From Actinomycetota bacterium (GTDB lineage Bacteria; Actinomycetota; Thermoleophilia; Miltoncostaeales; Miltoncostaeaceae), in assembly GCA_016870155.1 (NCBI GenBank), contig VGCE01000005.1:1-64000 (forward strand): 64,000 nt of DNA, read 5' to 3'. Below the pieces are notes generated by a model. That model worked only from the letters and a program-made list of their open reading frames with translations. It did not search any database and was not told the origin of the DNA. Shown here piece after piece: positions 1 to 64,000 of this stretch. Within the stretch, counting starts at the first letter, position 1, and each line of letters opens with the position of its first letter. Position numbers and translations under genes: made by a program.

Positions 1-45
1 AGGGCGACCTCGACTGCTTCCGCGTGGTGGTGGGTCGCCGCGGCG
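1..45. other. window edge, no assignable gene
   Basis: These bases lie downstream of the sulfurtransferase stop codon. An open frame on the + strand crosses the edge, but its residues match no family I recognise and it is probably a GC-rich shadow or the tail of a gene outside the window. Confidence 0.3.
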
Positions 46-945
46 TCAGCCCGGCCGGTCACCCGTGGCCACGGGTCGGTCGGGCTGGTTGCTCCACGCC
101 GACCACGAGCCCGGGAACAGCCGGGCGCGCCCAAGGCCCGCGTGCTCGAGCGCCAGCAGCCCGTGGCAGGCGTTCACCCCCGAGCCGCAGTAGACGATGG
201 CGCCCTCGGCGCTGGTGACGCCGGCGGTGGCGAACTGGTCGCGCAGGGCATCGGATGGCAACAGGGTGCCGTCGCTCCCGAGGTGCGCCATGCACGGCAC
301 GTTCACCGCTCCGGGGATGTGACCCGCGCGCGGGTCGATGGGCTCGGCGTCGCCGCGGTAGCGCTCCGGTGCGCGGACGTCGATCACCACGCAGGCCTCT
401 CCCGATCGGGCGTCGGCCCCCGCGGCGACCTCGTCGATGGTGGCCACGGCCTCTGCGGGCCACGGCACCGCGGTGAATGCGCTGGCGGAACGGGGCGTGC
501 CCGGCCCGGCCTCGAGTGACTCGCCCCAGGCGGCCATGCCGCCGTCCAGCACCGCGGCGCTGCGCCTGACGGCCCGGAGCATCCATGCCAGGCGCGCGGC
601 GTAGATGCCACCCGCGGCGTCGTAGGCCACTACGGCGTCGGAGTCGCCGATGCCCAGCGCGCCCATGGCCGCGGCGAACGCCTCGGGCGAGGGCAGCGGG
701 TGGCGCCCCCGGTCGGGGGTGGTGATGTCGGCGAGGTCGGCGCCGAGGTCGACGAACACCGCGCCGGGGATGTGCCCCGCCTCATACGCGTCGCGGCCCG
801 ACGGGCCCTGCAGCTGCCAGCGCACATCGGCTACCACCACATCGCCCAGGTTGTCGCGCAGCCACGCGGCGTCGACGAACGGGGGCAGGGCCGGCGCGGT
901 GGGCGCGGTCGTGGCGGGGGTGGCGGCGTCGGCGGCGGCGGTCAC
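46..945 (-). CDS. 3-mercaptopyruvate/thiosulfate sulfurtransferase
   Basis: Predicted 299-residue sulfurtransferase that moves sulfane sulfur from 3-mercaptopyruvate or thiosulfate to an acceptor. Two rhodanese domains are visible: a non-catalytic one (about residues 22-145, including the GHIPGAVFVD segment) and a catalytic one (about 165-290). The active-site loop is CGSGVNAC with Cys253; CGSG is typical of mercaptopyruvate-type enzymes, whereas thiosulfate-type enzymes usually carry CRKG. The GTG at 945 is chosen because the frame further upstream runs into dinB and lacks family character. TATCAA at 958-953 lies 7 bases before this GTG, a possible leaderless start. The gene diverges from dinB. 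The substrate is not certain. Confidence 0.85.
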   Translation of the reverse strand: MTAAADAATPATTAPTAPALPPFVDAAWLRDNLGDVVVADVRWQLQGPSGRDAYEAGHIPGAVFVDLGADLADITTPDRGRHPLPSPEAFAAAMGALGIGDSDAVVAYDAAGGIYAARLAWMLRAVRRSAAVLDGGMAAWGESLEAGPGTPRSASAFTAVPWPAEAVATIDEVAAGADARSGEACVVIDVRAPERYRGDAEPIDPRAGHIPGAVNVPCMAHLGSDGTLLPSDALRDQFATAGVTSAEGAIVYCGSGVNACHGLLALEHAGLGRARLFPGSWSAWSNQPDRPVATGDRPG

Positions 946-972
946 GGCCGCATTGATAGCCGATGGCGGCGT

Positions 973-978
973 TAGCGT
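973..978 (+). promoter_or_regulatory. -10 hexamer of leaderless dinB transcript
   Basis: TAGCGT is followed by 7 bases and then the GTG start at 986, so transcription should begin at or next to the start codon. No Shine-Dalgarno sequence is seen. This is one of the repeated TANNNT-N6-8-start sites in the window. Confidence 0.5.
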
Positions 979-985
979 CGGCTCC

Positions 986-2062
986 GTGCCCCGGGTTGTC
1001 GCGCACATGGACCTCGACGCCTTCTTCGCGGCGGTGGAGGTGCTGGATGATCCGTCTCTGGCGGGACGCCCGCTGGTGGTAGGCGGCGACCCCGACGGCC
1101 GCGGGGTGGTGTCCACGGCGTCGTACGAGGCCAGGCAGTTCGGAATCCGCTCGGCCATGCCGGCTGCCGAGGCGCGCAGGCGGTGCCCCGATGCGGTGTT
1201 CGTGCGCCCCGACATGCCGCGCTACCGCGAGCGCTCGCGACAGGTGTGGGACCTCGTGCGGGGCGAGGTGCCGGCGCTCGAGCAGGTCGGGATAGACGAG
1301 GGCTACCTCGATCTGTACCGCGCCGTGTGGACGTCGGGCGGGGCGCGCAGGTTCCTGGAGCGCCTGCAGCAGACCGTGCGCCGCGAGACCGGGCTCGCCG
1401 CATCGTTCGGGTGCGGGTCATGCAAGACCGTGGCCAAGATCGCATCCGACGCCGACAAGCCATGCGGCGTGGTGGTGGTTCCCTCCGGGCACGAGGCGGC
1501 CTTCCTCGCCCTCCGGCCCCTGCGGGCGCTGCCGGGCATCGGGCCGGTCACCGAGCAGCGCCTGACGAAGGCCGGGCTCGGGACCATCGGCGACCTCGCC
1601 GCGTTGGACGATGACCGCCTTCGCGCCATGCTGCCGGCATCGCACGCCTTCGAGCTGCGCGACCGCGCCCGCGGAGTGGACCCGCGCGAGGTGGACCCCT
1701 CATCGAGCCCGGCGGTGACCATCGGCCACGAGCGCACGTTCACCGATGACATCGATGACCCCGAGGTGCTGGCAAGCCACGCGGAGCGGCTGGCCGTGCG
1801 GGTGACCGAGCGCCTCAGGCGCGACGGCCGCGGGGCGGGCACTGTGACGGTGAAGCTGCGCTACCCCGACTTCCAGATCCAGTCGCGGGCGGCATCGGCG
1901 GAGATGGCGACCGACGACGAAGCCGAGATCATCCGGCTGGCACAGGTGGCGCTTGGTCGCGCACTGGCCGACCGGCCGCCGCCCGTGCGCCTGCTGGGGG
2001 TGAGCGTGACCCGGCTGGTGCCGGGGGCGCAGCTCAGCCTGCCCCCGGCACCGCCTGCCTGA
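986..2062 (+). CDS. dinB: DNA polymerase IV (Y family)
   Basis: Translesion DNA polymerase of 358 residues. The N-terminal palm motif has Asp9 in HMDLDAFFA, and the second metal site is Asp104-Glu105 in GIDEGYLDL, where the usual SIDEA reads GIDEG. A helix-hairpin-helix (GIGPVTEQRL, about residue 185) and the C-terminal little-finger region (about 240-345) follow. No beta-clamp peptide is obvious at the Pro-rich end, although QLSLP close to the C terminus could serve. The GTG at 986 is chosen because it gives the usual short lead into the first Asp motif and because a -10 hexamer sits just upstream. The length is normal for DinB. Confidence 0.93.
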   Translation: MPRVVAHMDLDAFFAAVEVLDDPSLAGRPLVVGGDPDGRGVVSTASYEARQFGIRSAMPAAEARRRCPDAVFVRPDMPRYRERSRQVWDLVRGEVPALEQVGIDEGYLDLYRAVWTSGGARRFLERLQQTVRRETGLAASFGCGSCKTVAKIASDADKPCGVVVVPSGHEAAFLALRPLRALPGIGPVTEQRLTKAGLGTIGDLAALDDDRLRAMLPASHAFELRDRARGVDPREVDPSSSPAVTIGHERTFTDDIDDPEVLASHAERLAVRVTERLRRDGRGAGTVTVKLRYPDFQIQSRAASAEMATDDEAEIIRLAQVALGRALADRPPPVRLLGVSVTRLVPGAQLSLPPAPPA

Positions 2063-2064
2063 CC

Positions 2065-2082
2065 GCGCCGCCGAGGCGGCGC
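2065..2082. terminator. hairpin between convergent genes
   Basis: GCGCCGCC and GGCGGCGC form an 8-bp stem (6-7 bp once a loop is allowed) directly after the dinB stop codon and before the end of the convergent SHOCT gene. There is no T-run, which is common for terminators in very GC-rich genomes. Confidence 0.45.
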
Positions 2083-2087
2083 ACTGA

Positions 2088-2330
2088 CTACTGGCCCAGC
2101 AGCCCGTTGCGGGCCGCCGCGGCGAACTGCTCGTCGGTGAGCGTGCCCGAGGCGTTCATCTCGGCCAGCTGCGTGAGCTTGTCCACCACGTCGCCGCCCG
2201 CAGCCGGGGCCGCCTGCGGCGGCGGGGCCTGCTGGCCGGCGTCCTGGTCGGCGTACTTCTGCTCCTGGCGACGGCGGACGTTGCCGCTCACCGCCGTGGC
2301 CGTGCCGGCGATGACCGCCGTGCGGCCCAC
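2088..2330 (-). CDS. SHOCT-domain small protein
   Basis: An 80-residue protein. Residues 1-20 are Ala/Gly/Thr-rich and end in a basic RRRQ stretch, as in actinobacterial proteins often annotated only as SHOCT-containing. A Gln/Pro/Ala linker leads to a C-terminal SHOCT motif (about 50-80, pattern LxxLxxMxxxGxLTDEQF...LL). SHOCT is a short helical oligomerisation module found at the ends of stress-related and membrane proteins. The start is GTG at 2330. The gene lies next to a DUF6325-like gene on the same strand, 35 bases apart. In actinobacteria SHOCT and DUF6325 proteins are frequent neighbours, so a joint role is plausible, but no function can be named. Confidence 0.7.
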   Translation of the reverse strand: MGRTAVIAGTATAVSGNVRRRQEQKYADQDAGQQAPPPQAAPAAGGDVVDKLTQLAEMNASGTLTDEQFAAAARNGLLGQ

Positions 2331-2365
2331 TGCCCTGATAGGTCCCGGCCCTGCTGATTCCCCGG

Positions 2366-2788
2366 CTAGTCGCCCGCGGCCTCGATGGCCGCGAGAAGGT
2401 CGTCCGTGCCGATGCGCCCATTACCCGGGAACACCCCTCCGCGCTCATGCACGGCGGTGACGAAGCCCCGGGCCCACGTGTTCTCGTACAGCACGAATAC
2501 CGCCACCGAACCCGCGGACATCTCCTCGGCCGCAATGGCCAGGTCGTCGTCGCCTGGCAGGCCGGGGCGCACGCCCGTGAACGCCACGGCCCCGCCCATC
2601 TCGGCGAGATTGACGCCCGAGATGCTGCCGTCGTCGTCCTTGCGGATCACCAGTGCATCGAGCACCTCGATGACGCCGGCATCCACCAGGGCGGCCATCT
2701 GGGTGAGCGCACCACCATCGAGCGGCGCGCCGGGCGGGAAGCCGACCAGGAAGCAGTCGACGGCTCCGAGATCGAGTTCAGCCGCCAT
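2366..2788 (-). CDS. DUF6325/DUF1269-like protein
   Basis: A 140-residue acidic protein with the plan of the DUF6325 family: an opening with VDCFLVGFPPG, a segment reading ALVDAGVIEVLDALVIRKDDDGS, and a C-terminal part with VLYENTWARGF ahead of the final helix. These proteins are predicted to be cytoplasmic and are of unknown function; many sit next to SHOCT proteins, as here. A plausible promoter is TAGAGT around 2818-2813, with a weak AAAGAG Shine-Dalgarno before the ATG at 2788. Family membership is recognised from the motif pattern only. Confidence 0.65.
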   Translation of the reverse strand: MAAELDLGAVDCFLVGFPPGAPLDGGALTQMAALVDAGVIEVLDALVIRKDDDGSISGVNLAEMGGAVAFTGVRPGLPGDDDLAIAAEEMSAGSVAVFVLYENTWARGFVTAVHERGGVFPGNGRIGTDDLLAAIEAAGD

Positions 2789-2821
2789 GGGGGCTCTTTG
2801 GGATGGGCTGGCTCGATCACT

Positions 2822-3475
2822 CTAGGTGATGAGCTGATAGGTCCCCGACCCGATGAGGAACAGGCCGATGATGATCGAGCCCCAGATGATGGCCTGGTGG
2901 GTATGGGCCTGGATCCACGCGCGCAGCGACAGCGCGATGGCATGGGCGCGCTCCTTGCGCACGATCGTGAAGATCTCCAGGGCCAGGTACGTCGAGGTGG
3001 CCAGCAACACGAACAGGATGAGCGCCACCACGCTTGCAGCCGATGCCAGGTCGGCCTGCATCACCGACGTCACCCCGGCGGCCATGAGGCCCCACGGCTG
3101 CAGGATGAGGGCGAGGATGAGCGCGAACCACAGCGACATGTTGTCGACGCCCTTCTCCCACTTGGGCAGCGGCTTCTCCTTGCGCGTTCTGCCCTGGCGA
3201 CTGCGCCACCAGATCCCGAACCCGACGAGCCCCACGCCGATGGCGATGCGCACGGCGAGCGCGGCATCGGAGGGTACCGAGCCGCTCGATGGCGGCTCGC
3301 CACCCGTGAGCAACAGGGTGCCGGCCGTGATGATCGACAGGCACAGCAACCACCCGACGATGAACGCCGCGCCCTTCGCGGCGCCGCGCCGCGAGGTAAG
3401 GATGAGGATGAAGGGGACCAGCGCAAGCGGATCGAACGCGATCGCGAGGCCGATGACGATGAGGTCGAGGAACAG
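2822..3475 (-). CDS. SfLAP/GAP family membrane protein, probable CTG start
   Basis: A 217-residue membrane protein of the GAP/SfLAP type (relatives of mycobacterial lipid-addressing protein Sap). About six hydrophobic segments are seen; the first carries GLAIAFDPLALVPFILIL, typical of the family. A cytoplasmic basic loop (RSRQGRTRKEKPLPKWE) lies mid-protein. The first ordinary start codon in frame is TTG at 3349, but 42 residues with clear family character lie upstream of it. A GGAGG at 3487-3483 is 7 bases before CTG at 3475, so CTG initiation is the best reading. TACGCT at 3506-3501 is a suitable -10 site. Substrate unknown; in mycobacteria, family members help export glycolipids. Confidence 0.7.
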   Translation of the reverse strand: MFLDLIVIGLAIAFDPLALVPFILILTSRRGAAKGAAFIVGWLLCLSIITAGTLLLTGGEPPSSGSVPSDAALAVRIAIGVGLVGFGIWWRSRQGRTRKEKPLPKWEKGVDNMSLWFALILALILQPWGLMAAGVTSVMQADLASAASVVALILFVLLATSTYLALEIFTIVRKERAHAIALSLRAWIQAHTHQAIIWGSIIIGLFLIGSGTYQLIT

Positions 3476-3500
3476 CGGGTATCCTCCGGGGGTCGTGCGC

Positions 3501-3506
3501 AGCGTA
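3501..3506 (-). promoter_or_regulatory. -10 site for SfLAP gene
   Basis: Read on the minus strand this is TACGCT, about 13 bases ahead of the GGAGG Shine-Dalgarno. It predicts a short leader with a ribosome site, unlike the leaderless genes elsewhere in the window. Confidence 0.35.
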
Positions 3507-3523
3507 CGTAATCGGGCCGGGGA

Positions 3524-3529
3524 TATAGT
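3524..3529 (+). promoter_or_regulatory. -10 site for secreted protein gene
   Basis: TATAGT lies 28 bases before the ATG at 3558, with AGGAG at 3547-3551 as Shine-Dalgarno. No good -35 box is visible. Confidence 0.4.
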
Positions 3530-3557
3530 TGGAAGAACCCCACCTCAGGAGTCAGCA

Positions 3558-4094
3558 ATGAAGACCACCTCCACGGCAGCGCTCGCCACGGCCCTTCTCA
3601 TCGGCGCCGGTGCCGCCATCGCGCTCGGACAGGCGAACGTCATCACCCCGACGTCGATCGACGGCACGACCACCGGGAAGGCCCGGTCGGCGTACAAGGC
3701 CGCCTTCGGCAAGGTCATGGTGAACCGCCTCGAGGGCAACATCACCCGCCTCAACTTCGACGAGGTGAAGACCGAGGTCTACCTCAACACGCGCGGCAGG
3801 GGCACGGCGATCATCACGGGCAACGACGCCTTCAAGACCGCCGGCGGCGTGGGACCGTGCTCCACCTACGCCGAGCTCAAGGCCGCATTCCCGAACCTGG
3901 CCCGCGTGCCCGGGCCCGACAAGCGCATCTGGAAGAGCGGGCGCCTGTGGTTCCGCATCGACAACGACGCCCGCACGGCCAACCCGGCGGACTCCACGGT
4001 GCGCGGCATCATGCTCGTCACCGCGCCGGCGCCGCGGCTCGCCAGGACCTACATCGGGAACACCGTCTACGACTGCGGGGGGCCTGAGTACTGA
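3558..4094 (+). CDS. secreted protein of unknown function
   Basis: A 178-residue protein with a Sec signal peptide (MKTTSTAALATALLIGAGAAIALG) and probable cleavage after AIALG or GQA. The mature part is basic with no recognised domain. Two cysteines, in VGPCSTYAEL and at the C-terminal YDCGG, could form a disulfide. The start ATG has AGGAG at 3547-3551 with good spacing. The gene is monocistronic and diverges from the SfLAP-like gene. I do not recognise the family; its small size and the central beta-rich ITGNDAF region leave only a general extracytoplasmic role. Confidence 0.7.
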   Translation: MKTTSTAALATALLIGAGAAIALGQANVITPTSIDGTTTGKARSAYKAAFGKVMVNRLEGNITRLNFDEVKTEVYLNTRGRGTAIITGNDAFKTAGGVGPCSTYAELKAAFPNLARVPGPDKRIWKSGRLWFRIDNDARTANPADSTVRGIMLVTAPAPRLARTYIGNTVYDCGGPEY

Positions 4095-4117
4095 CCCCGA
4101 CGCCGGGGGCCCCGGCC

Positions 4118-4123
4118 TAGGCT
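4118..4123 (+). promoter_or_regulatory. -10 hexamer of leaderless P1B-ATPase transcript
   Basis: TAGGCT, then 6 bases, then the GTG at 4130. The same hexamer and spacing precede the CtpE-like ATPase at 39275. Confidence 0.5.
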
Positions 4124-4129
4124 AGGGGC

Positions 4130-6004
4130 GTGAGCAGCAGCACGATCTCCGGCAGGCTCGCGTGGGTGCGCGAGCCCGACGTGCTCGTGGCCATCGCGGC
4201 CCTGCTCGGCGTGGTGGCGGGCCTGGGGCTGGCGGGCGCCGACCAGCACACGGCCGCCGACGTGGTGTGGGCGGTGGTCACGGGCGCCCTGCTCATTCCC
4301 CTCACCTGGTCGGTCGTGCGCTCGCTGCTCCGGCGCGACGTCGGCGTGGACGCCATCGCCCTGGTGGCAATGGCCGGCGCGCTGGCGCTGCAGGAGTTCC
4401 TGGCCGGGGCGGTGGTGGCGCTGATGCTGGCGGGCGGCAACGCGCTGGAGGCCGCCGCAGGGCGACGGGCCCGGCACGACCTCGAGGCCCTGGTGGCGCG
4501 GGTGCCCAAGTGGGCCATGCGACGCGCGCCCGGTGGCGACCTGGAGCGCGTGCCGGCCGACGAGGTGGTGCCGGGCGATGTGCTGCTGGTGCGCGCGGGC
4601 GAGATCGTGCCGGTGGATGGCCGCATCGTGGACGTTCCCGCCCTGCTGGATGAGTCGGCCCTCACGGGCGAGCCCCTCCCCGTGGAGCGCATGCCGGGAG
4701 ACTCCGTGCGAAGCGGCGTGGCCAACGCCGCCGAGGCCTTTGAGCTGGTGGCCACCCGACCGGCGTCGGAGAGCGCCTACGCGGCGATCGTGCGACTGGT
4801 GGAGGAGGCCGAGAGCCAGCGCGCGCCCTTCGAGCGCATGGCCGATCGCTACGCCATGTTGCTGTTGCCGGTGACCCTTGTGGCGGCGGGGCTGGCGTGG
4901 GCGCTGAGCGGCGATCCGGTGCGGGCCCTGGCCGTGCTGGTGGTGGCCACCCCCTGCCCGCTCATCCTGGCCGCGCCCATCGCGCTGGTATCCGGCCTAT
5001 CGCGCGCGGCACGCAAGGGCGTGGTGCTCAAGGGCGGCGTGGTGGTGGAGCAGCTGGCGCGCACCACGGCGGTGCTTCTCGACAAGACCGGCACGCTCAC
5101 CATGGGCCAGCCCGAGATACGCCGCATCGCCACCACGGGCGATGCCCGCGAGGCCGACGTGCTGCGCCTGGCGGCGTCGCTCGAGCAGCACTCCGCCCAC
5201 GTGGTGGCGGGGGCACTGGTGCAGGCCGCCCACCGCGACGACCTTCCCCTCACCCTGCCGTCGGACGTGCACCAGGTGCATGGGCAGGGTATCGAGGGCA
5301 GCATCGACGGTCGCGTCGTGAGCGTGGGATCCGCCGACTGGCTGCGCTCGTGCGGCATCGACCCCGGGGCACTGCTCGACCACCGCGACGCCGCGGACGG
5401 CGAGGGGCGTGGCGTGGTGCTGGTGGGGGTGGACCGGCGGCCAGCCGGGCTGATCGTGCTCGAGGACCCCGTGCGCCCCGACGCCCGCGCCATGGTGGCC
5501 CGCCTGCACGAGGCCGGCGTGACCGAGGTGGCCATGGCCACGGGCGACCGGCGCGACGTGGCCGAGGCCGTGGCGGCCGACCTGGGAATCGACGTAGTGC
5601 ACGCCGAGTGCAGCCCCGAGGACAAGGTGGCCGTGGTGATGGCCATGCGCGAGGGCGAGGGGCGCCACCGGGTGGCCATGGTGGGCGACGGCATCAACGA
5701 CGCGCCGGCCCTGGCCACGGCTGATGTGGGGGTGGCCATGAGCGCCCCCGGCGCCACCATCGCATCGGAGACCGCAGACGCCGTGGTGATGGTGGACCGC
5801 GTGGACGGCGTGGCCGATGCCATTGCCACCAGCCGCCGGGCGTCGGGCATCGCCCGGCAGAGCGTGATCGCCGGCATGCTCATGAGCTTCGTGGCGATGG
5901 GCTTCGCGGCGTTCGGCTACCTGCCGCCGGTGGCCGGGGCCCTACTTCAGGAGGGCATCGACGTGATCGTGATCCTCAACGCCCTGAGGGCGCTGCGGGC
6001 CTAG
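4130..6004 (+). CDS. heavy-metal P1B-type ATPase with TPC motif
   Basis: A 624-residue P-type ATPase predicted to export a transition metal. Visible parts: N-terminal hydrophobic helices without any HMA metal-binding domain, an actuator loop with DESALTGE (about 174-181), the membrane metal-site motif Thr274-Pro275-Cys276 followed by PLILAAP, the phosphorylated Asp318 in DKTGTLT, and the hinge GDGINDAPAL. TPC in place of CPC is the mark of the small P1B-5 group, some of which move nickel or iron; other non-CPC subgroups exist, so the metal is uncertain. The usual SEHP nucleotide-site motif is replaced by QHSAHVV (354-357), losing the proline. The stop codon overlaps that of the convergent gene within CTAG. 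Confidence 0.85.
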   Translation: MSSSTISGRLAWVREPDVLVAIAALLGVVAGLGLAGADQHTAADVVWAVVTGALLIPLTWSVVRSLLRRDVGVDAIALVAMAGALALQEFLAGAVVALMLAGGNALEAAAGRRARHDLEALVARVPKWAMRRAPGGDLERVPADEVVPGDVLLVRAGEIVPVDGRIVDVPALLDESALTGEPLPVERMPGDSVRSGVANAAEAFELVATRPASESAYAAIVRLVEEAESQRAPFERMADRYAMLLLPVTLVAAGLAWALSGDPVRALAVLVVATPCPLILAAPIALVSGLSRAARKGVVLKGGVVVEQLARTTAVLLDKTGTLTMGQPEIRRIATTGDAREADVLRLAASLEQHSAHVVAGALVQAAHRDDLPLTLPSDVHQVHGQGIEGSIDGRVVSVGSADWLRSCGIDPGALLDHRDAADGEGRGVVLVGVDRRPAGLIVLEDPVRPDARAMVARLHEAGVTEVAMATGDRRDVAEAVAADLGIDVVHAECSPEDKVAVVMAMREGEGRHRVAMVGDGINDAPALATADVGVAMSAPGATIASETADAVVMVDRVDGVADAIATSRRASGIARQSVIAGMLMSFVAMGFAAFGYLPPVAGALLQEGIDVIVILNALRALRA

Positions 6005-7416
6005 CCCGGGAACGCGGTGGAGCGGGTCTGCAGGTAGAAGTTCTGGTCGGGCACCACGCGCAGGGGGCTCGAGAGCTTCCATACGGCCGTCACCACGCCG
6101 TTGGGTGCCACCGTGAGCCGGGGCTCGTCGGCTTCGCCCCGGGCGCCGGAGAGCCACACGCCGCTGTTCCACGCCGTCGCACCGGCCGGGCGAGTGCGGG
6201 CCTGCACGCGCACGCCGGCGCGCCCGTACGAACGCTTCCACGCCGCGGTGGCGGTGCCGTCAGTGGCCACCACCAGCACCGGATCGTCCACGTCCTTCCC
6301 GCGCTGCGAGAGCGCCTGCACGGGACCCCAGGCGCCGGCAGCCCGCGTGCGCGACTGCGTCTGCTTACGGGCGGCCAGGGCGTCGGATGCCCACTCCCAC
6401 ACGGTGGTGATGGTGCCATCGGGCGCGATGCCCACCTGCGGGTCACTGGCGTGCGTGCCGGCGCGCGAGAGGTTGGTGATGGGTCCCCACGCGGTGGACC
6501 CCGCGGGCCGGATGCGGGCCTGGATCTGGCCGAACGCGCCGCTGGAGCTGGGGTTCGATGCGTCGTGCTCACGCGCCCAGATGGCCACCACCTCGCCGGT
6601 CGAGGATGCCGCCACCTTGACATCGTTCGACTGTGCACCCGGGCGGGAGAGTCCCTGGACCTGCCCCCACGAACCGCCCGGCGACCGGCGGCGCACCTGG
6701 ATGACGAATGATCCGTCGCGCGTGGCGACCTCCCATGCCACGGTGACCGCGCCATCCCCCGCCACGGCGATGGACGGGTCGCCCTCGGCCTCGGAATCGA
6801 TCACCGGGCCACGCGACACGTTCACCGTGCGCCCGAACGACTTCGCACCGCGCTTGAGCACGCGTGCCTGCAGCACCCTCAGCCCGCGCTGGCCCTGCAT
6901 CCACACCACGATCACGTCGCCGTTGGGGAGCACGGCGATGCGGTTCTGGGTGGCGTCGGCGTGGGGATTCGAGATCGTGCGCGTGGGCCCGAAGGCGCGG
7001 GCGCCGGGCTGGCGCACGCGCACCTGCACCGTGCGATTCCAGGTGCGCATGTTCTTCCAGGAGACCGCCGTGAAGCCGTCCGCCCCGATGGCGATGCGCG
7101 GGTCCTCATGGTTGGCGCCGGCCGCCGACAGCGTGATGGGTGGCGTGAACCCGCCGCGCGGGCCGCGGGTGCGCAGGCGGATCTGCCAGGTGCGGCCGTT
7201 CCAGCCCTCCCATACGTAGCTCACCGACCCGGTGGGCGCGGCGGCCAGGCGCGGATCATCCGACGGCGAGCCGGACCGGGACACGTTGGACACGCCACCC
7301 CACGGGCCCTGCGGCTCTGCGGTCGCCGGCACGAAAGCGCCTGCGACGGCCATGGCCGGAACCGCGGCCGCTCCGACTACTGCGAGGGCAAGTGCACGGC
7401 GAGGCGGCAGGGGCAT
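6001..7416 (-). CDS. secreted beta-propeller-like repeat protein
   Basis: A 471-residue exported protein. The signal peptide is MPLPPRRALALAVVGAAA, ending near AVAGA. The rest consists of about seven repeats of roughly 55-60 residues, each with a pattern like DPRIAIGADGFTAVSWK...VQVRVRQPGARAFGP. The DPxhAhxxDGxhhhhW core resembles sialidase/BNR-type blades, so a seven-bladed propeller is the likely fold. No catalytic residues can be assigned; a carbohydrate- or surface-binding role is possible. ATG at 7416 is preceded by GGAGG with a 6-base spacer, which fixes the start well inside a longer open frame. TAGCGT at 7474-7469 is a candidate promoter. Confidence 0.75.
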   Translation of the reverse strand: MPLPPRRALALAVVGAAAVPAMAVAGAFVPATAEPQGPWGGVSNVSRSGSPSDDPRLAAAPTGSVSYVWEGWNGRTWQIRLRTRGPRGGFTPPITLSAAGANHEDPRIAIGADGFTAVSWKNMRTWNRTVQVRVRQPGARAFGPTRTISNPHADATQNRIAVLPNGDVIVVWMQGQRGLRVLQARVLKRGAKSFGRTVNVSRGPVIDSEAEGDPSIAVAGDGAVTVAWEVATRDGSFVIQVRRRSPGGSWGQVQGLSRPGAQSNDVKVAASSTGEVVAIWAREHDASNPSSSGAFGQIQARIRPAGSTAWGPITNLSRAGTHASDPQVGIAPDGTITTVWEWASDALAARKQTQSRTRAAGAWGPVQALSQRGKDVDDPVLVVATDGTATAAWKRSYGRAGVRVQARTRPAGATAWNSGVWLSGARGEADEPRLTVAPNGVVTAVWKLSSPLRVVPDQNFYLQTRSTAFPG

Positions 7417-7467
7417 GGTGGTCCTCCAGGGGTAAGGTCGACCTCGATAGGAGCCGAGATGTATGGG

Positions 7468-7582
7468 TACGCTATCGGGCACGCCACACGATGGGCCCGG
7501 GGAACCTATCCCCGTGCCACAGGTTGCAATCCGTTGGTGCGGGGAGTCAATTGACGGCAAGCGCCTCACCAAGGAGCACCCA
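7468..7582 (+). promoter_or_regulatory. promoter and structured leader of secreted protein gene
   Basis: TACGCT at 7468-7473 is a likely -10. The leader of about 100 bases holds a small stem (CGGGG/CCCCG, 7498-7514) nested inside GGCAC (7478-7482) and GTGCC (7514-7518). AAGGAG at 7571-7576 is the ribosome site for the GTG at 7583. A regulatory role for the stem is only a guess. Confidence 0.3.
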
Positions 7583-9469
7583 GTGAGAACACTCAGATAC
7601 GCCGCCGTGACGCTGGCCGCGGCCGTCGCGCTCCCCGTGGCCGCCAGCGGAGCGACGGTCACCGGAACCGTCAAGGGCGGCAAGGGCATGCGCATCACCG
7701 CCATCGGCCTGGACGGCACGGCGAACTCGGCCAAGATCAAGGGCAACGGGAAGTTCAGCCTGAAGGTGCCCAACGCGCGGGCCAAGAACGCCACGCTGCA
7801 CCTGCTCACGAGCACCGGCGACTACGCCGGCCCCGTCGTGATCGCCCGCAAGGGCGCCAGGGGCTACGTGCGCATCACCTCCAAGACCACTGCGCTGGGA
7901 TCGATCGCCAAGAAGAGCGGATTCGCGCTGGTGAACACCGCTCCCGCCAAGAGCCAGTACGCCACGGCGGGATCGGTGAAGGTGAACGGCAAGACCGGCA
8001 AGCCCGTGGGCGCCGGCCTGCTGGGCCTCATCAAGACCGGCTCATCGGCCAAGTCGTCCATGGCCCGCGAGGCACAGGGCGGCACGGGCGGAGGTGGCGG
8101 CACGGGCGGAGGTGGTGGCACAGGCGGTGGTGGCGGCCAGCAGGGCGGTGGCGGCCAGCAGGGCGCCAGCCCCAACAGCCCCTGCGGCGGCGCCGTGGGC
8201 GGCGACTGCGACCAGGACGGCGTGCCGAACTCCATCGACGTCGACGACAACGGCAACCTGACCATCGACTTCACCGACAGCGTGTCGGTGGACACCACGG
8301 CCAAGCTGCTCACCTACAGCGACATCCGGCCGGGCATCGTGGACACGCTCAACTACAACACCGGCGCCACGCGCGAGAGCATCAACACCTTCCTCGGAAG
8401 CCAGAGCCTCGAGCGGCCCACGGGCCTCGGCCTCGCCTTCTACTACCAGGAGCGCGACCTCACCGGCCAGGACCCCAGCCCGGCGCTCGACGACGTCTGG
8501 GTGCAGTGCGAGGCGTCGGCGCCGTGGTGCGCGCCCGGCACCTCGCAGGCGACCATCAGCGGCTTCAGCGAGTTCCCGCAGATCCTGCCGTCGGTGCCGC
8601 AGTTCGGGTCGGTCAACTGGAGCACCTTCACCGGGTCCACGTGCACCACCCGCGGCCAGGCCTGCCAGCCGCAGCCGGCCAACTACCCGCCGTTCGGCTT
8701 CACGAAGTCGCCGCAGCAGGGCCAGGGCGGGCCGCAGGCGTCGAGCATCTGGACGGCGTTCGTGAAGCCCAACTCCACCGACACCCTCGGCCAGGTGAAC
8801 TCCGACTCGGTGATCAACCTCAACTACCGCACGAGCCCCACGGCGGCGCCCAGCACCAAGCCCATCGGCATCAGCCCCTACATGGTGACCACCCCGGCCA
8901 TCACGCAGTTGGTGGCGAACGGGGCCACGCAGTCGCTGAGCTACCCGTACCCGGAGAACGGGCCCGGCACCAACCGCGGCAACGGCTTCAACCTGGGGTC
9001 GGCGGGATCGCTGGGCCTCACGCTCATCCCGCCGCAGCGCCTCGGCCTGCCCGGCGAGGCCGAGCAGTTCTACACCATGGGCGGCCTGTTCTACGGCGTC
9101 ACGCTCGACTCGCTGTCGGTGCTCTCGACCGGCGGCAGCGGTGGCGGCAACAACGAGCAGCGTCCGAACACCGAGGCGGGGTGCTCCATCACCCCGGTGA
9201 GCGGGGTGCAGCAGCGCCCGCCGGCCACGGATCCGCAGGACCCCTGGCCCACGATCGCGCCGATGCAGGACACCACGGCCATCGATGGGCCTGCCACCAC
9301 GGTGCGCACGGTGGGGTTCACCGTGGACGTGAAGGGCTGCATCCAGAAGTACCTGCCGGGCTCGCCGACGAGCGGCGTGAGCGTGAACCTCTCGCTCATC
9401 GCCACCGGCGCGCCCCTGCAGAGCGGGGCGAACCGCACCGGCGTGTCGTTCACGGCGCGGCTGCCCTAG
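7583..9469 (+). CDS. large secreted protein with Gly-rich linker
   Basis: A 628-residue exported protein. The signal peptide (MRTLRYAAVTLAAAVALPVAASGA) is followed by a domain of about 130 residues with a carboxypeptidase-regulatory-like beta pattern (TVTGTVKGGKGMRITAIGLDG). A Gly-rich linker (about 167-194) and a calcium-site-like segment DQDGVPNSIDVDDNGN, similar to thrombospondin type-3 repeats, come next. The C-terminal 400 residues form a Ser/Thr/Asn-rich extracellular region with a few cysteines and no known family. GTG at 7583 has AAGGAG with 6-base spacing. A cell-surface or matrix role is suggested by composition only. Confidence 0.7.
   Translation: MRTLRYAAVTLAAAVALPVAASGATVTGTVKGGKGMRITAIGLDGTANSAKIKGNGKFSLKVPNARAKNATLHLLTSTGDYAGPVVIARKGARGYVRITSKTTALGSIAKKSGFALVNTAPAKSQYATAGSVKVNGKTGKPVGAGLLGLIKTGSSAKSSMAREAQGGTGGGGGTGGGGGTGGGGGQQGGGGQQGASPNSPCGGAVGGDCDQDGVPNSIDVDDNGNLTIDFTDSVSVDTTAKLLTYSDIRPGIVDTLNYNTGATRESINTFLGSQSLERPTGLGLAFYYQERDLTGQDPSPALDDVWVQCEASAPWCAPGTSQATISGFSEFPQILPSVPQFGSVNWSTFTGSTCTTRGQACQPQPANYPPFGFTKSPQQGQGGPQASSIWTAFVKPNSTDTLGQVNSDSVINLNYRTSPTAAPSTKPIGISPYMVTTPAITQLVANGATQSLSYPYPENGPGTNRGNGFNLGSAGSLGLTLIPPQRLGLPGEAEQFYTMGGLFYGVTLDSLSVLSTGGSGGGNNEQRPNTEAGCSITPVSGVQQRPPATDPQDPWPTIAPMQDTTAIDGPATTVRTVGFTVDVKGCIQKYLPGSPTSGVSVNLSLIATGAPLQSGANRTGVSFTARLP
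8081..8164 (+). repeat. 18-base in-frame glycine repeat
   Basis: Three near-identical 18-base units beginning GGCACGGGCGGAGG are followed by one and a half units beginning GGCCAGCAGGGCGG. They encode GTGGGG-type and GQQGGG-type linker residues. The arrangement suggests expansion by slippage and could vary in copy number between strains. Confidence 0.7.
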
Positions 9470-9535
9470 CGCAGCAGGATCCCTACCCGGCCCGGAGGGC
9501 GGCCTTCACGGCGCCCACCGCGGCCGGGGCGGGGG

Positions 9536-10039
9536 CTACGCGGCGGCCAGGTAGGGCGTCCACTCCTCCGGGCGCCGGGGCGTGGCGACGTCGATGAAAA
9601 CGTCGGGGCGGGGCGGGCGGGGCTTGCTGCGCGGATACATGTGCACCTCGTCGCAGAGCGCATCGCCCTTGCGCGCGTTGCAGGTGGCGCAGGAGGTGAC
9701 CACGTTGAACCACGACGAATCACCCCCACGGCTGCGGGGCACCACGTGGTCGACGGTAAGCTTGGCGCGGCTGCCGCAGTACTGGCACGCGTAGCCGTCA
9801 CGGGCGAACAGTGCGCGCCGGCTCATGCGGCGGGCCTCGTAGCGGGGCACCTTCACGCGGTAGACCAGGCGGATCACGTGGGGGGATGGGTAGTCGCGCG
9901 ACACGCCGCGGATCGCGCGCGGGCGGTGCTCGAGGATCTCCGCCTTCTCCTTGAGCAGCAGCACGAGGGCACGCCTGACAGAGCACACGTTGATGGGCTC
10001 ATACGATGCATTGAGGACGAGTACGTGCTGCGGGACCAC
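9536..10039 (-). CDS. HNH endonuclease
   Basis: A 167-residue HNH-family protein. The nuclease core is CQYCGSRAKLTVDHVVPRSRGGDSSWFNVVTSCATCNARKG, here described by its parts: two CxxC zinc knuckles, the catalytic DH pair followed by VPRSRGG, and the Asn of WFNVV. The N terminus (VLNASYEPINVCSVRRALVLL) is the conserved lead-in of the common chromosomal HNH protein of actinobacteria, which is not linked to phage or restriction loci. The start is GTG at 10039, with a TATATT -10 site 14 bases upstream. The function is unknown beyond predicted DNA cleavage. Confidence 0.85.
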   Translation of the reverse strand: MVPQHVLVLNASYEPINVCSVRRALVLLLKEKAEILEHRPRAIRGVSRDYPSPHVIRLVYRVKVPRYEARRMSRRALFARDGYACQYCGSRAKLTVDHVVPRSRGGDSSWFNVVTSCATCNARKGDALCDEVHMYPRSKPRPPRPDVFIDVATPRRPEEWTPYLAAA

Positions 10040-10045
10040 CCCCTT

Positions 10046-10066
10046 CCGCGGGCAATATAGCCGCGG
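10046..10066. promoter_or_regulatory. inverted repeat around the HNH -10 box
   Basis: Two CCGCGG hexamers (10046-10051 and 10061-10066) flank AATATA, whose minus-strand reading is the TATATT -10 of the HNH gene (10059-10054). The repeat may be an operator or the terminator of pheA, which ends at 10073 on the same strand. Confidence 0.35.
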
Positions 10067-10072
10067 GGGCGC

Positions 10073-10933
10073 TTACCGGGGCGAGCGGTCGGCGGTGGGG
10101 TAACAGCCGAGCGGGGTGACCGCCGCGATACCGCCCTCGTCGATCGCGGTGAGGGCGGCCTGCAGCGGGAGGTCCCGGTGGCGGTTGCCCTCGGCGTCGA
10201 TGAAGAACACGTAGTGGCCCAGCCCGGTGCGCGCAGGGCGGCTCTCGAGGCGCGTGAGGTTGATCGCCCGCAGGGCGAACTCCTGCAGGATCGACAGCAG
10301 CGCGCCGGGGCGGTCCTTCACGATTGAGCAGATGATCGAGGTGGACCACGGCCCGTGCGCGTCGGAGGCCACCTCCTCGGTGCCCACCATCGCGAACCGC
10401 GTGCGGTTGTCCGCGGCGTCCATGATGTCCTCGGCAATGATCTCCCCGCCATAGATCTGGGCCGAGCGCCGGTTGCCCACGGCCACCGTGCCGTTGTGGG
10501 CGAGCACCGCCACCTGCACCGCCTCGGCCGTGGAGTGGGCGGGGTCAACCGGCACCTCCGGGAGGTTGGCCCTGAGCCACCTGCCGCACTGGGCGCTCGC
10601 CTGCGGATGGCTCAGCACGCGGGTGGCCGAATCAAGGGGCTCGCCCGGGGCACCGATGAGCTGGTGGCGGATCGCGTGGATCACCTCGCCGCGGATGACC
10701 ACACGGCCGTGGTTGGCGATGAGCTCGTCGAGCGTCTGGCTCACGCCGCCCTCGATGGCGTTCTCGATGGGCACCAGGGCCTCATCCACCTCGCCTGCGA
10801 CGACCGCGGCGAAGCACGCGGCGATGCTCGGGTACGCCCGCGTGCGATCCACCTGATGGGCGCCCAGCCAGTCGAGCAGCGCCTCCTCCGAGAAGGTGCC
10901 CCGGGGGCCCAGGTATCCGATCGATCCGCTCAC
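10073..10933 (-). CDS. pheA: prephenate dehydratase
   Basis: A 286-residue enzyme that converts prephenate to phenylpyruvate in phenylalanine synthesis. The catalytic part (about 5-185) opens with IGYLGPRGTFSEEA and carries the NRTRF motif, whose Thr is catalytic. An ACT domain (about 200-275) with ESRPARTGLGHYVFFIDAEG is the expected phenylalanine-sensing domain, so feedback inhibition is likely. There is no fused chorismate mutase. The start is GTG at 10933, 11 bases after the stop of the upstream CARDB-like gene on the same strand; the two may share a transcript. Confidence 0.92.
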   Translation of the reverse strand: MSGSIGYLGPRGTFSEEALLDWLGAHQVDRTRAYPSIAACFAAVVAGEVDEALVPIENAIEGGVSQTLDELIANHGRVVIRGEVIHAIRHQLIGAPGEPLDSATRVLSHPQASAQCGRWLRANLPEVPVDPAHSTAEAVQVAVLAHNGTVAVGNRRSAQIYGGEIIAEDIMDAADNRTRFAMVGTEEVASDAHGPWSTSIICSIVKDRPGALLSILQEFALRAINLTRLESRPARTGLGHYVFFIDAEGNRHRDLPLQAALTAIDEGGIAAVTPLGCYPTADRSPR

Positions 10934-10944
10934 CGCGTCACGGC

Positions 10945-12228
10945 CTAGAAGACGATCTTGACGGGGTATTCGGCCCGGTTGTTGTCGGTCTTCTCCTCGC
11001 CCGGCACCGGCACCACCTCCACCTTAAGCGTGGATGGCTCGCCGAACGTGGGGCTCTTCGGGCCCGGCAGGGTGACCGACTGCTGCTCGCCCGACTGGAT
11101 CGCCGTGATCTCCTTCTCCACCGTCTGGGCGTCCTTTGGCGACGCGTCGCTGGCGAAGGTGACGCGCACGATGACGTTGCTCTCGGCGAAGTCGCCGGCG
11201 TTCTCCACCGTCACCTGCCACTCGAGCTTGTCGGATGCCTGGATCTCGGTGTCTGTGCCCGCCTGCAGCTGCACGCCCTGCGGCAGCGCCTGCACCGATG
11301 CGATGCCGGTGCCATGCAGGCCGCCTGTGGTGCTCGTGCCGGTGCCGTCGGCCGTGCCCGTGCGCTGAAGCGCAGGGATGAGCTGGCCGGCACCGGTGGG
11401 CGATGCCTGGTCGGCGCGCACGCCGGACAGGAAGAACTGGCGGTCGGGCACCTGCACGCCCGTGATGTCGGCATCGGCGAGCGCGCGCTTGGACGGGCCC
11501 ACGAAGGAGTCCTGGTAGAGGACATCGCTCGCGAGGAAACGCTGCATCGCGCTGGCGAGGGTGGCTGATGCGTATGCGCGGTTCTGCGACTCCACCACCG
11601 AGGGCAGGGCGTCGGCAAGGGCCTTGAGGCCGGTGACGCGGTACTGCAGGGCGGTGACGAGGCTCTGGTTGGGGGCCGACAGCGAGTCGGGCGGCGAGAG
11701 CGCATTGGCCTGGCCCACGAGGCCCTCGGCCTGATCGGCGATCTCACGCACCTGCACCTGCAGCTCGGGGGCCTTGGCGCCGTTCTTGTTGAGCAGGACC
11801 TCCTGCAGGGCGTCCGACTCCTTGCCCGATGCCGTCACGATCGTGGTGACATCACCCATGTACGAGCCGTAGGAGTCCTCGAGCTGGCTGCGCTGGCAGC
11901 CGCGCACTACCAGGACCAGTACGACGATGAGCACGATGGCCCCGCCCACGGCGAACGCGATGCGGGCGCCCGTGGACTGCATGGCGCCCCCGCCGCGGCC
12001 GGATCCCGACGAGCGCCCCGACGACCCCGAACTCCTCCTGCCCGATCCACCGCCGGATCCCCCGCGGCGACCGCGGCCGCCACCCGAGCCCGTGCCCGAC
12101 CCGCCGCGACCCCGGCTCGACGAGCCCCGGTCGCGCGGATTCGGGCCCTCGGCCGGCGGCAGGGGGCCGCTGACGCCAGTGGGCTGGTCGTCGTACCCGT
12201 AGTCCGTGCCGGTGTCGTCTGGGTCCAA
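10945..12228 (-). CDS. membrane-anchored CARDB-like protein
   Basis: About 427 residues if TTG at 12228 is used. An acidic, Ser/Gly/Arg-rich cytoplasmic tail of about 85 residues is followed by one membrane helix (about 88-107, AVGGAIVLIVVLVLVV), a helical extracytoplasmic region (about 115-270) and a C-terminal beta-sandwich like CARDB (about 325-427, with WQVTVENAGDFAESNVIV and a final KTDNNRAEYPV). The open frame continues upstream through the tRNA-Leu gene, but that part is only the translated tRNA. The first methionine, at 11982, would leave out the tail. The architecture suggests a cell-envelope role; the precise job is unknown. Confidence 0.6.
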   Translation of the reverse strand: MDPDDTGTDYGYDDQPTGVSGPLPPAEGPNPRDRGSSSRGRGGSGTGSGGGRGRRGGSGGGSGRRSSGSSGRSSGSGRGGGAMQSTGARIAFAVGGAIVLIVVLVLVVRGCQRSQLEDSYGSYMGDVTTIVTASGKESDALQEVLLNKNGAKAPELQVQVREIADQAEGLVGQANALSPPDSLSAPNQSLVTALQYRVTGLKALADALPSVVESQNRAYASATLASAMQRFLASDVLYQDSFVGPSKRALADADITGVQVPDRQFFLSGVRADQASPTGAGQLIPALQRTGTADGTGTSTTGGLHGTGIASVQALPQGVQLQAGTDTEIQASDKLEWQVTVENAGDFAESNVIVRVTFASDASPKDAQTVEKEITAIQSGEQQSVTLPGPKSPTFGEPSTLKVEVVPVPGEEKTDNNRAEYPVKIVF

Positions 12229-12246
12229 GGTGGGGTCTGCTCCGGA

Positions 12247-12330
<84 letters not shown>

Positions 12331-12398
12331 GGTGAGCGGCCTTGAGGCGCCGGAACACTAGCGCACCCGGCCCGCCCGGCTGCCGCACGGGTCGTGAC

Positions 12399-12404
12399 TA
12401 CGAT
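12399..12404 (+). promoter_or_regulatory. possible promoter of the cell-division operon
   Basis: TACGAT lies 63 bases before the ATG at 12468 and is the best -10 candidate in the short gap between tRNA-Leu and the operon. No convincing -35 is seen. Confidence 0.3.
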
Positions 12405-12467
12405 CGGCTGTCCGTTCGGCGCCATCACAAGGATTCCTTCGCCGGCGGTGGAAGGCCCAATAGCCCC

Positions 12468-14156
12468 ATGCCCATCACCGGACCACGCCATGCACCCACG
12501 CGCACCCAGGCGCATGCCCGCGTGCTCGGACGCTACGACCTCATGGAGGTCATCGGGCGGGGTGCCACATCGCGCGTGTACCGGGCCCTCGACAGGGCCA
12601 CGGGGCGCGAGGTCGCGGTGAAGGAGATCCCCATCGATCTGGGCCTCGAGCTGCGCGTGGCAGCCGAGATCCGCGCCGCCGCGCGCCTGGAGCACCCCGG
12701 CATGGTGCGCATGCTCGACTGGGGCGAGGACGCCGAGTCGCTGTACCTGGTGAGCGAGCTGGTGGATGGGCCGTCGCTCGAGCGCGTGTACGCCGACGCG
12801 CCCCCCGGCGATCGCGCCACGGCCGAGATGGTGGCCGACGTGCTCGAAGCCCTCGACCACGCGCATGAGCGCGGGGTGATCCACCGCGACATCAAGCCTG
12901 CGAACATCCTGGTGGACGACCGCGGGCACGCGATGGTGACCGACCTCGGGGTGGCCCGCTTGTCGGGCGAGACCGGCATGACCCAGACCGGCGGCGTGGT
13001 GGGCACCATGGCCTACATGGCGCCGGAGCAGGCCACCGGCGAGCAGGTGACCGGCGCGGCAGACGTCTGGGCCGCCACGTTGGTGCTCTACGAGGGGCTG
13101 ACCGGGCGCAACCCGCTCCTCGGCGGGAGCCCCGCCGACACCGCGCGGCGTGCCGCCCTGGGCGAGATCCCGCCCATCCGCAACCTCCGGCCCGATCTGC
13201 CCACCCGCCTGGCCAAGGCCATCGACGCGGGCCTGGCGCGGCACCCGGATGCGCGTCCCGACGCCCACCGCATGGCGCAGATCGTGCGGGAGGAGGCCCG
13301 GGCGCTGCCCGAAGGCCGCGGACGCCGGGCCGTGGCGCTGATCTCGGGCCCGATGCCCATGATCCTCTCGGGCGTGGGCGCGGGCCTGCTGGGCGGCCTC
13401 ATCGCCGAGCGGGGGTTCTCGACCGGCGCCCTCGGCACCGCGGGAATCGCGCTCATCGCCGGGGCCATCGGCGCCTGGCGCGCACCGCTGGCGGCGGCCG
13501 GTCTCATCGTGCTGGCGGGCGCCGCCACGGCCACCGCGGCTCCCGCGCTCACGGGCATCGCCCTGGTCATCGGGCTGCTTTTGCTGCTCACGGGGGCGCG
13601 CTTCGGGCGGTTGGTGTTGCTGCCCGCCCTCGCGCCCGTGCTCGCGATGTTCGGCATGTTGCCCGCGTATGCCCTGCTCGCCGGATCGGTTCGCACCACG
13701 GCAGCACGAATCTGGACGGCCATCACGGGCGTGATCACCCTGCTGCTCTGGCAGGTGATGGCGGGAGCGAATGCCTTCGTGTTCACCGGCTGGGAGGTGA
13801 ACGGCGCCTGGGATTCGCTGCAGGGGGTGACATCACCGCAGGCAGCGGGCGAGGCCCTGATCGCGCCGATTACGGCGCATCCGCAGGCCCTGGTGGGCTG
13901 CCTGACCATGATCGCGGCGGCCCTCACATGGCCGCTGGTCATCGGCGCGCCCGACCGGCGGCGCGTGGTGGCGGGTGTCATGTGGGCCGCCGGGCTCACC
14001 ATGGCCGCGGGCCTGCTGGGCGGCGGCGGCCTCGAGGCGGTCGGCGCCGTGCTGCCCTCGGCTATCCTCGCCATGGCATGGGCTGCCCGGCCTTGGCGCG
14101 CATTCATGCGCGACGGCGCGGGCCGATCGGCCTCTCTCACCGGCACGGCGGGCTAG
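12468..14156 (+). CDS. Ser/Thr protein kinase with polytopic membrane domain
   Basis: A 562-residue protein starting the division operon. The kinase domain (about 22-290) has the Gly loop IGRGATSRV, Lys52 in VAVKE, His139-Arg140-Asp141 in HRDIKPAN, APE at 185-187 and a TQTGG activation loop. The metal motif reads Asp159-Leu-Gly (DLG) instead of DFG, a tolerated variant. Unlike PknA/PknB, it has no single helix and sensor; residues 325-540 hold about eight to nine hydrophobic helices. Its place where pknA normally stands suggests that it helps phosphorylate FHA proteins or wall enzymes. No strong ribosome site precedes ATG 12468; GGAAGG is about 12 bases upstream. The next gene starts immediately after the stop. 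Confidence 0.8.
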   Translation: MPITGPRHAPTRTQAHARVLGRYDLMEVIGRGATSRVYRALDRATGREVAVKEIPIDLGLELRVAAEIRAAARLEHPGMVRMLDWGEDAESLYLVSELVDGPSLERVYADAPPGDRATAEMVADVLEALDHAHERGVIHRDIKPANILVDDRGHAMVTDLGVARLSGETGMTQTGGVVGTMAYMAPEQATGEQVTGAADVWAATLVLYEGLTGRNPLLGGSPADTARRAALGEIPPIRNLRPDLPTRLAKAIDAGLARHPDARPDAHRMAQIVREEARALPEGRGRRAVALISGPMPMILSGVGAGLLGGLIAERGFSTGALGTAGIALIAGAIGAWRAPLAAAGLIVLAGAATATAAPALTGIALVIGLLLLLTGARFGRLVLLPALAPVLAMFGMLPAYALLAGSVRTTAARIWTAITGVITLLLWQVMAGANAFVFTGWEVNGAWDSLQGVTSPQAAGEALIAPITAHPQALVGCLTMIAAALTWPLVIGAPDRRRVVAGVMWAAGLTMAAGLLGGGGLEAVGAVLPSAILAMAWAARPWRAFMRDGAGRSASLTGTAG

Positions 14157-15017
14157 ATGGCGCTACGGAACATCGAGCAGAAGATCGAGGGCATGGTCGA
14201 GAAGACGTTCGGCCGCATGTTCCGCAGCAGCCTGCAGCCGGTGGAGCTCGCGCGAAGGCTGGCGCGTGAGATGGAGGATCACAAGACCGTTTCGGTATCG
14301 CGGGTGTACGTGCCCAACCAGTACACCGTGTACCTCTCCCCGGCCGACCGACGCCAATTCTCAAGCTACGAGTCAGCGCTGGTGGTGGAGCTCGGGTCGT
14401 ACCTCGAGGCCCACGCGCGCAGCGAGGGCCTTTCGCTGCTCTCGATGCCGCGTATCCGCCTGGAGACCGACACCGACCTGCGCCCCGGCGAGTTCGGCAT
14501 TGCCTGCCGGATGGTGGACCCGGGCCGCCCGGGCGCCGAGCCGGCGGATGCCGCCCCCGAGGCTGCGGCTGCTGCTGCGGCTGCTGTCGGTGCCGCGGTG
14601 CCGCCCGCAGCAGATGAGGTGCCGGCCGAGCCGGTGATGCCCGTCGAGCCCGTCGAGCCGCTTCCCAACGAGGCCCTGGCCGCCGTGAGCGGCACGCAGG
14701 TGCTCTCGCCGGAGCAGGCGCGCGCGGCAGGGCTGGTGCGCGAGCACGTGACCCTGTACGTGGCAGGACAGCCTTTCCGCATCAGCCAGAAGGTCACGAC
14801 GATGGGCCGCAGCCGCGACTGCGACATCGTGGTTCCCGACGCCAACGTGAGCCGCGTGCACGCCGAGTTGCGCCACGAGGGGCTCGAATACGTGCTGGTG
14901 GACCTCGGCTCGACCAATGGGGTCGAGGTGAACGGGCGCAGGGTGCTGCGCCACAACCTCCGCGACGGCGACCGGGTGAGCCTCGGTGGCGCCGAAGTGG
15001 TGGTCGAGCGACGATAG
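14157..15017 (+). CDS. fhaA: FhaA-like protein (DUF3662 plus FHA)
   Basis: A 286-residue cytoplasmic adaptor. The N-terminal DUF3662 domain (about 1-115) opens with LRNIEQKIEGMVEKTFGRMFRS, the hallmark of FhaA. An Ala/Pro-rich linker (about 122-170) joins it to a C-terminal FHA domain (about 205-285), with MGRSRDCDIVV, SRVHAEL and STNGVEVNG as the phosphothreonine-binding core. In mycobacteria FhaA binds phosphorylated partners such as the MviN pseudokinase complex and affects peptidoglycan synthesis; that role is inferred here. The ATG follows the kinase stop codon directly. Confidence 0.9.
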   Translation: MALRNIEQKIEGMVEKTFGRMFRSSLQPVELARRLAREMEDHKTVSVSRVYVPNQYTVYLSPADRRQFSSYESALVVELGSYLEAHARSEGLSLLSMPRIRLETDTDLRPGEFGIACRMVDPGRPGAEPADAAPEAAAAAAAAVGAAVPPAADEVPAEPVMPVEPVEPLPNEALAAVSGTQVLSPEQARAAGLVREHVTLYVAGQPFRISQKVTTMGRSRDCDIVVPDANVSRVHAELRHEGLEYVLVDLGSTNGVEVNGRRVLRHNLRDGDRVSLGGAEVVVERR

Positions 15018-15030
15018 CCCGGGGCGCGCC

Positions 15031-15651
15031 GTGACAGAGACGGGGCTCATCATCGGGCAGGCCGTCTTCCTCCTGCTCCTCTACCTGTTCATCGCCTTCG
15101 TGGTCCGCGCGTCCACGCGCGCCCTGAAGTCGTCGGAGCTCGAGATGACGCCGCCGAACCAGCCGGAGCCGCCGGCACCCGCGCCCATGCCGGCGGCGCC
15201 CGCAGCCCCCACCGAGGTGGTGGGCGCAGCCATCGTGGGCTCGGCTGCCGCGGCAGCGCAGCAGCAGGCCGGGCCGCGCTGGGGCACGCGCAAGGCACGG
15301 CCGGAGCCGCCGCTGTCGGAGGCCGCCAGGCCCGAGGTGGTGCATGCCGCCGCGGCCGCCGAGCCCCACCTGGTGGTGAACCGCTCGAGCTCGCTGCCGG
15401 TGGGCACCACCTACGACGTGGCGGGCGGCGCCACCATCGGGCGCTCGCGCGGCAGCCGCATCCCCATCACCGACCAGTTCATATCCACCAGCCACGCCCG
15501 CGTGTTCCGCAAGGGGCACTTCTGGTTCGTGGAAGACCTGGGGTCGCTCAACGGCACGTACGTGAACGGGCATCGCATATCGGGGGAGCAGCAGTTGCAC
15601 CTGCGCGATGAGATCCGCGTGGGCGAGACCGTGCTGAGGTGGGAGGAGTGA
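15031..15651 (+). CDS. fhaB: FhaB/FipA-like membrane FHA protein
   Basis: A 206-residue protein with an N-terminal membrane helix (about 5-26, IIGQAVFLLLLYLFIAFVV), an Ala/Pro-rich linker and a C-terminal FHA domain (about 130-205) carrying IGRSRGSRIPI, STSHARV and SLNGTYVNG. The domain order matches mycobacterial FhaB, which reads PknA/PknB phosphorylation and helps recruit division proteins. The start GTG at 15031 lies 13 bases after fhaA. Its stop TGA overlaps the GTG of the following phosphatase, so translation is likely coupled. Confidence 0.88.
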   Translation: MTETGLIIGQAVFLLLLYLFIAFVVRASTRALKSSELEMTPPNQPEPPAPAPMPAAPAAPTEVVGAAIVGSAAAAAQQQAGPRWGTRKARPEPPLSEAARPEVVHAAAAAEPHLVVNRSSSLPVGTTYDVAGGATIGRSRGSRIPITDQFISTSHARVFRKGHFWFVEDLGSLNGTYVNGHRISGEQQLHLRDEIRVGETVLRWEE

Positions 15652-16397
15652 GCGGCAGATCCGACCTGGCGCTCATCGAGCTGGCGTCCGCGTCGGACGT
15701 GGGCCGGGTGCGATCGGACAACCAGGATCGCGACCTTCTGGCGCCGCCGCTCATCGCCGTGGCCGACGGCATGGGTGGCCACCTGGGGGGCGGCACCGCC
15801 GCAGGCATGGCCGTGGAGGCCCTGCGCGGCGTGGGATCCACCACCGACCCCACCGCGCTGCTCGCGGCGCTGAAGGAGGCCAACCGGGCCATCGCACGGG
15901 CCGCCGCGGACGACCCCGACCTCGCCGGCATGGGAACCACCGCGACGGCCGCGCTGCTGGAAGGCGGCATTCTGTACCTCGTGCATGTCGGCGACTCCCG
16001 CGCATACCTGATCCGTGGCGGGCGGATCATCCAGGTGACGCAGGACCACTCGGTCGTGGCCGAGATGGTGCGGCGCGGCGCGCTGTCGGCCAACGCCGCC
16101 GACAGCCACCCCGCACGGCACGTGATCACCCGGGCGCTGGGCGTGGACGCGGACATCGACATCGACGCCCTGCGCGTGGACCTGGAGGCCGGCGACGTGG
16201 TGCTGCTGTGCACCGACGGCCTCTCGGGTCCGGTTGCCGATGCCGACATCCTCGAGCTGGTGGAGTCCGCGCCGACGCTCGAGCAGGCCGTGGAGCAGCT
16301 GGTGCAGCGGGCCAACGCCGCGGGTGGCCCGGACAACGTGACGGTGGTGCTGGCCCGCGTGGACGCCGTCACCCGGGAGGCGGCGGCCACGGGATGA
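15648..16397 (+). CDS. PP2C-family protein phosphatase, soluble
   Basis: A 249-residue serine/threonine phosphatase of the PP2C (PPM) family, expected to reverse kinase action in this operon. Metal and catalytic motifs are intact: VRSDNQDRD, ADGMGGH, the HVGDSRAY strand, the CTDGLSG aspartate and GGPDNVT near the C terminus. It has no membrane helix, unlike the next gene, so the operon has one soluble and one anchored phosphatase. GTG at 15648 overlaps the fhaB stop (GTGA); GTG at 15639 would add three residues. The 3' end overlaps the next start as ATGA. Confidence 0.9.
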   Translation: MSGRSDLALIELASASDVGRVRSDNQDRDLLAPPLIAVADGMGGHLGGGTAAGMAVEALRGVGSTTDPTALLAALKEANRAIARAAADDPDLAGMGTTATAALLEGGILYLVHVGDSRAYLIRGGRIIQVTQDHSVVAEMVRRGALSANAADSHPARHVITRALGVDADIDIDALRVDLEAGDVVLLCTDGLSGPVADADILELVESAPTLEQAVEQLVQRANAAGGPDNVTVVLARVDAVTREAAATG

Positions 16398-17599
16398 CCG
16401 CGCGCCTCGCATGGGTCGAGATCGCGCGGGCAACCGACGTGGGCCGCGTGCGCGGCCACAACGAGGACCGTCATCTCGTGCGACCCCCGGTGCTCGCCGT
16501 GGCCGACGGCATGGGCGGCGCGCAGGCCGGCGAGGTGGCGTCCGGCATGGCTGTCGCGGCGCTGGATGCCATGCCGGAGCAGCCCCGGCCGGGCGACCTG
16601 CGGCGCGCCGTGGAGCGCGCCAACGGCGACATCCGCAAGGCGGCGTCGAGCGATGCCAGACGCGCCGGCATGGGCACCACCGTCACCACGTGCATGCTGG
16701 CCGACGACGGCCGCATGTACGTGGTGCACGTGGGCGACTCGCGTGCGTACCTGGTGCGCGGCGGCGAGCTGCGCCGCCTCACCGACGACCACTCGGTGGT
16801 GGCCGAGCTGGTGCGCGGCGGGGCGCTCACCGAGGATCAGGCCGACCGCCACCCGCAGCGCAACGTGATCACGCGTGCCCTCGGGGCATCGGACAAGGTG
16901 AGCGTCGACGCCTTCCAGGTGGGCGTGGAGCCCGGCGACGTGGTGATGCTCTGCACCGACGGCGTGTCGGCTGCGCTCGGGGATGCCGCCCTACGACGGG
17001 TATTCGCCGACGGGGCGTCGCTCGATAACGCCGCGCTGGCCCTGCTTGCGGCTGCCGACGAGTCGGGCGGCGAGGACAACGCGACGGTCGTGCTGGCCCG
17101 CGTGGGCGAGGGCGACGCCGCAGGGGTGCCACCGCCCCTGGAGTTCGTGCCGGCCACGCCACGCGTGGCCGTGCTGCCGCGGCCCATGGTGGAGCCCAGC
17201 GCGCGCACGGCCCGGGCGCCCGAGCCCGGCCGCGTGCTGGAGCGGGTTCCCACCACGCGATCGAAGCTGCTCATCGCGGGCACCGCGGTGCTCGTGGTGG
17301 CGGGCATGATCATGGGCCTCACGGCATGGGCGGCGTCGCGGTCGCACGTGGTGCGCGCCGACGACGCCGGCCAGGTCCGCCTGTACGCCGGGCTCCCTTA
17401 CTCGCCGCTGGGAATCCCGCTCATGGATGACGGCCGGCCGCTCGGCGTGCCCGCCCGCGACGTGACGGCCGAGGACGCATCGGCGCTCGACCAGGGCATC
17501 CAGGGCGAGGGCGAGGCCACCGCGCTCGCCACACGGCTCATCTGGCGATACGGCATGCCGCAGCAGTGGAAGGTGCCCGAGGCAGGGGGCAAGCCATGA
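16394..17599 (+). CDS. pstP: membrane PP2C phosphatase (PstP-like)
   Basis: A 401-residue PP2C phosphatase. The catalytic domain (about 1-240) has HNEDRH, ADGMGGA, CTDGVSA and GGEDNAT. A membrane helix (about 291-312, LLIAGTAVLVVAGMIMGL) is followed by an extracytoplasmic tail of about 85 residues with RLYAGLPYSPLGI, resembling the PstP outer domain. PstP removes phosphate from PknA/PknB and their substrates. It is the second PP2C in tandem and shares about half of its visible motif residues with the first, which suggests an old duplication. ATG 16394 overlaps the previous stop, and its stop overlaps ftsW. Confidence 0.88.
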   Translation: MTARLAWVEIARATDVGRVRGHNEDRHLVRPPVLAVADGMGGAQAGEVASGMAVAALDAMPEQPRPGDLRRAVERANGDIRKAASSDARRAGMGTTVTTCMLADDGRMYVVHVGDSRAYLVRGGELRRLTDDHSVVAELVRGGALTEDQADRHPQRNVITRALGASDKVSVDAFQVGVEPGDVVMLCTDGVSAALGDAALRRVFADGASLDNAALALLAAADESGGEDNATVVLARVGEGDAAGVPPPLEFVPATPRVAVLPRPMVEPSARTARAPEPGRVLERVPTTRSKLLIAGTAVLVVAGMIMGLTAWAASRSHVVRADDAGQVRLYAGLPYSPLGIPLMDDGRPLGVPARDVTAEDASALDQGIQGEGEATALATRLIWRYGMPQQWKVPEAGGKP

Positions 17600-18909
17600 G
17601 CCTGCGCTCGCGCGAGCTGGGATTCCTCATCCCCGCGCTGCTGCTGGGCATGCTGGGCCTGGCCGCCGGGGCGTCCGCGCGCGCCGACGAGCTGCAGGCG
17701 GGCCCGTGGCAGACGGCGCTGGGCGTGGCCCTGGTGTTCATCGTCATGCACGCGGTACTGCGCCTGCGCGCGCCGCTGTCCGACCCCTACCTGGTTCCGA
17801 TACTCGCGGCGCTCACGGGGATCGGGCTGGCGATGCTCTACCGCATCGATCCCGGGCTCGCGGGCGACCAGGCCATCTGGGTGACGCTCGGCGGCATCGT
17901 GTTCTGCGCCGTGATCGTTTTCCTGCCGGACCAGCGCGTGCTGGAGCGCTACCGCTACGTGATCGGCCTCACCGCGGTGATCCTGCTGGTGGTGACCATG
18001 GTGTTCGGCACCGAGGTGAACGGCTCGCGCCTGTGGATCGAGGTGGGTGGCGGGCAGCGGATCCAGCTGGGCGAGCTGGCCAAGGTGCTCATGGTGATCT
18101 TCCTCGCCGGCTACCTGCGCGAGAAGCGCGAGGTGCTGGCCATCCCCACCCAGAGGCGACTCGGCGTGAACCTGCCGTCGTTCCGGCACCTGGCGCCGAT
18201 CCTGGTGCTCTGGGGCGCCGCGCTCGTGGTGGTGGTGGTGCTGAACGACTTCGGCACGGCGCTGCTGTTCTTCGGGGTGTTCCTGGCCATGTTGTACCTC
18301 GCCACGGGCAGGCCGCTCTACGTCGGCCTCGGCGTGGGCCTCTTCGCCGTGGGCGCACTGGCCATCTGGGCGGCCGTGCCGCGCATAGGCGCCCGCGTCG
18401 ATTCGTGGCTGCACCCCTTCAGCGATGCCCAGGGCAGCGGCTACCAGATGGTGCAATCGCTCTATGCGCTGGCCGACGGGGGCGTGGTGGGCCCGGGATT
18501 CGGCCGGGCCCTGCTGGTGACGCCGGGCGGAGAGCCGCGAATACCCGCGCTCGAGACCGACTTCATCTTCAGCGCAGTCTCCAACGACCTCGGTTATGTC
18601 GGGGCCATCGGCGTGATGCTTCTCTACGTGCTTCTAATGGCACGAGGCTTCGCAATCGCCACGGCCGCCCGGGACGGCTTCTCCAAGCTGCTCGCCGGGG
18701 GGCTCACCGCGGTGGTGGGGCTGCAGGCCTTCATCATCATCGGGGGGGTCGTGCGACTCGTCCCGCTCACGGGAGTGACCCTGCCCTTCATGTCATACGG
18801 CGGCTCGAGCGTGGTGGTGAACTTCGGCATCGCGGCGATCCTCCTGGTGATCAGCAACAGGTCGCGCCGGGGCCTTGTTGAAGCCGTACGGGGGGTGCCC
18901 GCCGCGTGA
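17596..18909 (+). CDS. FtsW/RodA-type peptidoglycan polymerase
   Basis: A 437-residue SEDS-family integral membrane protein, which polymerises lipid II into glycan strands together with a class B PBP. About ten to twelve hydrophobic helices are visible. Conserved SEDS features include the GSRLWI loop, the QLGELAK helix start, VLNDFGTAL, GSGYQMVQSLYALADGG and the C-terminal LVPLTGVTLPFMSYGGSS. Pairing with the pbpA gene that overlaps its end marks it as the RodA-like enzyme of this operon. The ATG overlaps the pstP stop by 4 bases. Confidence 0.92.
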   Translation: MSLRSRELGFLIPALLLGMLGLAAGASARADELQAGPWQTALGVALVFIVMHAVLRLRAPLSDPYLVPILAALTGIGLAMLYRIDPGLAGDQAIWVTLGGIVFCAVIVFLPDQRVLERYRYVIGLTAVILLVVTMVFGTEVNGSRLWIEVGGGQRIQLGELAKVLMVIFLAGYLREKREVLAIPTQRRLGVNLPSFRHLAPILVLWGAALVVVVVLNDFGTALLFFGVFLAMLYLATGRPLYVGLGVGLFAVGALAIWAAVPRIGARVDSWLHPFSDAQGSGYQMVQSLYALADGGVVGPGFGRALLVTPGGEPRIPALETDFIFSAVSNDLGYVGAIGVMLLYVLLMARGFAIATAARDGFSKLLAGGLTAVVGLQAFIIIGGVVRLVPLTGVTLPFMSYGGSSVVVNFGIAAILLVISNRSRRGLVEAVRGVPAA

Positions 18910-20360
18910 ACAAGTCGATCCGCACCCTCTACATCGCCCTGGCATCGGCGTTCGCCCTGCTCGTGGTGATGCTGGGCTACTGGCAGGTGGTGGCGGCCGG
19001 CGGGCTGGATGAGCGCGCCGACAACCCCTACACGCTCGAGAAGCAGCGCCTCGTCGACCGCGGCCGCATCATCTCGGCCGACAAGATCGTGCTGGCCGAG
19101 AGCGTGGCCTACCGCGAGAAGGGCAAGAAGTACTACCGGCGCTACTACCCGCAGGGCTCGCTGGCGAGCCAGGTGGTGGGCTACGCCACGGCGGAGCAGG
19201 GGGCCACGGGCCTCGAGCAGCAGTACAACCGCTACCTCGCTGGCAGCTACGGCACGGGGGCGATCCTCGACCGGCTGCGCGAGGAGACCAAGGACGGCGC
19301 CGACATCCGGCTCACGCTCGACACGCGCGTGCAGAAGACCGCCGAGGCGCTGCTCTCGGGCCGCAAGGGCGCCGTGGTGGCCATACAGCCGAAGACCGGC
19401 AAGGTGCTGGCGGTGGCATCATCCCCGTCGTTCGACCTCAACCAGGTGACAAGCGACTTCGCCTCCATCCGTAAGGAGGCCGACGCGCCGCTCCTCAACC
19501 GGGCGACCGCCGGTCTGTATCCGCCGGGCTCCACCTTCAAGGTGGTCACCGCCACCGCGGCGCTGGCCAGCGGCAAGTGGTCGGCGTCGTCCACCTTCGA
19601 CGACAAGGGCGTGTACGTGGTGGACGGCAAGCCCATCTACAACTCGGGCAAGTCGAAGTTCGGGCTCCACAACCTCACGGATGCGCTCACCTTCTCGATC
19701 AACACGACATTCGCGCAGATCGGCGACACCCTCGGCGGGCGCAGGCTCGGCCGCGAGATGAACCTCTTCGGATTCGGCCGCCCCACCGAGATCGACCTGC
19801 CTTCCGGGGAAGTCGCCACGTCGGGCAGGTACCGTGAGGGGAAACTGCTCCCCAATGACCAGCGCGACGAGGACGCATCCCGCATCGCGATCGGACAGGA
19901 GAACCTCCAGGTGACGCCACTCCAGATGGCCATGGTGGCCGGCGCGATCGCCAACGGCGGGCGAATGATGCGCCCGTACCTCGTGCGCCGGGTCATCACC
20001 CCCGACGGCGTGGTGGTGAAGCAGCAGCGCCCCGAGGAGGTCGATTCGGTGTCGAGCGCGTACATCGCATCCGAGGTGGGCCGCATGATGCAGAGTGTGG
20101 TGTCCGAGGGCACGGGAACGAAGGCGGGCCTCGCCGGCCTGTCGATCGCCGGCAAGACCGGTACGGCCGAGACCGGTGACCCCGAGCGCAACCAGGCGTG
20201 GTTCATCGGTTACGCGCCGGCAAACGACCCCGAGGTGGCCGTGGCCGTGGTGATCGAGGACACCTCCGGCACCGGTGGCACCGAGGCCGCCCCGGTGGCC
20301 GGCGAGGTCATGCGCACGGCGCTGTCGGTCGACCCCGTGCCCGGGGAGCCCATCTCATGA
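18906..20360 (+). CDS. pbpA: class B penicillin-binding protein (PbpA-like)
   Basis: A 484-residue transpeptidase that crosslinks peptidoglycan made by the preceding SEDS enzyme. A short cytoplasmic start, one membrane helix (about 7-29) and a pedestal (about 35-130) precede the transpeptidase domain (about 150-475). Catalytic motifs are intact: Ser209-Thr-Phe-Lys212, Ser264-Ile-Asn266 and Lys417-Thr-Gly-Thr420. The GTG start overlaps the ftsW stop, and its stop overlaps the pknB start (ATGA). The size matches mycobacterial PbpA. Confidence 0.92.
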   Translation: MNKSIRTLYIALASAFALLVVMLGYWQVVAAGGLDERADNPYTLEKQRLVDRGRIISADKIVLAESVAYREKGKKYYRRYYPQGSLASQVVGYATAEQGATGLEQQYNRYLAGSYGTGAILDRLREETKDGADIRLTLDTRVQKTAEALLSGRKGAVVAIQPKTGKVLAVASSPSFDLNQVTSDFASIRKEADAPLLNRATAGLYPPGSTFKVVTATAALASGKWSASSTFDDKGVYVVDGKPIYNSGKSKFGLHNLTDALTFSINTTFAQIGDTLGGRRLGREMNLFGFGRPTEIDLPSGEVATSGRYREGKLLPNDQRDEDASRIAIGQENLQVTPLQMAMVAGAIANGGRMMRPYLVRRVITPDGVVVKQQRPEEVDSVSSAYIASEVGRMMQSVVSEGTGTKAGLAGLSIAGKTGTAETGDPERNQAWFIGYAPANDPEVAVAVVIEDTSGTGGTEAAPVAGEVMRTALSVDPVPGEPIS

Positions 20361-22375
20361 CCATCGGCCCCGGCAGCGAGCTGGGCGAGCGCTACGAGCT
20401 CGGCCACCAGATCGGCAGCGGCGGCATGGCCGCCGTGTACCTGGCGTACGACACCGTGCTCGACCGCGAGGTGGCGGTGAAGGTGCTGGCCGAGCGCTTC
20501 GCCGCCGACCACGCGTTCGTCGAGCGCTTCCGGCGCGAGGCATCGGCCGCCGCGGGCCTGAACCACCCGAACATCGTGGCGGTGTACGACCGCGGCGAGG
20601 CCGAGGGCACGTACTACATCGTGATGGAGTACCTGTCGGGCCCCGACCTCAAGAAGGTCATCCGCGACCAGGGCGCGCTCGAGCCCGCCGTGGCCGTGGA
20701 CAACGCCCTGCAGATCCTCTCGGCGCTCACCGCGGCGCACGCGGCCGGGATCATCCACCGCGACATCAAGCCCCAGAACGTCATGGTGGGCGAGGACGGC
20801 CGCCTGCGCGTGGCGGACTTCGGCATCGCGCGCGCCGACGCCGACCAGCAGATGACCGAGGCCGGGTCGGTGATCGGCACCGCCCAGTACCTGTCGCCCG
20901 AGCAGGCCCAGGGCGAGGAGACCACCGCCGCCAGCGACACCTACGCCGTAGGCGTCGTGCTCTACGAGATGCTCACGGGGCGCGTGCCGTTCGATGGCGA
21001 TCGCCCGGTGACCGTGGCGATGAAGCAGATCAACGAGCCGCCCGTGCCTCCGCGGGTGTTCGTGCATGACATCCCGCCCGACCTCGACGCCGTGGTGTTG
21101 AAGGCGCTCTCCAAGCGCCCGGAGGACCGCTACCACTCGGCCGAGGAGTTCACGGCGGCCCTGCTCGACGTTCGCGCAGGCATGCCGGGCAACCAGCAGT
21201 CCACGCTCATCCTCACCGCGCCGGCGGCCACCGCAGGGGCGGCCGCGGCGGCGACCACGGAGACCGCAGTCATGGCAGAGCCCGCACGAGGCGGACGCGG
21301 AGGCAACGGGCGCGGAGGGGGGCGCGGCACGAAGAAGGGCGGCGCCAACCGGCCAGCGATGTGGGGCATCGCCGCCGTGATCATCGCGGCCATCGCCGTG
21401 GCCCTGGCCCTGGCCCTCACGCGTGGCGGCAGCGACATGATCGGCGTGCCCGACGTGGCGGGCTTCGACGCGCCCGCCGCATCGCGCGCCATCACCGATG
21501 CAGGGCTCACGCCCACGCAGCGCACCCAGGCCAGTGACACCGTGCAGTTGGGCGTGGTCATCGGCACGCAGCCCGAAGCCGGCACCGAGGTGGCCAAGCA
21601 GTCCACCGTGACGATCCTGGTGTCATCCGGGCCCGCGCAGGTGACCGTGCCCAACGTGGTGGGCAAGGCGGTGGAGGACGCCCAGGCTACGCTCGAGAAG
21701 GCCGGCTTCGACGTGACCACCGAACAGGTGAACAGCGACAAGGAGATCGGCACCGTGGTGCGCCAGGCGCCCAGGGCCGGCTCGCAGGCCGGATCGGGAG
21801 ACACCATCACGCTCTACGTGAGCAAGGGCGTCACCAAGGTCACCGTGCCCGACGTCACCGGAAGTGACATCGATGCCGCGCGCAGCTCGCTGACGAATGC
21901 CGGGCTCGAGGTGGGCAGCGTCACCGAGGACGACGGCACGTCGGGCCTCAGCCCCGGCACGGTCACGGGCCAGGACCCCTCGGGCGGCGCGTCGGTGGCC
22001 AAGGGATCGTCGGTGGACCTCATCGTGGCGGCATCCGGCGGCAGCAGTGTGCCGGACGTCACGGGCAGCGACTCCAGCACCGCGCGGTCGAAGCTCGAGA
22101 GCCTCGGGTTCAACGTGAGCACGGCCGAGGTGGAGAGCACGCAGCCCGCGGGCATCGTGGTCGACCAGGACCCCAGCGGCGCCTCGCAGGTGCCCGCCGG
22201 CAGCACCGTCACCATCTACATCTCCCGCGGATCAGCCGGCGGCGGCTCGTCGGGTGGCGGGTCATCCGGCGGCGGTTCATCGGGCGGCGGCTCGCAGCCC
22301 CCGGCCCCGTCGCCCGGCGGCGGGTCATCGGGTGGCGGTTCCGGCGGCGGCTCCCAGCCGCCTCCACCCGGTTGA
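20357..22375 (+). CDS. pknB: Ser/Thr protein kinase with four PASTA domains
   Basis: A 672-residue membrane kinase. The kinase domain (about 13-275) has IGSGGMAAVY, Lys42, His-Arg-Asp at 134-136, DFG at 154-156 and the activation-loop stretch TEAGSVIGTAQYLSPEQA. A basic Gly/Arg-rich juxtamembrane segment leads to a membrane helix (about 333-352). Outside are four PASTA domains (beginning GVPDVAGF, VTVPNVVG, VTVPDVTG and SSVPDVTG) and a Ser/Gly-rich tail with a few prolines. PASTA domains sense muropeptides or lipid II, which couples wall status to phosphorylation. It is last in the signalling block, and ddl follows with a 1-base overlap. Confidence 0.93.
   Translation: MTIGPGSELGERYELGHQIGSGGMAAVYLAYDTVLDREVAVKVLAERFAADHAFVERFRREASAAAGLNHPNIVAVYDRGEAEGTYYIVMEYLSGPDLKKVIRDQGALEPAVAVDNALQILSALTAAHAAGIIHRDIKPQNVMVGEDGRLRVADFGIARADADQQMTEAGSVIGTAQYLSPEQAQGEETTAASDTYAVGVVLYEMLTGRVPFDGDRPVTVAMKQINEPPVPPRVFVHDIPPDLDAVVLKALSKRPEDRYHSAEEFTAALLDVRAGMPGNQQSTLILTAPAATAGAAAAATTETAVMAEPARGGRGGNGRGGGRGTKKGGANRPAMWGIAAVIIAAIAVALALALTRGGSDMIGVPDVAGFDAPAASRAITDAGLTPTQRTQASDTVQLGVVIGTQPEAGTEVAKQSTVTILVSSGPAQVTVPNVVGKAVEDAQATLEKAGFDVTTEQVNSDKEIGTVVRQAPRAGSQAGSGDTITLYVSKGVTKVTVPDVTGSDIDAARSSLTNAGLEVGSVTEDDGTSGLSPGTVTGQDPSGGASVAKGSSVDLIVAASGGSSVPDVTGSDSSTARSKLESLGFNVSTAEVESTQPAGIVVDQDPSGASQVPAGSTVTIYISRGSAGGGSSGGGSSGGGSSGGGSQPPAPSPGGGSSGGGSGGGSQPPPPG
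22236..22372 (+). repeat. Ser-Gly repeat tail of PknB
   Basis: Imperfect 12-18-base units (GGCGGCTCGTCGGGTGG type) encode a GGGSSGGGS-like tail after the last PASTA domain. It is low-complexity and probably variable in length. No fold or binding role can be assigned. Confidence 0.6.
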
Positions 22376-23400
22376 TGAACATCGCCGTGCTGGGCGGCGG
22401 GCGCAGCAGCGAGCACGATATTTCGCTGGCGTCAGCCGCCTCGGTGGCGCATGCCATCGACCATGGCCGCTACCAGGTGCTGGACATCACCATCGACCGC
22501 GATGGCGGCTGGTCGCTGGATGGCCAGCCCGTGGCGCTGGTGCCCGCGGCCGGTGACCAGGCCTGGCTCATGCCGCTCACCGGTGGTGGCGCTCCGCGCG
22601 AGATCGGCCTGGTGTTCCCCGTGCTGCACGGCCCCTGGGGCGAGGACGGCACGGTCCAGGGACTCTGCGAGACCGTGGGCGTCCCGTACGTGGGCGCCGA
22701 CGTGGCCGCCAGCGCGCTGGGCATGGACAAGGCGATGTTCCACGTGGTGGCCGCGGCCGTGGGCATCCCCCGCGTGGAGACGCTCATCCTCACCCACCGC
22801 GAGTGGCTCGACGACGCCGCGGGCGTGCGCGATCGCGTGGCGCGCGAGATCGGCTACCCGGCGTTCGCCAAGCCCGCGCGCCAGGGGTCGAGCTTCGGCA
22901 TCAGCCCCGTGCCCGACGAGGATTCCCTGGGCCCCGCGCTGCAGCTGGCGTTCGCACACGACGACAAGGCGCTCGTGGAGCGTCGTGCCATGGGCCGCGA
23001 GGTCGAGGTGGGGCTGCTCGGCAACGATGAACCGCACGCATCACCGCTCGGCGAGATCATCCACGAGAACGACTGGTACGACCACGACGCAAAGTACCGC
23101 GAGGGCGGCATGCGGCTCGAGGTTCCGGCCGACGTGCCGGCCCCGGTGCAGGACCAGGCGCGCGAGCTCGCCGTGCGGGCGTGGAAGGCCATCGGGTGCA
23201 GCGGCCTGGCCCGCGTCGACTTCTTCCTCGAGGGCGGCGACCTCTACGTGAGCGAGATCAACACGATCCCGGGCTTCACGTCCACCAGCGTGTGGGGACG
23301 CCTCATGGCCGGCGACGGCTTCGGGTACCCCGAGCTGGTGCAACGGCTGATCGACCTGGCGCTGGAGCGCCACGAGTCGCGTCGCGCATACCGCGGCTGA
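22375..23400 (+). CDS. ddl: D-alanine-D-alanine ligase
   Basis: A 341-residue ATP-grasp enzyme joining two D-alanines for the peptidoglycan precursor. The N terminus NIAVLGGGRSSEHDISLASA is the family signature. The ATP-grasp part has FPVLHGPWGEDGTVQG, GSSFGISPV and the C-terminal metal-binding stretch EINTIPGFTSTSVW. The TTG at 22372 in the same frame could also start it, but the ATG at 22375 gives the expected N terminus. It overlaps the pknB stop by one base, so a wall-building enzyme is co-expressed with its regulatory kinase. Confidence 0.93.
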   Translation: MNIAVLGGGRSSEHDISLASAASVAHAIDHGRYQVLDITIDRDGGWSLDGQPVALVPAAGDQAWLMPLTGGGAPREIGLVFPVLHGPWGEDGTVQGLCETVGVPYVGADVAASALGMDKAMFHVVAAAVGIPRVETLILTHREWLDDAAGVRDRVAREIGYPAFAKPARQGSSFGISPVPDEDSLGPALQLAFAHDDKALVERRAMGREVEVGLLGNDEPHASPLGEIIHENDWYDHDAKYREGGMRLEVPADVPAPVQDQARELAVRAWKAIGCSGLARVDFFLEGGDLYVSEINTIPGFTSTSVWGRLMAGDGFGYPELVQRLIDLALERHESRRAYRG

Positions 23401-23413
23401 CCCCCGGGTGTGA

Positions 23414-23509
23414 ACCCCGGTGTCAGGCACTTAACCTTCGCCGCCATGCGATCGGGACGCAGACAGGCAGCGCCATCAGCGGGGAAAGTTAAGTGCCTGA
23501 CACCGGGGT
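23414..23509. repeat. complete REP-like palindrome, copy A
   Basis: Two 22-base arms (23414-23435 and 23488-23509) are perfect inverted copies built on GTTAAGTGCCTGACACC plus flanking CGGGGT. They enclose 52 bases. The element starts 14 bases after the ddl stop, and its right arm supplies the start codon of the next gene. Copies also occur at 59256-59344 (complete) and 32408-32428 (half). Confidence 0.85.
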
Positions 23510-24149
23510 AGGCGACCTCGTCATCGGGCTGGTGGCCGACACCCACGTGGGGGAGTTTCTCGACGAGCTGCCGACGTGGGTGCTGGATGCGCTCGCGGGG
23601 AGTGATCTCATCCTGCACGCGGGCGACCTCTCCGATGGATCGGTGATACCCGCGCTCGAGCAGATCGCCCCGGCGGTGGCGGTGCGCGGCGACCACGACC
23701 TGCCCGGCGCGCCGCGGCTGCCGGCCCGTGCCATCGCGGCCATCGGGGGCCGGCGCATCGGACTCATCCATGGAAAGCGCCGCGGCACGGATGCCCTGGT
23801 GGTGGCCGCGCACGCCGCGGCCGGACGCCGCATCGCGTGGGATGCCGCGCGCGTTCGCGCGATGGCCCGGGCATTCCGCGGCCACCGCGTCGATGCCGTG
23901 GTGTTCGGGCACTGGCACGAGGCGGTCAGCGCCCATGTGCGTGGCGTGCTGGTGTTCTCGCCGGGGGCGGTATGCCCGTGGGGAAGCCTGGAGGGCGGTC
24001 GCGCACCGCGCGCCGGGGCCGCCGGAGTGGCCGACCGCGTGGTGCGCCGCTACCGCGAGCAGCTGGGGCCCGACGCCATGCGGCCGTCGGTGGGGCGCCT
24101 GGTCATCGATGCCACCGGCATGCGCGCCGAGGTGCTGCGCGCACCCTGA
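23493..24149 (+). CDS. YfcE/MJ0936-like metallophosphoesterase
   Basis: A 218-residue calcineurin-fold phosphoesterase. Metal-ligand motifs are in order: VADTH (about 15-19), HAGDLSDG, RGDHD in place of GNHD, a central His in LIHGK and the final GHWH. The substrate is unknown; relatives cut phosphodiesters such as bis-p-nitrophenyl phosphate or 2',3'-cyclic nucleotides. The only start that leaves the first strand intact is GTG at 23493, which lies inside the right arm of the REP-like palindrome. The first five residues (MPDTG) are therefore repeat-encoded. The next in-frame GTG would cut into the first metal motif. No Shine-Dalgarno is clear; GGGGAAAG lies upstream. Confidence 0.8.
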   Translation: MPDTGVGDLVIGLVADTHVGEFLDELPTWVLDALAGSDLILHAGDLSDGSVIPALEQIAPAVAVRGDHDLPGAPRLPARAIAAIGGRRIGLIHGKRRGTDALVVAAHAAAGRRIAWDAARVRAMARAFRGHRVDAVVFGHWHEAVSAHVRGVLVFSPGAVCPWGSLEGGRAPRAGAAGVADRVVRRYREQLGPDAMRPSVGRLVIDATGMRAEVLRAP

Positions 24150-24161
24150 CGCGGTACGCGC

Positions 24162-25190
24162 TCAGCTCCTCCTGGCCCGCGGATGCGCGCGGTCGAAGTC
24201 GTCCTTGAGGTGACTTGCCGTGATGTGCGTGTACACCTCGGTGGTCACCGGGCTGGCATGCCCCAGGTGGGCCTGCACGTAGCGGATGTCCACGCCGGCC
24301 TGCACCAGGTGGGTACCGCACGAGTGGCGAAGCGCATGCGGGAACACCCTCACGCCCTCCGACACCAGGCCGGCCACGTCGGCCACGCGGTGGACCTCGC
24401 GCCAGACGTCCGACCTGCCGATGCGTCGGCCGCGGTTGCCGAGGAAGACCGCGTCGGCGTCGCGGTGGCGCGCCTGGTCGGGGCGGGGCTTCAGATCGCG
24501 GGCGCGGAGCTCGGGACGCCCCGTGACCAGGTAGCGGCGCAGGGCGTCGTGGGCCACCTGCGGCACTGCGACCGCGCGGTGCTTGCCGCCCTTGCCCAGC
24601 ACGATCACGTAGGGGTCATCGGGGTCGTCGAGGTGCAGGCCCGACACGTCGAGGCCCGCGGCCTCGGTGGCGCGCAGCCCGCAGCCGTAAAGCACCTCGA
24701 TGAGCGCGCTGGCGCGAAGCCCCTCGGGGCCCGGCAGCGCTGCGGCGGTGTCGCACATCCTGCGCATCTGCGACGGCGAGAGCGCCGCGACCTCGCGCGA
24801 CAGGCTCTCCTGGCTGCGCGATGCCATTGCGGGCGGGCGCAGGTCGTCCACCGGGTTCGGCAGGTCGAGGGCCCGTGACCACCAGCGGCAGAAGGCACGC
24901 ACGGCCGCCACACGTCGGGCGCGACTGGAGGGCCGGCCATCCAGGCGGTCGCGCCAGTCCTGCCACCAGCCCGAGGGGATCGCCGCCATCTGCTCGGCCG
25001 CCCGGCGTGCCACGGGATCCGCCTCCACGCCGAAGGGCGGCGCCTCGATATCTGAGGGCGGCACGCCCAGGGCCTCGCCCAGGAGGGTGAGGTCGCGCCC
25101 GTAGGCGGCACGGGTGTTGGCGCTGCCGCGCGTGGCCACGAACGCTGCGGCCAGGGCCCGGTAGCCATGGGCATCCACCTGCGCGCTCAT
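24162..25190 (-). CDS. tyrosine recombinase (XerC/XerD-like)
   Basis: A 342-residue site-specific recombinase. The N-terminal SAM-like core-binding domain (about 10-125) and the catalytic domain (about 140-340) are both present. Catalytic residues are Arg173 (GLRATE), Lys203 (GKGGKHR), His285 and Arg288 (HALRH), His311 (LGHAS) and Tyr320 (EVYTH). Xer enzymes resolve chromosome dimers at dif. The ATG overlaps the stop of the upstream recombinase by 4 bases, so the two are probably made together and may act as a heteromer. Which one equals XerC and which XerD cannot be decided by eye. Confidence 0.88.
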   Translation of the reverse strand: MSAQVDAHGYRALAAAFVATRGSANTRAAYGRDLTLLGEALGVPPSDIEAPPFGVEADPVARRAAEQMAAIPSGWWQDWRDRLDGRPSSRARRVAAVRAFCRWWSRALDLPNPVDDLRPPAMASRSQESLSREVAALSPSQMRRMCDTAAALPGPEGLRASALIEVLYGCGLRATEAAGLDVSGLHLDDPDDPYVIVLGKGGKHRAVAVPQVAHDALRRYLVTGRPELRARDLKPRPDQARHRDADAVFLGNRGRRIGRSDVWREVHRVADVAGLVSEGVRVFPHALRHSCGTHLVQAGVDIRYVQAHLGHASPVTTEVYTHITASHLKDDFDRAHPRARRS

Positions 25191-26140
25191 CCGCGCGGGT
25201 GCGCCCGGCGCAGGGTCTTCTGCATGGCCTTGGTGGTGACGCCCGTGTAGCGCTCGGTAGTGGCCAGGCTGGCGTGCCCGAGGAACTCCTGCACCACGCG
25301 CAGGTGCGCGCCCCCGGTGCCGCCCGGGCCCTCGAGCATGTGCGTGGCGGCCGCGTGCCGCAGAAGGTGCGGCCCCCCGGTGCGCCCCAGCGACTCGAGC
25401 ATGCGGTGCACCACCCGGTACACCGCGCTGCCGTCCATGGGCGCGCCGCTTCGCGACAGGAACACGCAGGCGCGGGCGGCGGCGGTGAACCCCGCCATCG
25501 CCGCCAGGCGCGGGCGCCCCTCGTCGAGCCACTGGCGCAGGGCATCCACGCACGGCTCGGTCATCGGCACGGTGCGCGAGTGCCCGCCCTTTCCCACCAC
25601 CGCGAGCGTCTCATGCTCGAAGTCCAAGGATGAGAGCACCAGGTCGCAGGCCTCCTGCCGGCGCAGGCCGCTGCCGTAGAGCACCTCCACCAGGGCCCGA
25701 TCGCGAATGGCCAGCGCCCGCGCGGTGGAGCGCGGAGGCGCCTCGTCGATCACGCGCGCGGCATGCTCGGCAAGCGCTGCGGCGTCATCCTGTGACAGCC
25801 GCGGCACAGGGGCGCGCTCGGCGCGCGGGGCGTCCACCAGCGACGCCGGGCAGCGGCCACGCGGGAAGTATGGATACAGCCACTCGCGCAGCGACGTGAG
25901 GGCGCGGCGCTGGGTGGACGCCGCCCACCCGATGCCGCGTAGCGCCGCTTCGAGCATGGACGGCGTGATGTCGGCGGGGTCCCCCACCCCGCGCTCGGAG
26001 AGCCACGTGGCCACCCGGCGGCAGTCGCGCACGTACCCGGCGCGCGACTCCGGGGCCAGCGCGCGGGCGCGACCGCCCTGGCGCGAGAGGCGCTCGTCGA
26101 GGTCGTGCAGGGAGTCCTCCCATGGGCCGGGCAGTGCCAT
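25187..26140 (-). CDS. tyrosine recombinase (XerC/XerD-like), upstream partner
   Basis: A 317-residue recombinase, first of the pair. Catalytic residues are Arg160 (GSGLRRQE), His258 and Arg261 (HLLRH), His289 (LGHAS) and Tyr298 (TERYTG). The beta-hairpin lysine that other Xer proteins carry in GKGxK is His187 here (GKGGHSR); whether this weakens cleavage is unknown. The N-terminal domain (about 5-115) is the usual four-helix clamp. ATG at 26140 is taken because residues upstream in the open frame (Gly/Pro-rich) do not look like protein of this family. The start lacks a Shine-Dalgarno. Confidence 0.85.
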   Translation of the reverse strand: MALPGPWEDSLHDLDERLSRQGGRARALAPESRAGYVRDCRRVATWLSERGVGDPADITPSMLEAALRGIGWAASTQRRALTSLREWLYPYFPRGRCPASLVDAPRAERAPVPRLSQDDAAALAEHAARVIDEAPPRSTARALAIRDRALVEVLYGSGLRRQEACDLVLSSLDFEHETLAVVGKGGHSRTVPMTEPCVDALRQWLDEGRPRLAAMAGFTAAARACVFLSRSGAPMDGSAVYRVVHRMLESLGRTGGPHLLRHAAATHMLEGPGGTGGAHLRVVQEFLGHASLATTERYTGVTTKAMQKTLRRAHPRG

Positions 26141-26209
26141 GCGGTTATGTTCGCCGCGCGGGAACGGCTGCCCTCCACCGGGCGGGACCACGGCGGGGCC
26201 GGGACAGGG

Positions 26210-27826
26210 CTAGCGCGTGCCCTCCAGGCCGATCTCGGACACATACGCCCGGTAGCCGCTGCCCTGCGCATTCGGCGGCAGGTCGGTGATCCAGAACGTG
26301 TACGTGCCCGATGCCGGGCCATCGTCCAGCGCCGCCTGCTGCGCGCCGTCCCGGAACGTGCCCCGCCCCACCACGCGCGCCTCGGGACCGGGCTCCCCGG
26401 CGATCACCTCGAACGCCCCGCCGGTGCCCTTGGTGGTGACCACCAGGCGTCGCGCCACCGCAGGCGAGTCGAGGTTCAGCGTCAGCCCCACGCCGTCCTT
26501 CAGCCCGCCAAAGTCGGGGGTGGCGTAGCGCTCGGTGCGCCACGAGGTGGCCTCGTTGCCGTCATACGCCAATGGCACCTCGCCGGGCATCTCGCGGCCC
26601 TCGCCGCCGGGGTCGGCATCTGTCACCGACGCCAGCTGCAGCGGCTGCATTCCGGTCATCACCGCCCCGCCCCCACCCGTGCCAGCTGAAGAACCGCCCG
26701 ACCCTCCCGGCGGTACCGCCTCGATGCCCCCGGTGGTCACCACCACCGCGGCCGCGGCGCCCGCGCCCAGCACCAGCACGCCGGCCACCACGGCCGGCCA
26801 GCGGCGGCGGCGCTGCGCCGTGGCGATCACCACGGGAGCCTCGCCGCTGCCCTGCGACCCCTGGGCAGCGACTGCGGCCACCGGGGCCAGCACGCCCGTG
26901 GCCGCCTCATCGGGTTGCCTGGCGGGAACGAGACGGCCGGTGTCGGCGTCGGCAGCGGCAACCTCGGCCGGGATCACCGGCATGGCCGCGGTGGCGCCTG
27001 CGGGAACGTCGATGAGCGCATCGGCCATGTCGAGGGCCGATGCGAACCGCGCGTCCGGATCCTTCTCGCATGCGCGCATGACGATGGAGGCCAGGTATGC
27101 GGGCACCTCGGGGCGCGCCTCGCGCGGGTCGGGCATGGGGTCGCGCACCTGGCGCAGCGCCACGCCCATGGGGGTGTCGGCCGGGAAGGGCAACTCGCCG
27201 GTGAGCGACTCGTACAGCACGATGCCCAGCGCATAGACGTCCGTGCGCCCGTCCACGCCCAGGCCACGGGCCTGCTCGGGCGCCAGGTAGTCGCTTGTGC
27301 CCAGGACGGTGCCGGTGCGGGTGAGGCCGTCCTGCATGCCGTCGAGCAGGCGCGCGATACCGAAGTCGGTGAGCTTCGCGACGCCCGACTCGGTGACCAG
27401 CACGTTGTGCGACTTGATGTCGCGGTGCACCACGCCCGACCGGTGCGCGAGCTCGAGCCCGCGCGCCACCTGGCTGGCGATGGACGCCGCCTCGGCCGGG
27501 TCGAGCGCACCGCGCTGGCGGATGAGCGCCTTGAGCGTCACCCCATCCACCAGCTCGAACACGATGTAGGGCCCGTCGTCGGCGCCGGCGTCCTGGTCGA
27601 GCATGCGCACGATGCACGGGTGGTCGAGGCGCGACACCACGTCGGCCTCGCGGCGGAACCGCACGAGCAGGTCGGGGTCATCCTGCACGCGGGGGTGCAT
27701 CAGCTTCACCGCCACCACCGCGCCGGTGTCGTCGTCCACGGCCCGCCACACAGTGGCCATGCCACCGCTGCCGATGGGCCGCTCGAGCCGGTACCGCCCG
27801 CCGATGAGGTCCCCTGCCGCGGTCAT
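26210..27826 (-). CDS. Ser/Thr kinase with discoidin-like outer domain
   Basis: A 538-residue membrane kinase. The kinase domain (about 12-270) shows IGSGGMATVW, VAVKLM, HRDIKSHN (Ser replaces the usual Pro), DFGIA and LAPEQA. A linker and a basic RRRR stop-transfer precede a membrane helix (about 343-363). The outer part after a Gly/Ser linker is a beta-sandwich of about 140 residues beginning with PLQLASVTDADPGG and containing YDGNEATSWRTERY, the pattern of discoidin/F5-8C-like ligand-binding domains. It has no PASTA repeats, so it should sense a different, probably carbohydrate-like, ligand. It is monocistronic and diverges from the response regulator. Confidence 0.85.
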   Translation of the reverse strand: MTAAGDLIGGRYRLERPIGSGGMATVWRAVDDDTGAVVAVKLMHPRVQDDPDLLVRFRREADVVSRLDHPCIVRMLDQDAGADDGPYIVFELVDGVTLKALIRQRGALDPAEAASIASQVARGLELAHRSGVVHRDIKSHNVLVTESGVAKLTDFGIARLLDGMQDGLTRTGTVLGTSDYLAPEQARGLGVDGRTDVYALGIVLYESLTGELPFPADTPMGVALRQVRDPMPDPREARPEVPAYLASIVMRACEKDPDARFASALDMADALIDVPAGATAAMPVIPAEVAAADADTGRLVPARQPDEAATGVLAPVAAVAAQGSQGSGEAPVVIATAQRRRRWPAVVAGVLVLGAGAAAAVVVTTGGIEAVPPGGSGGSSAGTGGGGAVMTGMQPLQLASVTDADPGGEGREMPGEVPLAYDGNEATSWRTERYATPDFGGLKDGVGLTLNLDSPAVARRLVVTTKGTGGAFEVIAGEPGPEARVVGRGTFRDGAQQAALDDGPASGTYTFWITDLPPNAQGSGYRAYVSEIGLEGTR

Positions 27827-27941
27827 GGGCGCAGGTAGGTCGCACGCACGCCTGCACGGTAGAGGCAGCGCGTGACGTCGCGACGCGGAAGGTTCCGGCG
27901 CGCGCCTGCCATATGGACGTCCGGGGCTGCTGCGGCGCTGG

Positions 27942-27947
27942 TACGGT
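27942..27947 (+). promoter_or_regulatory. -10 hexamer of leaderless regulator transcript
   Basis: TACGGT is followed by 6 bases and the ATG at 27954. No Shine-Dalgarno is present. Confidence 0.5.
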
Positions 27948-27953
27948 CGTCCG

Positions 27954-28664
27954 ATGGCGACCTACACGATCCTGATCGTGGAGGATGACCCGGCGATCGC
28001 CGATTCGGTGGCCTACCACCTCGGCCGCGCGGGCCACCGCACCCTCACGGCCGCCGACGGCGCCACCGGGCTGCGGCTGTTCAAGCGCGAGCGCCCCGAC
28101 CTGGTGGTGCTCGACCTCATGCTGCCGCAGCTCGACGGCTGGCGGTTCACCGAGGAGGTGCGCGCGGATGATCCCGACGTGCCCATCATCATGTGCAGCG
28201 CGCGCACCAGCGAGCACGACCGCGTGTATGGCCTGGAGATCGGCGCCGACGACTACCTGATCAAGCCGTTCTCGATGAAGGAGCTCGCGGCGCGCGTGGC
28301 GGCCCAGTTGCGCAGGCGCGACAAGGAGCGCGGCCGTGCGGCGCAGGGACCCATCGAGGCCGCCGGCCTCGTGATCGACCCCGACCAGGTGCAGGCGTTC
28401 GCCGGCGGCCGCAGCGTGGGGCTGACCGCCCGCGAGTTCGAGGTGCTGCTGGTGCTGGCCAAGGCCGACGGCAAGCCGCTCGCGCGCAACACGATCTACC
28501 GCGAGGCCTGGGGCTACGAGATGATGGCCGGCGACCGCTCGGTGGATGTGTTCGTGAGGAAGGTGCGCCAGAAGCTGCGGGCGGCAATTCCCGACACCGA
28601 CTTCGTCATCACCCACTACGGCGTGGGCTACCGGTTCGACCCGGGGGGCACACGCGGCGAGTGA
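27954..28664 (+). CDS. OmpR/PhoB-family response regulator, orphan
   Basis: A 236-residue two-component regulator. The receiver domain (about 4-118) has the acidic pair Asp11-Asp12, phosphoacceptor Asp54 in VVLDLMLP, switch Ser82 and Lys104 in IKPF. The winged-helix DNA-binding domain (about 135-228) ends with VRKVRQKL and THYGVGYRF. No histidine kinase gene is next to it or elsewhere in the window, so its partner is unknown; control by one of the nearby Ser/Thr kinases is conceivable but unsupported. Confidence 0.9.
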   Translation: MATYTILIVEDDPAIADSVAYHLGRAGHRTLTAADGATGLRLFKRERPDLVVLDLMLPQLDGWRFTEEVRADDPDVPIIMCSARTSEHDRVYGLEIGADDYLIKPFSMKELAARVAAQLRRRDKERGRAAQGPIEAAGLVIDPDQVQAFAGGRSVGLTAREFEVLLVLAKADGKPLARNTIYREAWGYEMMAGDRSVDVFVRKVRQKLRAAIPDTDFVITHYGVGYRFDPGGTRGE

Positions 28665-28689
28665 TCCGCCCGTGCCCCCGCGCGGCCGA

Positions 28690-29394
28690 TCAGTTCCCCG
28701 CCATCTCCTCCACCTCGCCCGGGCCACGCAGCGATCGGATGAGCCAGTAGATGACGCCGCCGATGGCACCGCCGATGAGCGGGCCGATGATGTAGATCCA
28801 GAGGTCGGTGGCATCCTGCGTGTAGATGGCCGGGGCGATGGAGCGAGCCGGGTTGAACGACCCGCCCGAGATCGGCCCCACCACCGTGGCGGCGGTGAAG
28901 ATGAAGCCACCGATGGCGATCGGGGCCAGGATGCCACTCCACGGTGCCTTGTCGGTGGCCACCGCGCTGATGACGATCACGAAGAGCGCCGTGAAGATGA
29001 TCTCGATGGCCACGGCGGTTCCCATCCCGATGCCGTCCCCCGGGTGATTCACGAGGGCGTCCTGCACGGCCGACGAGTAGATGGCGTATGCGGCGCCCAT
29101 GGCGCAGAACGCGCCAACGAGTTGCGCGATCCAGTAACCGATGAGCTCCGACCACGGGAACTGCCGTCCGCTGGCGAGCCCGAGCGTGACCGCCGGGTTG
29201 AAGTGCCCGCCCGAGATATGGCCGAAGGCGAAGATCATGAGGGCGAGGCCGAGGCCGAATCCGGCCGCCACGCCCCCGGTGCCGATGGATCCCGGCAGCA
29301 GCACGGCCGCGGCGATGCCGGAGAATCCGAAGAGGAAGAAGCCGAAGGTGCCGAGCGCCTCCACGAGCATGCGTTTCCAGTAGGGGTACGTCAC
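28690..29394 (-). CDS. aquaporin/MIP family channel
   Basis: A 234-residue channel with six membrane helices and two half-helices. Both NPA motifs are intact: HFNPAVT (about 64-70) and SFNPARS (about 180-186). The size and the spacing between NPA boxes fit water-selective AqpZ-like channels rather than the longer glycerol facilitators, but selectivity was not tested. The start is GTG at 29394, with AGGAG 7 bases upstream, so this gene has a leader, unlike many neighbours. It converges with the response regulator. Confidence 0.88.
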   Translation of the reverse strand: MTYPYWKRMLVEALGTFGFFLFGFSGIAAAVLLPGSIGTGGVAAGFGLGLALMIFAFGHISGGHFNPAVTLGLASGRQFPWSELIGYWIAQLVGAFCAMGAAYAIYSSAVQDALVNHPGDGIGMGTAVAIEIIFTALFVIVISAVATDKAPWSGILAPIAIGGFIFTAATVVGPISGGSFNPARSIAPAIYTQDATDLWIYIIGPLIGGAIGGVIYWLIRSLRGPGEVEEMAGN

Positions 29395-29513
29395 GGGATG
29401 ACTCCTGCGATTGGGACGCGAACGCTGCGCGGCACGTGAGGCCGCGCCATCGCTTTCGCCGTGCGCACCCGGAATCCCCCGTTCGCGCAGGGCGCGGGCC
29501 GGCCCGCAGGTCG

Positions 29514-29543
29514 TTGAGACCCGGCCCGCTGCTCCGCTAAGGT
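29514..29543 (+). promoter_or_regulatory. promoter of tRNA-Tyr
   Basis: TTGAGA (29514-29519) and TAAGGT (29538-29543) are separated by 18 bases and end 13 bases before the mature tRNA. This is the clearest complete -35/-10 pair in the window. Confidence 0.6.
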
Positions 29544-29556
29544 GCCGCGGCCACCT

Positions 29557-29638
29557 GGCGGGGTGCCCGAGTGGTCAAAGGGAGCGGTCTGTAAAACCGT
29601 CGGCTCTGCCTACGAAGGTTCAAATCCTTCTCCCGCCA
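29557..29638 (+). tRNA. tRNA-Tyr (anticodon GTA)
   Basis: The 82-base class II tRNA has acceptor GGCGGGG/TCCCGCC with a terminal G-U pair, anticodon loop CTGTAAA giving GTA, a long variable arm (TCGGCTCTGCCTACGA) and GGTTCAAATCC in the T arm. The discriminator is A and CCA is not encoded. Confidence 0.96.
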
Positions 29639-29713
29639 TCTGGAACCGGAGCCCGGCCGACGCGCTGGGTTCCGTCGTTCCGCGGGTCCGTCGTGCGGCG
29701 TGGGATGCGCGCC

Positions 29714-29719
29714 TACAGT
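29714..29719 (+). promoter_or_regulatory. -10 hexamer of leaderless dioxygenase-like transcript
   Basis: TACAGT, then 7 bases, then ATG at 29727. It supports that ATG over the in-frame start at 29700. Confidence 0.45.
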
Positions 29720-29726
29720 TGCCCGA

Positions 29727-30284
29727 ATGAGATGCACGATCATGCGCATCGGACTCGGCGGTGCCATTACCGCGATCGTCATGCTCGGCGTGGCCGGGAC
29801 GGCCCCGGCGGCCACCTGCACGGTGACGCCCTCGGCCACCGAGGGCCCGTTTTACACGCCCGGGGCGCCCACGAGGGCACGCATCGCGACGCCCGGCACC
29901 ACCGGTACGCCCCTCGTGCTGCGCGGCGTGGTGCGCGACAGCTCGTGCCGCCCGGTCGCAGGCGCCATCGTGGACATGTGGCAGGCCGATGGCACGGGGC
30001 ACTACGACAACGATGGCTACCGGCTGCGGGGGAAGGTGCGCACGAATGCCACGGGCGCGTGGACCATCCGCACCGTGGTGCCCGGCATCTACCCGGGGCG
30101 CACGGAGCACATCCACGTGAAGGTGGGCGCTCCCGGCGGCCCCGTGGTCACCACGCAGCTGTACCTGCCGGGCTCCTCCGGCAACGCCGGTGACGCCTTC
30201 TTCCAGCGACCGCTGCTCATCAGGGACCTCAACCGGTCGTCTACGCCCTGGACCGGCACGTACCCCTTCGTGGTGCGCCGCTAG
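29727..30284 (+). CDS. secreted intradiol ring-cleavage dioxygenase-like protein
   Basis: A 185-residue exported protein: an N-terminal signal peptide (MRIGLGGAITAIVMLGVAG region) and a single intradiol dioxygenase domain. Family marks are the start of the fold TEGPFYTPG, the VDMWQADGTGHYDNDGY segment with a candidate iron-ligand Tyr, PGIYPGRTEHIHVKV with a second Tyr and the HxH iron ligands, and the C-terminal QLYLPG strand. Cytoplasmic relatives open catechol or protocatechuate; secreted ones act on unknown aromatics or lignin-like compounds. No aromatic-pathway genes lie nearby, so the substrate is open. The stop overlaps the convergent ALDH stop in CTAG. Confidence 0.82.
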   Translation: MRCTIMRIGLGGAITAIVMLGVAGTAPAATCTVTPSATEGPFYTPGAPTRARIATPGTTGTPLVLRGVVRDSSCRPVAGAIVDMWQADGTGHYDNDGYRLRGKVRTNATGAWTIRTVVPGIYPGRTEHIHVKVGAPGGPVVTTQLYLPGSSGNAGDAFFQRPLLIRDLNRSSTPWTGTYPFVVRR

Positions 30285-31735
30285 GCCGGATCCACACTGG
30301 TGACGACCAGCTTGGGATAGGTCATCTCGAGCGCGGCCGCCGCGGGGCCCTCGCGTGCGTCGCCCGACCCGCGCCTGCCGCCGTAGGGCATGTGGTCGGC
30401 CCGGAAGGTCGGGGTCTCATTGATCACCACGCCGCCGAAGTCGAGGTTCCGCGCCCAGGCCATGGCGCGGTCCACCCGGGCGGTGAAGATGCCTGCCTGC
30501 AGTCCGAGGGGGCTGTCGTTGGCGATGTCGATGGCGTCATGCACCCGGTCGTACACGCACACCGCGATCACCGGGCCGAATACCTCGTCGCGCATCACGC
30601 GCGCGAACGGGGCCACGCCATCGAGCACGGTGGGCGCGATCATCGCGGGGCCGTCGGGGAGACGATCTCCGCCGCGCACCACGCGCGCCCCCACCTGCGT
30701 GGCCTCGGCGATCCACTCGAGCACGCGATCGGCTGACTCCGAGTCGATCACCGGGCCCACGTCGGTGGACTCCTCCAGCGGATCGCCCACCACGAGGGCG
30801 TCCACCAGCGGCAGCAGTTCGTCCATGAGGGCGTCGTGCGCCTGGCGATGCACCAGCACCCGCTGCACCGAGATGCACGACTGCCCGGCGTGGGTGAAGG
30901 CGCTGGCGGCGATGGCGCGCGCGGCCAACGGCAGGTCGGCGTCGTCCTGCACGATCACCGGGGTGGCGTTGCCCAACTCGAGGGCTACGCGGATGTCGGG
31001 GCGCGCCGCGCGGATTGCCCACCCCACGGTGCCGCTGCCCGTGAACGACACCATCGACACACCCGGGTGCGCGGTGAGGGGCTCCCCCGCCACGCCGTCG
31101 CCCAGCACCCAGCCCAGCATTCCCGCGGGCAGGCCGGCCTCGCGCAGGATCGCCGAGAGCGCCAGGCCCGACAGCGGCGTGCGCCCCGCGGGCTTCAGCA
31201 CCACCGGCGCGCCCACGGCCACCGCGGGGCCCAGCTTGTGGGCCACCAGGTTGAGCGGGAAGTTGAACGGGGTGATGGCGGCGATCACCCCCACCGGCTC
31301 GCGCACGGTCATGCCCACCAGGCCGGCGCCGGAGTCGGCGGCGTCCATGGGGATCACCTCGCCGGCCAGCGTGCGCGCCACCGCGGCCGAGAACGTGAGG
31401 GTGTCCACGCAGCGCGCGACCTCGCCGCGGGACTGCTTCATCGGCTTGCCGGCCTCGGCGGCGATCACCGTCGCAAGGACGTCGGCGCGCCCAGCCACCA
31501 GCGCCGCGGCCCGGTCGAGTACCCGCGCCCGCTCTGCCGCCGGGGGCGCGGTGCCGAGCGCGGCCGACGCCGCGGCCACCGCCTGGTCCACGGCGTCGTC
31601 GCCCGATATCGCCACGCGGGCGACCTCCTGGCGATCGTACGGCGAGACCACCGGCTGCTCGCCGAGCGACGGCAGCTCGTCAGCCCCGGCCATCGCGACG
31701 CGGGGAATCCATGCGGGTACGTCGATGCGCGCCAT
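30281..31735 (-). CDS. aldehyde dehydrogenase
   Basis: A 484-residue NAD(P)-dependent aldehyde dehydrogenase. Key residues: the NAD-site motif ITPFNFPLNLVAHK, Lys181 of VLKPAGRTP, FTGSGTVGW, Glu253 in ALELGNATP and catalytic Cys287 in HAGQSCISVQR. The C-terminal NETPTFRADHMPYGG resembles phosphate-binding succinate-semialdehyde or glyceraldehyde-3-phosphate-type members, but the substrate is not determined. ATG at 31735 is chosen because TAGCCT at 31748-31743 places a leaderless start exactly there; the long open frame upstream is a shadow. It diverges from pdxH, and their -10 boxes overlap. Confidence 0.9.
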   Translation of the reverse strand: MARIDVPAWIPRVAMAGADELPSLGEQPVVSPYDRQEVARVAISGDDAVDQAVAAASAALGTAPPAAERARVLDRAAALVAGRADVLATVIAAEAGKPMKQSRGEVARCVDTLTFSAAVARTLAGEVIPMDAADSGAGLVGMTVREPVGVIAAITPFNFPLNLVAHKLGPAVAVGAPVVLKPAGRTPLSGLALSAILREAGLPAGMLGWVLGDGVAGEPLTAHPGVSMVSFTGSGTVGWAIRAARPDIRVALELGNATPVIVQDDADLPLAARAIAASAFTHAGQSCISVQRVLVHRQAHDALMDELLPLVDALVVGDPLEESTDVGPVIDSESADRVLEWIAEATQVGARVVRGGDRLPDGPAMIAPTVLDGVAPFARVMRDEVFGPVIAVCVYDRVHDAIDIANDSPLGLQAGIFTARVDRAMAWARNLDFGGVVINETPTFRADHMPYGGRRGSGDAREGPAAAALEMTYPKLVVTSVDPA

Positions 31736-31742
31736 TACGGGC

Positions 31743-31752
31743 AGGCTACCGT
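31743..31752. promoter_or_regulatory. overlapping divergent -10 boxes (ALDH / pdxH)
   Basis: The 10-mer AGGCTACCGT reads TACCGT on the + strand (N7 to the pdxH ATG at 31760) and TAGCCT on the - strand (N7 to the ALDH ATG at 31735). Both hexamers share the central TA, so the two polymerases cannot occupy it together. Confidence 0.5.
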
Positions 31753-31759
31753 TGCGGGC

Positions 31760-32365
31760 ATGGCCCCCCTGCTGCCGCACGAAATCGCACCAGACCCGCC
31801 GCGGATACTGGCCGCGTGGATCGACGAGGCCCGGGCCACCGCGCAGCCCCAGGCCACCGCCATGACGCTGGCCACCGCTGCGGCGGACGGACGTCCCTCG
31901 GCGCGCATGGTATTCGTGCGCGGGTGGGGCCCGGTGGGCATCGACTGGCTCACCGACGCCGCGTCGCGCAAGGCGCGCGAGCTGGCCGTGCGCCCGCATG
32001 CCGCAGGGGTGTTCTACTGGGCAGGGCTGGGGCGGCAGGCACGCGTGGAGGGGCCGGTGCTGCTGCTGCCCGACGACGAGGTGGCCGCGTACTTCGCACG
32101 CCGACGCCCGGAGACCCGCCTGGCGGCCGGCGCATGGCGGCAGGGCGAGCGATTGGGATCGCGCGCCGACCTGCATCGGCGCCTGGCCGCGGTGCGCGCC
32201 GCGGGCGATGGCGGCGACGCCGAGGGCGTGCCCGAGGGCTGGATCGGCCAGCGCCTCGAGCCACGCGCGATCGAGTTCTGGCAGGAGGACCCCGACGGCC
32301 TGCACGACCGCCTGCTGGCCGTGCGCGGGGCATCGGGCTGGACCGTGGAGCGCCTCGCCCCCTAG
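31760..32365 (+). CDS. pdxH: pyridoxamine 5'-phosphate oxidase
   Basis: A 201-residue FMN enzyme that oxidises pyridoxamine or pyridoxine phosphate to PLP, the cofactor used by HemL in this window. Visible motifs are AMTLATAAADGRPSARMVFVRGW (N-terminal FMN strand), an AVFYW-like VFYWAGLGRQARVEG core with the second FMN contact, and the C-terminal EFWQEDPDGLHDRL and WTVERLAP, the strict PdxH ending. ATG at 31760 follows a leaderless -10. No partner operon genes are seen. Confidence 0.92.
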   Translation: MAPLLPHEIAPDPPRILAAWIDEARATAQPQATAMTLATAAADGRPSARMVFVRGWGPVGIDWLTDAASRKARELAVRPHAAGVFYWAGLGRQARVEGPVLLLPDDEVAAYFARRRPETRLAAGAWRQGERLGSRADLHRRLAAVRAAGDGGDAEGVPEGWIGQRLEPRAIEFWQEDPDGLHDRLLAVRGASGWTVERLAP

Positions 32366-32407
32366 CCGCGCCGATGCCCTCCCTGCACACGGGCGCGGCT
32401 TCATGTC

Positions 32408-32428
32408 GGTTAAGTGCCTGACACCGGG
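32408..32428 (+). repeat. REP-like half-site, copy B
   Basis: A single arm containing GTTAAGTGCCTGACACC, identical over 20 bases to the arms of copies A and C, with no inverted partner in the adjoining 80 bases. It lies between pdxH and the cobalamin riboswitch. Confidence 0.8.
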
Positions 32429-32450
32429 TAGGCTGCGCGCACAACGCCAT

Positions 32451-32606
32451 GGGCGGTGGTGAGGGAAGCCGGTGCGATTCCAGCGCGGTCCCGCCACTGT
32501 GACCGTGAGCGCCGCCGCCGGGGCCTTCGGGGTCCGGCCACTGGGGGATCCCCCCGGGAAGGTGCGGGGGCGCGACGACCGGGAGCCAGGAGACCTGCCT
32601 CCGCCT
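32451..32606 (+). ncRNA. cobalamin (B12) riboswitch
   Basis: The leader contains the recognised cobalamin-element blocks in order: GAGGGAAGCCGGTG, GCGGTCCCGCCACTGTGACCG, a variable GC-rich P6/P7 region (about 32510-32570) and the B12 box GGGAGCCAGGAGACCTGCC. GGCGG at 32452 pairs with CCGCC at 32601-32605 as the closing stem. It ends 26 bases before the GTG of the ABC gene. In known elements adenosylcobalamin binding lowers expression of the downstream transport gene. Confidence 0.92.
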
Positions 32607-32632
32607 TGGCACCACGACCTTCGAGGACTGAG

Positions 32633-34096
32633 GTGACGGTGCACGGGGATCCCGCCGGGAACCCGCATGATGGGATCCCTGCGCACGGCGCGACCGTGGC
32701 GCGTGCCCGTGGCCTCAGGTTCTCATACGGCGAGTCGGGGCACGCGGCGCTCGACGGCGTGGACCTCGACGTGGTGGCCGGCGAGGTGCTCGTGCTCGAG
32801 GGCCCCTCCGGCGGGGGCAAGAGCACCCTCCTGCGCGCGCTGGCCGGCCTCGTGCCCGACTTCCACGGCGGCGCGGTGTCGGGCTCGGTCGAAGTGGCCG
32901 GGCACGACGCCCTGGCCTTGCCCCCCGCCGCGCTCGGGGCGTCGGCCGGAATGGTGTTCCAGGACCCCGAGGCCCAGGCGGTGCTCAGCACCGTGGAGCG
33001 CGACGTGGCATTCGGCCCGCAGAACGCCGGCCTGCACGCCGATGAGATCGCCCGGCGCGTTGACCGCGCGCTGCACGACGCCGGGGCCTCCCACCTGCGG
33101 CGACGCCGTATCGACGAGCTGTCCTCGGGCGAGCGCCAGCGGGTTGCCATCGCCGGCGTGCTGGCACGCGAGCCGCGCCTCCTGCTGCTCGACGAACCCA
33201 CCTCGCAGCTCGATTCCGCGGCGGCGTCCGCGCTGGCATCCACGCTGCGCGGCCTCGCCGACCGCGGCACGGCGGTCGTGATTGCCGAGCACCGGGCCGA
33301 GCGCGTGCGGCCCATCGCCGATCGCGTGCTGGCGGTGTGCTGCGGTCAGGTGGGCACCCCGGCCCCCGATGAGCCCGCGCCCGAGTCCCTGCCGCCCATC
33401 GACGCCGTGGCGGCGCCCGCCCTGCGCATGGAGCGCGTGGTGGCCGGGCACGACGGGCGCCCGGTACTGCGCGACGCCTCGCTGGTGCTCGTGCCCGGCC
33501 GCGTCACCGCCCTGGTGGGCCCGAATGGCAGCGGCAAGAGCACGCTGTTGCGCACCCTCGCCGGGCTGCACTGCCCAGACTCCGGGCGTGTGATGCTGGG
33601 AGACGATGACGTCTCGGCGCTGCCCCCCGAGGCGCGGTTCCCACGGCTCGGCATGGTGCCGCAGGACCCGGGCCGCCACCTGCTCACCGAGAGCGTGGGC
33701 GACGAGATCGCCCTGGCCCTTCGGGCCATGGGGGTTCCCGAGGGCGATCACGCGCCGCGCGTCGCGCACGTGGCCGCCGCGCTCGAGCTGGACGACATGC
33801 TCGACCGCCACCCCCTTGACCTCAGCGTGGGAGAGCGCGAGCGCGTGGCCCTGGCGGCGATACTCGTGGCAGGCCCCCGCGTGCTGGTGCTCGATGAGCC
33901 CACGCGCGGCATGGACCCACTGCGAAAGCGGGCCCTCGCGGCGATCATCCGCGCGCGCGCGGCCGCAGGCGCTGCCGTGCTGGTTGCCACCCACGACGGG
34001 CCCTTCGCGGTGGCCACGGCCGATGAGGTGCTCGAGATGGTGCACGGCGACGCGGTGCCCACCGGGCTACCGCCCACCGCGCTGCTGGCGGCATGA
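32633..34096 (+). CDS. ECF transporter ATPase with two fused ABC domains
   Basis: A 487-residue cytoplasmic protein carrying two nucleotide-binding domains, equal to the EcfA/EcfA' pair in one chain. First domain (about 22-245): GPSGGGKST Walker A, QDPEAQ Q-loop, ELSSGERQRVAIAG signature and LLLLDEPTSQLD Walker B. Second domain (about 262-470): GPNGSGKST, PQDPGRH, DLSVGERERVALAA and VLVLDEPTRGMD. Both look active. It powers a vitamin-uptake ECF transporter; the riboswitch makes cobalamin the likely cargo. GTG at 32633 has GAGG 6 bases ahead. The S component follows 4 bases later; no EcfT gene is present. Confidence 0.9.
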   Translation: MTVHGDPAGNPHDGIPAHGATVARARGLRFSYGESGHAALDGVDLDVVAGEVLVLEGPSGGGKSTLLRALAGLVPDFHGGAVSGSVEVAGHDALALPPAALGASAGMVFQDPEAQAVLSTVERDVAFGPQNAGLHADEIARRVDRALHDAGASHLRRRRIDELSSGERQRVAIAGVLAREPRLLLLDEPTSQLDSAAASALASTLRGLADRGTAVVIAEHRAERVRPIADRVLAVCCGQVGTPAPDEPAPESLPPIDAVAAPALRMERVVAGHDGRPVLRDASLVLVPGRVTALVGPNGSGKSTLLRTLAGLHCPDSGRVMLGDDDVSALPPEARFPRLGMVPQDPGRHLLTESVGDEIALALRAMGVPEGDHAPRVAHVAAALELDDMLDRHPLDLSVGERERVALAAILVAGPRVLVLDEPTRGMDPLRKRALAAIIRARAAAGAAVLVATHDGPFAVATADEVLEMVHGDAVPTGLPPTALLAA

Positions 34097-34100
34097 CGCC

Positions 34101-34718
34101 GTGAGCGCCGCGGCCGTGGTGATCCTGGCCAGCGTGGCGATCCTGCTGCTCGGGTGGACCGCATGGGAGCGGGGGGCGGCCGGTCCGAAGATGCTGGCGC
34201 TCACCGCCACGCTCGGTGCCGCAACGGCCGCCGGTCGCGTGCTGTTCGCCGCGGTTCCGTCGGTGAAGCCCGTCACCACCATGTGCCTGGTCGCCGGGGC
34301 CGCGCTCGGCGCGCGCGCCGGCATGGCCGTGGGCGCCCTCGCGGCACTCATCTCCAACGCCTTCCTGGGCCAGGGCCCATGGACACCCGCGCAGATGCTG
34401 CTGTGGGGCGCCGTGGGCGCCAGCGGAGCGCTGCTTCGACCCGCCACGCGCACCCGCCTCGGGCTCGCCTGCATCGCAGGAACCTGGGGCTTCGCCTTCG
34501 GGTGGATGATGAACCTGTGGTTCCTGGCCACCTTCGGGCCGGAGGTCTCGTGGGCGGCGTTCATCACCGCCTGCGTCGCCAGCGCGTGGTTCGACATCGC
34601 CGCCGCCATCGGCAACGTGGTCTTCGCGCTCATCATCGGCCCGGCCCTCTACCGCCTGCTCGCGCGCTATGCCGCGCGCGTGCGGGTCACCAGCGCCCCT
34701 GCGCAGCTAGGCGGCTGA
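34101..34718 (+). CDS. ECF transporter S component (CbrT-like, cobalamin)
   Basis: A 205-residue membrane protein with six predicted helices. It carries the family segment with PSVKPVTTMCLVAGAALGARAG and SNAFLGQGPWTPAQML, the signature of predicted cobalamin S components (CbrT-like). Its place after the B12 riboswitch and ATPase gene supports that substrate. An EcfT coupling protein, normally needed to join S component and ATPases, is absent from the locus and would have to be supplied from elsewhere. The start GTG at 34101 is 4 bases after the ATPase stop. The end overlaps the convergent lyase gene by 12 bases. Confidence 0.82.
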   Translation: MSAAAVVILASVAILLLGWTAWERGAAGPKMLALTATLGAATAAGRVLFAAVPSVKPVTTMCLVAGAALGARAGMAVGALAALISNAFLGQGPWTPAQMLLWGAVGASGALLRPATRTRLGLACIAGTWGFAFGWMMNLWFLATFGPEVSWAAFITACVASAWFDIAAAIGNVVFALIIGPALYRLLARYAARVRVTSAPAQLGG

Positions 34719-36209
34719 CATCTGGCGGGCCAGCGCGCGCAGGGCTGCATGCGCATGGGCCGCGCGACCGGCGGCGTCCCCGCCCCACTCGCGCGCGCCC
34801 GCGACCTCCTCGCCGCAGGCGGCGGCCATGGCCTCGGTCTCGCCTGGCGCCGATGACCCGCGCTGCAGGCGCGTGTCAGCAGCGGCCTCGGGATCGAGCG
34901 CGCCCGCGATGAGCGCGGCGTCCACCTGCAGCTCGATGCCGTCGCTGGCCATCGCGGCCTCGGCCAGCACCTCGGGGGTGAGCGCCGACTCCCCCAGCCC
35001 CTGGTCCACCAGCAGCTTCACGGCGCGGCCCACCACGTGGTGCGCGGTGCGGTAGTCGAGGCCGGCCTCCTGCGCCAGCACGTCGGCGAGGTCGGCGGCC
35101 GTGATGAACCCGCGGCGCGCGGCCTCGGCGGCGCGGGTGGCATCGAGCTCGAGCCCGGCCACCACGGCCGCCATGAGGCGGGTGGATGCCACCACCTCGT
35201 CCATCGCGCGCGGCACCACGGTGTTGAGCACGTGGAAGTGGTCGGTGCGCGCCGACCCGGTGTGCAGGGCCGTGAGCACGCCGGCCAGGTCCCCGGCCGC
35301 GGTGGCGGCAGTGGCCCGCGCCACCGCGAGCGCGTAGGGATTCCTCTTGTGCGGCATCAGCGCGCTGGCGCGGCTGTGCTCGTCGGCCAGCGTGGCGATG
35401 CCGAACTCCCGGCTGGCGAGTATCTCGAGGTCCTGTGCCAGCTCGGACTGGTGCGCGGCCGTGGCGGCGGCCACTGAGAGCAGCGACGCGTAGGGGTCCC
35501 ACTGCCACATGGCGTCCTTCACGTGGGGCACCACGCCGGCGGCGCCCAGCAGCCCGGCGAGGCGGTCGCGGTCGAGTGGCCAGCGCGACCCCGCGCTGCC
35601 GCCGGCCCCCGCCACCGACAGGTCGAGCATCGCGTGGATGGCCCGCAGGCGCTGGGCGTCTCGCAGCACCGGGTAGGCGTGGGCCAGCACGACGTGCCCC
35701 AGGCGCGTTGGCTGCGCCGGCTGCAGGTAGGTGTAGTCGGCCGCGAGGTCGGCGGCGTGGCGGGTGGCGAGCTCCACGAGGGCCCCGGCCAGCTCGATGC
35801 AGGCGTCGTGAAGGTCGCGCGCGGCATCGCGGGCCACCAGCCGCAGGGCCACCCGGAACGCCTCACGGCGCGGGCGCCCTGCCGACAGCCACCCCGCCGC
35901 CTGCGCGCCCACCCGCTGCTTCAGCTGGTGCTCGCGGTTGTTGAAGGCGTCGCCGATCGCCGGGTCGAAGGGGAACTCATCGCCGGAAATAGCGTCGAGC
36001 TCGAGCAGGCCCGCCAGCAGCGCGCGCGCCTGGTCGGCCGGTATCGCCCCGGCCTCAGCCAGGGCCACGGCGTGCGCGAGGTCGGACGTGCTCAGGCCGT
36101 CGGCCAGCCGGGGTCCGGCCGCCGACTCGTACCGGTACCCGGCCGCCACCAGCGCATCGGCCGGGCCGCCCTCAAGCCGCCCGCCGCTGCCGAGATAGTC
36201 GTCCGCCAC
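34707..36209 (-). CDS. argininosuccinate-lyase-like protein, altered active site
   Basis: A 500-residue protein of the fumarase/aspartase/ASL superfamily. The fold markers are the ASALMPHKRNP loop (Ser282 in the catalytic position) and the YLQPAQPT helix start. In true argininosuccinate lyase the latter reads THLQ; here the catalytic His is Tyr161. The substrate loop GKLHTGRSRNDQ of ArgH is also missing (SAGRPRREAFRV instead). It is probably not ArgH and may act on another substrate. No arginine genes are near. The start GTG at 36209 follows a leaderless TAGGCT box. Often such proteins are annotated as lyase family or ArgH. Confidence 0.7.
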   Translation of the reverse strand: MADDYLGSGGRLEGGPADALVAAGYRYESAAGPRLADGLSTSDLAHAVALAEAGAIPADQARALLAGLLELDAISGDEFPFDPAIGDAFNNREHQLKQRVGAQAAGWLSAGRPRREAFRVALRLVARDAARDLHDACIELAGALVELATRHAADLAADYTYLQPAQPTRLGHVVLAHAYPVLRDAQRLRAIHAMLDLSVAGAGGSAGSRWPLDRDRLAGLLGAAGVVPHVKDAMWQWDPYASLLSVAAATAAHQSELAQDLEILASREFGIATLADEHSRASALMPHKRNPYALAVARATAATAAGDLAGVLTALHTGSARTDHFHVLNTVVPRAMDEVVASTRLMAAVVAGLELDATRAAEAARRGFITAADLADVLAQEAGLDYRTAHHVVGRAVKLLVDQGLGESALTPEVLAEAAMASDGIELQVDAALIAGALDPEAAADTRLQRGSSAPGETEAMAAACGEEVAGAREWGGDAAGRAAHAHAALRALARQMSAA

Positions 36210-36216
36210 GCCGCGC

Positions 36217-36222
36217 AGCCTA
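36217..36222 (-). promoter_or_regulatory. -10 hexamer of leaderless lyase transcript, inside copA stop
   Basis: TAGGCT on the minus strand, then 7 bases, then GTG at 36209. Its first three bases are the copA stop codon TAG. Confidence 0.5.
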
Positions 36223-38409
36223 GCGGGCGGGCTTGAAACCCCGCAGACGCAGGGAGTTCGTGACCACGAAGATGCTCGACAGCCCCATGGCCGCCGCGGC
36301 GATGAGCGGGTTGAGCAGGCCCGTCACCGCCAGCGGGATTGCCGCGACGTTGTAGCCGAAGGCCCACACCACGTTTCCCTGGATCGTGCGCAACGTGCGC
36401 CGCGCGAGGCGGATGGCATCGGCGATGGCCCGGGGGTCGGGCGTGACCAGCGTGATGTCGGCGGCCTCGGCCGCCACGTCGGTGCCGGTGCCGATGGCGA
36501 TGCCCAGATCGGCGCGCACAAGCGCGGGCGCGTCGTTCACGCCGTCACCAGCCATGGCCACCACCTCCCCGGCGTCCTGCAGCTCGCGCACCACGCGCTC
36601 CTTGTCCTCGGGCATGACGTCGCTCACCACCTCGTCGATGCCGGCAGCCGACGCCACCGCGCGCGCCGGGGCCGGGGCGTCGCCCGTGAGCATCACCGGG
36701 CGCAGCCCGAGCTCGCGCAGCATGGCGATGGCGCGCGGGGTCTCCGGCCGCATCACATCACTCACGGCAACCACCCCGGCCTGCGCGCCATCCACCGACA
36801 CGGCCACCACGGTGCGGCCCTCGGCCAGGGCGGCATCGCGGGCCGACCGCAGCCCGTCCGCCGCGTCACCACTCCTGCCCACCGTCACCGTGCGGCCATC
36901 CACCTCGGCCGTCACGCCCACCCCGGCCGCCGCGCGGAACGACCCGGCGGCCACCAGGGGCCGGATCTCGGCGGCCGCCTCGGCGATGGCGCGCCCGATG
37001 GGGTGCTCGCTGCCCGACTCCGCGGCGCCCGCCAGGGCGAGCACCTCATCGGCGTTCCACCCGGGCGCGGGCACCACTTGCGCCACCTTCATCACGCCCT
37101 CGGTGAGCGTGCCGGTCTTGTCGAGCACCGCCACGGTCACGCGCCGCGTGCTCTCGAGCACCTCCGGGCCCCTGATGAGGATCCCCAGTTGCGCCCCGCG
37201 CCCGGTGCCCACCATGAGCGCCGCAGGCGTTGCCAGGCCCAGCGCGCACGGGCACGAGATCACCAGCACGGCCACGGCCGCAGTGACGGCCTGGCCGGCC
37301 GGGTGGCCCGTGGCCAGCCAACCGATCAGCGTGCCCAGCGCGATGAGCATGACCACCGGGACGAACACCGCGGCCACGCGATCGGCCAGCCGCTGCACCG
37401 GCGCCTTGCCCGCCTGCGCGGCCTCCACCAGGCGTGCCACGCGGTGCACGGCGGTCTCCGACCCCACGCGGGTGGCGCGCACCTCGATGCGCCCGCCGGC
37501 GTTCAGCGAGCCACCCTCCACCGGGTCTCCCGGACCCACCTCCACCGGCAGGCTCTCGCCGGTGAGAAGCGACCGGTCCAGGGCCGATGCGCCCTGCTCC
37601 ACCTCGCCATCCACCGGGATGCGGTCGCCCGGGCGCACCACAAGCACCTCGCCCACCTGCACGCTCGCAGCCGCCACCTCCTGCTCCGATCCATCGCGCA
37701 GCACCGTGGCGGTGTCGGGTGCCAGCGCGAGCAGCGCGCGAATGGCCTGGCCGGCGCTGCGGCGCGCCCGGGCCTCGAGGAACCGCCCGAGCAGCACGAG
37801 GGTGACGATTCCGGCCGCCACCTCGAAGTAGATCTCCGCGCCGCCCGCGTCGGACGGCAGGAACGACATGTGCATGCTCATGCCGATCTCCCCCGCGCCG
37901 AGGAACAGCAGCGCCACCACCGACCACGCCCACGACACCGCCGAGCCCAGCGAGATGAGGCTGTCCATCGAGAACGAACGGTGCAGCAGCGCGCGCCACG
38001 CGCCCACGTGGAATGTCCACCCGCACCACCACACCACCGGCGTGGCGAGCACCAGCGACACCCACTGCCAGCCCGGGAACTGCAGCGGGGGGATCATCGA
38101 GAGCAGCATGAGCGGCACCGTGAGCCACGCGGCCCACATGAGGCTGCGGCGCAGGCGGTCGGCGGTGGCTGCGGCCGCGTCGGCACCGGCTGGCAGGGCC
38201 GAGTCGACGGGCACGGCGTCGTAGCCGGCCTTCCGAACGGCCTCCACCAGCACGTCGCCGCCCACGCCGGGCGGTGCCTCCACGTGGGCGCGCTCGGTGG
38301 CGAGGCTCACCGACGCGGTGACCCCCTCAACCTTGCCCAGGGCTTTCTCCACCCGCGACACGCATGCCGCGCAGGTCATGCCCTCGATCAACAGGTGGTG
38401 CTCAGGCAA
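36220..38409 (-). CDS. copA: copper-exporting P1B-1 ATPase
   Basis: A 729-residue Cu(I) pump. One N-terminal HMA domain (about 6-70) has the metal pair in GMTCAAC. Eight membrane helices follow, with the CPC motif in VISCPCALGLATP, actuator LTGES, DKTGTLTEG phosphorylation site, intact SEHP nucleotide-site motif and GDGVNDAPAL. This is the normal CopA plan with one HMA domain. TTG at 38409 is taken as start: it gives an HMA domain at the right distance and overlaps the copZ stop by 8 bases, so the two are likely coupled. Export is to the cell surface, protecting the cytoplasm. Confidence 0.93.
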   Translation of the reverse strand: MPEHHLLIEGMTCAACVSRVEKALGKVEGVTASVSLATERAHVEAPPGVGGDVLVEAVRKAGYDAVPVDSALPAGADAAAATADRLRRSLMWAAWLTVPLMLLSMIPPLQFPGWQWVSLVLATPVVWWCGWTFHVGAWRALLHRSFSMDSLISLGSAVSWAWSVVALLFLGAGEIGMSMHMSFLPSDAGGAEIYFEVAAGIVTLVLLGRFLEARARRSAGQAIRALLALAPDTATVLRDGSEQEVAAASVQVGEVLVVRPGDRIPVDGEVEQGASALDRSLLTGESLPVEVGPGDPVEGGSLNAGGRIEVRATRVGSETAVHRVARLVEAAQAGKAPVQRLADRVAAVFVPVVMLIALGTLIGWLATGHPAGQAVTAAVAVLVISCPCALGLATPAALMVGTGRGAQLGILIRGPEVLESTRRVTVAVLDKTGTLTEGVMKVAQVVPAPGWNADEVLALAGAAESGSEHPIGRAIAEAAAEIRPLVAAGSFRAAAGVGVTAEVDGRTVTVGRSGDAADGLRSARDAALAEGRTVVAVSVDGAQAGVVAVSDVMRPETPRAIAMLRELGLRPVMLTGDAPAPARAVASAAGIDEVVSDVMPEDKERVVRELQDAGEVVAMAGDGVNDAPALVRADLGIAIGTGTDVAAEAADITLVTPDPRAIADAIRLARRTLRTIQGNVVWAFGYNVAAIPLAVTGLLNPLIAAAAMGLSSIFVVTNSLRLRGFKPAR

Positions 38410-38596
38410 CCGCGTACCCGGCCTCGACGATGGCGTCGCGCACCAGGCGGTCGTCTGCATCGCCCTCCACCACCACGGTGCCCGTCGCCACCTCCACTGC
38501 CACGGCTGTCACGCCCGCGACTGCCTCGACGTGGTGCTCGACCGCCGCCCGGCAGTGATCGCAGGTCATACCCGTCACCTTGTAGGTACGGCTCAT
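38402..38596 (-). CDS. copZ: copper chaperone CopZ
   Basis: A 64-residue soluble HMA domain with the metal-binding motif GMTCDHC near residue 9 and the usual beta-alpha-beta order. It delivers Cu(I) to CopA, encoded directly downstream and overlapping by 8 bases. The ATG at 38596 has GGAGG at good spacing. A CsoR-like copper repressor is not found in the window. Confidence 0.92.
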   Translation of the reverse strand: MSRTYKVTGMTCDHCRAAVEHHVEAVAGVTAVAVEVATGTVVVEGDADDRLVRDAIVEAGYAVA

Positions 38597-38641
38597 GTCA
38601 GACCTCCTCTCCCGCCGACGGTAACACTGGCGTCAAGAGGG

Positions 38642-38983
38642 TCAGGCCGGGGGAAGCTCCTCGGCCTCCGTCAGCACGGCGGTGACGCCCGAGATGGTGA
38701 GCAGGCGACGCACGGCGTCGGATGGCGCGTGCAGGCGGATCGCTGCCGCGCCCTCGCGCGAGCGCTCGTTGGCGGCGATCAGCGCGCCGAGCCCCCGGCT
38801 GTCCATGAACGACACGCCCGAGAGGTCGACGTACACCGTGCGCCCGTCGCGCTGGGCATCGGTGAGCACTGACGAGACGTCCGGCAGCGTGCTGGCGTCC
38901 ACGACGCCCGCGACCGTGACGACGATGCCCGAGGGGCGTTCGTCCGTGGTTACCGTGACCTGTCCGTTTCTGGGTTCCGACAT
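38642..38983 (-). CDS. STAS-domain anti-sigma factor antagonist
   Basis: A 113-residue SpoIIAA/RsbV-like protein. The STAS fold runs the whole length, and the phosphorylatable Ser62 is in the expected VSFMDSRGLGAL motif. Such proteins bind anti-sigma kinases when unphosphorylated and so release a sigma factor; no anti-sigma or sigma gene is adjacent, so it is an orphan here. The ATG at 38983 lies 11 bases after TAGTCT (39000-38995), which predicts a very short leader. Confidence 0.87.
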   Translation of the reverse strand: MSEPRNGQVTVTTDERPSGIVVTVAGVVDASTLPDVSSVLTDAQRDGRTVYVDLSGVSFMDSRGLGALIAANERSREGAAAIRLHAPSDAVRRLLTISGVTAVLTEAEELPPA

Positions 38984-38994
38984 GGCGGGCGGGG

Positions 38995-39004
38995 AGACTA
39001 CCGT
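38995..39004. promoter_or_regulatory. overlapping divergent -10 boxes (STAS / small membrane protein)
   Basis: AGACTACCGT reads TACCGT on the + strand and TAGTCT on the - strand around one TA. The minus box is 11 bases from the STAS ATG. On the plus side a second box, TAACGT at 39015-39020, is also possible for the gene at 39058. Confidence 0.4.
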
Positions 39005-39057
39005 TCCGGGCGGGTAACGTCGTAAACGGCCCCATCTCCCACGCGCAGGAGGTCGCA

Positions 39058-39228
39058 GTGAAGAAGCTCCCGAGCTGGATCGTCGCCACGCTGTTCGTGC
39101 TGGGCGTCGTCACCACCTACGTAGGGTGGATCGACCGCCACGAGGTCGGGTACCTGCCCTTCGCGCTGGGCATCGCGTGGATCCTCTTCTCGCTCGCCTC
39201 GGCCCCGCGCATCTTCGCCGACGACTGA
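39058..39228 (+). CDS. small two-helix membrane protein
   Basis: A 56-residue protein with two hydrophobic segments (about 6-23 and 32-47), short basic start MKKLPSW and an acidic end FADD. AGGAGG at 39047-39052 is an excellent Shine-Dalgarno 5 bases before the GTG at 39058. The coding pattern has the third-position GC bias seen in neighbours. No family is recognised. It is upstream of the CtpE-like ATPase, which has its own predicted start signal. Confidence 0.75.
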   Translation: MKKLPSWIVATLFVLGVVTTYVGWIDRHEVGYLPFALGIAWILFSLASAPRIFADD

Positions 39229-39262
39229 TAACCCCGGCGCCATCACGGCGCCATCACCCGGT

Positions 39263-39268
39263 TAGGCT
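39263..39268 (+). promoter_or_regulatory. -10 hexamer of leaderless CtpE-like transcript
   Basis: TAGGCT, 6 bases, then GTG at 39275. It has the same hexamer and spacing as the P1B ATPase at 4130. Confidence 0.5.
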
Positions 39269-39274
39269 TGCCCC

Positions 39275-41704
39275 GTGAGCACGGCCGCCCCCACTACCCT
39301 CGGCCTCACGACGGCCGAGGCCGAGTGCATCGGCGCCGAGCACCCCTACCGGGCGGGACCGCGGGGCAGCAGGTCGTTCGCCGACATCGTCTGGTCGAAC
39401 ACCTTCACGCTGTTCAACCTCATCCTGATCGTGCTGCTGATCCCCCTGGCGATCTTCGAGCTGTGGGGGGACATGCTCTTCGCCGGCGTGCTCGTGGCCA
39501 ACATGGCCATCGGCATCATCCAGGAGACCCGGGCGAAGCGCGCGCTTGACCGCCTCGCGCTGCTCGTGGCGCCGCAGGGCCTGGTCATGCGGGACGGCCA
39601 GCCCGTGGAGCTCGCGATCGACCGCATCGTGCCCGGCGACCTGGTGCTGCTGGAGCCCGGCGACCAGGTGGTGGCCGACGGCGAGCTGATGCGGGCCACC
39701 GCGCTCAGCCTGGACGAGTCGGTGCTCACCGGCGAGTCGGACGCCGTGGCGAAGGCCGAGGGCGACCAGGTGCTCTCGGGGGCGTTCTGCGTGGTGGGCA
39801 GCGGCGCCTACCGGGTGACCGCCGTGGGCGCCGACTCGTTCGCCGAGCGGCTGGCCGCCGAGGCCAAGGGTACGCGCACGCAGCTCTCGCCGCTGCAACT
39901 CGACATCAACCGCATCCTGCGCTTCATCATCGTGGTGCTGGTGCCGCTGGCGGTGCTCATGATCCTGTCCACCATCTGGCTCGACTTCGGCGGCGCGGCG
40001 GCATCGGTGCAGCGCGTGGTGGCGGCCCTGGTGCCGCTGGTGCCCGAGGGCCTGGTGCTGCTGGCGAGCCTCACGTTCGCGGTGGCCGCGGTGCGCCTCG
40101 CGCGCCTCGGCACGCTGGCCCAGCAGCTCAACGCCATCGAGAGCCTCGCGAGCGTGGACACCGTGTGCGTGGACAAGACCGGCACGCTCACCGAGAACCG
40201 CCTCGAGGTGGCCGGGGTGATCGCGGCGCCGGGACGGCAGGAGGACGAGGTGCGGCGCGCGGCCGGCCGGCTGTCGGCAAGCGCGGCGTCGCGCAACTCC
40301 ACGGCCGAGGCGATCCTCGCCGCAATGCCCGCCGACGCCGCCACGCCAGTGGCCGAGGTGCCCTTCGCCTCGTCGCGCAAGTGGAGCGGGGTGACCCTCG
40401 ACGACGACGGCACGATCGTGATGGGGGCTCCCGAGATACTGGAGCGGGTGGGCGTGACCGTCCCGGACGAGCTGCGGGGGGCGATCGAGGATGCCCAGTC
40501 CCAGCGGCAGCGCGTGCTGCTGGTGGCCACCGGCGGCGCACCGCTCGACGAGCAGCAGGACGGCATGGGGCACGTGCCGCCCATGCAGGCCGCGGGCGCC
40601 GTGGTGCTGGCGGAGGCCCTTCGCCCCGACGCCGCCGACACCGTGAGGTTCCTCGAGTCGGAGGGCGTGCAGGTGAAGGTGATCTCGGGCGACGGCGTGG
40701 GCACGGTGCAGGCCGTGGCGGCCGCATGCGGGGTGACGGATGCCGAGAACGCGATACAGGGACCCGACCTTCCCGACGACCCCGAGGCCCTGCGCGAGAT
40801 CGTCACCACCACCGCGGTCTTCGGGCGCATCACCCCCGAGCAGAAGCGCGCGCTCGTGCAGGCCATGACCGCCAACGGCCGCTACGTGGCGATGATCGGC
40901 GACGGCGTCAACGACGTGCTGGCGCTCAAGGACGCCCGCCTGGCCGTGGCCATGGGCAACGGCAGCCAGATGGCCAAGGGCGTGGCCGACCTCGTGCTGC
41001 TCACCAACGCCTTCTCCACCCTGCCCAAGGCCATCGAGGCCGGCCGGCAGATCATCCGCAACACCCACCGCGTAGCCAAGCTCTTCATCACCAAGTCGGT
41101 CTACTCGGCCATCATCCTGCTGGCTTTCGCGCTGATCCCCGTGGCCTTCCCCTTCCTGCCGCGGCAGCTGTCCATCACCTCGTCGCTCACCATCGGGATC
41201 CCGGCGTTCTTCCTCGCGCTCGCGAAGAGCGAGGGTCCGGTGCATCGCGAGGGCTTCATGCGCGGCCTCGGGGCCTTCGCCATCCCGGCCGGCGTGGTGA
41301 TCGCCCTGGCCGTCACGGCGTCATACCTCCTGTCGCGCGACGCATTCGCGGCCGCGGTGTCCGAGGCACGCACCGCGTCGGTGCTCACCGCCACGCTGCT
41401 CGGACTCGCCGTGGTGGTGGAGCTCGAGCGCGGCCCCGAGCGGCGACCGGTGCGCCGATGGGTGTGGGGCATGGTCGCGGGCTTCCTCGTGCTGCTCACC
41501 ATCGGCCTCTACATCCCGTTCCTGCGCGACTTCTTCGAGGTGGGAATCCCCACCCCCGGCCAGTGGCTGCTCATCGCCGTCGTGGTGGTGGTGGGCATCA
41601 TCGCCCTGCTGGGCGTGCGCCGCATACCCTGGCTCAGGCGCATCGAAGAGTACGCGCCGCGGCCCGGTGGCGCACCGCCCGGCGCCGCGCCCCCCGGCGG
41701 CTAG
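39275..41704 (+). CDS. CtpE-like cation P-type ATPase
   Basis: An 809-residue P-type ATPase. Visible: the cation-site motif Pro257-Glu-Gly-Leu in LVPLVPEGLVLLAS, phosphorylated Asp300 in DKTGTLTEN, actuator LTGES (151-155) and hinge GDGVNDVLAL. About ten helices are seen. The stretch after PEGL up to DKTGT resembles mycobacterial CtpE, a calcium transporter, more than classic SERCA-like or Mg ATPases; calcium is the best guess. Hinge Val replaces Ala of the usual NDAPAL, as in CtpE relatives. The tail is Pro/Gly-rich. Its stop overlaps that of convergent ymdB (CTAG). Confidence 0.85.
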   Translation: MSTAAPTTLGLTTAEAECIGAEHPYRAGPRGSRSFADIVWSNTFTLFNLILIVLLIPLAIFELWGDMLFAGVLVANMAIGIIQETRAKRALDRLALLVAPQGLVMRDGQPVELAIDRIVPGDLVLLEPGDQVVADGELMRATALSLDESVLTGESDAVAKAEGDQVLSGAFCVVGSGAYRVTAVGADSFAERLAAEAKGTRTQLSPLQLDINRILRFIIVVLVPLAVLMILSTIWLDFGGAAASVQRVVAALVPLVPEGLVLLASLTFAVAAVRLARLGTLAQQLNAIESLASVDTVCVDKTGTLTENRLEVAGVIAAPGRQEDEVRRAAGRLSASAASRNSTAEAILAAMPADAATPVAEVPFASSRKWSGVTLDDDGTIVMGAPEILERVGVTVPDELRGAIEDAQSQRQRVLLVATGGAPLDEQQDGMGHVPPMQAAGAVVLAEALRPDAADTVRFLESEGVQVKVISGDGVGTVQAVAAACGVTDAENAIQGPDLPDDPEALREIVTTTAVFGRITPEQKRALVQAMTANGRYVAMIGDGVNDVLALKDARLAVAMGNGSQMAKGVADLVLLTNAFSTLPKAIEAGRQIIRNTHRVAKLFITKSVYSAIILLAFALIPVAFPFLPRQLSITSSLTIGIPAFFLALAKSEGPVHREGFMRGLGAFAIPAGVVIALAVTASYLLSRDAFAAAVSEARTASVLTATLLGLAVVVELERGPERRPVRRWVWGMVAGFLVLLTIGLYIPFLRDFFEVGIPTPGQWLLIAVVVVVGIIALLGVRRIPWLRRIEEYAPRPGGAPPGAAPPGG

Positions 41705-42498
41705 TCCGACCCCGCAGGAAGGTCGATGCGCTCGATTGCCGTGGCCCGGCCGTCGGGCTGCGCGCGCACCAGCACGGCCTGCACGCGCACGTCGCCGGTG
41801 GCCGGCTCCCACCTGGCCGGCAGGCCGGTGAGGAACCTGCGCAGCACCGGCTCCTCGCGCACGCCGATCACCGAGTCGTGCGGGCCCGTCATGCCGATGT
41901 CGCTGATGTAGGCGGTGCCGCCGGCCAGCACCTTCTCGTCGGCGGTGGGCACGTGCGTGTGGGTTCCCAGCACCGCGGTGACGCGGCCGTCGAGGTGCCG
42001 CGCCAGGGCGATCTTCTCGCTGGTGGCCTCGGCATGGATGTCCACGATGATGAGCGGGGTCTCGCGCCGCATGCGGTCCACGAGGTCGTCGGCCACCGCG
42101 AACGGGCTCTGGGCGGCGTCGATGAACACCGAGCCGATGAGGTTGATCACGCCCACCCGGAAGCCCCCGCGGGCATCCACCACCACGGTGCCCGACCCCG
42201 GGCCGCGGGTGGTGAGGTTCGCGGGGCGGAGCACCCGGGAGTCCTCCTCGAGCGTCGTGAAGAACTCCGGCCGCCGGAATGTGTGGTTGCCGCCGGTAAG
42301 CACGTCGGCGCCGGCCACAAGCAGCGCCTCGGCCTGCTTGGGCGTGGTGCCCGACCCATGCGCGGCGTTCTCCGCGTTGACCACCACGATGTCCGGCTCG
42401 TGCTCGGCGCGCAGGCGCGGAAGGGCGTCCTCAGCCGCGCGCATGCCCACGCCGCCGAACACATCACCGATCACAAGCGCGGTGAAGCCCGAGGCCAC
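41701..42498 (-). CDS. ymdB: YmdB-family metallophosphoesterase
   Basis: A 265-residue metal-dependent phosphodiesterase. Metal-ligand motifs are in order: GDVFGG (Asp12), NAENAAHGSG, GGNH, IVDIHAEATSEK and GTHTHVPT. Family members hydrolyse cyclic nucleotides, and in Bacillus YmdB affects biofilm and motility choice. The GTG start lies directly next to the stop of the upstream M23-like gene, so the two form an operon. Confidence 0.9.
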   Translation of the reverse strand: MASGFTALVIGDVFGGVGMRAAEDALPRLRAEHEPDIVVVNAENAAHGSGTTPKQAEALLVAGADVLTGGNHTFRRPEFFTTLEEDSRVLRPANLTTRGPGSGTVVVDARGGFRVGVINLIGSVFIDAAQSPFAVADDLVDRMRRETPLIIVDIHAEATSEKIALARHLDGRVTAVLGTHTHVPTADEKVLAGGTAYISDIGMTGPHDSVIGVREEPVLRRFLTGLPARWEPATGDVRVQAVLVRAQPDGRATAIERIDLPAGSD

Positions 42499-43266
42499 CT
42501 ACACCCCCGGCCCGGTGGCCTGGCGCAGGAGCTCCACCTGCACGTTGTTGCCGGCGTCGTTGGTGTAGCGGGCGATATCGAAGCGCGCCACGCGCGAGAG
42601 GTCGCGCACGCGCCCGAGCACGGTGCGCCCGGCGCCGACGGCCGTGCCCACCCGCGGCACCACGCCGTCGGGACCGGGCTCGATGTGGTTCACGCGAACC
42701 GCGACGTCGGGCACGCCCGCAGGGGTGATGACCATCTCGAGGCCCTCCGGGCGGCCTGCGATGCGATGCGGGATGACAGCCGTGATCACGCCGTCCACCG
42801 GGCTGTACACCCTGGTGCCCGCGGCCGCGCCGACGTCCACGCCGGAGGTGCCCGCCGCACCGCCCTCGTCGGATGCGAGGTTGTGCGCCACCCCGGACGC
42901 CGGTGCCATGTTCACCGCGCCCGGCTCGGTGGCCGAGTGGAACAGCACCGCGGTCACCTGCTTCTCGGCGACCGGGAGCACCACCTCCACCTGCCCGGCG
43001 CGCGCGAGCACCACGCGCTGGGGCGCCGACGCATCGGCGATGGCCGACGGCGGCACGGGCGATGCGACCTGCCCGCTGTGCGCTGTGGCATCCCCGCCCG
43101 ATGCGGTGTCGTAGAACGCCAGCACGATGGCCGCGATGACGACGGCCACCAGCACCGCGGGTGCGACCACGGTGAGCATCACGCGGTTGCTCCTGTGGCG
43201 GTCCGCCTGGCGCCGCACGGCGCGCCGCGACCGCAGTTCGTCTCTCGTGAGGGGCGGCATGGGCAC
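42499..43266 (-). CDS. membrane protein with degenerate M23/LytM-like domain
   Basis: A 255-residue protein: a basic cytoplasmic start (LTRDELRSRRAVRRQADRH), one membrane helix (about 30-52) and an extracytoplasmic domain. The segment GVDVGAAAGTRVYSPVDGVITAV (about 143-165) has the LytM shape HxGxDIxAxxGTPVYA, but the first zinc-binding His is replaced (TSGVD) and only one His remains in NHIEPG. It is therefore predicted to be inactive and possibly a wall-binding or activator protein. The start is GTG at 43266 or ATG at 43260; TAGCCT at 43276-43271 favours neither clearly. It overlaps nothing upstream. Confidence 0.6.
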   Translation of the reverse strand: MPMPPLTRDELRSRRAVRRQADRHRSNRVMLTVVAPAVLVAVVIAAIVLAFYDTASGGDATAHSGQVASPVPPSAIADASAPQRVVLARAGQVEVVLPVAEKQVTAVLFHSATEPGAVNMAPASGVAHNLASDEGGAAGTSGVDVGAAAGTRVYSPVDGVITAVIPHRIAGRPEGLEMVITPAGVPDVAVRVNHIEPGPDGVVPRVGTAVGAGRTVLGRVRDLSRVARFDIARYTNDAGNNVQVELLRQATGPGV

Positions 43267-43315
43267 GGAAAGGCTAGACCAGAGCCCGCGGGGCTCCGGC
43301 CCCGGGGGGCCGCGA

Positions 43316-43321
43316 TACGAT
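43316..43321 (+). promoter_or_regulatory. -10 hexamer of leaderless permease transcript
   Basis: TACGAT, then 7 bases, then ATG at 43329. It contains the in-frame ATG at 43320, which is therefore unlikely to be the start. Confidence 0.5.
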
Positions 43322-43328
43322 GCCGGGC

Positions 43329-44585
43329 ATGAGCAGCCGCCAGGCCACAGTGCCGCCGTGGGTATGGATCGGCGCGGCAGCGGCCATCGTCGTGATGGTG
43401 TGGATCGCCGGCCAGACGCTCAGCCGCGTGCTGTTCATCTTCCTGGTGTCGGTGGTCATCGCGCTGCTGCTCAACCCGCTCGTGCGCATGGTGCGCCGAA
43501 TGCACGTGCCACGCGGCCTCGCGGTGGCCACGGTGGTCCTCTCGTTCCTGGGGGTGGTGGCCGCGGCCATCGTGCTGCTCATCCCCCCGATCCAGGAGCA
43601 AATCAACACCATCCGGGCCAACCTGCCGCTCTACACCGACCAGGCACAGCGCCAGGTGCAGACGCTGCAGGGCTTCTTCGACCGCAACAGCATCGACGTG
43701 GACGTGCAGGAGCGCGCGGCGGCGGCGTTCGCGGCCATCAAGGGGTGGGCCAACGACCTCTCGGGCAACGCGGTGTCGTACTCGCTCAGCGCCCTCGGCG
43801 CGCTGATCATCATCATCATCATCATCGTCGCCGCGGTGTACATGCTGCTCGACGCCCCGAAGATCGCCCGCGCGGCGCGGCGGCTCGGCGGCGCGTCGGC
43901 CTCGCAGTTCCTGGTGCGCACCGAGCGCACCCTCGTGGAGTACATCAAGGCCCAGACCCTCGTCTGCCTCATCATCGCCGTCAGCACCGGGGTGGTGCTG
44001 TGGATCTTCGGCGTCACCGGGGTGTTCCCGCAGGGGGCCACCTACGCGGTGCTGTTCGCGGCCTGGATCTTCTTGATGGAGTTCATCCCCTACATCGGGC
44101 CGATACTCGGCGCCATCCCGCCCGTGCTGCTGGCGCTCTTCATCTCGCCGTGGACCGCCCTGTGGGTGCTCATCGCGTTCATCGCGATCCATCAGTTCGA
44201 GGGTCATGTGGTGGTGCCGCAGGTGATGGGCGACGCCGTGGGCGTGCATCCGCTGGTGGTCATCTTCGGGGTGCTCATCGGCGAGGAGCTCTATGGGTTC
44301 ATCGGCATCATCCTGGCCGTCCCCGTGGTGGTCATCCTCAAGGAGACCTCGGTGTACCTGAGCGAGCGCATGGGGTGGTTCGGCCTCACGCCCGCCCCCG
44401 CCGGCCCACCGGGAGGCATGGCGTCCGAGGCATCCGAGCAGGACACCCTCACGGGCCTCACGCCGCCGCCGCGCCGTTCCACCACGCCGGCCCAGGCCAC
44501 GGCGGGTGCGCCTGACGACGGAGACACCATGGACGTCACCCCCGTCACCCCCGCGCAGCCCGCGCGCCCGACCGGCGCGGACTGA
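43329..44585 (+). CDS. AI-2E/PerM family transporter
   Basis: A 418-residue membrane protein of the AI-2 exporter (PerM) family. About seven to eight helices are seen, with the family's long central soluble region (about 85-160) and the motifs FIPYIGPILGAIP and GVHPLVVIFGVLIGEELYGFIG near the end. Members export AI-2, indole or sodium/protons; the substrate here is unknown. The C-terminal 60 residues are Thr/Pro-rich and probably unfolded. The start is moved to 43329 to fit a leaderless promoter. The ABC gene follows after 3 bases. Confidence 0.85.
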   Translation: MSSRQATVPPWVWIGAAAAIVVMVWIAGQTLSRVLFIFLVSVVIALLLNPLVRMVRRMHVPRGLAVATVVLSFLGVVAAAIVLLIPPIQEQINTIRANLPLYTDQAQRQVQTLQGFFDRNSIDVDVQERAAAAFAAIKGWANDLSGNAVSYSLSALGALIIIIIIIVAAVYMLLDAPKIARAARRLGGASASQFLVRTERTLVEYIKAQTLVCLIIAVSTGVVLWIFGVTGVFPQGATYAVLFAAWIFLMEFIPYIGPILGAIPPVLLALFISPWTALWVLIAFIAIHQFEGHVVVPQVMGDAVGVHPLVVIFGVLIGEELYGFIGIILAVPVVVILKETSVYLSERMGWFGLTPAPAGPPGGMASEASEQDTLTGLTPPPRRSTTPAQATAGAPDDGDTMDVTPVTPAQPARPTGAD

Positions 44586-44588
44586 CCG

Positions 44589-45278
44589 GTGCGCACGGGC
44601 AGCCCGCTGCTGGGCGCGCGCGGCATCACGCGCCGGTACGGAACCGTGGAGGCCCTCGCGCCGCTCGACCTCTCCATCGCACGTGGCGAGCGCATCGCGC
44701 TGACGGGGCCCAACGGCGCCGGCAAGACCACCCTGCTCACCATGCTCGCCGGCGTGCAGGCGCCTAGCGACGGCGTGCTCGAATGGGCCGGCGGCGCGGC
44801 GGCCCCCGTGGGCTGGGTGCCCCAGCGCCCGGCGCTCTACCCGCGCCTCACCACCCGTGAGAACCTTCGCCTGTTCGCGGGCCTCGAGGGCTCGTCCGAC
44901 CCCGGCGCCACGGCTGACGCGCTCATCCGGCGCGCCGACCTCGGGGAGTTCGCCGACCGGCGCGCGGGGGCCCTGTCCACCGGCACGCTGCAGCGCCTCA
45001 ACCTGGCCATCGCCCTCGCGGGCTCGCCGAGCCTGCTGTTGCTGGACGAGCCCACGGGCACGCTGAGCCCCGACCAGCGCGTGCGCCTCTGGGGGTGGCT
45101 GGACGACCTGGTGCGCACCGACGACATGGCGCTGGTGTTCTCCACGCAATCCACGGACGAGGCCGCGCGCAACGCCGACCGCGTGCTGGTGCTGGCCCAC
45201 GGACGCCTGCTGCACGACGGCCCCGCCGAGGCCCTCGACGAGGCGGGCTTCATGGCCCTGCTGGGAGACGCGGCATGA
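44589..45278 (+). CDS. ABC transporter ATP-binding protein
   Basis: A 229-residue ATPase. Walker A GPNGAGKTT, Q-loop VPQRPALYP, signature ALSTGTLQRLNLA (a STG variant of LSGGQ), Walker B LLLLDEPTGTL and the switch region at STQSTDE (the His is replaced by Gln). Such variants occur in ABC-2-type exporters. It pairs with the membrane protein that overlaps its end by 4 bases. GTG at 44589 is 4 bases after the permease gene; a shared transcript is likely. Confidence 0.85.
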   Translation: MRTGSPLLGARGITRRYGTVEALAPLDLSIARGERIALTGPNGAGKTTLLTMLAGVQAPSDGVLEWAGGAAAPVGWVPQRPALYPRLTTRENLRLFAGLEGSSDPGATADALIRRADLGEFADRRAGALSTGTLQRLNLAIALAGSPSLLLLDEPTGTLSPDQRVRLWGWLDDLVRTDDMALVFSTQSTDEAARNADRVLVLAHGRLLHDGPAEALDEAGFMALLGDAA

Positions 45279-46624
45279 GGGCGCTGCGGGCCGGGCGGCT
45301 GCTGTTCGCCAAGGACCTGCGCGTGCTCGGCCGCAGCCAGGGGCTGCTGGCAGTACTCATCGGATATCCCATCGTCATCGCCATCCTGCTGGCCATCGCG
45401 CTGTCGGGCGGCGACCGTCGGCCGGCCATCGCCTTCGTCAACCTCGACGCCGGGGCCCGCACGGTGCAGGTGGGCGACGACCGCCTGTCGGTGGACGACT
45501 ACGCCAGCCGCCTCGAGGACGACGTCGACCTGGTGCGCCTCACCCCGCAGCAGGCGCAGGACGCCCTGGCCGACGGCCGCGTGAGCGCCGTGCTCACGGT
45601 GCCCGAGGGCTTCATCACCGACCTGCAGTCAGGGCTCAAGCCGCCGGTGCTGCAGCTGGCCACCAACCCCCGCTCTCCGATCGAGGCGCAGGCGATCGAG
45701 CGCAACCTCGAGTCGGCGGTGTTCCGCCTCAACCAGGCGCTCGCCACCGCCTACGTCAAGCAGGTGCTCAACCTCGTCGACCTCATCCAGAAGGGCGGCA
45801 CCATCGGCATCTTCGGGAGATCGGGCACGCTTCTCGGACTGCAGGAGAGCGACCGCAACCTGCGGCAGGTGCAGCGCGCGCTGATCGCCGACGGCAAGCC
45901 CGCGCTCGCCAAGAAGGTGGCTGCGCTGCGCGACTACGTCACCGGCGTGGGCGGCAACCTGGAGCTCGCCAAGCCCGCCGCCCAGGCGATCGCCAGCCCC
46001 ATCCGCCTTGAGGTACGCGAGGGCCCACCCGGGCGCGAGCCGCTCTCGGCGCTGGGCATCGCGGGCGCGCTGGTGGTGGGCATCGGCCTGGTGGGCGTGC
46101 TGCTTGCCGCGGCGCTGCTCTCGGCCGAGCGCGAGGACCACGTGCTCTCGCGACTGGGTCGCGGCCTCACGGGTGCCGGCACCATCATCGCGCAGAAGGC
46201 CCTGCTCGCCGCCATCGCCTGCACCGTGGTGGGCTACGTGCTGCTGGGCGTGGTGGCGCTCAGCACGTCGATCACCATCGGCAGGTGGCTGCTGTGGCTG
46301 CCCGCGCTGCTGCTGGCGGGCCTGGCATCGGGTGCGTTCGGGCTGCTGGTGGGCGCCCTCGCGCGCGAGACGCGCACCGCGCTGCTGGCTGGCCTCATGA
46401 TCGCCCTGCCGCTCGCGGTGATCGCGCTCATCCCCGGCAACGACATCGCCTACTGGGCAAGCGCCGTCGCGGGCTTCGGCCCCGCCGCCCGCGTGTTCCA
46501 GGGCCTCCTGGTGGACCCCGACATCACATCATCCACCTACATCGGCATGGGAATCCTCGCCGTGGTGGCCCTGGTGTACGGCGTGGCCGCGCGCGTGGCG
46601 CTGGGCCGCCGCATGCACGCCTAG
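45275..46624 (+). CDS. ABC-2-type permease with large outer domain
   Basis: A 449-residue membrane component. A first helix (about 22-42, LLAVLIGYPIVIAILLAIAL) is followed by an extracytoplasmic domain of about 210 residues (about 45-255) and a cluster of about five helices to the end. This is the YhgE/ABC-2 or NatB plan for exporters of unknown cargo. The substrate cannot be named. Start and stop overlap the upstream ATPase and the convergent aat gene (CTAG), respectively. Confidence 0.8.
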   Translation: MRALRAGRLLFAKDLRVLGRSQGLLAVLIGYPIVIAILLAIALSGGDRRPAIAFVNLDAGARTVQVGDDRLSVDDYASRLEDDVDLVRLTPQQAQDALADGRVSAVLTVPEGFITDLQSGLKPPVLQLATNPRSPIEAQAIERNLESAVFRLNQALATAYVKQVLNLVDLIQKGGTIGIFGRSGTLLGLQESDRNLRQVQRALIADGKPALAKKVAALRDYVTGVGGNLELAKPAAQAIASPIRLEVREGPPGREPLSALGIAGALVVGIGLVGVLLAAALLSAEREDHVLSRLGRGLTGAGTIIAQKALLAAIACTVVGYVLLGVVALSTSITIGRWLLWLPALLLAGLASGAFGLLVGALARETRTALLAGLMIALPLAVIALIPGNDIAYWASAVAGFGPAARVFQGLLVDPDITSSTYIGMGILAVVALVYGVAARVALGRRMHA

Positions 46625-47259
46625 TCACTGTCGCGCAGCGCGCGCGCGAGCATCGCGAGGAAATCGTCATGGGTCACCTTGCGGGCGCCGAAGCGCTGCA
46701 CGTGCGGGGACATCATCTGCACGTCGATCACCTCTGCGCCGATGTCGGCGGCCACCGCCAGCAGCGCAGCCAGCGCGGCGTTGCCGGCGTCGGGCGCGCG
46801 GTGGAACATGCTCTCGGCGGTCACGAACCTGCGCAGCCACACCCCGAACAGGCCGCCCACCAGCCGGTCGCCGTCCCAGGCCTCCACGCTGTGCGCGATG
46901 CCCTCGGCATGCAGGGCGTCATAAGCCGCTGCCAGGCGCGGCGTGAGCCACATGCCGGCCCGCTCGCCGCCGCACGCGCGCACCACGTCGGCGAAGGCCG
47001 TGTCCACGCGCACGCCGTAGCCACGACGGCGCAGCATGCGCCGCACGGTGGGGGGCACACGGGCGTCGGCGGGCACGATCACCGCCCGGGGGTCGCTTAT
47101 GTACCAGCCCACGGGTCCGGTGGCGCCCTCGTCATCCATTGGGAATGCGCCCTGCAGGTAGCCCTGAACCATCTGCCCGGGTGCGAGGCCCGCGCGACCG
47201 AGCGCCGTGATGGACGTCCCGGCCTCGTGATCACCCGGCGGGTCTGGCTCGTGAGCCAC
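46621..47259 (-). CDS. aat: leucyl/phenylalanyl-tRNA-protein transferase
   Basis: A 212-residue enzyme that adds Leu or Phe to N-terminal Arg/Lys of proteins, marking them for ClpS-ClpAP. Family motifs: QGYLQGAFPMDDE, WYISDPRAVI, AYDALHAEGIAHSVEAWDGDRLVGGLFGVWL (in pieces), ESMFHRAPDAGNAAL and DVQMMSPHVQRFGA. The longer frame would put the ATG at 47286 on top of the hemB start. GTG at 47259 is preferred because TATCGT (47272-47267) sits 7 bases upstream. A ClpS partner is not in the window. Confidence 0.88.
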   Translation of the reverse strand: MAHEPDPPGDHEAGTSITALGRAGLAPGQMVQGYLQGAFPMDDEGATGPVGWYISDPRAVIVPADARVPPTVRRMLRRRGYGVRVDTAFADVVRACGGERAGMWLTPRLAAAYDALHAEGIAHSVEAWDGDRLVGGLFGVWLRRFVTAESMFHRAPDAGNAALAALLAVAADIGAEVIDVQMMSPHVQRFGARKVTHDDFLAMLARALRDSD

Positions 47260-47266
47260 GAAAGCG

Positions 47267-47276
47267 ACGATACACT
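47267..47276. promoter_or_regulatory. overlapping divergent -10 boxes (aat / hemB)
   Basis: ACGATACACT reads TACACT on + (8 bases to the hemB ATG) and TATCGT on - (7 bases to the aat GTG). They share one TA step, as at 31743-31752. Confidence 0.5.
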
Positions 47277-47284
47277 CGGCGGTC

Positions 47285-48304
47285 ATGCAGGTTCCGATCA
47301 CTCAGGCCGGCGCCGCCACCGGGATCTTCCCGGCCGTGCGCCACCGCAGACTTCGCCGCACCGAGGGCATCCGCCGCCTGGTGCGCGAGGCCGTGCCGCG
47401 CCCATCGCAGCTGGTGCTGCCGATGTTCGCGGTGGAGGGGTCCGGCGTGCGCCAGCTGGTGGACGCCCTGCCCGGCGTGGCCCGTCTGTCGCCCGACCAG
47501 CTGGTGCACGATGCCCGCGCCGCCCACGCCGCGGGCATCGGCGGCGTGCTGCTGTTCGGGGTCACCGACCAGAAGGATCCCTCCGCCACATCGGCCCACG
47601 CCGACGACGGCGTGGTGCAACAGGCGGTGCGCGCGCTGAAAGCCGCGCTGCCCGACCTGGTGGTGATCACCGACGTGTGCCTGTGCGCCTATACCGACCA
47701 CGGCCACTGCGGCCTGCTGGACGACGACGGCGAGGTGGACAACGACCCCTCGCTCGAGGTGCTTGCGCGCACGGCCGTGAGCCACGCGGACGCCGGCGCC
47801 GACGTGGTGGCCCCCAGCGACATGATGGACGGCCGCGTGGCGGCAATCCGCCAGGCGCTCGACGACGCCGGGCACCAGGGCGTGGCGATCATGAGCTACT
47901 CGGCCAAGTACGCATCGGCCTTCTACGGCCCCTTCCGCGAGGCCGCCGGATCGGCCCCCGGCCACGGCGACCGCCGCGGGTACCAGATGGACCCGCCCAA
48001 TGCGCGCGAGGCTGTGCGCGAGGTACGCGAGGACCAGGCCGAGGGCGCCGACATGGTGATGGTGAAGCCCGCGGCCACCTACCTCGACGTCATCCGCGCG
48101 GTGCGCGAGGCCACCGACCTTCCGCTGGCTGCCTACCACGTGAGCGGCGAGTACTCGATGATCAAGGCGGCCGCCGGGCGCGGATGGCTCGACGAGCGCC
48201 GGGCGATGCTGGAGACCCTCACGGCGATCGTGCGGGCGGGCGCCGACATCGTCATCACATACGCGGCCGTGGATGCGGCGCGGTGGATCCAGGAGGAGCG
48301 ATGA
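47285..48304 (+). CDS. hemB: delta-aminolevulinic acid dehydratase (porphobilinogen synthase)
   Basis: A 339-residue enzyme condensing two 5-aminolevulinates to porphobilinogen. The Schiff-base lysines lie in MSYSAKYASAFYGPF and MVKPAATYLD. The active-site metal loop CLCAYTDHGHCG contains three cysteines, so it is the zinc-dependent type. The ATG at 47285 gives a 24-residue lead before RRTEGIRRLV and follows a leaderless -10. It is the first gene of the heme/quinone cluster; its stop overlaps the next ATG by 4 bases. Confidence 0.94.
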   Translation: MQVPITQAGAATGIFPAVRHRRLRRTEGIRRLVREAVPRPSQLVLPMFAVEGSGVRQLVDALPGVARLSPDQLVHDARAAHAAGIGGVLLFGVTDQKDPSATSAHADDGVVQQAVRALKAALPDLVVITDVCLCAYTDHGHCGLLDDDGEVDNDPSLEVLARTAVSHADAGADVVAPSDMMDGRVAAIRQALDDAGHQGVAIMSYSAKYASAFYGPFREAAGSAPGHGDRRGYQMDPPNAREAVREVREDQAEGADMVMVKPAATYLDVIRAVREATDLPLAAYHVSGEYSMIKAAAGRGWLDERRAMLETLTAIVRAGADIVITYAAVDAARWIQEER

Positions 48305-49386
48305 GCACCACCCGGGAGACCCCCCGCGTGCGGCACAAGCCGGATGAGGTGGACCAGCGTCTGCTCAACGAGCTGCAGGCGGGAATCCCCATGGACCACC
48401 GACCGTTCCTCGACATCGCCGAGAGGGCCGCCATCGGCGAGGACGAGGTGCTGGCCCGCATGGCCGTGCTGAAGGACGCCGGGATCATCCGGCAGGTCTC
48501 GGCCATCTTCGACACCCGGGCGCTGGGCTACGAGAGCACCCTGGTGGCAGCCGCGTACCCGGATGACCGGCTCTTCGCGGCCGCGAAGGTCATCAATGGC
48601 CACCCCGGCGTGAGTCACAACTACCGGCGCACGCACCACTTCAACATGTGGTTCACCCTCGCCGTGGAGCCCGACGCGCGCATGTCCATCGAGGACACCC
48701 TCGAGGTGCTGGCGCGCGAGACCGGCGCGATCTCCATGCGCATCCTCCCCACCCTCACGCTCTACAAGATCAACGTACAGCTCGACATGACCGGCGAGCG
48801 GGGCACCACCGCGCGCGCCGAGCCCATGGCGCCGCCGCAGCGGGGCGATGGCAACCCGCCGGGTGACGAGGACCGCGAGGCGATCCTGATCCTCCAGGAG
48901 GACCTTCCCCTGGTGCCCGAGCCCTTCGCCGTGTGGGCGGATGCCGCCGGGTGGGACACCGACCGCCTTCTGGCCAAGGGCCGCGAGCTGCAGCAGCGCA
49001 CGCTCATGCGCCGCTTCGCCGCCGTGCTGAACCACCGCAAGGCGGGCTTCGGCGCCAACGGCATGGCCGTGTGGAAGGTGCGGCCCGACGTGGTGGACGA
49101 CTTCGGCAGCCGCATGGCGTCGTTCTCGTCTGTGTCGCACTGCTACCGCCGGCCGGTGTACGACGACTGGCCCTACAGCCTCTTCACCATGGTGCATGCG
49201 CGCTCCAGGGACGCCTGCGAGGAGACCATCGCCGCGCTGGCCGACGAAGCCGGCCTGGGTGACGACGACTACGCCGTGCTCTACTCGACCTTCGAGTTCA
49301 AGAAGGTGCGACTGCGCTACTACTCGCCCGAGTACCGCGCGTGGGAGGACCTGGCGCTGGCGGGATCCCCGCTGCCGGTGGCCTGA
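48301..49386 (+). CDS. fused AhbA-AhbB-like siroheme decarboxylase
   Basis: A 361-residue protein made of two related halves of the Lrp/AsnC fold (about 15-165 and 195-345), each with an HTH-like helix pair and a RAM-like beta domain. The first half ends with HNYRRTHHFNMWFT and the second with HCYRRPVYDDWPYSLFTMVHA, close to the active-site motifs of AhbA and AhbB, which remove acetate carboxyls of siroheme. It is often misnamed Lrp/AsnC regulator. Lying between hemB and hemL, it points to heme made by the siroheme route; AhbC, AhbD and siroheme genes are outside the window, so this is unproved. Confidence 0.75.
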   Translation: MSTTRETPRVRHKPDEVDQRLLNELQAGIPMDHRPFLDIAERAAIGEDEVLARMAVLKDAGIIRQVSAIFDTRALGYESTLVAAAYPDDRLFAAAKVINGHPGVSHNYRRTHHFNMWFTLAVEPDARMSIEDTLEVLARETGAISMRILPTLTLYKINVQLDMTGERGTTARAEPMAPPQRGDGNPPGDEDREAILILQEDLPLVPEPFAVWADAAGWDTDRLLAKGRELQQRTLMRRFAAVLNHRKAGFGANGMAVWKVRPDVVDDFGSRMASFSSVSHCYRRPVYDDWPYSLFTMVHARSRDACEETIAALADEAGLGDDDYAVLYSTFEFKKVRLRYYSPEYRAWEDLALAGSPLPVA

Positions 49387-49391
49387 GGCCC

Positions 49392-50669
49392 GTGGCCCCC
49401 GCGCCGCCGGACGCCCGCAGCCGGGAACTCTACGACCGCGCCCGGCGCGTGCTCGTGGGAGGGGTCAACTCGCCGGTGCGCGCCATGCGCGGCATCGGAC
49501 GCGATCCGCTGTTCATCGACCGCGCCGAGGGCGCCTGCGTGTGGGACGCCGACGGCAACCGCTACGTGGACTTCCTCGCCACGTGGGGCCCGGCCATCAC
49601 CGGCCACGCCGACCCGATGGTGATCGGCGACGTCCGCGACGCCCTGGCCCGCGGCACCTCCTACGGCGCGCCCACCGAGCGCGAGGTGCTCTTCGCCGAG
49701 TCGGTCACCGAGGCGTTCCCGTCAATCGAGAAGCTGCGCATGACATCCTCGGGCAGCGAGGCCGTGATGGGCGCCGTGCGCCTTGCCCGCGCCGCCACTG
49801 GGCGCGAGGCCATCGTGAAGGCCGAAGGGGGCTACCACGGCGCCATTGACGGCCTGCTGGCCCAGGCGGGCAGCGGCGCCACCACCTTGGGGGTGCCCAC
49901 GAGCCCCGGCGTCACCGCGGGCGCCACGTCGGCCACGCGTCTGGTGCCCTACAACGACCTGGCCGCGGCCGAGGCGGCGCTCGAGGGTGCGGCGGCCATC
50001 ATCATCGAGCCCGTCGCGGGCAACATGGGCGTGGTGCCCCCCGCGCCCGGCTACCTCGAGGGGCTGCGCGCGGCGTGCGACCGCACCGGCGCCCTGCTGA
50101 TATTCGACGAGGTCATCACCGGGTTCCGCGTGGCGCGCGGTGGAGCCCAGGAGCGCTACGGCGTGCGCGCCGACCTCACGTGCCTCGGCAAGGTGATCGG
50201 CGGCGGCCTGCCCGTGGGCGCCTTCGGCGGCCGTGCCGAGGTGATGGCCGAGCTCGCGCCCGAGGGCCCCTGCTACCAGGCGGGCACCCTCTCGGGGAAC
50301 CCGCTGGCCACCACCGCGGGGCTGGCGGTGCTCTGCCGCCTGGCCGAGCCGGGCATCTACGACCGGCTCGAGGAGGGCGGCGCGCGCCTGCAGCAGGTGA
50401 TCGAGGACACCGGCGCGCCGGTCACCATCAATCGCGTGGGCTCGATGCTCACGCCCTTCTTCACCGACGCCACGGTCACCGACTATTCCGGCGCCACCGC
50501 GTGCGACACCCGCATGTACGCCGCCGTCGCGCGCGGGCTGCTGGCGCGCGGGACCTACCCGCCGCCCTCGCAGTTCGAGGCGTGGTTCGTGAGCACGTGC
50601 CACGGCGATGATGAGTTCGCGGCCCTCGCCACCGCGCTGGCGGGCGCGCTCGAGGAGGCCAGCACGTGA
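49392..50669 (+). CDS. hemL: glutamate-1-semialdehyde 2,1-aminomutase
   Basis: A 425-residue PLP enzyme making 5-aminolevulinate from glutamate semialdehyde, the C5 route. Family motifs: GGVNSPVRAMRGIG at the N terminus, TSSGSEAVMGAVRLARA for PLP phosphate, FDEVITGFR with Asp239, and Lys267 in LGKVIGGGLPVGAFGG for the Schiff base. GTG at 49392 is 6 bases after the AhbAB stop. It overlaps the next gene by 4 bases. Confidence 0.93.
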   Translation: MAPAPPDARSRELYDRARRVLVGGVNSPVRAMRGIGRDPLFIDRAEGACVWDADGNRYVDFLATWGPAITGHADPMVIGDVRDALARGTSYGAPTEREVLFAESVTEAFPSIEKLRMTSSGSEAVMGAVRLARAATGREAIVKAEGGYHGAIDGLLAQAGSGATTLGVPTSPGVTAGATSATRLVPYNDLAAAEAALEGAAAIIIEPVAGNMGVVPPAPGYLEGLRAACDRTGALLIFDEVITGFRVARGGAQERYGVRADLTCLGKVIGGGLPVGAFGGRAEVMAELAPEGPCYQAGTLSGNPLATTAGLAVLCRLAEPGIYDRLEEGGARLQQVIEDTGAPVTINRVGSMLTPFFTDATVTDYSGATACDTRMYAAVARGLLARGTYPPPSQFEAWFVSTCHGDDEFAALATALAGALEEAST

Positions 50670-51190
50670 TCGGGGCCGCTGCCGACCGCGTGAGCGAGGT
50701 GCTGGCCGAGCAGCCGGCCCTGGCAGGGCGCACCACCGACGCCGCCGAGGTGGTGGTGCCGCTCGTCAGCCCCCCGCTGCCGCGCGAGAACGCCCTCGGC
50801 TTCGAGCTGATCCTCGAGGGCTTCCTGCTGCACCACGGCCGGCCGCGCCACGTGGACAACGTGCCCATGGGCGCGGCCGTGCTGGCGGGCGACTACTGCT
50901 ACGCGCAGGGCCTCGTGCGCATCGCGGCCACGGGCGACCTGGGAATGGTCGAGGCGCTCGGCGACCTCGTGGCCCTCTCGGCCGCCGCCGTGGCCAGCGG
51001 GCGCGAGGACGACCTGCTGCCGCTCTGGCGCTGCACCGCCGCGGCGGTATCCGGCGAGTCGGGCCCCGGCACCGCCGACGCCGTGCGGGCGGCCCGCTCG
51101 GCGCTTCGCGAGGGGATCCCCGGGCCCATCCACGAGCTGGCAGCCGGGCTGCCACCGGCCCCCGCGCTCGAGGAAGCCCTCACGCGATGA
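50666..51190 (+). CDS. short isoprenoid-synthase-like protein without DDxxD
   Basis: A 174-residue helical protein. The stretch VLAGDYCYAQGLVRIAATGDLGMVEALGDL (seen in parts, about 68-105) lines up by eye with VNVGDFLFARAFAELTRVGSPAAVSALADA of the polyprenyl synthase at 55930, so it appears to be a shortened paralog. Both Asp-rich metal motifs (DDxxD) and the C-terminal half are missing, so catalysis is unlikely. It could be a regulatory or small subunit, as in the two-component heptaprenyl synthases. It overlaps hemL and ubiD by 4 bases each, which argues against a decayed gene. Function is inferred only. Confidence 0.6.
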   Translation: MIGAAADRVSEVLAEQPALAGRTTDAAEVVVPLVSPPLPRENALGFELILEGFLLHHGRPRHVDNVPMGAAVLAGDYCYAQGLVRIAATGDLGMVEALGDLVALSAAAVASGREDDLLPLWRCTAAAVSGESGPGTADAVRAARSALREGIPGPIHELAAGLPPAPALEEALTR

Positions 51191-52632
51191 AGGACATGCG
51201 CGAGTGGATCGCCGCGCTGCGCGGCATCGGCGAGCTGCAGGAGGTCACCGCCGAGGTGGACCCGCACCTTGAGATCACCGAGATCTCCGACCGGGTCATG
51301 AAGGCGGGCGGCCCCGCCCTGCTGTTCACCAACGTGAAGGGGTCCGACCTGCCGGTGCTCATCAACCAGTTCGGATCCGAGCGCCGCATGGCCATGGGCC
51401 TCGGCGGCGAGAGCCTCGACGAGATCGCCGGGCGCATCGCCGAGATCGCCGAGATGCAGCCGCCGCAGGGCCTGATGGACAAGGTGAAGGCACTCGGCAA
51501 GCTCAAGGACCTGGCATCGCTCGGCACCAGGAGCGTGAAGTCGGGCCCCTGCCAGGAGGTCGTGCTGCGCGGCGACGAGGTGGACCTCGGCCGCCTGCCG
51601 ATCCTCACCTGCTGGCCCGGCGACGGCGGCCCATTCGTCACCCTGCCCCTGGTGTTCAGCAACGACCCGCGCACCGGCACGCGCAACTGCGGCATGTACC
51701 GCGTGCAGAAGGTCGATCGCAACACCTGCATGATGCACTGGCAGATCCACAAGGACGGCCGCCAGCACCTGCTCGACTCCGACGGCCGCGTGCCCGTGGC
51801 CGTGGCCATCGGCACCGACCCGGCCGTCACGTACTCGGCCACCGCCCCGCTGCCGCCCGCGCTCGACGAGATGATGTTCGCGGGCTTCCTACGCGGCGCC
51901 CGCGTGGAGATGGTGAAGGCCGTCACCCAGGACATCGAGGTGCCGGCGCACGCCGAGGTGGTGCTCGAGGGCTACGTCGACTCCGCCGACATCCGCGACG
52001 AGGGCCCCTTCGGCGACCATACCGGCTTCTACACACCGGTCGACCGCTACCCGGCCTTCCACGTGACCGGCCTCACCATGCACCGCGACGCCATCTACTC
52101 CACCACCATCGTCGGCATGCCCCCCATGGAGGACTACTGGCTGGGCAAGGCCACCGAGCGGCTCTTCCTGCCCCTCATCCGCATGACGGTGCCCGAGCTT
52201 GTGGACATGAACCTCCCGCTCGAGGGCGTGTTCCATAATTGCGCCATCGTGTCGGTGCGAAAGCGCTATCCGGGGCACGCCAAGAAGCTCATCAACGCCG
52301 TGTGGGGCCTGGGGCTGCTCGCGCTCACGCGCTGCGTGGTCGTGGTGGACGAGGACATCGACGTGCACGACGTGTCGCAGGTGGCGTTCCGGGCGTTCTC
52401 GAACGTCGACCCGAAGCGCGACGTGCTGGTGATGGAGGGACCCGTGGACGCCCTCGACCACGCCGCCCCGTGGCCGGCATACGGCGCCAAGATCGGCTTC
52501 GACGCGACCGCCAAGTGGGAGGGCGAGGGCCAAGTGCGGCCGTGGCCCGACGAGATCCGCATGAGCGACGAGGTGCGCGAGGCGGTCACCGCACGGTGGG
52601 CAGAACTGGGAATCTGCCTGCCCGGCGAGTGA
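51187..52632 (+). CDS. ubiD: UbiD-family decarboxylase (menaquinone, MqnL-like)
   Basis: A 481-residue prenylated-FMN decarboxylase. The metal/cofactor region shows NCGMYRVQ, HWQIHKDG and the EGPFGDHTGFY loop with the acid residues of the Glu-Arg-Glu/Asp triad. In genomes with the futalosine route it is expected to decarboxylate prenylated 1,4-dihydroxy-6-naphthoate. UbiX, which makes the cofactor, is 2.7 kb downstream, and mqnA/mqnC are in the same cluster. ATG at 51187 overlaps the preceding stop. An alternative is a different aromatic acid substrate. Confidence 0.88.
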   Translation: MKDMREWIAALRGIGELQEVTAEVDPHLEITEISDRVMKAGGPALLFTNVKGSDLPVLINQFGSERRMAMGLGGESLDEIAGRIAEIAEMQPPQGLMDKVKALGKLKDLASLGTRSVKSGPCQEVVLRGDEVDLGRLPILTCWPGDGGPFVTLPLVFSNDPRTGTRNCGMYRVQKVDRNTCMMHWQIHKDGRQHLLDSDGRVPVAVAIGTDPAVTYSATAPLPPALDEMMFAGFLRGARVEMVKAVTQDIEVPAHAEVVLEGYVDSADIRDEGPFGDHTGFYTPVDRYPAFHVTGLTMHRDAIYSTTIVGMPPMEDYWLGKATERLFLPLIRMTVPELVDMNLPLEGVFHNCAIVSVRKRYPGHAKKLINAVWGLGLLALTRCVVVVDEDIDVHDVSQVAFRAFSNVDPKRDVLVMEGPVDALDHAAPWPAYGAKIGFDATAKWEGEGQVRPWPDEIRMSDEVREAVTARWAELGICLPGE

Positions 52633-52724
52633 CGGACGTGCGGGGCGTCACCCCGCTGGCGGGACAACTGGCCCCATATCCCCCGGAACCGCCGGATCCG
52701 CCCACCGATTCACTCCTTCTTGGA

Positions 52725-52730
52725 TACTCT
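52725..52730 (+). promoter_or_regulatory. -10 site before qcrA
   Basis: TACTCT within GGATACTCT is 32 bases ahead of the GTG at 52763, giving a short leader with GGAGG at 52753-52757. The 130-base gap after ubiD suggests the qcr genes can be transcribed from here. Confidence 0.35.
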
Positions 52731-52762
52731 CGGGTCTCGAAGAGGCTTCAGTGGAGGTCGAA

Positions 52763-53632
52763 GTGGCTGAAGACGATCCGGGGAAGGACACCAACGGGAC
52801 CCAGGGCGGCCCCTACCAGGGCCCGCGCGCGGCCGACTTCACCCCGGAGCCGGACCACTCGGACGACCCCGGTTACGTCACGCGCACGCGATTCCTGTCG
52901 AATGCGGCCTTCGCCGGCACCGGCGTCCTCGCCGCCGCCATCCTCGTGCCCGTCGTCGGCTTCGCCGTCACCACCCCGCTGAAGGAGGAGGAGTTCCGCT
53001 GGGTCGATATCGGACCGGCGAGCGACTACCTCAAGAACCCGCCCCCCTACGTCAATCCCTCGCCATCCACCAGGATCGGCGAGGTCGCCTCGCTTGCGGT
53101 GTCCGGGCCATCATCGGACGCCGACCGGCGCATCTACGTGGTCTACGGCTTGAAGGACCCCACGAGCCGGCCGCAGCCCAACCCGGGGCAGCCCGCCGCC
53201 GAGTTCGAGGCGCAGTTCGCGAAGTGGGCCAGCAGCCTGCGCGCCGACGACTTCGACCTCATCGCCATCTGGAACCGCTGTGCCCACCTGGGGTGCCCGG
53301 TGGCGTTCTCGCCCGGCAGTGCGGGGTATGTGTGCCCGTGCCACGGCGGCGCGTACGACTCACGCGGGCTCGTCACCGGCGGCCCACCGCCCCGCCCGCT
53401 CGACCGCGTGGATATCAAGGTGGCCGACCAGAGCAAGAAGTTCGAGCCGCAGGACATCGAGGCCGGCAAGGACCGCATTCCCGTGGCCGTGGCGGCAAAG
53501 AGCAGCAACCCGAACCTGCGGGTGCTGGTGGGCAAGCCGTACTCCATCGACCAGCAGCAGCAGTCGTATGGGCTCTCGGGCCCCGGCGAGCCGGTCTCGG
53601 GCACCCTCTCCCACCTCTACCCGTTCCAGTAG
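52763..53632 (+). CDS. qcrA: menaquinol-cytochrome c reductase Rieske iron-sulfur subunit
   Basis: A 289-residue membrane-anchored Rieske protein. One helix (about 47-70, GVLAAAILVPVVGFAV) and an outer domain with cluster ligands in NRCAHLGCPV and CPCHGGAYD. It passes electrons from menaquinol to cytochrome c on the outer face. GTG at 52763 is taken over GTG at 52751 because GGAGG lies 5 bases upstream. No twin-arginine pair precedes the anchor. It starts the qcrABC set, followed by qcrB after 9 bases. Confidence 0.92.
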   Translation: MAEDDPGKDTNGTQGGPYQGPRAADFTPEPDHSDDPGYVTRTRFLSNAAFAGTGVLAAAILVPVVGFAVTTPLKEEEFRWVDIGPASDYLKNPPPYVNPSPSTRIGEVASLAVSGPSSDADRRIYVVYGLKDPTSRPQPNPGQPAAEFEAQFAKWASSLRADDFDLIAIWNRCAHLGCPVAFSPGSAGYVCPCHGGAYDSRGLVTGGPPPRPLDRVDIKVADQSKKFEPQDIEAGKDRIPVAVAAKSSNPNLRVLVGKPYSIDQQQQSYGLSGPGEPVSGTLSHLYPFQ

Positions 53633-53641
53633 GAGCCGACG

Positions 53642-54475
53642 GTGACGACCAAGGACATCGGGCCCAAGAACCCCGTCCAGAAGACCACAGAAGCCACCAT
53701 CGACTATGTCGATGACCGGTCGGGCATCAAGACCGGCACCCGGTGGTTCCTGTTCCGCAACATCCCCGCGGGCACCAGCTGGTTCCAGACCCTGGGCTTC
53801 ACCGCCATGGTCGTGTTCGGCATGCAGGCCATCACCGGGATCATCCTGGCGATGTACTACGTGCCCGACAGCAAGGGCGGCGCCTACCAGAGCATCGAGT
53901 ACATCACCAACGAGGTCACCTGGGGCTGGCTCGTGCGCGGCATGCACAAGTGGGGCGCCTCGGTGATGATCATCGTGGTGTTCCTGCACATGGCACGCGT
54001 GTTCATATGGGGCGCCTACAAGTACCCGCGTGAGCTCACGTGGGTCACCGGCTCGTTCCTGCTGCTGCTCACGATGTTCATGGGCCTCACCGGCTACCTG
54101 CTGGTGTGGGACCAGAAGGCCTACTGGGCCACGGTGGTGGCGGTGAACATCTTCGCCGGCGCCCCGATCGTCGGCCCGTACATCGGCGACATCCTCCGTG
54201 CCGGCCCCGAATTCGGACCAGCGACGCTATCGCGGTTCTATTCGATACATATGCTCGTCATACCCGGGGCCATAGCCACCTTCATAGGCCTGCACCTGTA
54301 CTTCATCGTGCGCCTCGGAATCTCCGAGCCGCCGTGGTCGAAGCGCCGCCTGCGCATCGAGCGCGATGAGGAGGACGCCCGCCGCGCGGCCGCCCGCGAG
54401 AAGGCCAGGTCGCTCCCGGGGAGCGTGAACTACCCGGCCAGCTGGCCCGTGGAGGCCAAGGAGGGCGCCCGATGA
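53642..54475 (+). CDS. qcrB: menaquinol-cytochrome c reductase cytochrome b subunit
   Basis: A 277-residue b6-type cytochrome b: four membrane helices carrying the two histidine pairs for hemes bL and bH (seen in GMHKWGASVM/VFLHMARV and the later SIHMLVIP/GLHLYFIV). The C-terminal helices present in full-length cytochrome b are on the next gene, so this is the split type of Bacillus and cyanobacteria. It binds menaquinol at Qo and Qi sites in part. AGGAG precedes the GTG; the stop overlaps qcrC by 4 bases. Confidence 0.93.
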   Translation: MTTKDIGPKNPVQKTTEATIDYVDDRSGIKTGTRWFLFRNIPAGTSWFQTLGFTAMVVFGMQAITGIILAMYYVPDSKGGAYQSIEYITNEVTWGWLVRGMHKWGASVMIIVVFLHMARVFIWGAYKYPRELTWVTGSFLLLLTMFMGLTGYLLVWDQKAYWATVVAVNIFAGAPIVGPYIGDILRAGPEFGPATLSRFYSIHMLVIPGAIATFIGLHLYFIVRLGISEPPWSKRRLRIERDEEDARRAAAREKARSLPGSVNYPASWPVEAKEGAR

Positions 54476-55209
54476 AGCCCGCCGACAAGAAGGCCTACGA
54501 CAAGGACTACGCCGAGGCGAAGAAGACCGGCAAGCCGTTCTTCCCGTACGCGATCTACAAGGACACGGTGATCGCGGGGCTCACGATCATCGCGACCATC
54601 GTCCTCGCCATCACGATCCGCGTCGAGATCGGGGAGCCGGTCAACCCGGCCACCACCGACTTCATCCCGCGCCCGGAGTGGTACTTCTACTTCGCGTTCG
54701 AGCTGCTGAAGATCTTCGCGAACCAGAACGCGCTCACGCCGGTGATCATGGCCACCTTCATGGTGCCGAACATCATGATCATCCTTCTGGTGGTGTGGCC
54801 GTTCATCGACCGCGGCCCGGAGCGTCGCATCTGGAAGCGCCCGTTCGCCCTGAGCCTCACGGTCATCGTCACCGGAATGCTCTGCTACCTCACCTGGATG
54901 GGCGCCAACTCGCCCACCGGCGTCGCGTCGCAGGGCATTCCCCTGACCGGCCTCGATGAGCAGGCCACGAAGGGCATGGCGGTGTACATGGCCAACGGCT
55001 GCGGGTCGTGCCATATGGTGGCCGGCGTCGGCGCGCCCGGACCGGGCCCCGACCTCACCAACGAGAGCTCGAGGGGCTGGGACAACACCAAGATGACGGC
55101 CTGGCTCAAGGCCCCCAAGGCACCCATGCCGTCATATGCATCGCTGCCCCCACAGGAGCTCGAGGACCTGTCGGCGTTCCTCAACGGCCTGGGAACGAAG
55201 TACAAGTAG
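54472..55209 (+). CDS. qcrC: subunit IV-cytochrome c fusion of the bc complex
   Basis: A 245-residue fusion: subunit IV with three helices (about 28-125) and the Qo PEWY motif in IPRPEWYFYFAF, followed by a C-terminal cytochrome c (about 160-245) with one heme motif CGSCH and likely axial Met in KAPMPSY. This arrangement is as in Bacillus QcrC, where electrons go from the Rieske center directly to the tethered cytochrome c. Its end is followed by a strong hairpin. Confidence 0.92.
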   Translation: MKPADKKAYDKDYAEAKKTGKPFFPYAIYKDTVIAGLTIIATIVLAITIRVEIGEPVNPATTDFIPRPEWYFYFAFELLKIFANQNALTPVIMATFMVPNIMIILLVVWPFIDRGPERRIWKRPFALSLTVIVTGMLCYLTWMGANSPTGVASQGIPLTGLDEQATKGMAVYMANGCGSCHMVAGVGAPGPGPDLTNESSRGWDNTKMTAWLKAPKAPMPSYASLPPQELEDLSAFLNGLGTKYK

Positions 55210-55239
55210 GCCTTTCAGCGCCTGTCGAACGGTCTTTTA

Positions 55240-55265
55240 CGGGGTCCCGCATGCGCGGGACCCCG
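55240..55265. terminator. hairpin after qcrC
   Basis: An 11-bp perfect stem (GGGGTCCCGC/GCGGGACCCC plus one C-G pair) with a 4-base loop ATGC stands 30 bases after the qcrC stop. No T-run follows on the + strand. Confidence 0.7.
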
Positions 55266-55288
55266 GCCGTTGCGGGCCACGGCGGGTC

Positions 55289-55294
55289 TACGAT
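55289..55294 (+). promoter_or_regulatory. -10 hexamer of leaderless ubiX transcript
   Basis: TACGAT, 6 bases, then ATG at 55301. With the terminator upstream it marks the start of a second transcription unit, ubiX to mqnC. Confidence 0.55.
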
Positions 55295-55300
55295 CACCAC

Positions 55301-55933
55301 ATGAGGATCTTCCTGGGGGTAACCGGGGCGAGCGGCGCCCGATACGGGAGCCGGGCCCTCACCGCGCTCAGCGCGGGGGGCCACCACGTTGGCCTGTGCA
55401 TCTCCGATGCCGGCGCGCGCGTGATCAGCCACGAGATCCTCGGCGAGGGGCCGCGGCCGGCCTCATACGATGACGTGCGCGCCCGCTTCGTCGATGCCTT
55501 CGCGCAGGCGCCCGGCGCGGTGGACCTGCTCGACCCCGGCGACATCGCCTGCTCGTTCGCCTCGGGATCCTCCGGCGCCCGCGCGGCGCTGGTGGCCCCC
55601 TGCTCCAGCTCTACGCTCGGGCGCATCGCCCACGGCACCGGCGACAACCTCATCCACCGCGTGGCCGAGGTGATGCTCAAGGAGCGCGGCCAGCTCGTGC
55701 TGGTGCCCCGCGAGACCCCCCTGTCGCTCATCCAGCTGCGCAACATGGTGTCGGTCACCGAGGCCGGGGGCGTGATCCTCCCCGCCTCGCCGGGCCTCTA
55801 CGCGGACCCGGACACCATCGATGACCTCATTGACTTCGTGGTGGGCAAGGCACTCGACGTGCTGCGCATCAACCACTCGCTCTTCACCCGCTGGGGGGAG
55901 CCGCGCATCGCGGCCACCGGGGACGACGCATGA
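55301..55933 (+). CDS. ubiX: UbiX-family flavin prenyltransferase
   Basis: A 210-residue enzyme that prenylates FMN to make the cofactor for UbiD. Characteristic parts: GVTGASGARYG flavin loop, APCSSSTLGRIAHGTGDNLIHRVAEVMLKE (in parts) and VLVPRETPLSLIQLRNM, which contains the substrate-phosphate Arg. The Arg/Glu positions fit UbiX rather than a dihydrofolate-type flavoprotein. Together with ubiD it completes the decarboxylation step of menaquinone synthesis. Its stop overlaps the next ATG by 4 bases. Confidence 0.93.
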   Translation: MRIFLGVTGASGARYGSRALTALSAGGHHVGLCISDAGARVISHEILGEGPRPASYDDVRARFVDAFAQAPGAVDLLDPGDIACSFASGSSGARAALVAPCSSSTLGRIAHGTGDNLIHRVAEVMLKERGQLVLVPRETPLSLIQLRNMVSVTEAGGVILPASPGLYADPDTIDDLIDFVVGKALDVLRINHSLFTRWGEPRIAATGDDA

Positions 55934-56901
55934 GCACCGCGCCCCCCGTCTACGCGTTCGTGGAGCCCCTCATGCCCTGGCTCGCCCAGTGCGAGGAGAT
56001 GCTGACCCACTACGCCGGTGGCCACGTGCGTGCGGTGAGCGACCCGGCCATGGACACCCTCGCAGCCGGCGGCAAGCGCGTGCGTCCGATGCTGGTGTTC
56101 TGCGCCAGCGCGGGAGATGACGATAACCGCCCGCCCCTGGTCACCGCCGCCGCCGCCGTGGAACTGGTGCACATGGCAACGCTGGTGCACGACGACCTCA
56201 TCGACGGCGCCACCACCCGGCGCGGCCGGCCCACGGTGGCGCGCGCGCACGGCGCGGGGGCCGCCATCAACGTGGGCGACTTCCTGTTCGCGCGCGCCTT
56301 CGCCGAGCTCACGCGCGTCGGCTCGCCGGCCGCGGTCAGCGCCCTGGCCGATGCCTCGCTCGAGCTGGCGCTCGGCGAGATGGACCAGCAGCGGGCCGCC
56401 GGCGACCTGGGCCTCACGGTGGATGCCTACATATCGCGCTGCCGCCGCAAGACCGGGGCGCTGTTCTCGGTGGCCTGCCGCCTGGGCACCATGCTGTCGG
56501 GGGGCTCCGAGGAGGCCCAACTGCGCCTGGCCTCGTTCGGCACACGCGTGGGAGTGGCCTTCCAGATCCTCGACGACGTCCTCGACCTCTCAGGATCACC
56601 TGCGGAGACCGGCAAGCGCCGCGGCACGGACATTCTCAGCGGCACCGTCACCCTCCCGCAGATCCTCGCCATCGCCGAGGAGCCCGCGCTCGGCAATGAG
56701 ATCGGCCGGGTGGCCGCCGGCGGCGCGGGGCTGGACGCCCTGTGCGACCGCCTGGCGCGCCACCCGGGAACCGCGGCGGCCAGGCAGCGGGCGCTCGACG
56801 AGGTCGCGCTGGCAGGCGAGGTGCTGGACGGCGACATCGGGGGGGCCGACGCCAGCGCGCTTCGCACGATCGCCACGGGCATGGTGGAGCGCTTCGCATG
56901 A
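55930..56901 (+). CDS. polyprenyl diphosphate synthase
   Basis: A 323-residue trans-prenyltransferase. The first Asp-rich motif is LVHDDLIDG (about 93-99) and the second QILDDVLD (about 216-223); GGKRVRPML and KTGALFSVA are also in place. The likely product is the menaquinone side chain (heptaprenyl, octaprenyl or longer). The residues before the first motif (HMATLV) are small enough to allow a long product, but chain length cannot be fixed by eye. It overlaps both neighbours by 4 bases. Confidence 0.9.
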   Translation: MSTAPPVYAFVEPLMPWLAQCEEMLTHYAGGHVRAVSDPAMDTLAAGGKRVRPMLVFCASAGDDDNRPPLVTAAAAVELVHMATLVHDDLIDGATTRRGRPTVARAHGAGAAINVGDFLFARAFAELTRVGSPAAVSALADASLELALGEMDQQRAAGDLGLTVDAYISRCRRKTGALFSVACRLGTMLSGGSEEAQLRLASFGTRVGVAFQILDDVLDLSGSPAETGKRRGTDILSGTVTLPQILAIAEEPALGNEIGRVAAGGAGLDALCDRLARHPGTAAARQRALDEVALAGEVLDGDIGGADASALRTIATGMVERFA

Positions 56902-57359
56902 CGCGCGCCGAGGTCATCGCGCTGCTCGGTTCCCGCGACCCCCTCGCAGTCGCGGCGGGATTGCCCGTGCCCGCCGAGGTGGGCTGGTTGCGCGGCAATG
57001 CCCGGGGCGAGGGGATCGAGGTGGTGCACTACGGCGCGGGGACCACCGATGCCGAGGTGGCCGACCGCCTGCTGGACATCGCAACGCGCGCCGGCGACGT
57101 GCGCGCGGTGCTGCTCGTGCCCGGCGGCGACACCGCCGAGACGCCCGGCTCGTGGGGCAACGAGGACCTCCTGGTGACGGCCGTGGCGCGTCGCGTGCTG
57201 CCGGGCGTGCCGATCCGCCCCGACTGGGTCGCCCTCGGCGAGCCCGCCTGCCAGGTGGCCGTGTCATTCGGCGCCGACGAATGGGTGATCCCCGACGGCG
57301 TGGACGCCGACCCCGACCACCTGGCCGAGGCCGTGGGCGCCCGGGCGGTGGCGCGATGA
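56898..57359 (+). CDS. MqnC/MqnE-like fragment without radical-SAM cysteines
   Basis: A 153-residue protein. The C-terminal part (about 80-140) reads like the end of MqnC/MqnE/CofH: NEDLLVTAVARRVLPGVPIRPDWVALGEPACQVAVSFGADEW (seen in parts). The start, AEVIALLGSRDPLAVA, resembles the N-terminal helix of the same family. The whole core with the CxxxCxxC cluster motif is absent. Overlap by 4 bases with both neighbours and a conserved reading frame argue for a functional protein, perhaps a subunit or chaperone for MqnC or MqnE, but nothing is proved. I do not know a named family. Confidence 0.55.
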   Translation: MTRAEVIALLGSRDPLAVAAGLPVPAEVGWLRGNARGEGIEVVHYGAGTTDAEVADRLLDIATRAGDVRAVLLVPGGDTAETPGSWGNEDLLVTAVARRVLPGVPIRPDWVALGEPACQVAVSFGADEWVIPDGVDADPDHLAEAVGARAVAR

Positions 57360-58168
57360 GCGACCTGCGCGTGGGGCGCATCAGCGCCCTCAACATGTTC
57401 CCGGTGTACCACCACCTGGATGAGGCCGCGCTGCCCGGCGTCACATTCACCGATGGCCTGCCGGCGCTTCTCAACGCCGGCGTCATCGACGGCACGCTCG
57501 ACGTCTCGGCGATGTCCAGCATCGCGTACGCGCGCCACGCCCACGACCTGCGCCTGCTGCCGGTGGGCTGTATCGCGTGCGAGGGCGCTGTCGATTCGAT
57601 CAGGCTGCTGTCGCCGGTGCCGCTGCATGAGGTGCGCCGGGTCGCCGTCACGCCGCACAGCGCCAGCAGCGTCACACTGCTGCGGGTGCTGGTGGGACCC
57701 GATATGCGGTTCCGGGTAATGGCATCCGACCTCGAGGCGCCCGCCGCCCTCGCCGCCGGCGAGGCCGTGCTGCTCATCGCCGACGCCGCGCTCCTGGCCC
57801 ACCGCGGTGGCATCGCCCCGTACTCACTCGACCTGGGCGAGCTCTGGCAGCAGCGCACCGGCCTGCCGATGGTGTTCGCCGTGTGGGCGGCCCGCGAGGA
57901 CACGGCCGTCACGCGGCCGGCGGCGCTCGACGCGCTCTGCGATGCCATCACCGCAGGCACGGGGGCGTTCGCCGCCGACCCCGATGGCATGGCGCGCGCC
58001 GCCGCGCAGCGCTTCCCCTTCGACGAGGCCTATATCCGCGGGTACCTGTCGCGGCTTCGCTACGCATTCGGTGACGCCGAGCGGGCGGGCCTCGAGGCAT
58101 TCCTCGACATGGCCCGCGCGGCCGGCGAGCTGCGCGAGATGCCCGCCCTGCGGGCGGTGGCCGCATGA
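57356..58168 (+). CDS. mqnA: chorismate dehydratase
   Basis: A 270-residue enzyme of the futalosine menaquinone pathway that converts chorismate to 3-enolpyruvylbenzoate. The fold is a periplasmic-binding-protein-like two-lobe type. Marks of the family are VGRISALNMFPVYHHL at the start, DVSAMSSIAYARHA with the substrate-binding Ser pair, and LLIADAALL. It overlaps the preceding gene and mqnC by 4 bases. Confidence 0.9.
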   Translation: MSDLRVGRISALNMFPVYHHLDEAALPGVTFTDGLPALLNAGVIDGTLDVSAMSSIAYARHAHDLRLLPVGCIACEGAVDSIRLLSPVPLHEVRRVAVTPHSASSVTLLRVLVGPDMRFRVMASDLEAPAALAAGEAVLLIADAALLAHRGGIAPYSLDLGELWQQRTGLPMVFAVWAAREDTAVTRPAALDALCDAITAGTGAFAADPDGMARAAAQRFPFDEAYIRGYLSRLRYAFGDAERAGLEAFLDMARAAGELREMPALRAVAA

Positions 58169-59256
58169 GCACCGTCGCTCCCGCACGGCACCTCGACGTG
58201 ATCGAGCGGCTCGATGCCGGCGAGCGGCTGGACGACGACGGCGCCCGCGCCCTCATGGCGTCCCGCGACGTCGTAGCGGTCGCCGCGGCCGCCCAGCGCG
58301 CGCGTGACCGCGTGACCGACCCCGACGAGGTCACGTTCGTCATCGACCGCAACGTCAACTACACGAACTTCTGCGTCACCGACTGCGACTTCTGCGCCTT
58401 CTACCGCCACCCGCGCGACCCCGGGGGGTACGTGCTGAGCAAGCCGGTGATCTTCCGCAAGATCGAGGAGACCCTCGACCTCGGGGGCACGGCGCTGCTC
58501 ATGCAGGGCGGCCACCACCCCAACCTGCGCATGGAGTGGTACGAGGACCTCTTCAGCGACATCAAGCGGCGGTACCCGATTCACCTGCACGCGCTGTCGC
58601 CCAGCGAGGTGCTGCACATCGCGCTCTACTCGAACCTCGACGTGGGCGAGGTGCTCGACCGGCTCATCGACGCGGGGCTCGACTCCCTCCCGGGCGGCGG
58701 CGCGGAGATCCTCGTGGACAGCGTGCGCGACATCATCGCACCGCGCAAGACCACCACGGCCGAGTGGCTGGGGGTCATGCGCGAGGCGCACCGGCGCGGG
58801 CTCCAAACCAGCGCCACGATGATGTACGGCACGGTCGACACCGTGGACGACCGCATCGAGCACCTGCGCGTGCTCCGCGAGATGCAGGACGAGACCGGCG
58901 GCTTCACCGCCTTCGCCTGCTGGTCGTATCAGCCGGGCGGCTGCTCGGCACGCGGCGACGACCACCAGCACTCAACGGCCGCCGACTACCTCATCATTAA
59001 CGCCGTCGCGCGCCTCTACCTCGACAACATCCCCCACATGCAGTCGTCGTGGGTCACCCAGGGCCTGCGCATCGGCATGCTGGCGCTGGAAGCCGGCTGC
59101 GACGACATGGGCTCGATCATGATCGAGGAGAACGTCGTGCGCGCCGCCGGAACGGCCTTCACGCTCGACACCACGCGCATGGTGGAGGCCATCGAGGCCA
59201 CGGGCCGCCGCGCGGTGCAGCGCGACACCCTGTACCGGGTCGTGCGCCGCTACTGA
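58165..59256 (+). CDS. mqnC: cyclic dehypoxanthinyl futalosine synthase
   Basis: A 363-residue radical SAM enzyme of menaquinone synthesis. The cluster cysteines are Cys70, Cys74 and Cys77 in NYTNFCVTDCDFCAFY, characteristic of MqnC rather than MqnE. The TIM barrel includes MQGGHHPNL and the family end with EENVVRAAG. It closes the dehypoxanthine futalosine to the cyclic form. MqnB/MqnE and MqnD are not in the window. Its stop codon merges with the left end of the REP-like palindrome. Confidence 0.93.
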   Translation: MSTVAPARHLDVIERLDAGERLDDDGARALMASRDVVAVAAAAQRARDRVTDPDEVTFVIDRNVNYTNFCVTDCDFCAFYRHPRDPGGYVLSKPVIFRKIEETLDLGGTALLMQGGHHPNLRMEWYEDLFSDIKRRYPIHLHALSPSEVLHIALYSNLDVGEVLDRLIDAGLDSLPGGGAEILVDSVRDIIAPRKTTTAEWLGVMREAHRRGLQTSATMMYGTVDTVDDRIEHLRVLREMQDETGGFTAFACWSYQPGGCSARGDDHQHSTAADYLIINAVARLYLDNIPHMQSSWVTQGLRIGMLALEAGCDDMGSIMIEENVVRAAGTAFTLDTTRMVEAIEATGRRAVQRDTLYRVVRRY

Positions 59257-59344
59257 CCCCGGTGTCAGGCACTTAACCGAGGCGTGCGTCTTCTGCGCGC
59301 CTCGGACCTTCGGCACGCCTCGGTTAAGTGCCTGACACCGGGGT
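59256..59344. repeat. complete REP-like palindrome, copy C
   Basis: 32-base arms (59256-59287, 59313-59344) are perfect inverted copies built on GTTAAGTGCCTGACACC with an extended GCACGCCTCG, separated by 25 bases. It fills the gap between convergent mqnC and rhodanese and could act as a bidirectional terminator. Its first base is the last base of the mqnC stop codon. Confidence 0.88.
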
Positions 59345-59349
59345 CCGGG

Positions 59350-59661
59350 TCACTGCGCCACGGGCAGGCCCGCCTGGCTCCAGGCGACGATGCCGCCCTC
59401 CAGGTTCACCAGGTCACTGAAGCCCTCGTTCTCCTCGAGGTAGCGGCACACGCTCTCCGACCGGCCGCCGCTGTGGCAGCTGAAGATCACCGTCGCGTCG
59501 CGCGGCACCTCGGGCAGGCGGTCGAGCAGGTCGCCCATCGGGATGTGCCGCGCGCCCGGGATGGCGGCCTCGGCCACCTCGTCGCCCTCGCGCACGTCGA
59601 TGATCACGGCGGTGCCGGCATCCATGGCGGCCTTGGCCTGTTGGGGGGTCATCAGTTCCAT
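59350..59661 (-). CDS. single-domain rhodanese
   Basis: A 103-residue sulfurtransferase domain. The active-site loop SCHSGGRS supplies the catalytic Cys, and INVREGDE-like IIDVREGDE and the WSQAGLP end are typical. It probably acts as a persulfide carrier; the partner is not known. A leaderless -10 lies 6 bases before the ATG. It faces the REP-like palindrome at its 3' end. Confidence 0.88.
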   Translation of the reverse strand: MELMTPQQAKAAMDAGTAVIIDVREGDEVAEAAIPGARHIPMGDLLDRLPEVPRDATVIFSCHSGGRSESVCRYLEENEGFSDLVNLEGGIVAWSQAGLPVAQ

Positions 59662-59667
59662 GCCGCA

Positions 59668-59673
59668 AACCTA
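59668..59673 (-). promoter_or_regulatory. -10 hexamer of leaderless rhodanese transcript
   Basis: TAGGTT on the minus strand, then 6 bases, then ATG at 59661. Confidence 0.45.
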
Positions 59674-59700
59674 CGGGATCCGGCGACGCGGGTCATGGCG

Positions 59701-60777
59701 TCACACGACCCCGGCGCCGACCTCGTCGGCCACGCGGTCGGCCTCGTACGACGACCTCACCAGCGGGCCGGCCTCCACGTGCGCGAGCCCGGCCGCCCGC
59801 CCCAGCTCGGCCAGCGCCGGGTACTCGGCCGGAGCATAGAAGCGCTCCACGGGAAGGTGGCTGGCCGACGGGCTGAGGTACTGCCCCACGGTGACCACCT
59901 CGCAGCCCGACATCGCCAGGTCGGTGAACACCGCGGCGATCTCCGGGAGCTCCTCGCCCAGCCCCACCATGATGCCGCTCTTGGTGGGCAGGCCCGCCGC
60001 GCACGACCTCTCGAGCAGCTCGAGGGTGCGCTCGTACCGCGCGCCCGGGCGCACCCGGCGGTAGAGCCGCGGCACGGTCTCGGTGTTGTGGTTGAGCACG
60101 TCGGGCCGGGCCTCGATGACCATGTCGAGGGCGTCCCAGTTGCCGCGGAAGTCGGGGATGAGCACCTCCACCCGCACGTCCGGCAGGCGGTCGCGCAGCG
60201 CGCGGATGACCGCCGCGAAATGCGCCGCCCCGCCATCGGGCTGGTCGTCGCGCGCCACGGCGGTGACCACCACGTAGCGCAGGCCCATGGCCGCGGCCGC
60301 GTCGGCCAGCCGCGCCGGCTCACCGGGATCGGGTGGCAGCATGGGCTTGCCGGATGTCACGTCGCAGAAGCGGCACCCGCGCGTGCACGTCTCGCCGGCG
60401 ATCATGAAGGTGGCGGTGCCGCGCGTCCAGCAGCGCTGGATGTTGGGGCATGAGGCCTCCTCGCACACCGTCACCAGGCTCTCCTGTCGCATGAGCGACT
60501 TCAGCTGCACGTAGCCCGGGCCGAACGAGCCCTTCTCCACCACCCAGCGCGGCAGGCGACCGCCGTCCACCAGCTGGCGCAGCTCGTCAGGGGTGACGTC
60601 CACGGGGTCGAGCGCGTCTACGGGGCCGTCCCCCACGAGCACTCCGCCCACGATGACGTCGGGCACCGCGCCGCGCGATCGCGCCGCGCCCACGCGGGCC
60701 AGCAGGCCCTCGTCCGCCGCCGCATCCACGCGGAAGGCCCGCTGCCGACCCGGCTCCCCATGCGAGTGACCCGTCAC
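59701..60777 (-). CDS. lipA: lipoyl synthase
   Basis: A 358-residue radical SAM enzyme inserting sulfur into octanoyl-protein. The auxiliary cluster ligands are Cys105, Cys110 and Cys116 (CEEASCPNIQRC); the SAM cluster ligands are Cys131, Cys135 and Cys138 (CTRGCRFC). The C-terminal RSSY supplies the final Ser ligand. An extra N-terminal stretch of about 60 residues precedes the usual start and has no known role. GTG at 60777 is set by a leaderless -10 at 60790-60785. LipB is not in the window. Confidence 0.92.
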   Translation of the reverse strand: MTGHSHGEPGRQRAFRVDAAADEGLLARVGAARSRGAVPDVIVGGVLVGDGPVDALDPVDVTPDELRQLVDGGRLPRWVVEKGSFGPGYVQLKSLMRQESLVTVCEEASCPNIQRCWTRGTATFMIAGETCTRGCRFCDVTSGKPMLPPDPGEPARLADAAAAMGLRYVVVTAVARDDQPDGGAAHFAAVIRALRDRLPDVRVEVLIPDFRGNWDALDMVIEARPDVLNHNTETVPRLYRRVRPGARYERTLELLERSCAAGLPTKSGIMVGLGEELPEIAAVFTDLAMSGCEVVTVGQYLSPSASHLPVERFYAPAEYPALAELGRAAGLAHVEAGPLVRSSYEADRVADEVGAGVV

Positions 60778-60784
60778 CCCTCGC

Positions 60785-60790
60785 AGGCTA
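60785..60790 (-). promoter_or_regulatory. -10 hexamer of leaderless lipA transcript
   Basis: TAGCCT on the minus strand, 7 bases, then GTG at 60777. Confidence 0.45.
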
Positions 60791-60822
60791 GCCCAGCGGG
60801 GGAGGTCGGGAGGACCATCGGG

Positions 60823-60828
60823 TAGCGT
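60823..60828 (+). promoter_or_regulatory. -10 hexamer of leaderless dcd transcript
   Basis: TAGCGT, then 8 bases, then ATG at 60837. Confidence 0.45.
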
Positions 60829-60836
60829 CCCCGCCG

Positions 60837-61394
60837 ATGGTCTTGTCCGATCGCACCCTCCGCGAGCAGATCGCCGCCGGTCGCCTGGTGATCGACCCCT
60901 TCGACGACACCCTCGTGCAGCCGTCATCCATCGACCTGCGCGTGTCGCACGAGTTCCGGGTGTTCCACAACAACCGCCAGCCGTACATCGACCCGCGCGA
61001 GCCCGAGGCCGACCTCACCGAGCTCGTGCGCATGAACGACGGCGAGCCGTTCATCCTGCACCCGGGCGAGTTCGTGCTGGGATCCACGCTCGAGCGCGTG
61101 GGAATCCCCGACGACCTCGTGGCGCGCCTCGAGGGCAAGTCGAGCCTCGGCCGCCTGGGCCTGCTCATCCACTCCACGGCGGGCTACATCGACCCGGGCT
61201 TCGACGGCCAGATCACGCTCGAGTTCTCGAACGTGGCGAGCCTGCCCATCGCCATCCACGCCGGAATGCGCATCGGGCAGATCTCGTTCCTGCAGATGAC
61301 CACTCCTGTGGACACGCCCTACAGCGGCAAGTACCAAGGCCAGTCGGGCCCGACGTCCAGCCGCTCGCACCGGGACTTCGTGGTCGACAACTAG
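60837..61394 (+). CDS. dcd: dCTP deaminase (possibly bifunctional)
   Basis: A 185-residue trimeric nucleotide enzyme that deaminates dCTP to dUTP; in actinobacteria many members also release pyrophosphate to yield dUMP. Motifs: IDPFDDTLVQPSSIDLRVS, EGKSSLGRLGLLIHSTAGYIDPGFDGQITLE (in parts; the Glu is catalytic) and the C-terminal SGKYQGQSGPTSSR loop. Whether it is mono- or bifunctional cannot be read reliably here. No thymidylate genes adjoin. Confidence 0.92.
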   Translation: MVLSDRTLREQIAAGRLVIDPFDDTLVQPSSIDLRVSHEFRVFHNNRQPYIDPREPEADLTELVRMNDGEPFILHPGEFVLGSTLERVGIPDDLVARLEGKSSLGRLGLLIHSTAGYIDPGFDGQITLEFSNVASLPIAIHAGMRIGQISFLQMTTPVDTPYSGKYQGQSGPTSSRSHRDFVVDN

Positions 61395-61448
61395 CGCGGT
61401 GGCGGACTGGCCTGCCTCGTCCACGCGCAGCAGGTCGGCGTGCCCCGC

Positions 61449-61823
61449 CTAGTAGCGCCGACGCACGCTGCGCGTGCTGTAGCGGCGATCGGCCGCCAGG
61501 CCGCCCACCACGGCGGCCAAGAGCGATCCCGCGGCGATGAGCAGCGACGCGCCGTCCGATCCCGGCGCGTATTCGGGATCGGTCGGGCCCCCGAAGGCGG
61601 CGATGATCGCGAGCACGATCCAGATGACCGCCCACAGCAGCCACCCGAACACCCACGCGCCGAGGGCGTTCATCAGGCGATGGTCGAGCGTGCGCACGCC
61701 CGCGAGGAATCCCCCCACGAGGAACGCGGCGATGATCGCCAGCGCGCGCGCCCACACCGGGGCTCCGGCCGTCGCGGCGAGGCCGATCGTCCCGACCAGC
61801 CCACCCCAACCGACCGCCATGGG
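61449..61823 (-). CDS. small integral membrane protein (four helices)
   Basis: A 124-residue membrane protein with four hydrophobic segments and a basic tail (RRYSTRSVRRRY). No family is recognised. An ATG at 61874 is also in frame, but it overlaps the predicted minus-strand -10 TAGCAT (61878-61873), so the downstream ATG at 61823 is preferred; the extra 17 residues (Gly-rich) look like leader sequence. It diverges from tatA. Topology suggests a channel-like or scaffold protein, but there is no evidence for either. Confidence 0.6.
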   Translation of the reverse strand, partial: PMAVGWGGLVGTIGLAATAGAPVWARALAIIAAFLVGGFLAGVRTLDHRLMNALGAWVFGWLLWAVIWIVLAIIAAFGGPTDPEYAPGSDGASLLIAAGSLLAAVVGGLAADRRYSTRSVRRRY

Positions 61824-61872
61824 CTCGAGCCGTATCCCCCCACCCCCTACCAGATCGCCGAATTGCTCCCCC

Positions 61873-61882
61873 ATGCTAACGT
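61873..61882. promoter_or_regulatory. overlapping divergent -10 boxes (small membrane protein / tatA)
   Basis: ATGCTAACGT reads TAACGT on + and TAGCAT on -, sharing the TA. Both genes then have leaders of about 40-50 bases (tatA has GAGGT before its ATG). Confidence 0.4.
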
Positions 61883-61931
61883 CGGATCAATCGGCCCCCC
61901 GCCCGGGGACCGCAGACCATGAGGTAATCGC

Positions 61932-62162
61932 ATGCCGTTCGGCATCGGCCCGCTTGAGCTCATCATCATCCTGGCCATCATCCTGCTGGCCTTCGGCGCC
62001 AAGCGCCTGCCGGAGATCGGCAAGAGCCTGGGCAGCGGGATGCGCGAGTTCAAGAAGGGCGTCACGGGCGAGAAGCCGGCCGAGGAGCAGGTGACGGCCG
62101 CGCAGGCGTCCGACCCCGCGCTTCCCCAGAAGACCGACGAGACCACTCCCGCCGGCTCCTAA
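61932..62162 (+). CDS. tatA: Sec-independent translocase subunit TatA
   Basis: A 76-residue protein: one N-terminal membrane helix (about 6-22, [17 protein letters not shown]), the conserved Phe-Gly at the end of the helix, then an amphipathic helix ([20 protein letters not shown]). A hydrophilic tail rich in Glu/Ala follows. It forms the pore for folded twin-arginine proteins. The ATG has GAGGT with an 8-base gap. tatB and tatC are not adjacent; many actinobacteria keep a lone tatA. Confidence 0.92.
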
Positions 62163-62178
62163 CCGGCGGCCCACCGCC

Positions 62179-63495
62179 CTGATACGGGCGGAATGGATCG
62201 TCCCCGTCGAGGGTCCCGTCGTACGGGACGGCGGCGTGTTGATCCGCGGGGGCGTCATCGAGGCGGTGGGGCGTGAGCGTGACCTGCCCCCGTGCGACGA
62301 CGTGCCCGTCACCGACATGGGCGACGCCATCCTCATCCCGGGGCTCGTGGATTCCCACTGCCACCTCGAGTGGGCGCTCATGGGCGGACTCGTTCCCGAT
62401 GCCCGCTTCGGCGACTGGCTCGGGGCGTTCGTAAAACGCACCGCCGACGTCACCCCGGGCGACCGCCAAGCCGCCGCGCACTACGCCGCCCTCATCGCGC
62501 TGCGCAACGGCACCACCACGATCGCCGATTCGGGGCCCAGCGGGTTCGCCGTGGGCGCGGCGAGCGATGCCGGCCTGCGAGCCATCGTGCACATGGAGGT
62601 CTTCGGCCGCGATTCAGGTGCCGGCGCGCGCGAGAAGGTGATCCGCCATGGCGAGGCGCTGCTTGCCGCGCGTGACGCCGCCGGGCCGCGCGTGCAGGTG
62701 GGGGTGTCGCCGCACTCGCCCTACGCCGTGGGCCCGGATCTCTGGGCCGAGGTGCTGGCCGACCCGATCCTCGGTGACGGTGCGATCGCCGCGCACGTGG
62801 CTGAGTCGCCCGACGAGGTGATGCTGCTCGACGAGGAGGCGGGGCCGCTGGCGGAGGCCATACGGTCGGTGGGCCGTGACCCGGCCCGCTGGCCGGGAGG
62901 GGGACCGGGGGTGGTGTCGCGCCTCGAGGCGGCGGGCGCGCTGCGGCCCGGGTTGGTGGCTGCCCACTGCGTGCAGGTGCACGAGGGCGATGCGGCGATC
63001 CTCGCCGACCACGACGTGCGCGTGGCCCACTGCCCGCACTCCAACGTGCGCCTCGAGTGCGGCGATGCGCCCATCGAGATGCTGCATGCCCTTGGCGTGA
63101 CCGTGGGGCTCGGCACCGACAGCCCGGCGAGCGCCGGCGCGTACGACCTGCGCGACGAGGCCCGCTGGGCCGCCGAGGCAGCGGCGCGCCGCGGGGCGCG
63201 CCCCGTGGCATCGGAGATGCTGGCCCTGGCCACCATGGGGTCGGCACGCGTCCTCGGCGTGCATTCGCAGGTGGGGTCGCTGGCGCCGGGCAAGCGCGCC
63301 GACATCGTGGCCATCCGCCCCTTCGAGGGCGCGCCGACCGAGGCCGACCCCTCGCTCGTCGCGCTCGACCCGCGCTCGCAGGTGATCGCCGCCTGGGTGG
63401 ACGAGGAGCAGGTGCTCGGGCCCGACGGCGCCACCCGGCTCGATGCCCCCGCCATCACGGCCGCGGCCACCGAGGCCCGGCACAGGATCATGTAG
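62179..63495 (+). CDS. amidohydrolase (SAH/MTA deaminase-like)
   Basis: A 438-residue metal-dependent hydrolase of the COG0402 type. Metal ligands are HCH in GLVDSHCHLEW, VSPHSPYAVG, HVAESPDE (region of the bound His), AAHCVQ and GTDSPASAG. Members deaminate S-adenosylhomocysteine, methylthioadenosine, guanine or similar bases; substrate unknown. The first canonical start is GTG at 62236, but 19 upstream codons read as family N terminus (LIRAEWIVPVEGPVV), so the start is set at CTG 62179. No Shine-Dalgarno is evident. The stop TAG begins the -10 box of the next gene. Confidence 0.82.
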   Translation: MIRAEWIVPVEGPVVRDGGVLIRGGVIEAVGRERDLPPCDDVPVTDMGDAILIPGLVDSHCHLEWALMGGLVPDARFGDWLGAFVKRTADVTPGDRQAAAHYAALIALRNGTTTIADSGPSGFAVGAASDAGLRAIVHMEVFGRDSGAGAREKVIRHGEALLAARDAAGPRVQVGVSPHSPYAVGPDLWAEVLADPILGDGAIAAHVAESPDEVMLLDEEAGPLAEAIRSVGRDPARWPGGGPGVVSRLEAAGALRPGLVAAHCVQVHEGDAAILADHDVRVAHCPHSNVRLECGDAPIEMLHALGVTVGLGTDSPASAGAYDLRDEARWAAEAAARRGARPVASEMLALATMGSARVLGVHSQVGSLAPGKRADIVAIRPFEGAPTEADPSLVALDPRSQVIAAWVDEEQVLGPDGATRLDAPAITAAATEARHRIM

Positions 63496-63498
63496 CGT
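63493..63498 (+). promoter_or_regulatory. -10 hexamer of leaderless TPR-like transcript, inside a stop codon
   Basis: TAGCGT is followed by 6 bases and GTG at 63505. The TAG is also the stop codon of the amidohydrolase. Confidence 0.5.
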
Positions 63499-63504
63499 CG
63501 CGCC

Positions 63505-64000
63505 GTGCTGTTCGACGGGAAGCACCAGAAGAACCTCACCAAGGTCATCGCCATCGTGGCCATCATCGCCTTCCTCGGCTTCGGCCTGGTCGCGGGGTTC
63601 CTCGCGGTGGGCGGCGGCTGCGGCGCGGTCGACCCCCTGACCCAGGCCGTCAATGACGCCCAGACCAGCGTGCAGCAGGGCAAGTCGGCAGTGGCGCAGG
63701 CGCGAAAGGCCGTGCAGCAGTCCCCGAAGAGCGCCCGGGCCAAGCAGGACCTCGCGCAGGCGCGCAGCGACCTGGGCAAGGCGCAGATCACCCTCGCCCA
63801 GGCACGCCTCGGCGTGAACCAGCAGGACCCGGAGGCCCTCACCACCGCGCTCGCGGCCGCGCAGAGCGCGCCCGGCGACCTCGACGTGGTGCTCGGGCTC
63901 GTGACGGTGGCCACTGCGCAGAACAACCCGGCCGCGGCATTGCAGGCGCTGCAGCGCTACACCGCGATCAACCCCGGGGATGCGCAGGCCTTCGCATACT
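63505..64000 (+). CDS. membrane-anchored TPR-like protein, cut by the window edge
   Basis: At least 165 residues, running off the 3' end. A short basic start (MLFDGKHQKNLTKV) is followed by one membrane helix (about 15-36) and then helical, Gln/Ala-rich repeats. The segments VNDAQTSVQQGKSAV, ARSDLGKAQITLAQ and PAAALQALQRYTAINPGDAQAFAY look like tetratricopeptide repeats, so an outside or inside scaffold is likely. It starts at a leaderless GTG. The remaining sequence is outside the window. Confidence 0.65.
   Translation, partial: MLFDGKHQKNLTKVIAIVAIIAFLGFGLVAGFLAVGGGCGAVDPLTQAVNDAQTSVQQGKSAVAQARKAVQQSPKSARAKQDLAQARSDLGKAQITLAQARLGVNQQDPEALTTALAAAQSAPGDLDVVLGLVTVATAQNNPAAALQALQRYTAINPGDAQAFAY

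Follow-up and report, generated by a model that had tools for sequence, protein, structure and literature searches.

The radical SAM enzyme MqnE (aminofutalosine synthase, TIGR03700), for which crystal structures from Pedobacter heparinus are available (PDB 6xi9 and 6xig), is a protein of about 370 residues, with the cluster and SAM site in the Cys loop and barrel strands 2–4. MqnC and CofH (TIGR03699 and TIGR03551; CofH_C, PF19288) belong to the same radical SAM barrel family. We have analyzed a window of 64,000 nucleotides, the whole stretch from 1 to 64,000 of contig VGCE01000005.1, from a member of the Miltoncostaeaceae, a family of actinobacteria in the class Thermoleophilia that occurs mostly in freshwater and sediment. 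Directly before mqnA and mqnC, the window encodes a short protein, here called X. X shares with MqnE the predicted N-terminal helices and C-terminal half-barrel fold, the operon position before mqnA and mqnC, and sequence similarity across strands 5–8. However, it lacks the Cys loop, strands 2–4, most of the conserved residues thought to face the barrel, and part of the C-terminal region, and X proteins are only 153 to about 190 residues long. MqnC and CofH are less similar to X than MqnE is. X also shares with pseudoenzymes generally the loss of the catalytic motif, a conserved predicted fold, selection, and a coexisting full-length homolog. Pseudoenzymes generally lose a few residues, whereas X has lost half a barrel together with the entire cofactor site. 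The features of the locus are as follows.

55301–55933, forward strand: ubiX-like flavin prenyltransferase, upstream in the same gene run as X.
55930–56901, forward strand: HepT-like polyprenyl diphosphate synthase, motifs intact; its stop overlaps the start of X.
56898–57359, forward strand: X (pseudo-MqnE), 153 residues, a half-barrel relative of MqnE with no Cys motif.
56898–56993, forward strand: N-terminal part of X, helices and first strand; structural match to the N-terminal helices of MqnE and the strand before its Cys loop.
57015–57293, forward strand: C-terminal half of X, corresponding to MqnE barrel strands 5–8 (YG...PGSWGNEDL...RPDW..LG..ACQVAV.FGADEW.IP).
57356–58168, forward strand: mqnA (PF02621); its start overlaps the stop of X.
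58165–59256, forward strand: mqnC, a complete radical SAM enzyme, above the TIGR03699 cut-off, with the motif CVTDCDFC.

The X frame opens with ATG at 56898 and closes with the stop codon at 57357–57359. An ATGA overlap is found at both ends, upstream with the stop of the HepT gene and downstream with the start of mqnA at 57356. The original prediction had read X as a cysteine-less relative of the radical SAM menaquinone enzymes next to a complete mqnC, and indeed the mqnC product scores 447.9 bits, above the cut-off of 428.1. It had further counted an isoprenoid-synthase-like protein as a second catalytically stripped paralog in the cluster. This proved wrong, since the HepT-like protein retains both of its catalytic motifs, DDLID and DDVLD, and matches PF00348 with 205 bits, and no second PF00348 protein is present in the window.

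Taken alone, X from the window matches the NCBIfam models of the CofH/MqnE families weakly, with E values of 0.003–0.1 (best, 0.0032). Neither this sequence nor the X family has a Pfam match, and none was obtained to the Radical_SAM domain, PF04055. Among 21 members of the X family, 19 match TIGR00423, with a best E of 1.7e-13, and 16 match the MqnE model, TIGR03700, with a best E of 6.7e-13. The TIGR03700 scores, 48.3 bits for a relative from genus g2 and 11.5 bits for X of the window, are both under the cut-off of 434.55. Matches of X to the MqnC and CofH models are weaker and lie in its C-terminal half. Alignment of the X family with sister-family MqnE by hhalign gave E = 1.1e-13, with a probability of 98.1% and 40% identity over 113 columns. 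When the X profile was compared with the PDB, the best match was crystal MqnE, 6xi9, with E = 1.7e-9. We regard the derivation of X from MqnE as nearly beyond doubt.

The stretch lost from X runs from NxxxTNxCxxxCxxC through strand 4, and X also lacks the HPxNT loop that follows strand 6. The CxxxCxxC cluster motif is absent, and the sole near-invariant cysteine is C118. Several of the residues that all MqnE share on the kept half remain (G46, R98, W110, and G125 of X), and most others are changed; from their position at strand ends in the alignment, the changed residues would face the barrel. Residues that are invariant in X and peculiar to it are W86, P102, R107, W129, P132, and D138. In most genera X has about 182 residues, approximately 30 more than in the window, and the extra helix, EAHRAAHAAGRPSEA, matches EVHKTAHRAGLPTNA of MqnE. 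The helix before strand 5 is gone in the window's genus, where X has 153 residues. Thus, X has shrunk stepwise within the Miltoncostaeaceae. It is virtually certain that X has no radical SAM activity, and its sequence makes aminofutalosine synthesis by X implausible, as there is no cluster site.

The AlphaFold models of X, with pLDDT of 93.8 for the window protein and 93.3 for a relative of 182 residues, were built on alignments of the same family, so that the support from the fold and the sequence result share a common basis. The N-terminal part of the window protein is assigned helices at residues 3–12 and 15–19 and a strand at 27–32. Foldseek ranks MqnE at the top for both models, with TM 0.63 and E = 4e-9 for the 182-residue relative and E = 6.8e-4 for the window protein. 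With VIA, 152 of 153 residues of the window protein align to crystal MqnE (Z 13.9, 2.3 Å), as do all 182 of the longer relative (Z 16.8, 2.6 Å). The aligned span is MqnE residues 33–367, with the central strands absent, while unrelated barrels give Z below 10. From this structural span, the strand at 27–32 probably corresponds to strand 1 of MqnE, although the sequence aligner placed it elsewhere. X is therefore predicted to have a compact fold of N-terminal helices, one strand, and the C-terminal half-barrel. Both ends of X having been likened to a radical SAM enzyme and its middle called missing, the family profiles, hhalign, and the structural alignment agree on both points.

In the sister families, mqnE stands directly before mqnA and mqnC. 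The gene order in sister family f2 is UbiE–HepT–MqnE–MqnA–MqnC, and that in the Miltoncostaeaceae is UbiE–HepT–X–MqnA–MqnC, so X takes the place of mqnE; the gene immediately before HepT in the window is ubiX rather than ubiE. The X profile scores up to 81.6 bits with the operon MqnE of sister families, compared to 44–54 bits with the Miltoncostaeaceae's own MqnE. Of the diagnostic columns, 4 favor sister MqnE, 2 favor own-family MqnE, and 11 favor neither. Trees built on 114 shared columns do not name the parent MqnE (AU p = 0.39 for X with own-family MqnE, and 0.11–0.38 for the groupings with sister MqnE), so that an origin in place is argued from synteny and profile scores. On this evidence, it is very probable that the operon mqnE was converted to X at its original site. 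The original prediction had X evolving from the enzyme beside it. A stripped MqnE relative is what we find, but descent from the adjacent MqnC does not stand, because X occupies the mqnE slot and its best likeness is to the operon MqnE of sister families.

The same genomes carry, at another site, a full MqnE with CxxxCxxC. In the window's genome it lies on another contig and is the one further, weak match to X; in a genome assembled as a single contig (G041), it lies 1.2 Mb from mqnA. This unlinked MqnE is 73–95% conserved inside the Miltoncostaeaceae and has a long stem (2.08) in the tree. A search of plasmids for its donor gave nothing above 41%. At the locus L032:1501–2607 (G000:C1:22958–24061), it scores 399.3 bits, under the TIGR03700 cut-off of 434.55. 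NRHIN has become N[GA][YH]LN, a motif of the GGEHP type has become GGMTK, and the cluster motif is intact as CVVGCGFC or CVVGCGLC. Judging from this motif, the unlinked MqnE is probably active.

X is present in 38 of the 42 Miltoncostaeaceae genomes sampled in the class search. Among 41 related genomes, 18 of the 20 searched from the window's genus (the window's own being counted) carry X free of stops, as do members of five other genera of the family. Four genomes have no X. In two of these (G002 and G004), mqnA is missing as well, which marks the assemblies as incomplete at this locus. In the other two (G093 and G132, loci L106 and L101), both of genus g22, HepT is joined directly to mqnA and X is cleanly absent. 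This genus has lost X yet keeps mqnA, mqnC, and MqnE, and thus X is not strictly needed. Conservation in relatives, proposed as a check on gene decay, therefore counts against decay, X being intact across the family apart from its clean loss in one genus; a lack of structural similarity, the other proposed ground for refutation, is contradicted by the predicted fold. No short X-like proteins were seen outside the Miltoncostaeaceae in the class and phylum samples. Two short frames, in G282 and G244, are located at contig ends or close to them and were read as truncated MqnE.

Nei–Gojobori dN/dS values for X are 0.11–0.38 in 11 pairs, showing that X is under purifying selection, somewhat relaxed. 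For comparison, the values are 0.10–0.21 for mqnA, 0.06–0.13 for HepT, and 0.05–0.14 for MqnE, and selection acts on X with about half the strength that it has on mqnA. The homology and dN/dS rule out a spurious open reading frame in GC-rich DNA. If a pseudoenzyme is a protein whose catalytic site is lost, which is under selection, and which has a full homolog in the same genome, X is one, the activity of the homolog being judged from its motif. X is neither a decaying gene, nor a radical SAM enzyme, nor, by a search of six genomes, a split enzyme.

We suggest that X is a pseudoenzyme derived from the operon mqnE and most likely a noncatalytic partner of the early futalosine enzymes, a reading to which we assign a probability of about 0.5. 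In this proposal, the ancestor of the Miltoncostaeaceae would have carried UbiE–HepT–MqnE–MqnA–MqnC. Aminofutalosine synthesis would have shifted onto the second, unlinked, diverged MqnE, and the operon copy would have lost the part from the Cys loop to strand 4, which holds the 4Fe-4S and SAM site. The N-terminal helices, one strand, and the C-terminal half-barrel may have been retained as a compact fold. X would then generate no radical but work by binding, as a small partner of MqnE in the first place and then of MqnC or MqnA. Its binding surface, inherited from MqnE, may steady the enzyme or hold the MqnA product near its user. MqnE is the first candidate because X descends from it and could keep a surface for self-association; no description of an MqnE dimer was found in the open literature. 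The predicted fold, the selection, the operon coupling, and the lost cofactor site together make a partner role in the pathway about an even chance. The narrower proposal, in which the clusterless half-barrel serves the diverged full-length MqnE (or MqnC) as a functional partner or an allosteric subunit, is more tentative, and we consider it somewhat doubtful.

X might instead act outside a pathway complex, as a small binding protein or a new enzyme, if two half-barrels come together as a complete barrel whose new pocket binds, e.g., the MqnA product or aminofutalosine. The invariant residues that MqnE lacks (W86, P102, R107, W129, and D138) speak for this reading, but X has lost many of the residues that are invariant in the corresponding half of MqnE. 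The designed half-barrel TIM proteins 3tdm and 3og3 appear among the weaker structural matches, although numerous unrelated barrels match at least as well, and we regard this alternative as unlikely. It is less probable still that X is a regulator or decoy that binds MqnE or MqnC and lowers its activity, or that senses an intermediate. The anatomy of X would be the same for a regulator as for an accessory subunit, and the tight translational coupling with HepT and mqnA is in keeping with either role.

That coupling, with its overlapping junctions, also suits a decaying remnant of mqnE, kept only as a frame that couples the translation of HepT and mqnA, as do the loss of X from one genus and its shortening from about 182 to 153 residues in the window's genus. 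However, dN/dS is well under 1 in every pair tested, the aligned copies have neither stops nor frameshifts, motifs are conserved across genera, and the predicted fold is confident. Furthermore, a spacer needs no conserved protein, and genus g22 couples HepT to mqnA directly. Decay is thus very improbable as an explanation. X could also be taken for the C-terminal half of a split enzyme whose cluster-binding half is encoded elsewhere, since it is a clean C-terminal half with N-terminal helices. A search of six genomes of the family with the missing half found only complete MqnE, MqnC, and the regions of CofH and CofG, all in long frames, and a split enzyme is hardly credible.

If X is a partner, the menaquinone pathway of the Miltoncostaeaceae runs on an enzyme and its stripped relative, and a partnership with MqnE would open a natural way to study how the enzymes of the early futalosine steps are organized. 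As the family's complete MqnE has itself diverged to an unusual degree, it would make sense to test the two together. The locus also provides a traceable case of an enzyme becoming a pseudoenzyme within an operon, with the sister family showing the state before, the Miltoncostaeaceae the state after, and one genus a clean loss. In a narrow search of the open literature, we found no description of X or of a radical SAM half-barrel of its kind.

One genome (G006; L014 and L099) has an intact X on one contig, and a second contig breaks off within a further X, about 80% identical, of which the last 49 residues are present; this is either a second copy or a strain mixture in the assembly. The futalosine pathway otherwise looks present, with mqnA, mqnC, MqnE, and a second PF02621 gene fitting mqnD. 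No MqnB (futalosine hydrolase) scored above the TIGR03664 cut-off, which raises the question of which enzyme hydrolyzes aminofutalosine. The nearest TIGR03664 match is a nucleosidase-like open reading frame (L154, G000:C3:133403–133822), which lies in an apparent hopanoid cluster, next to a putative radical SAM protein of the HpnH type and a putative reductase of the HpnA type.
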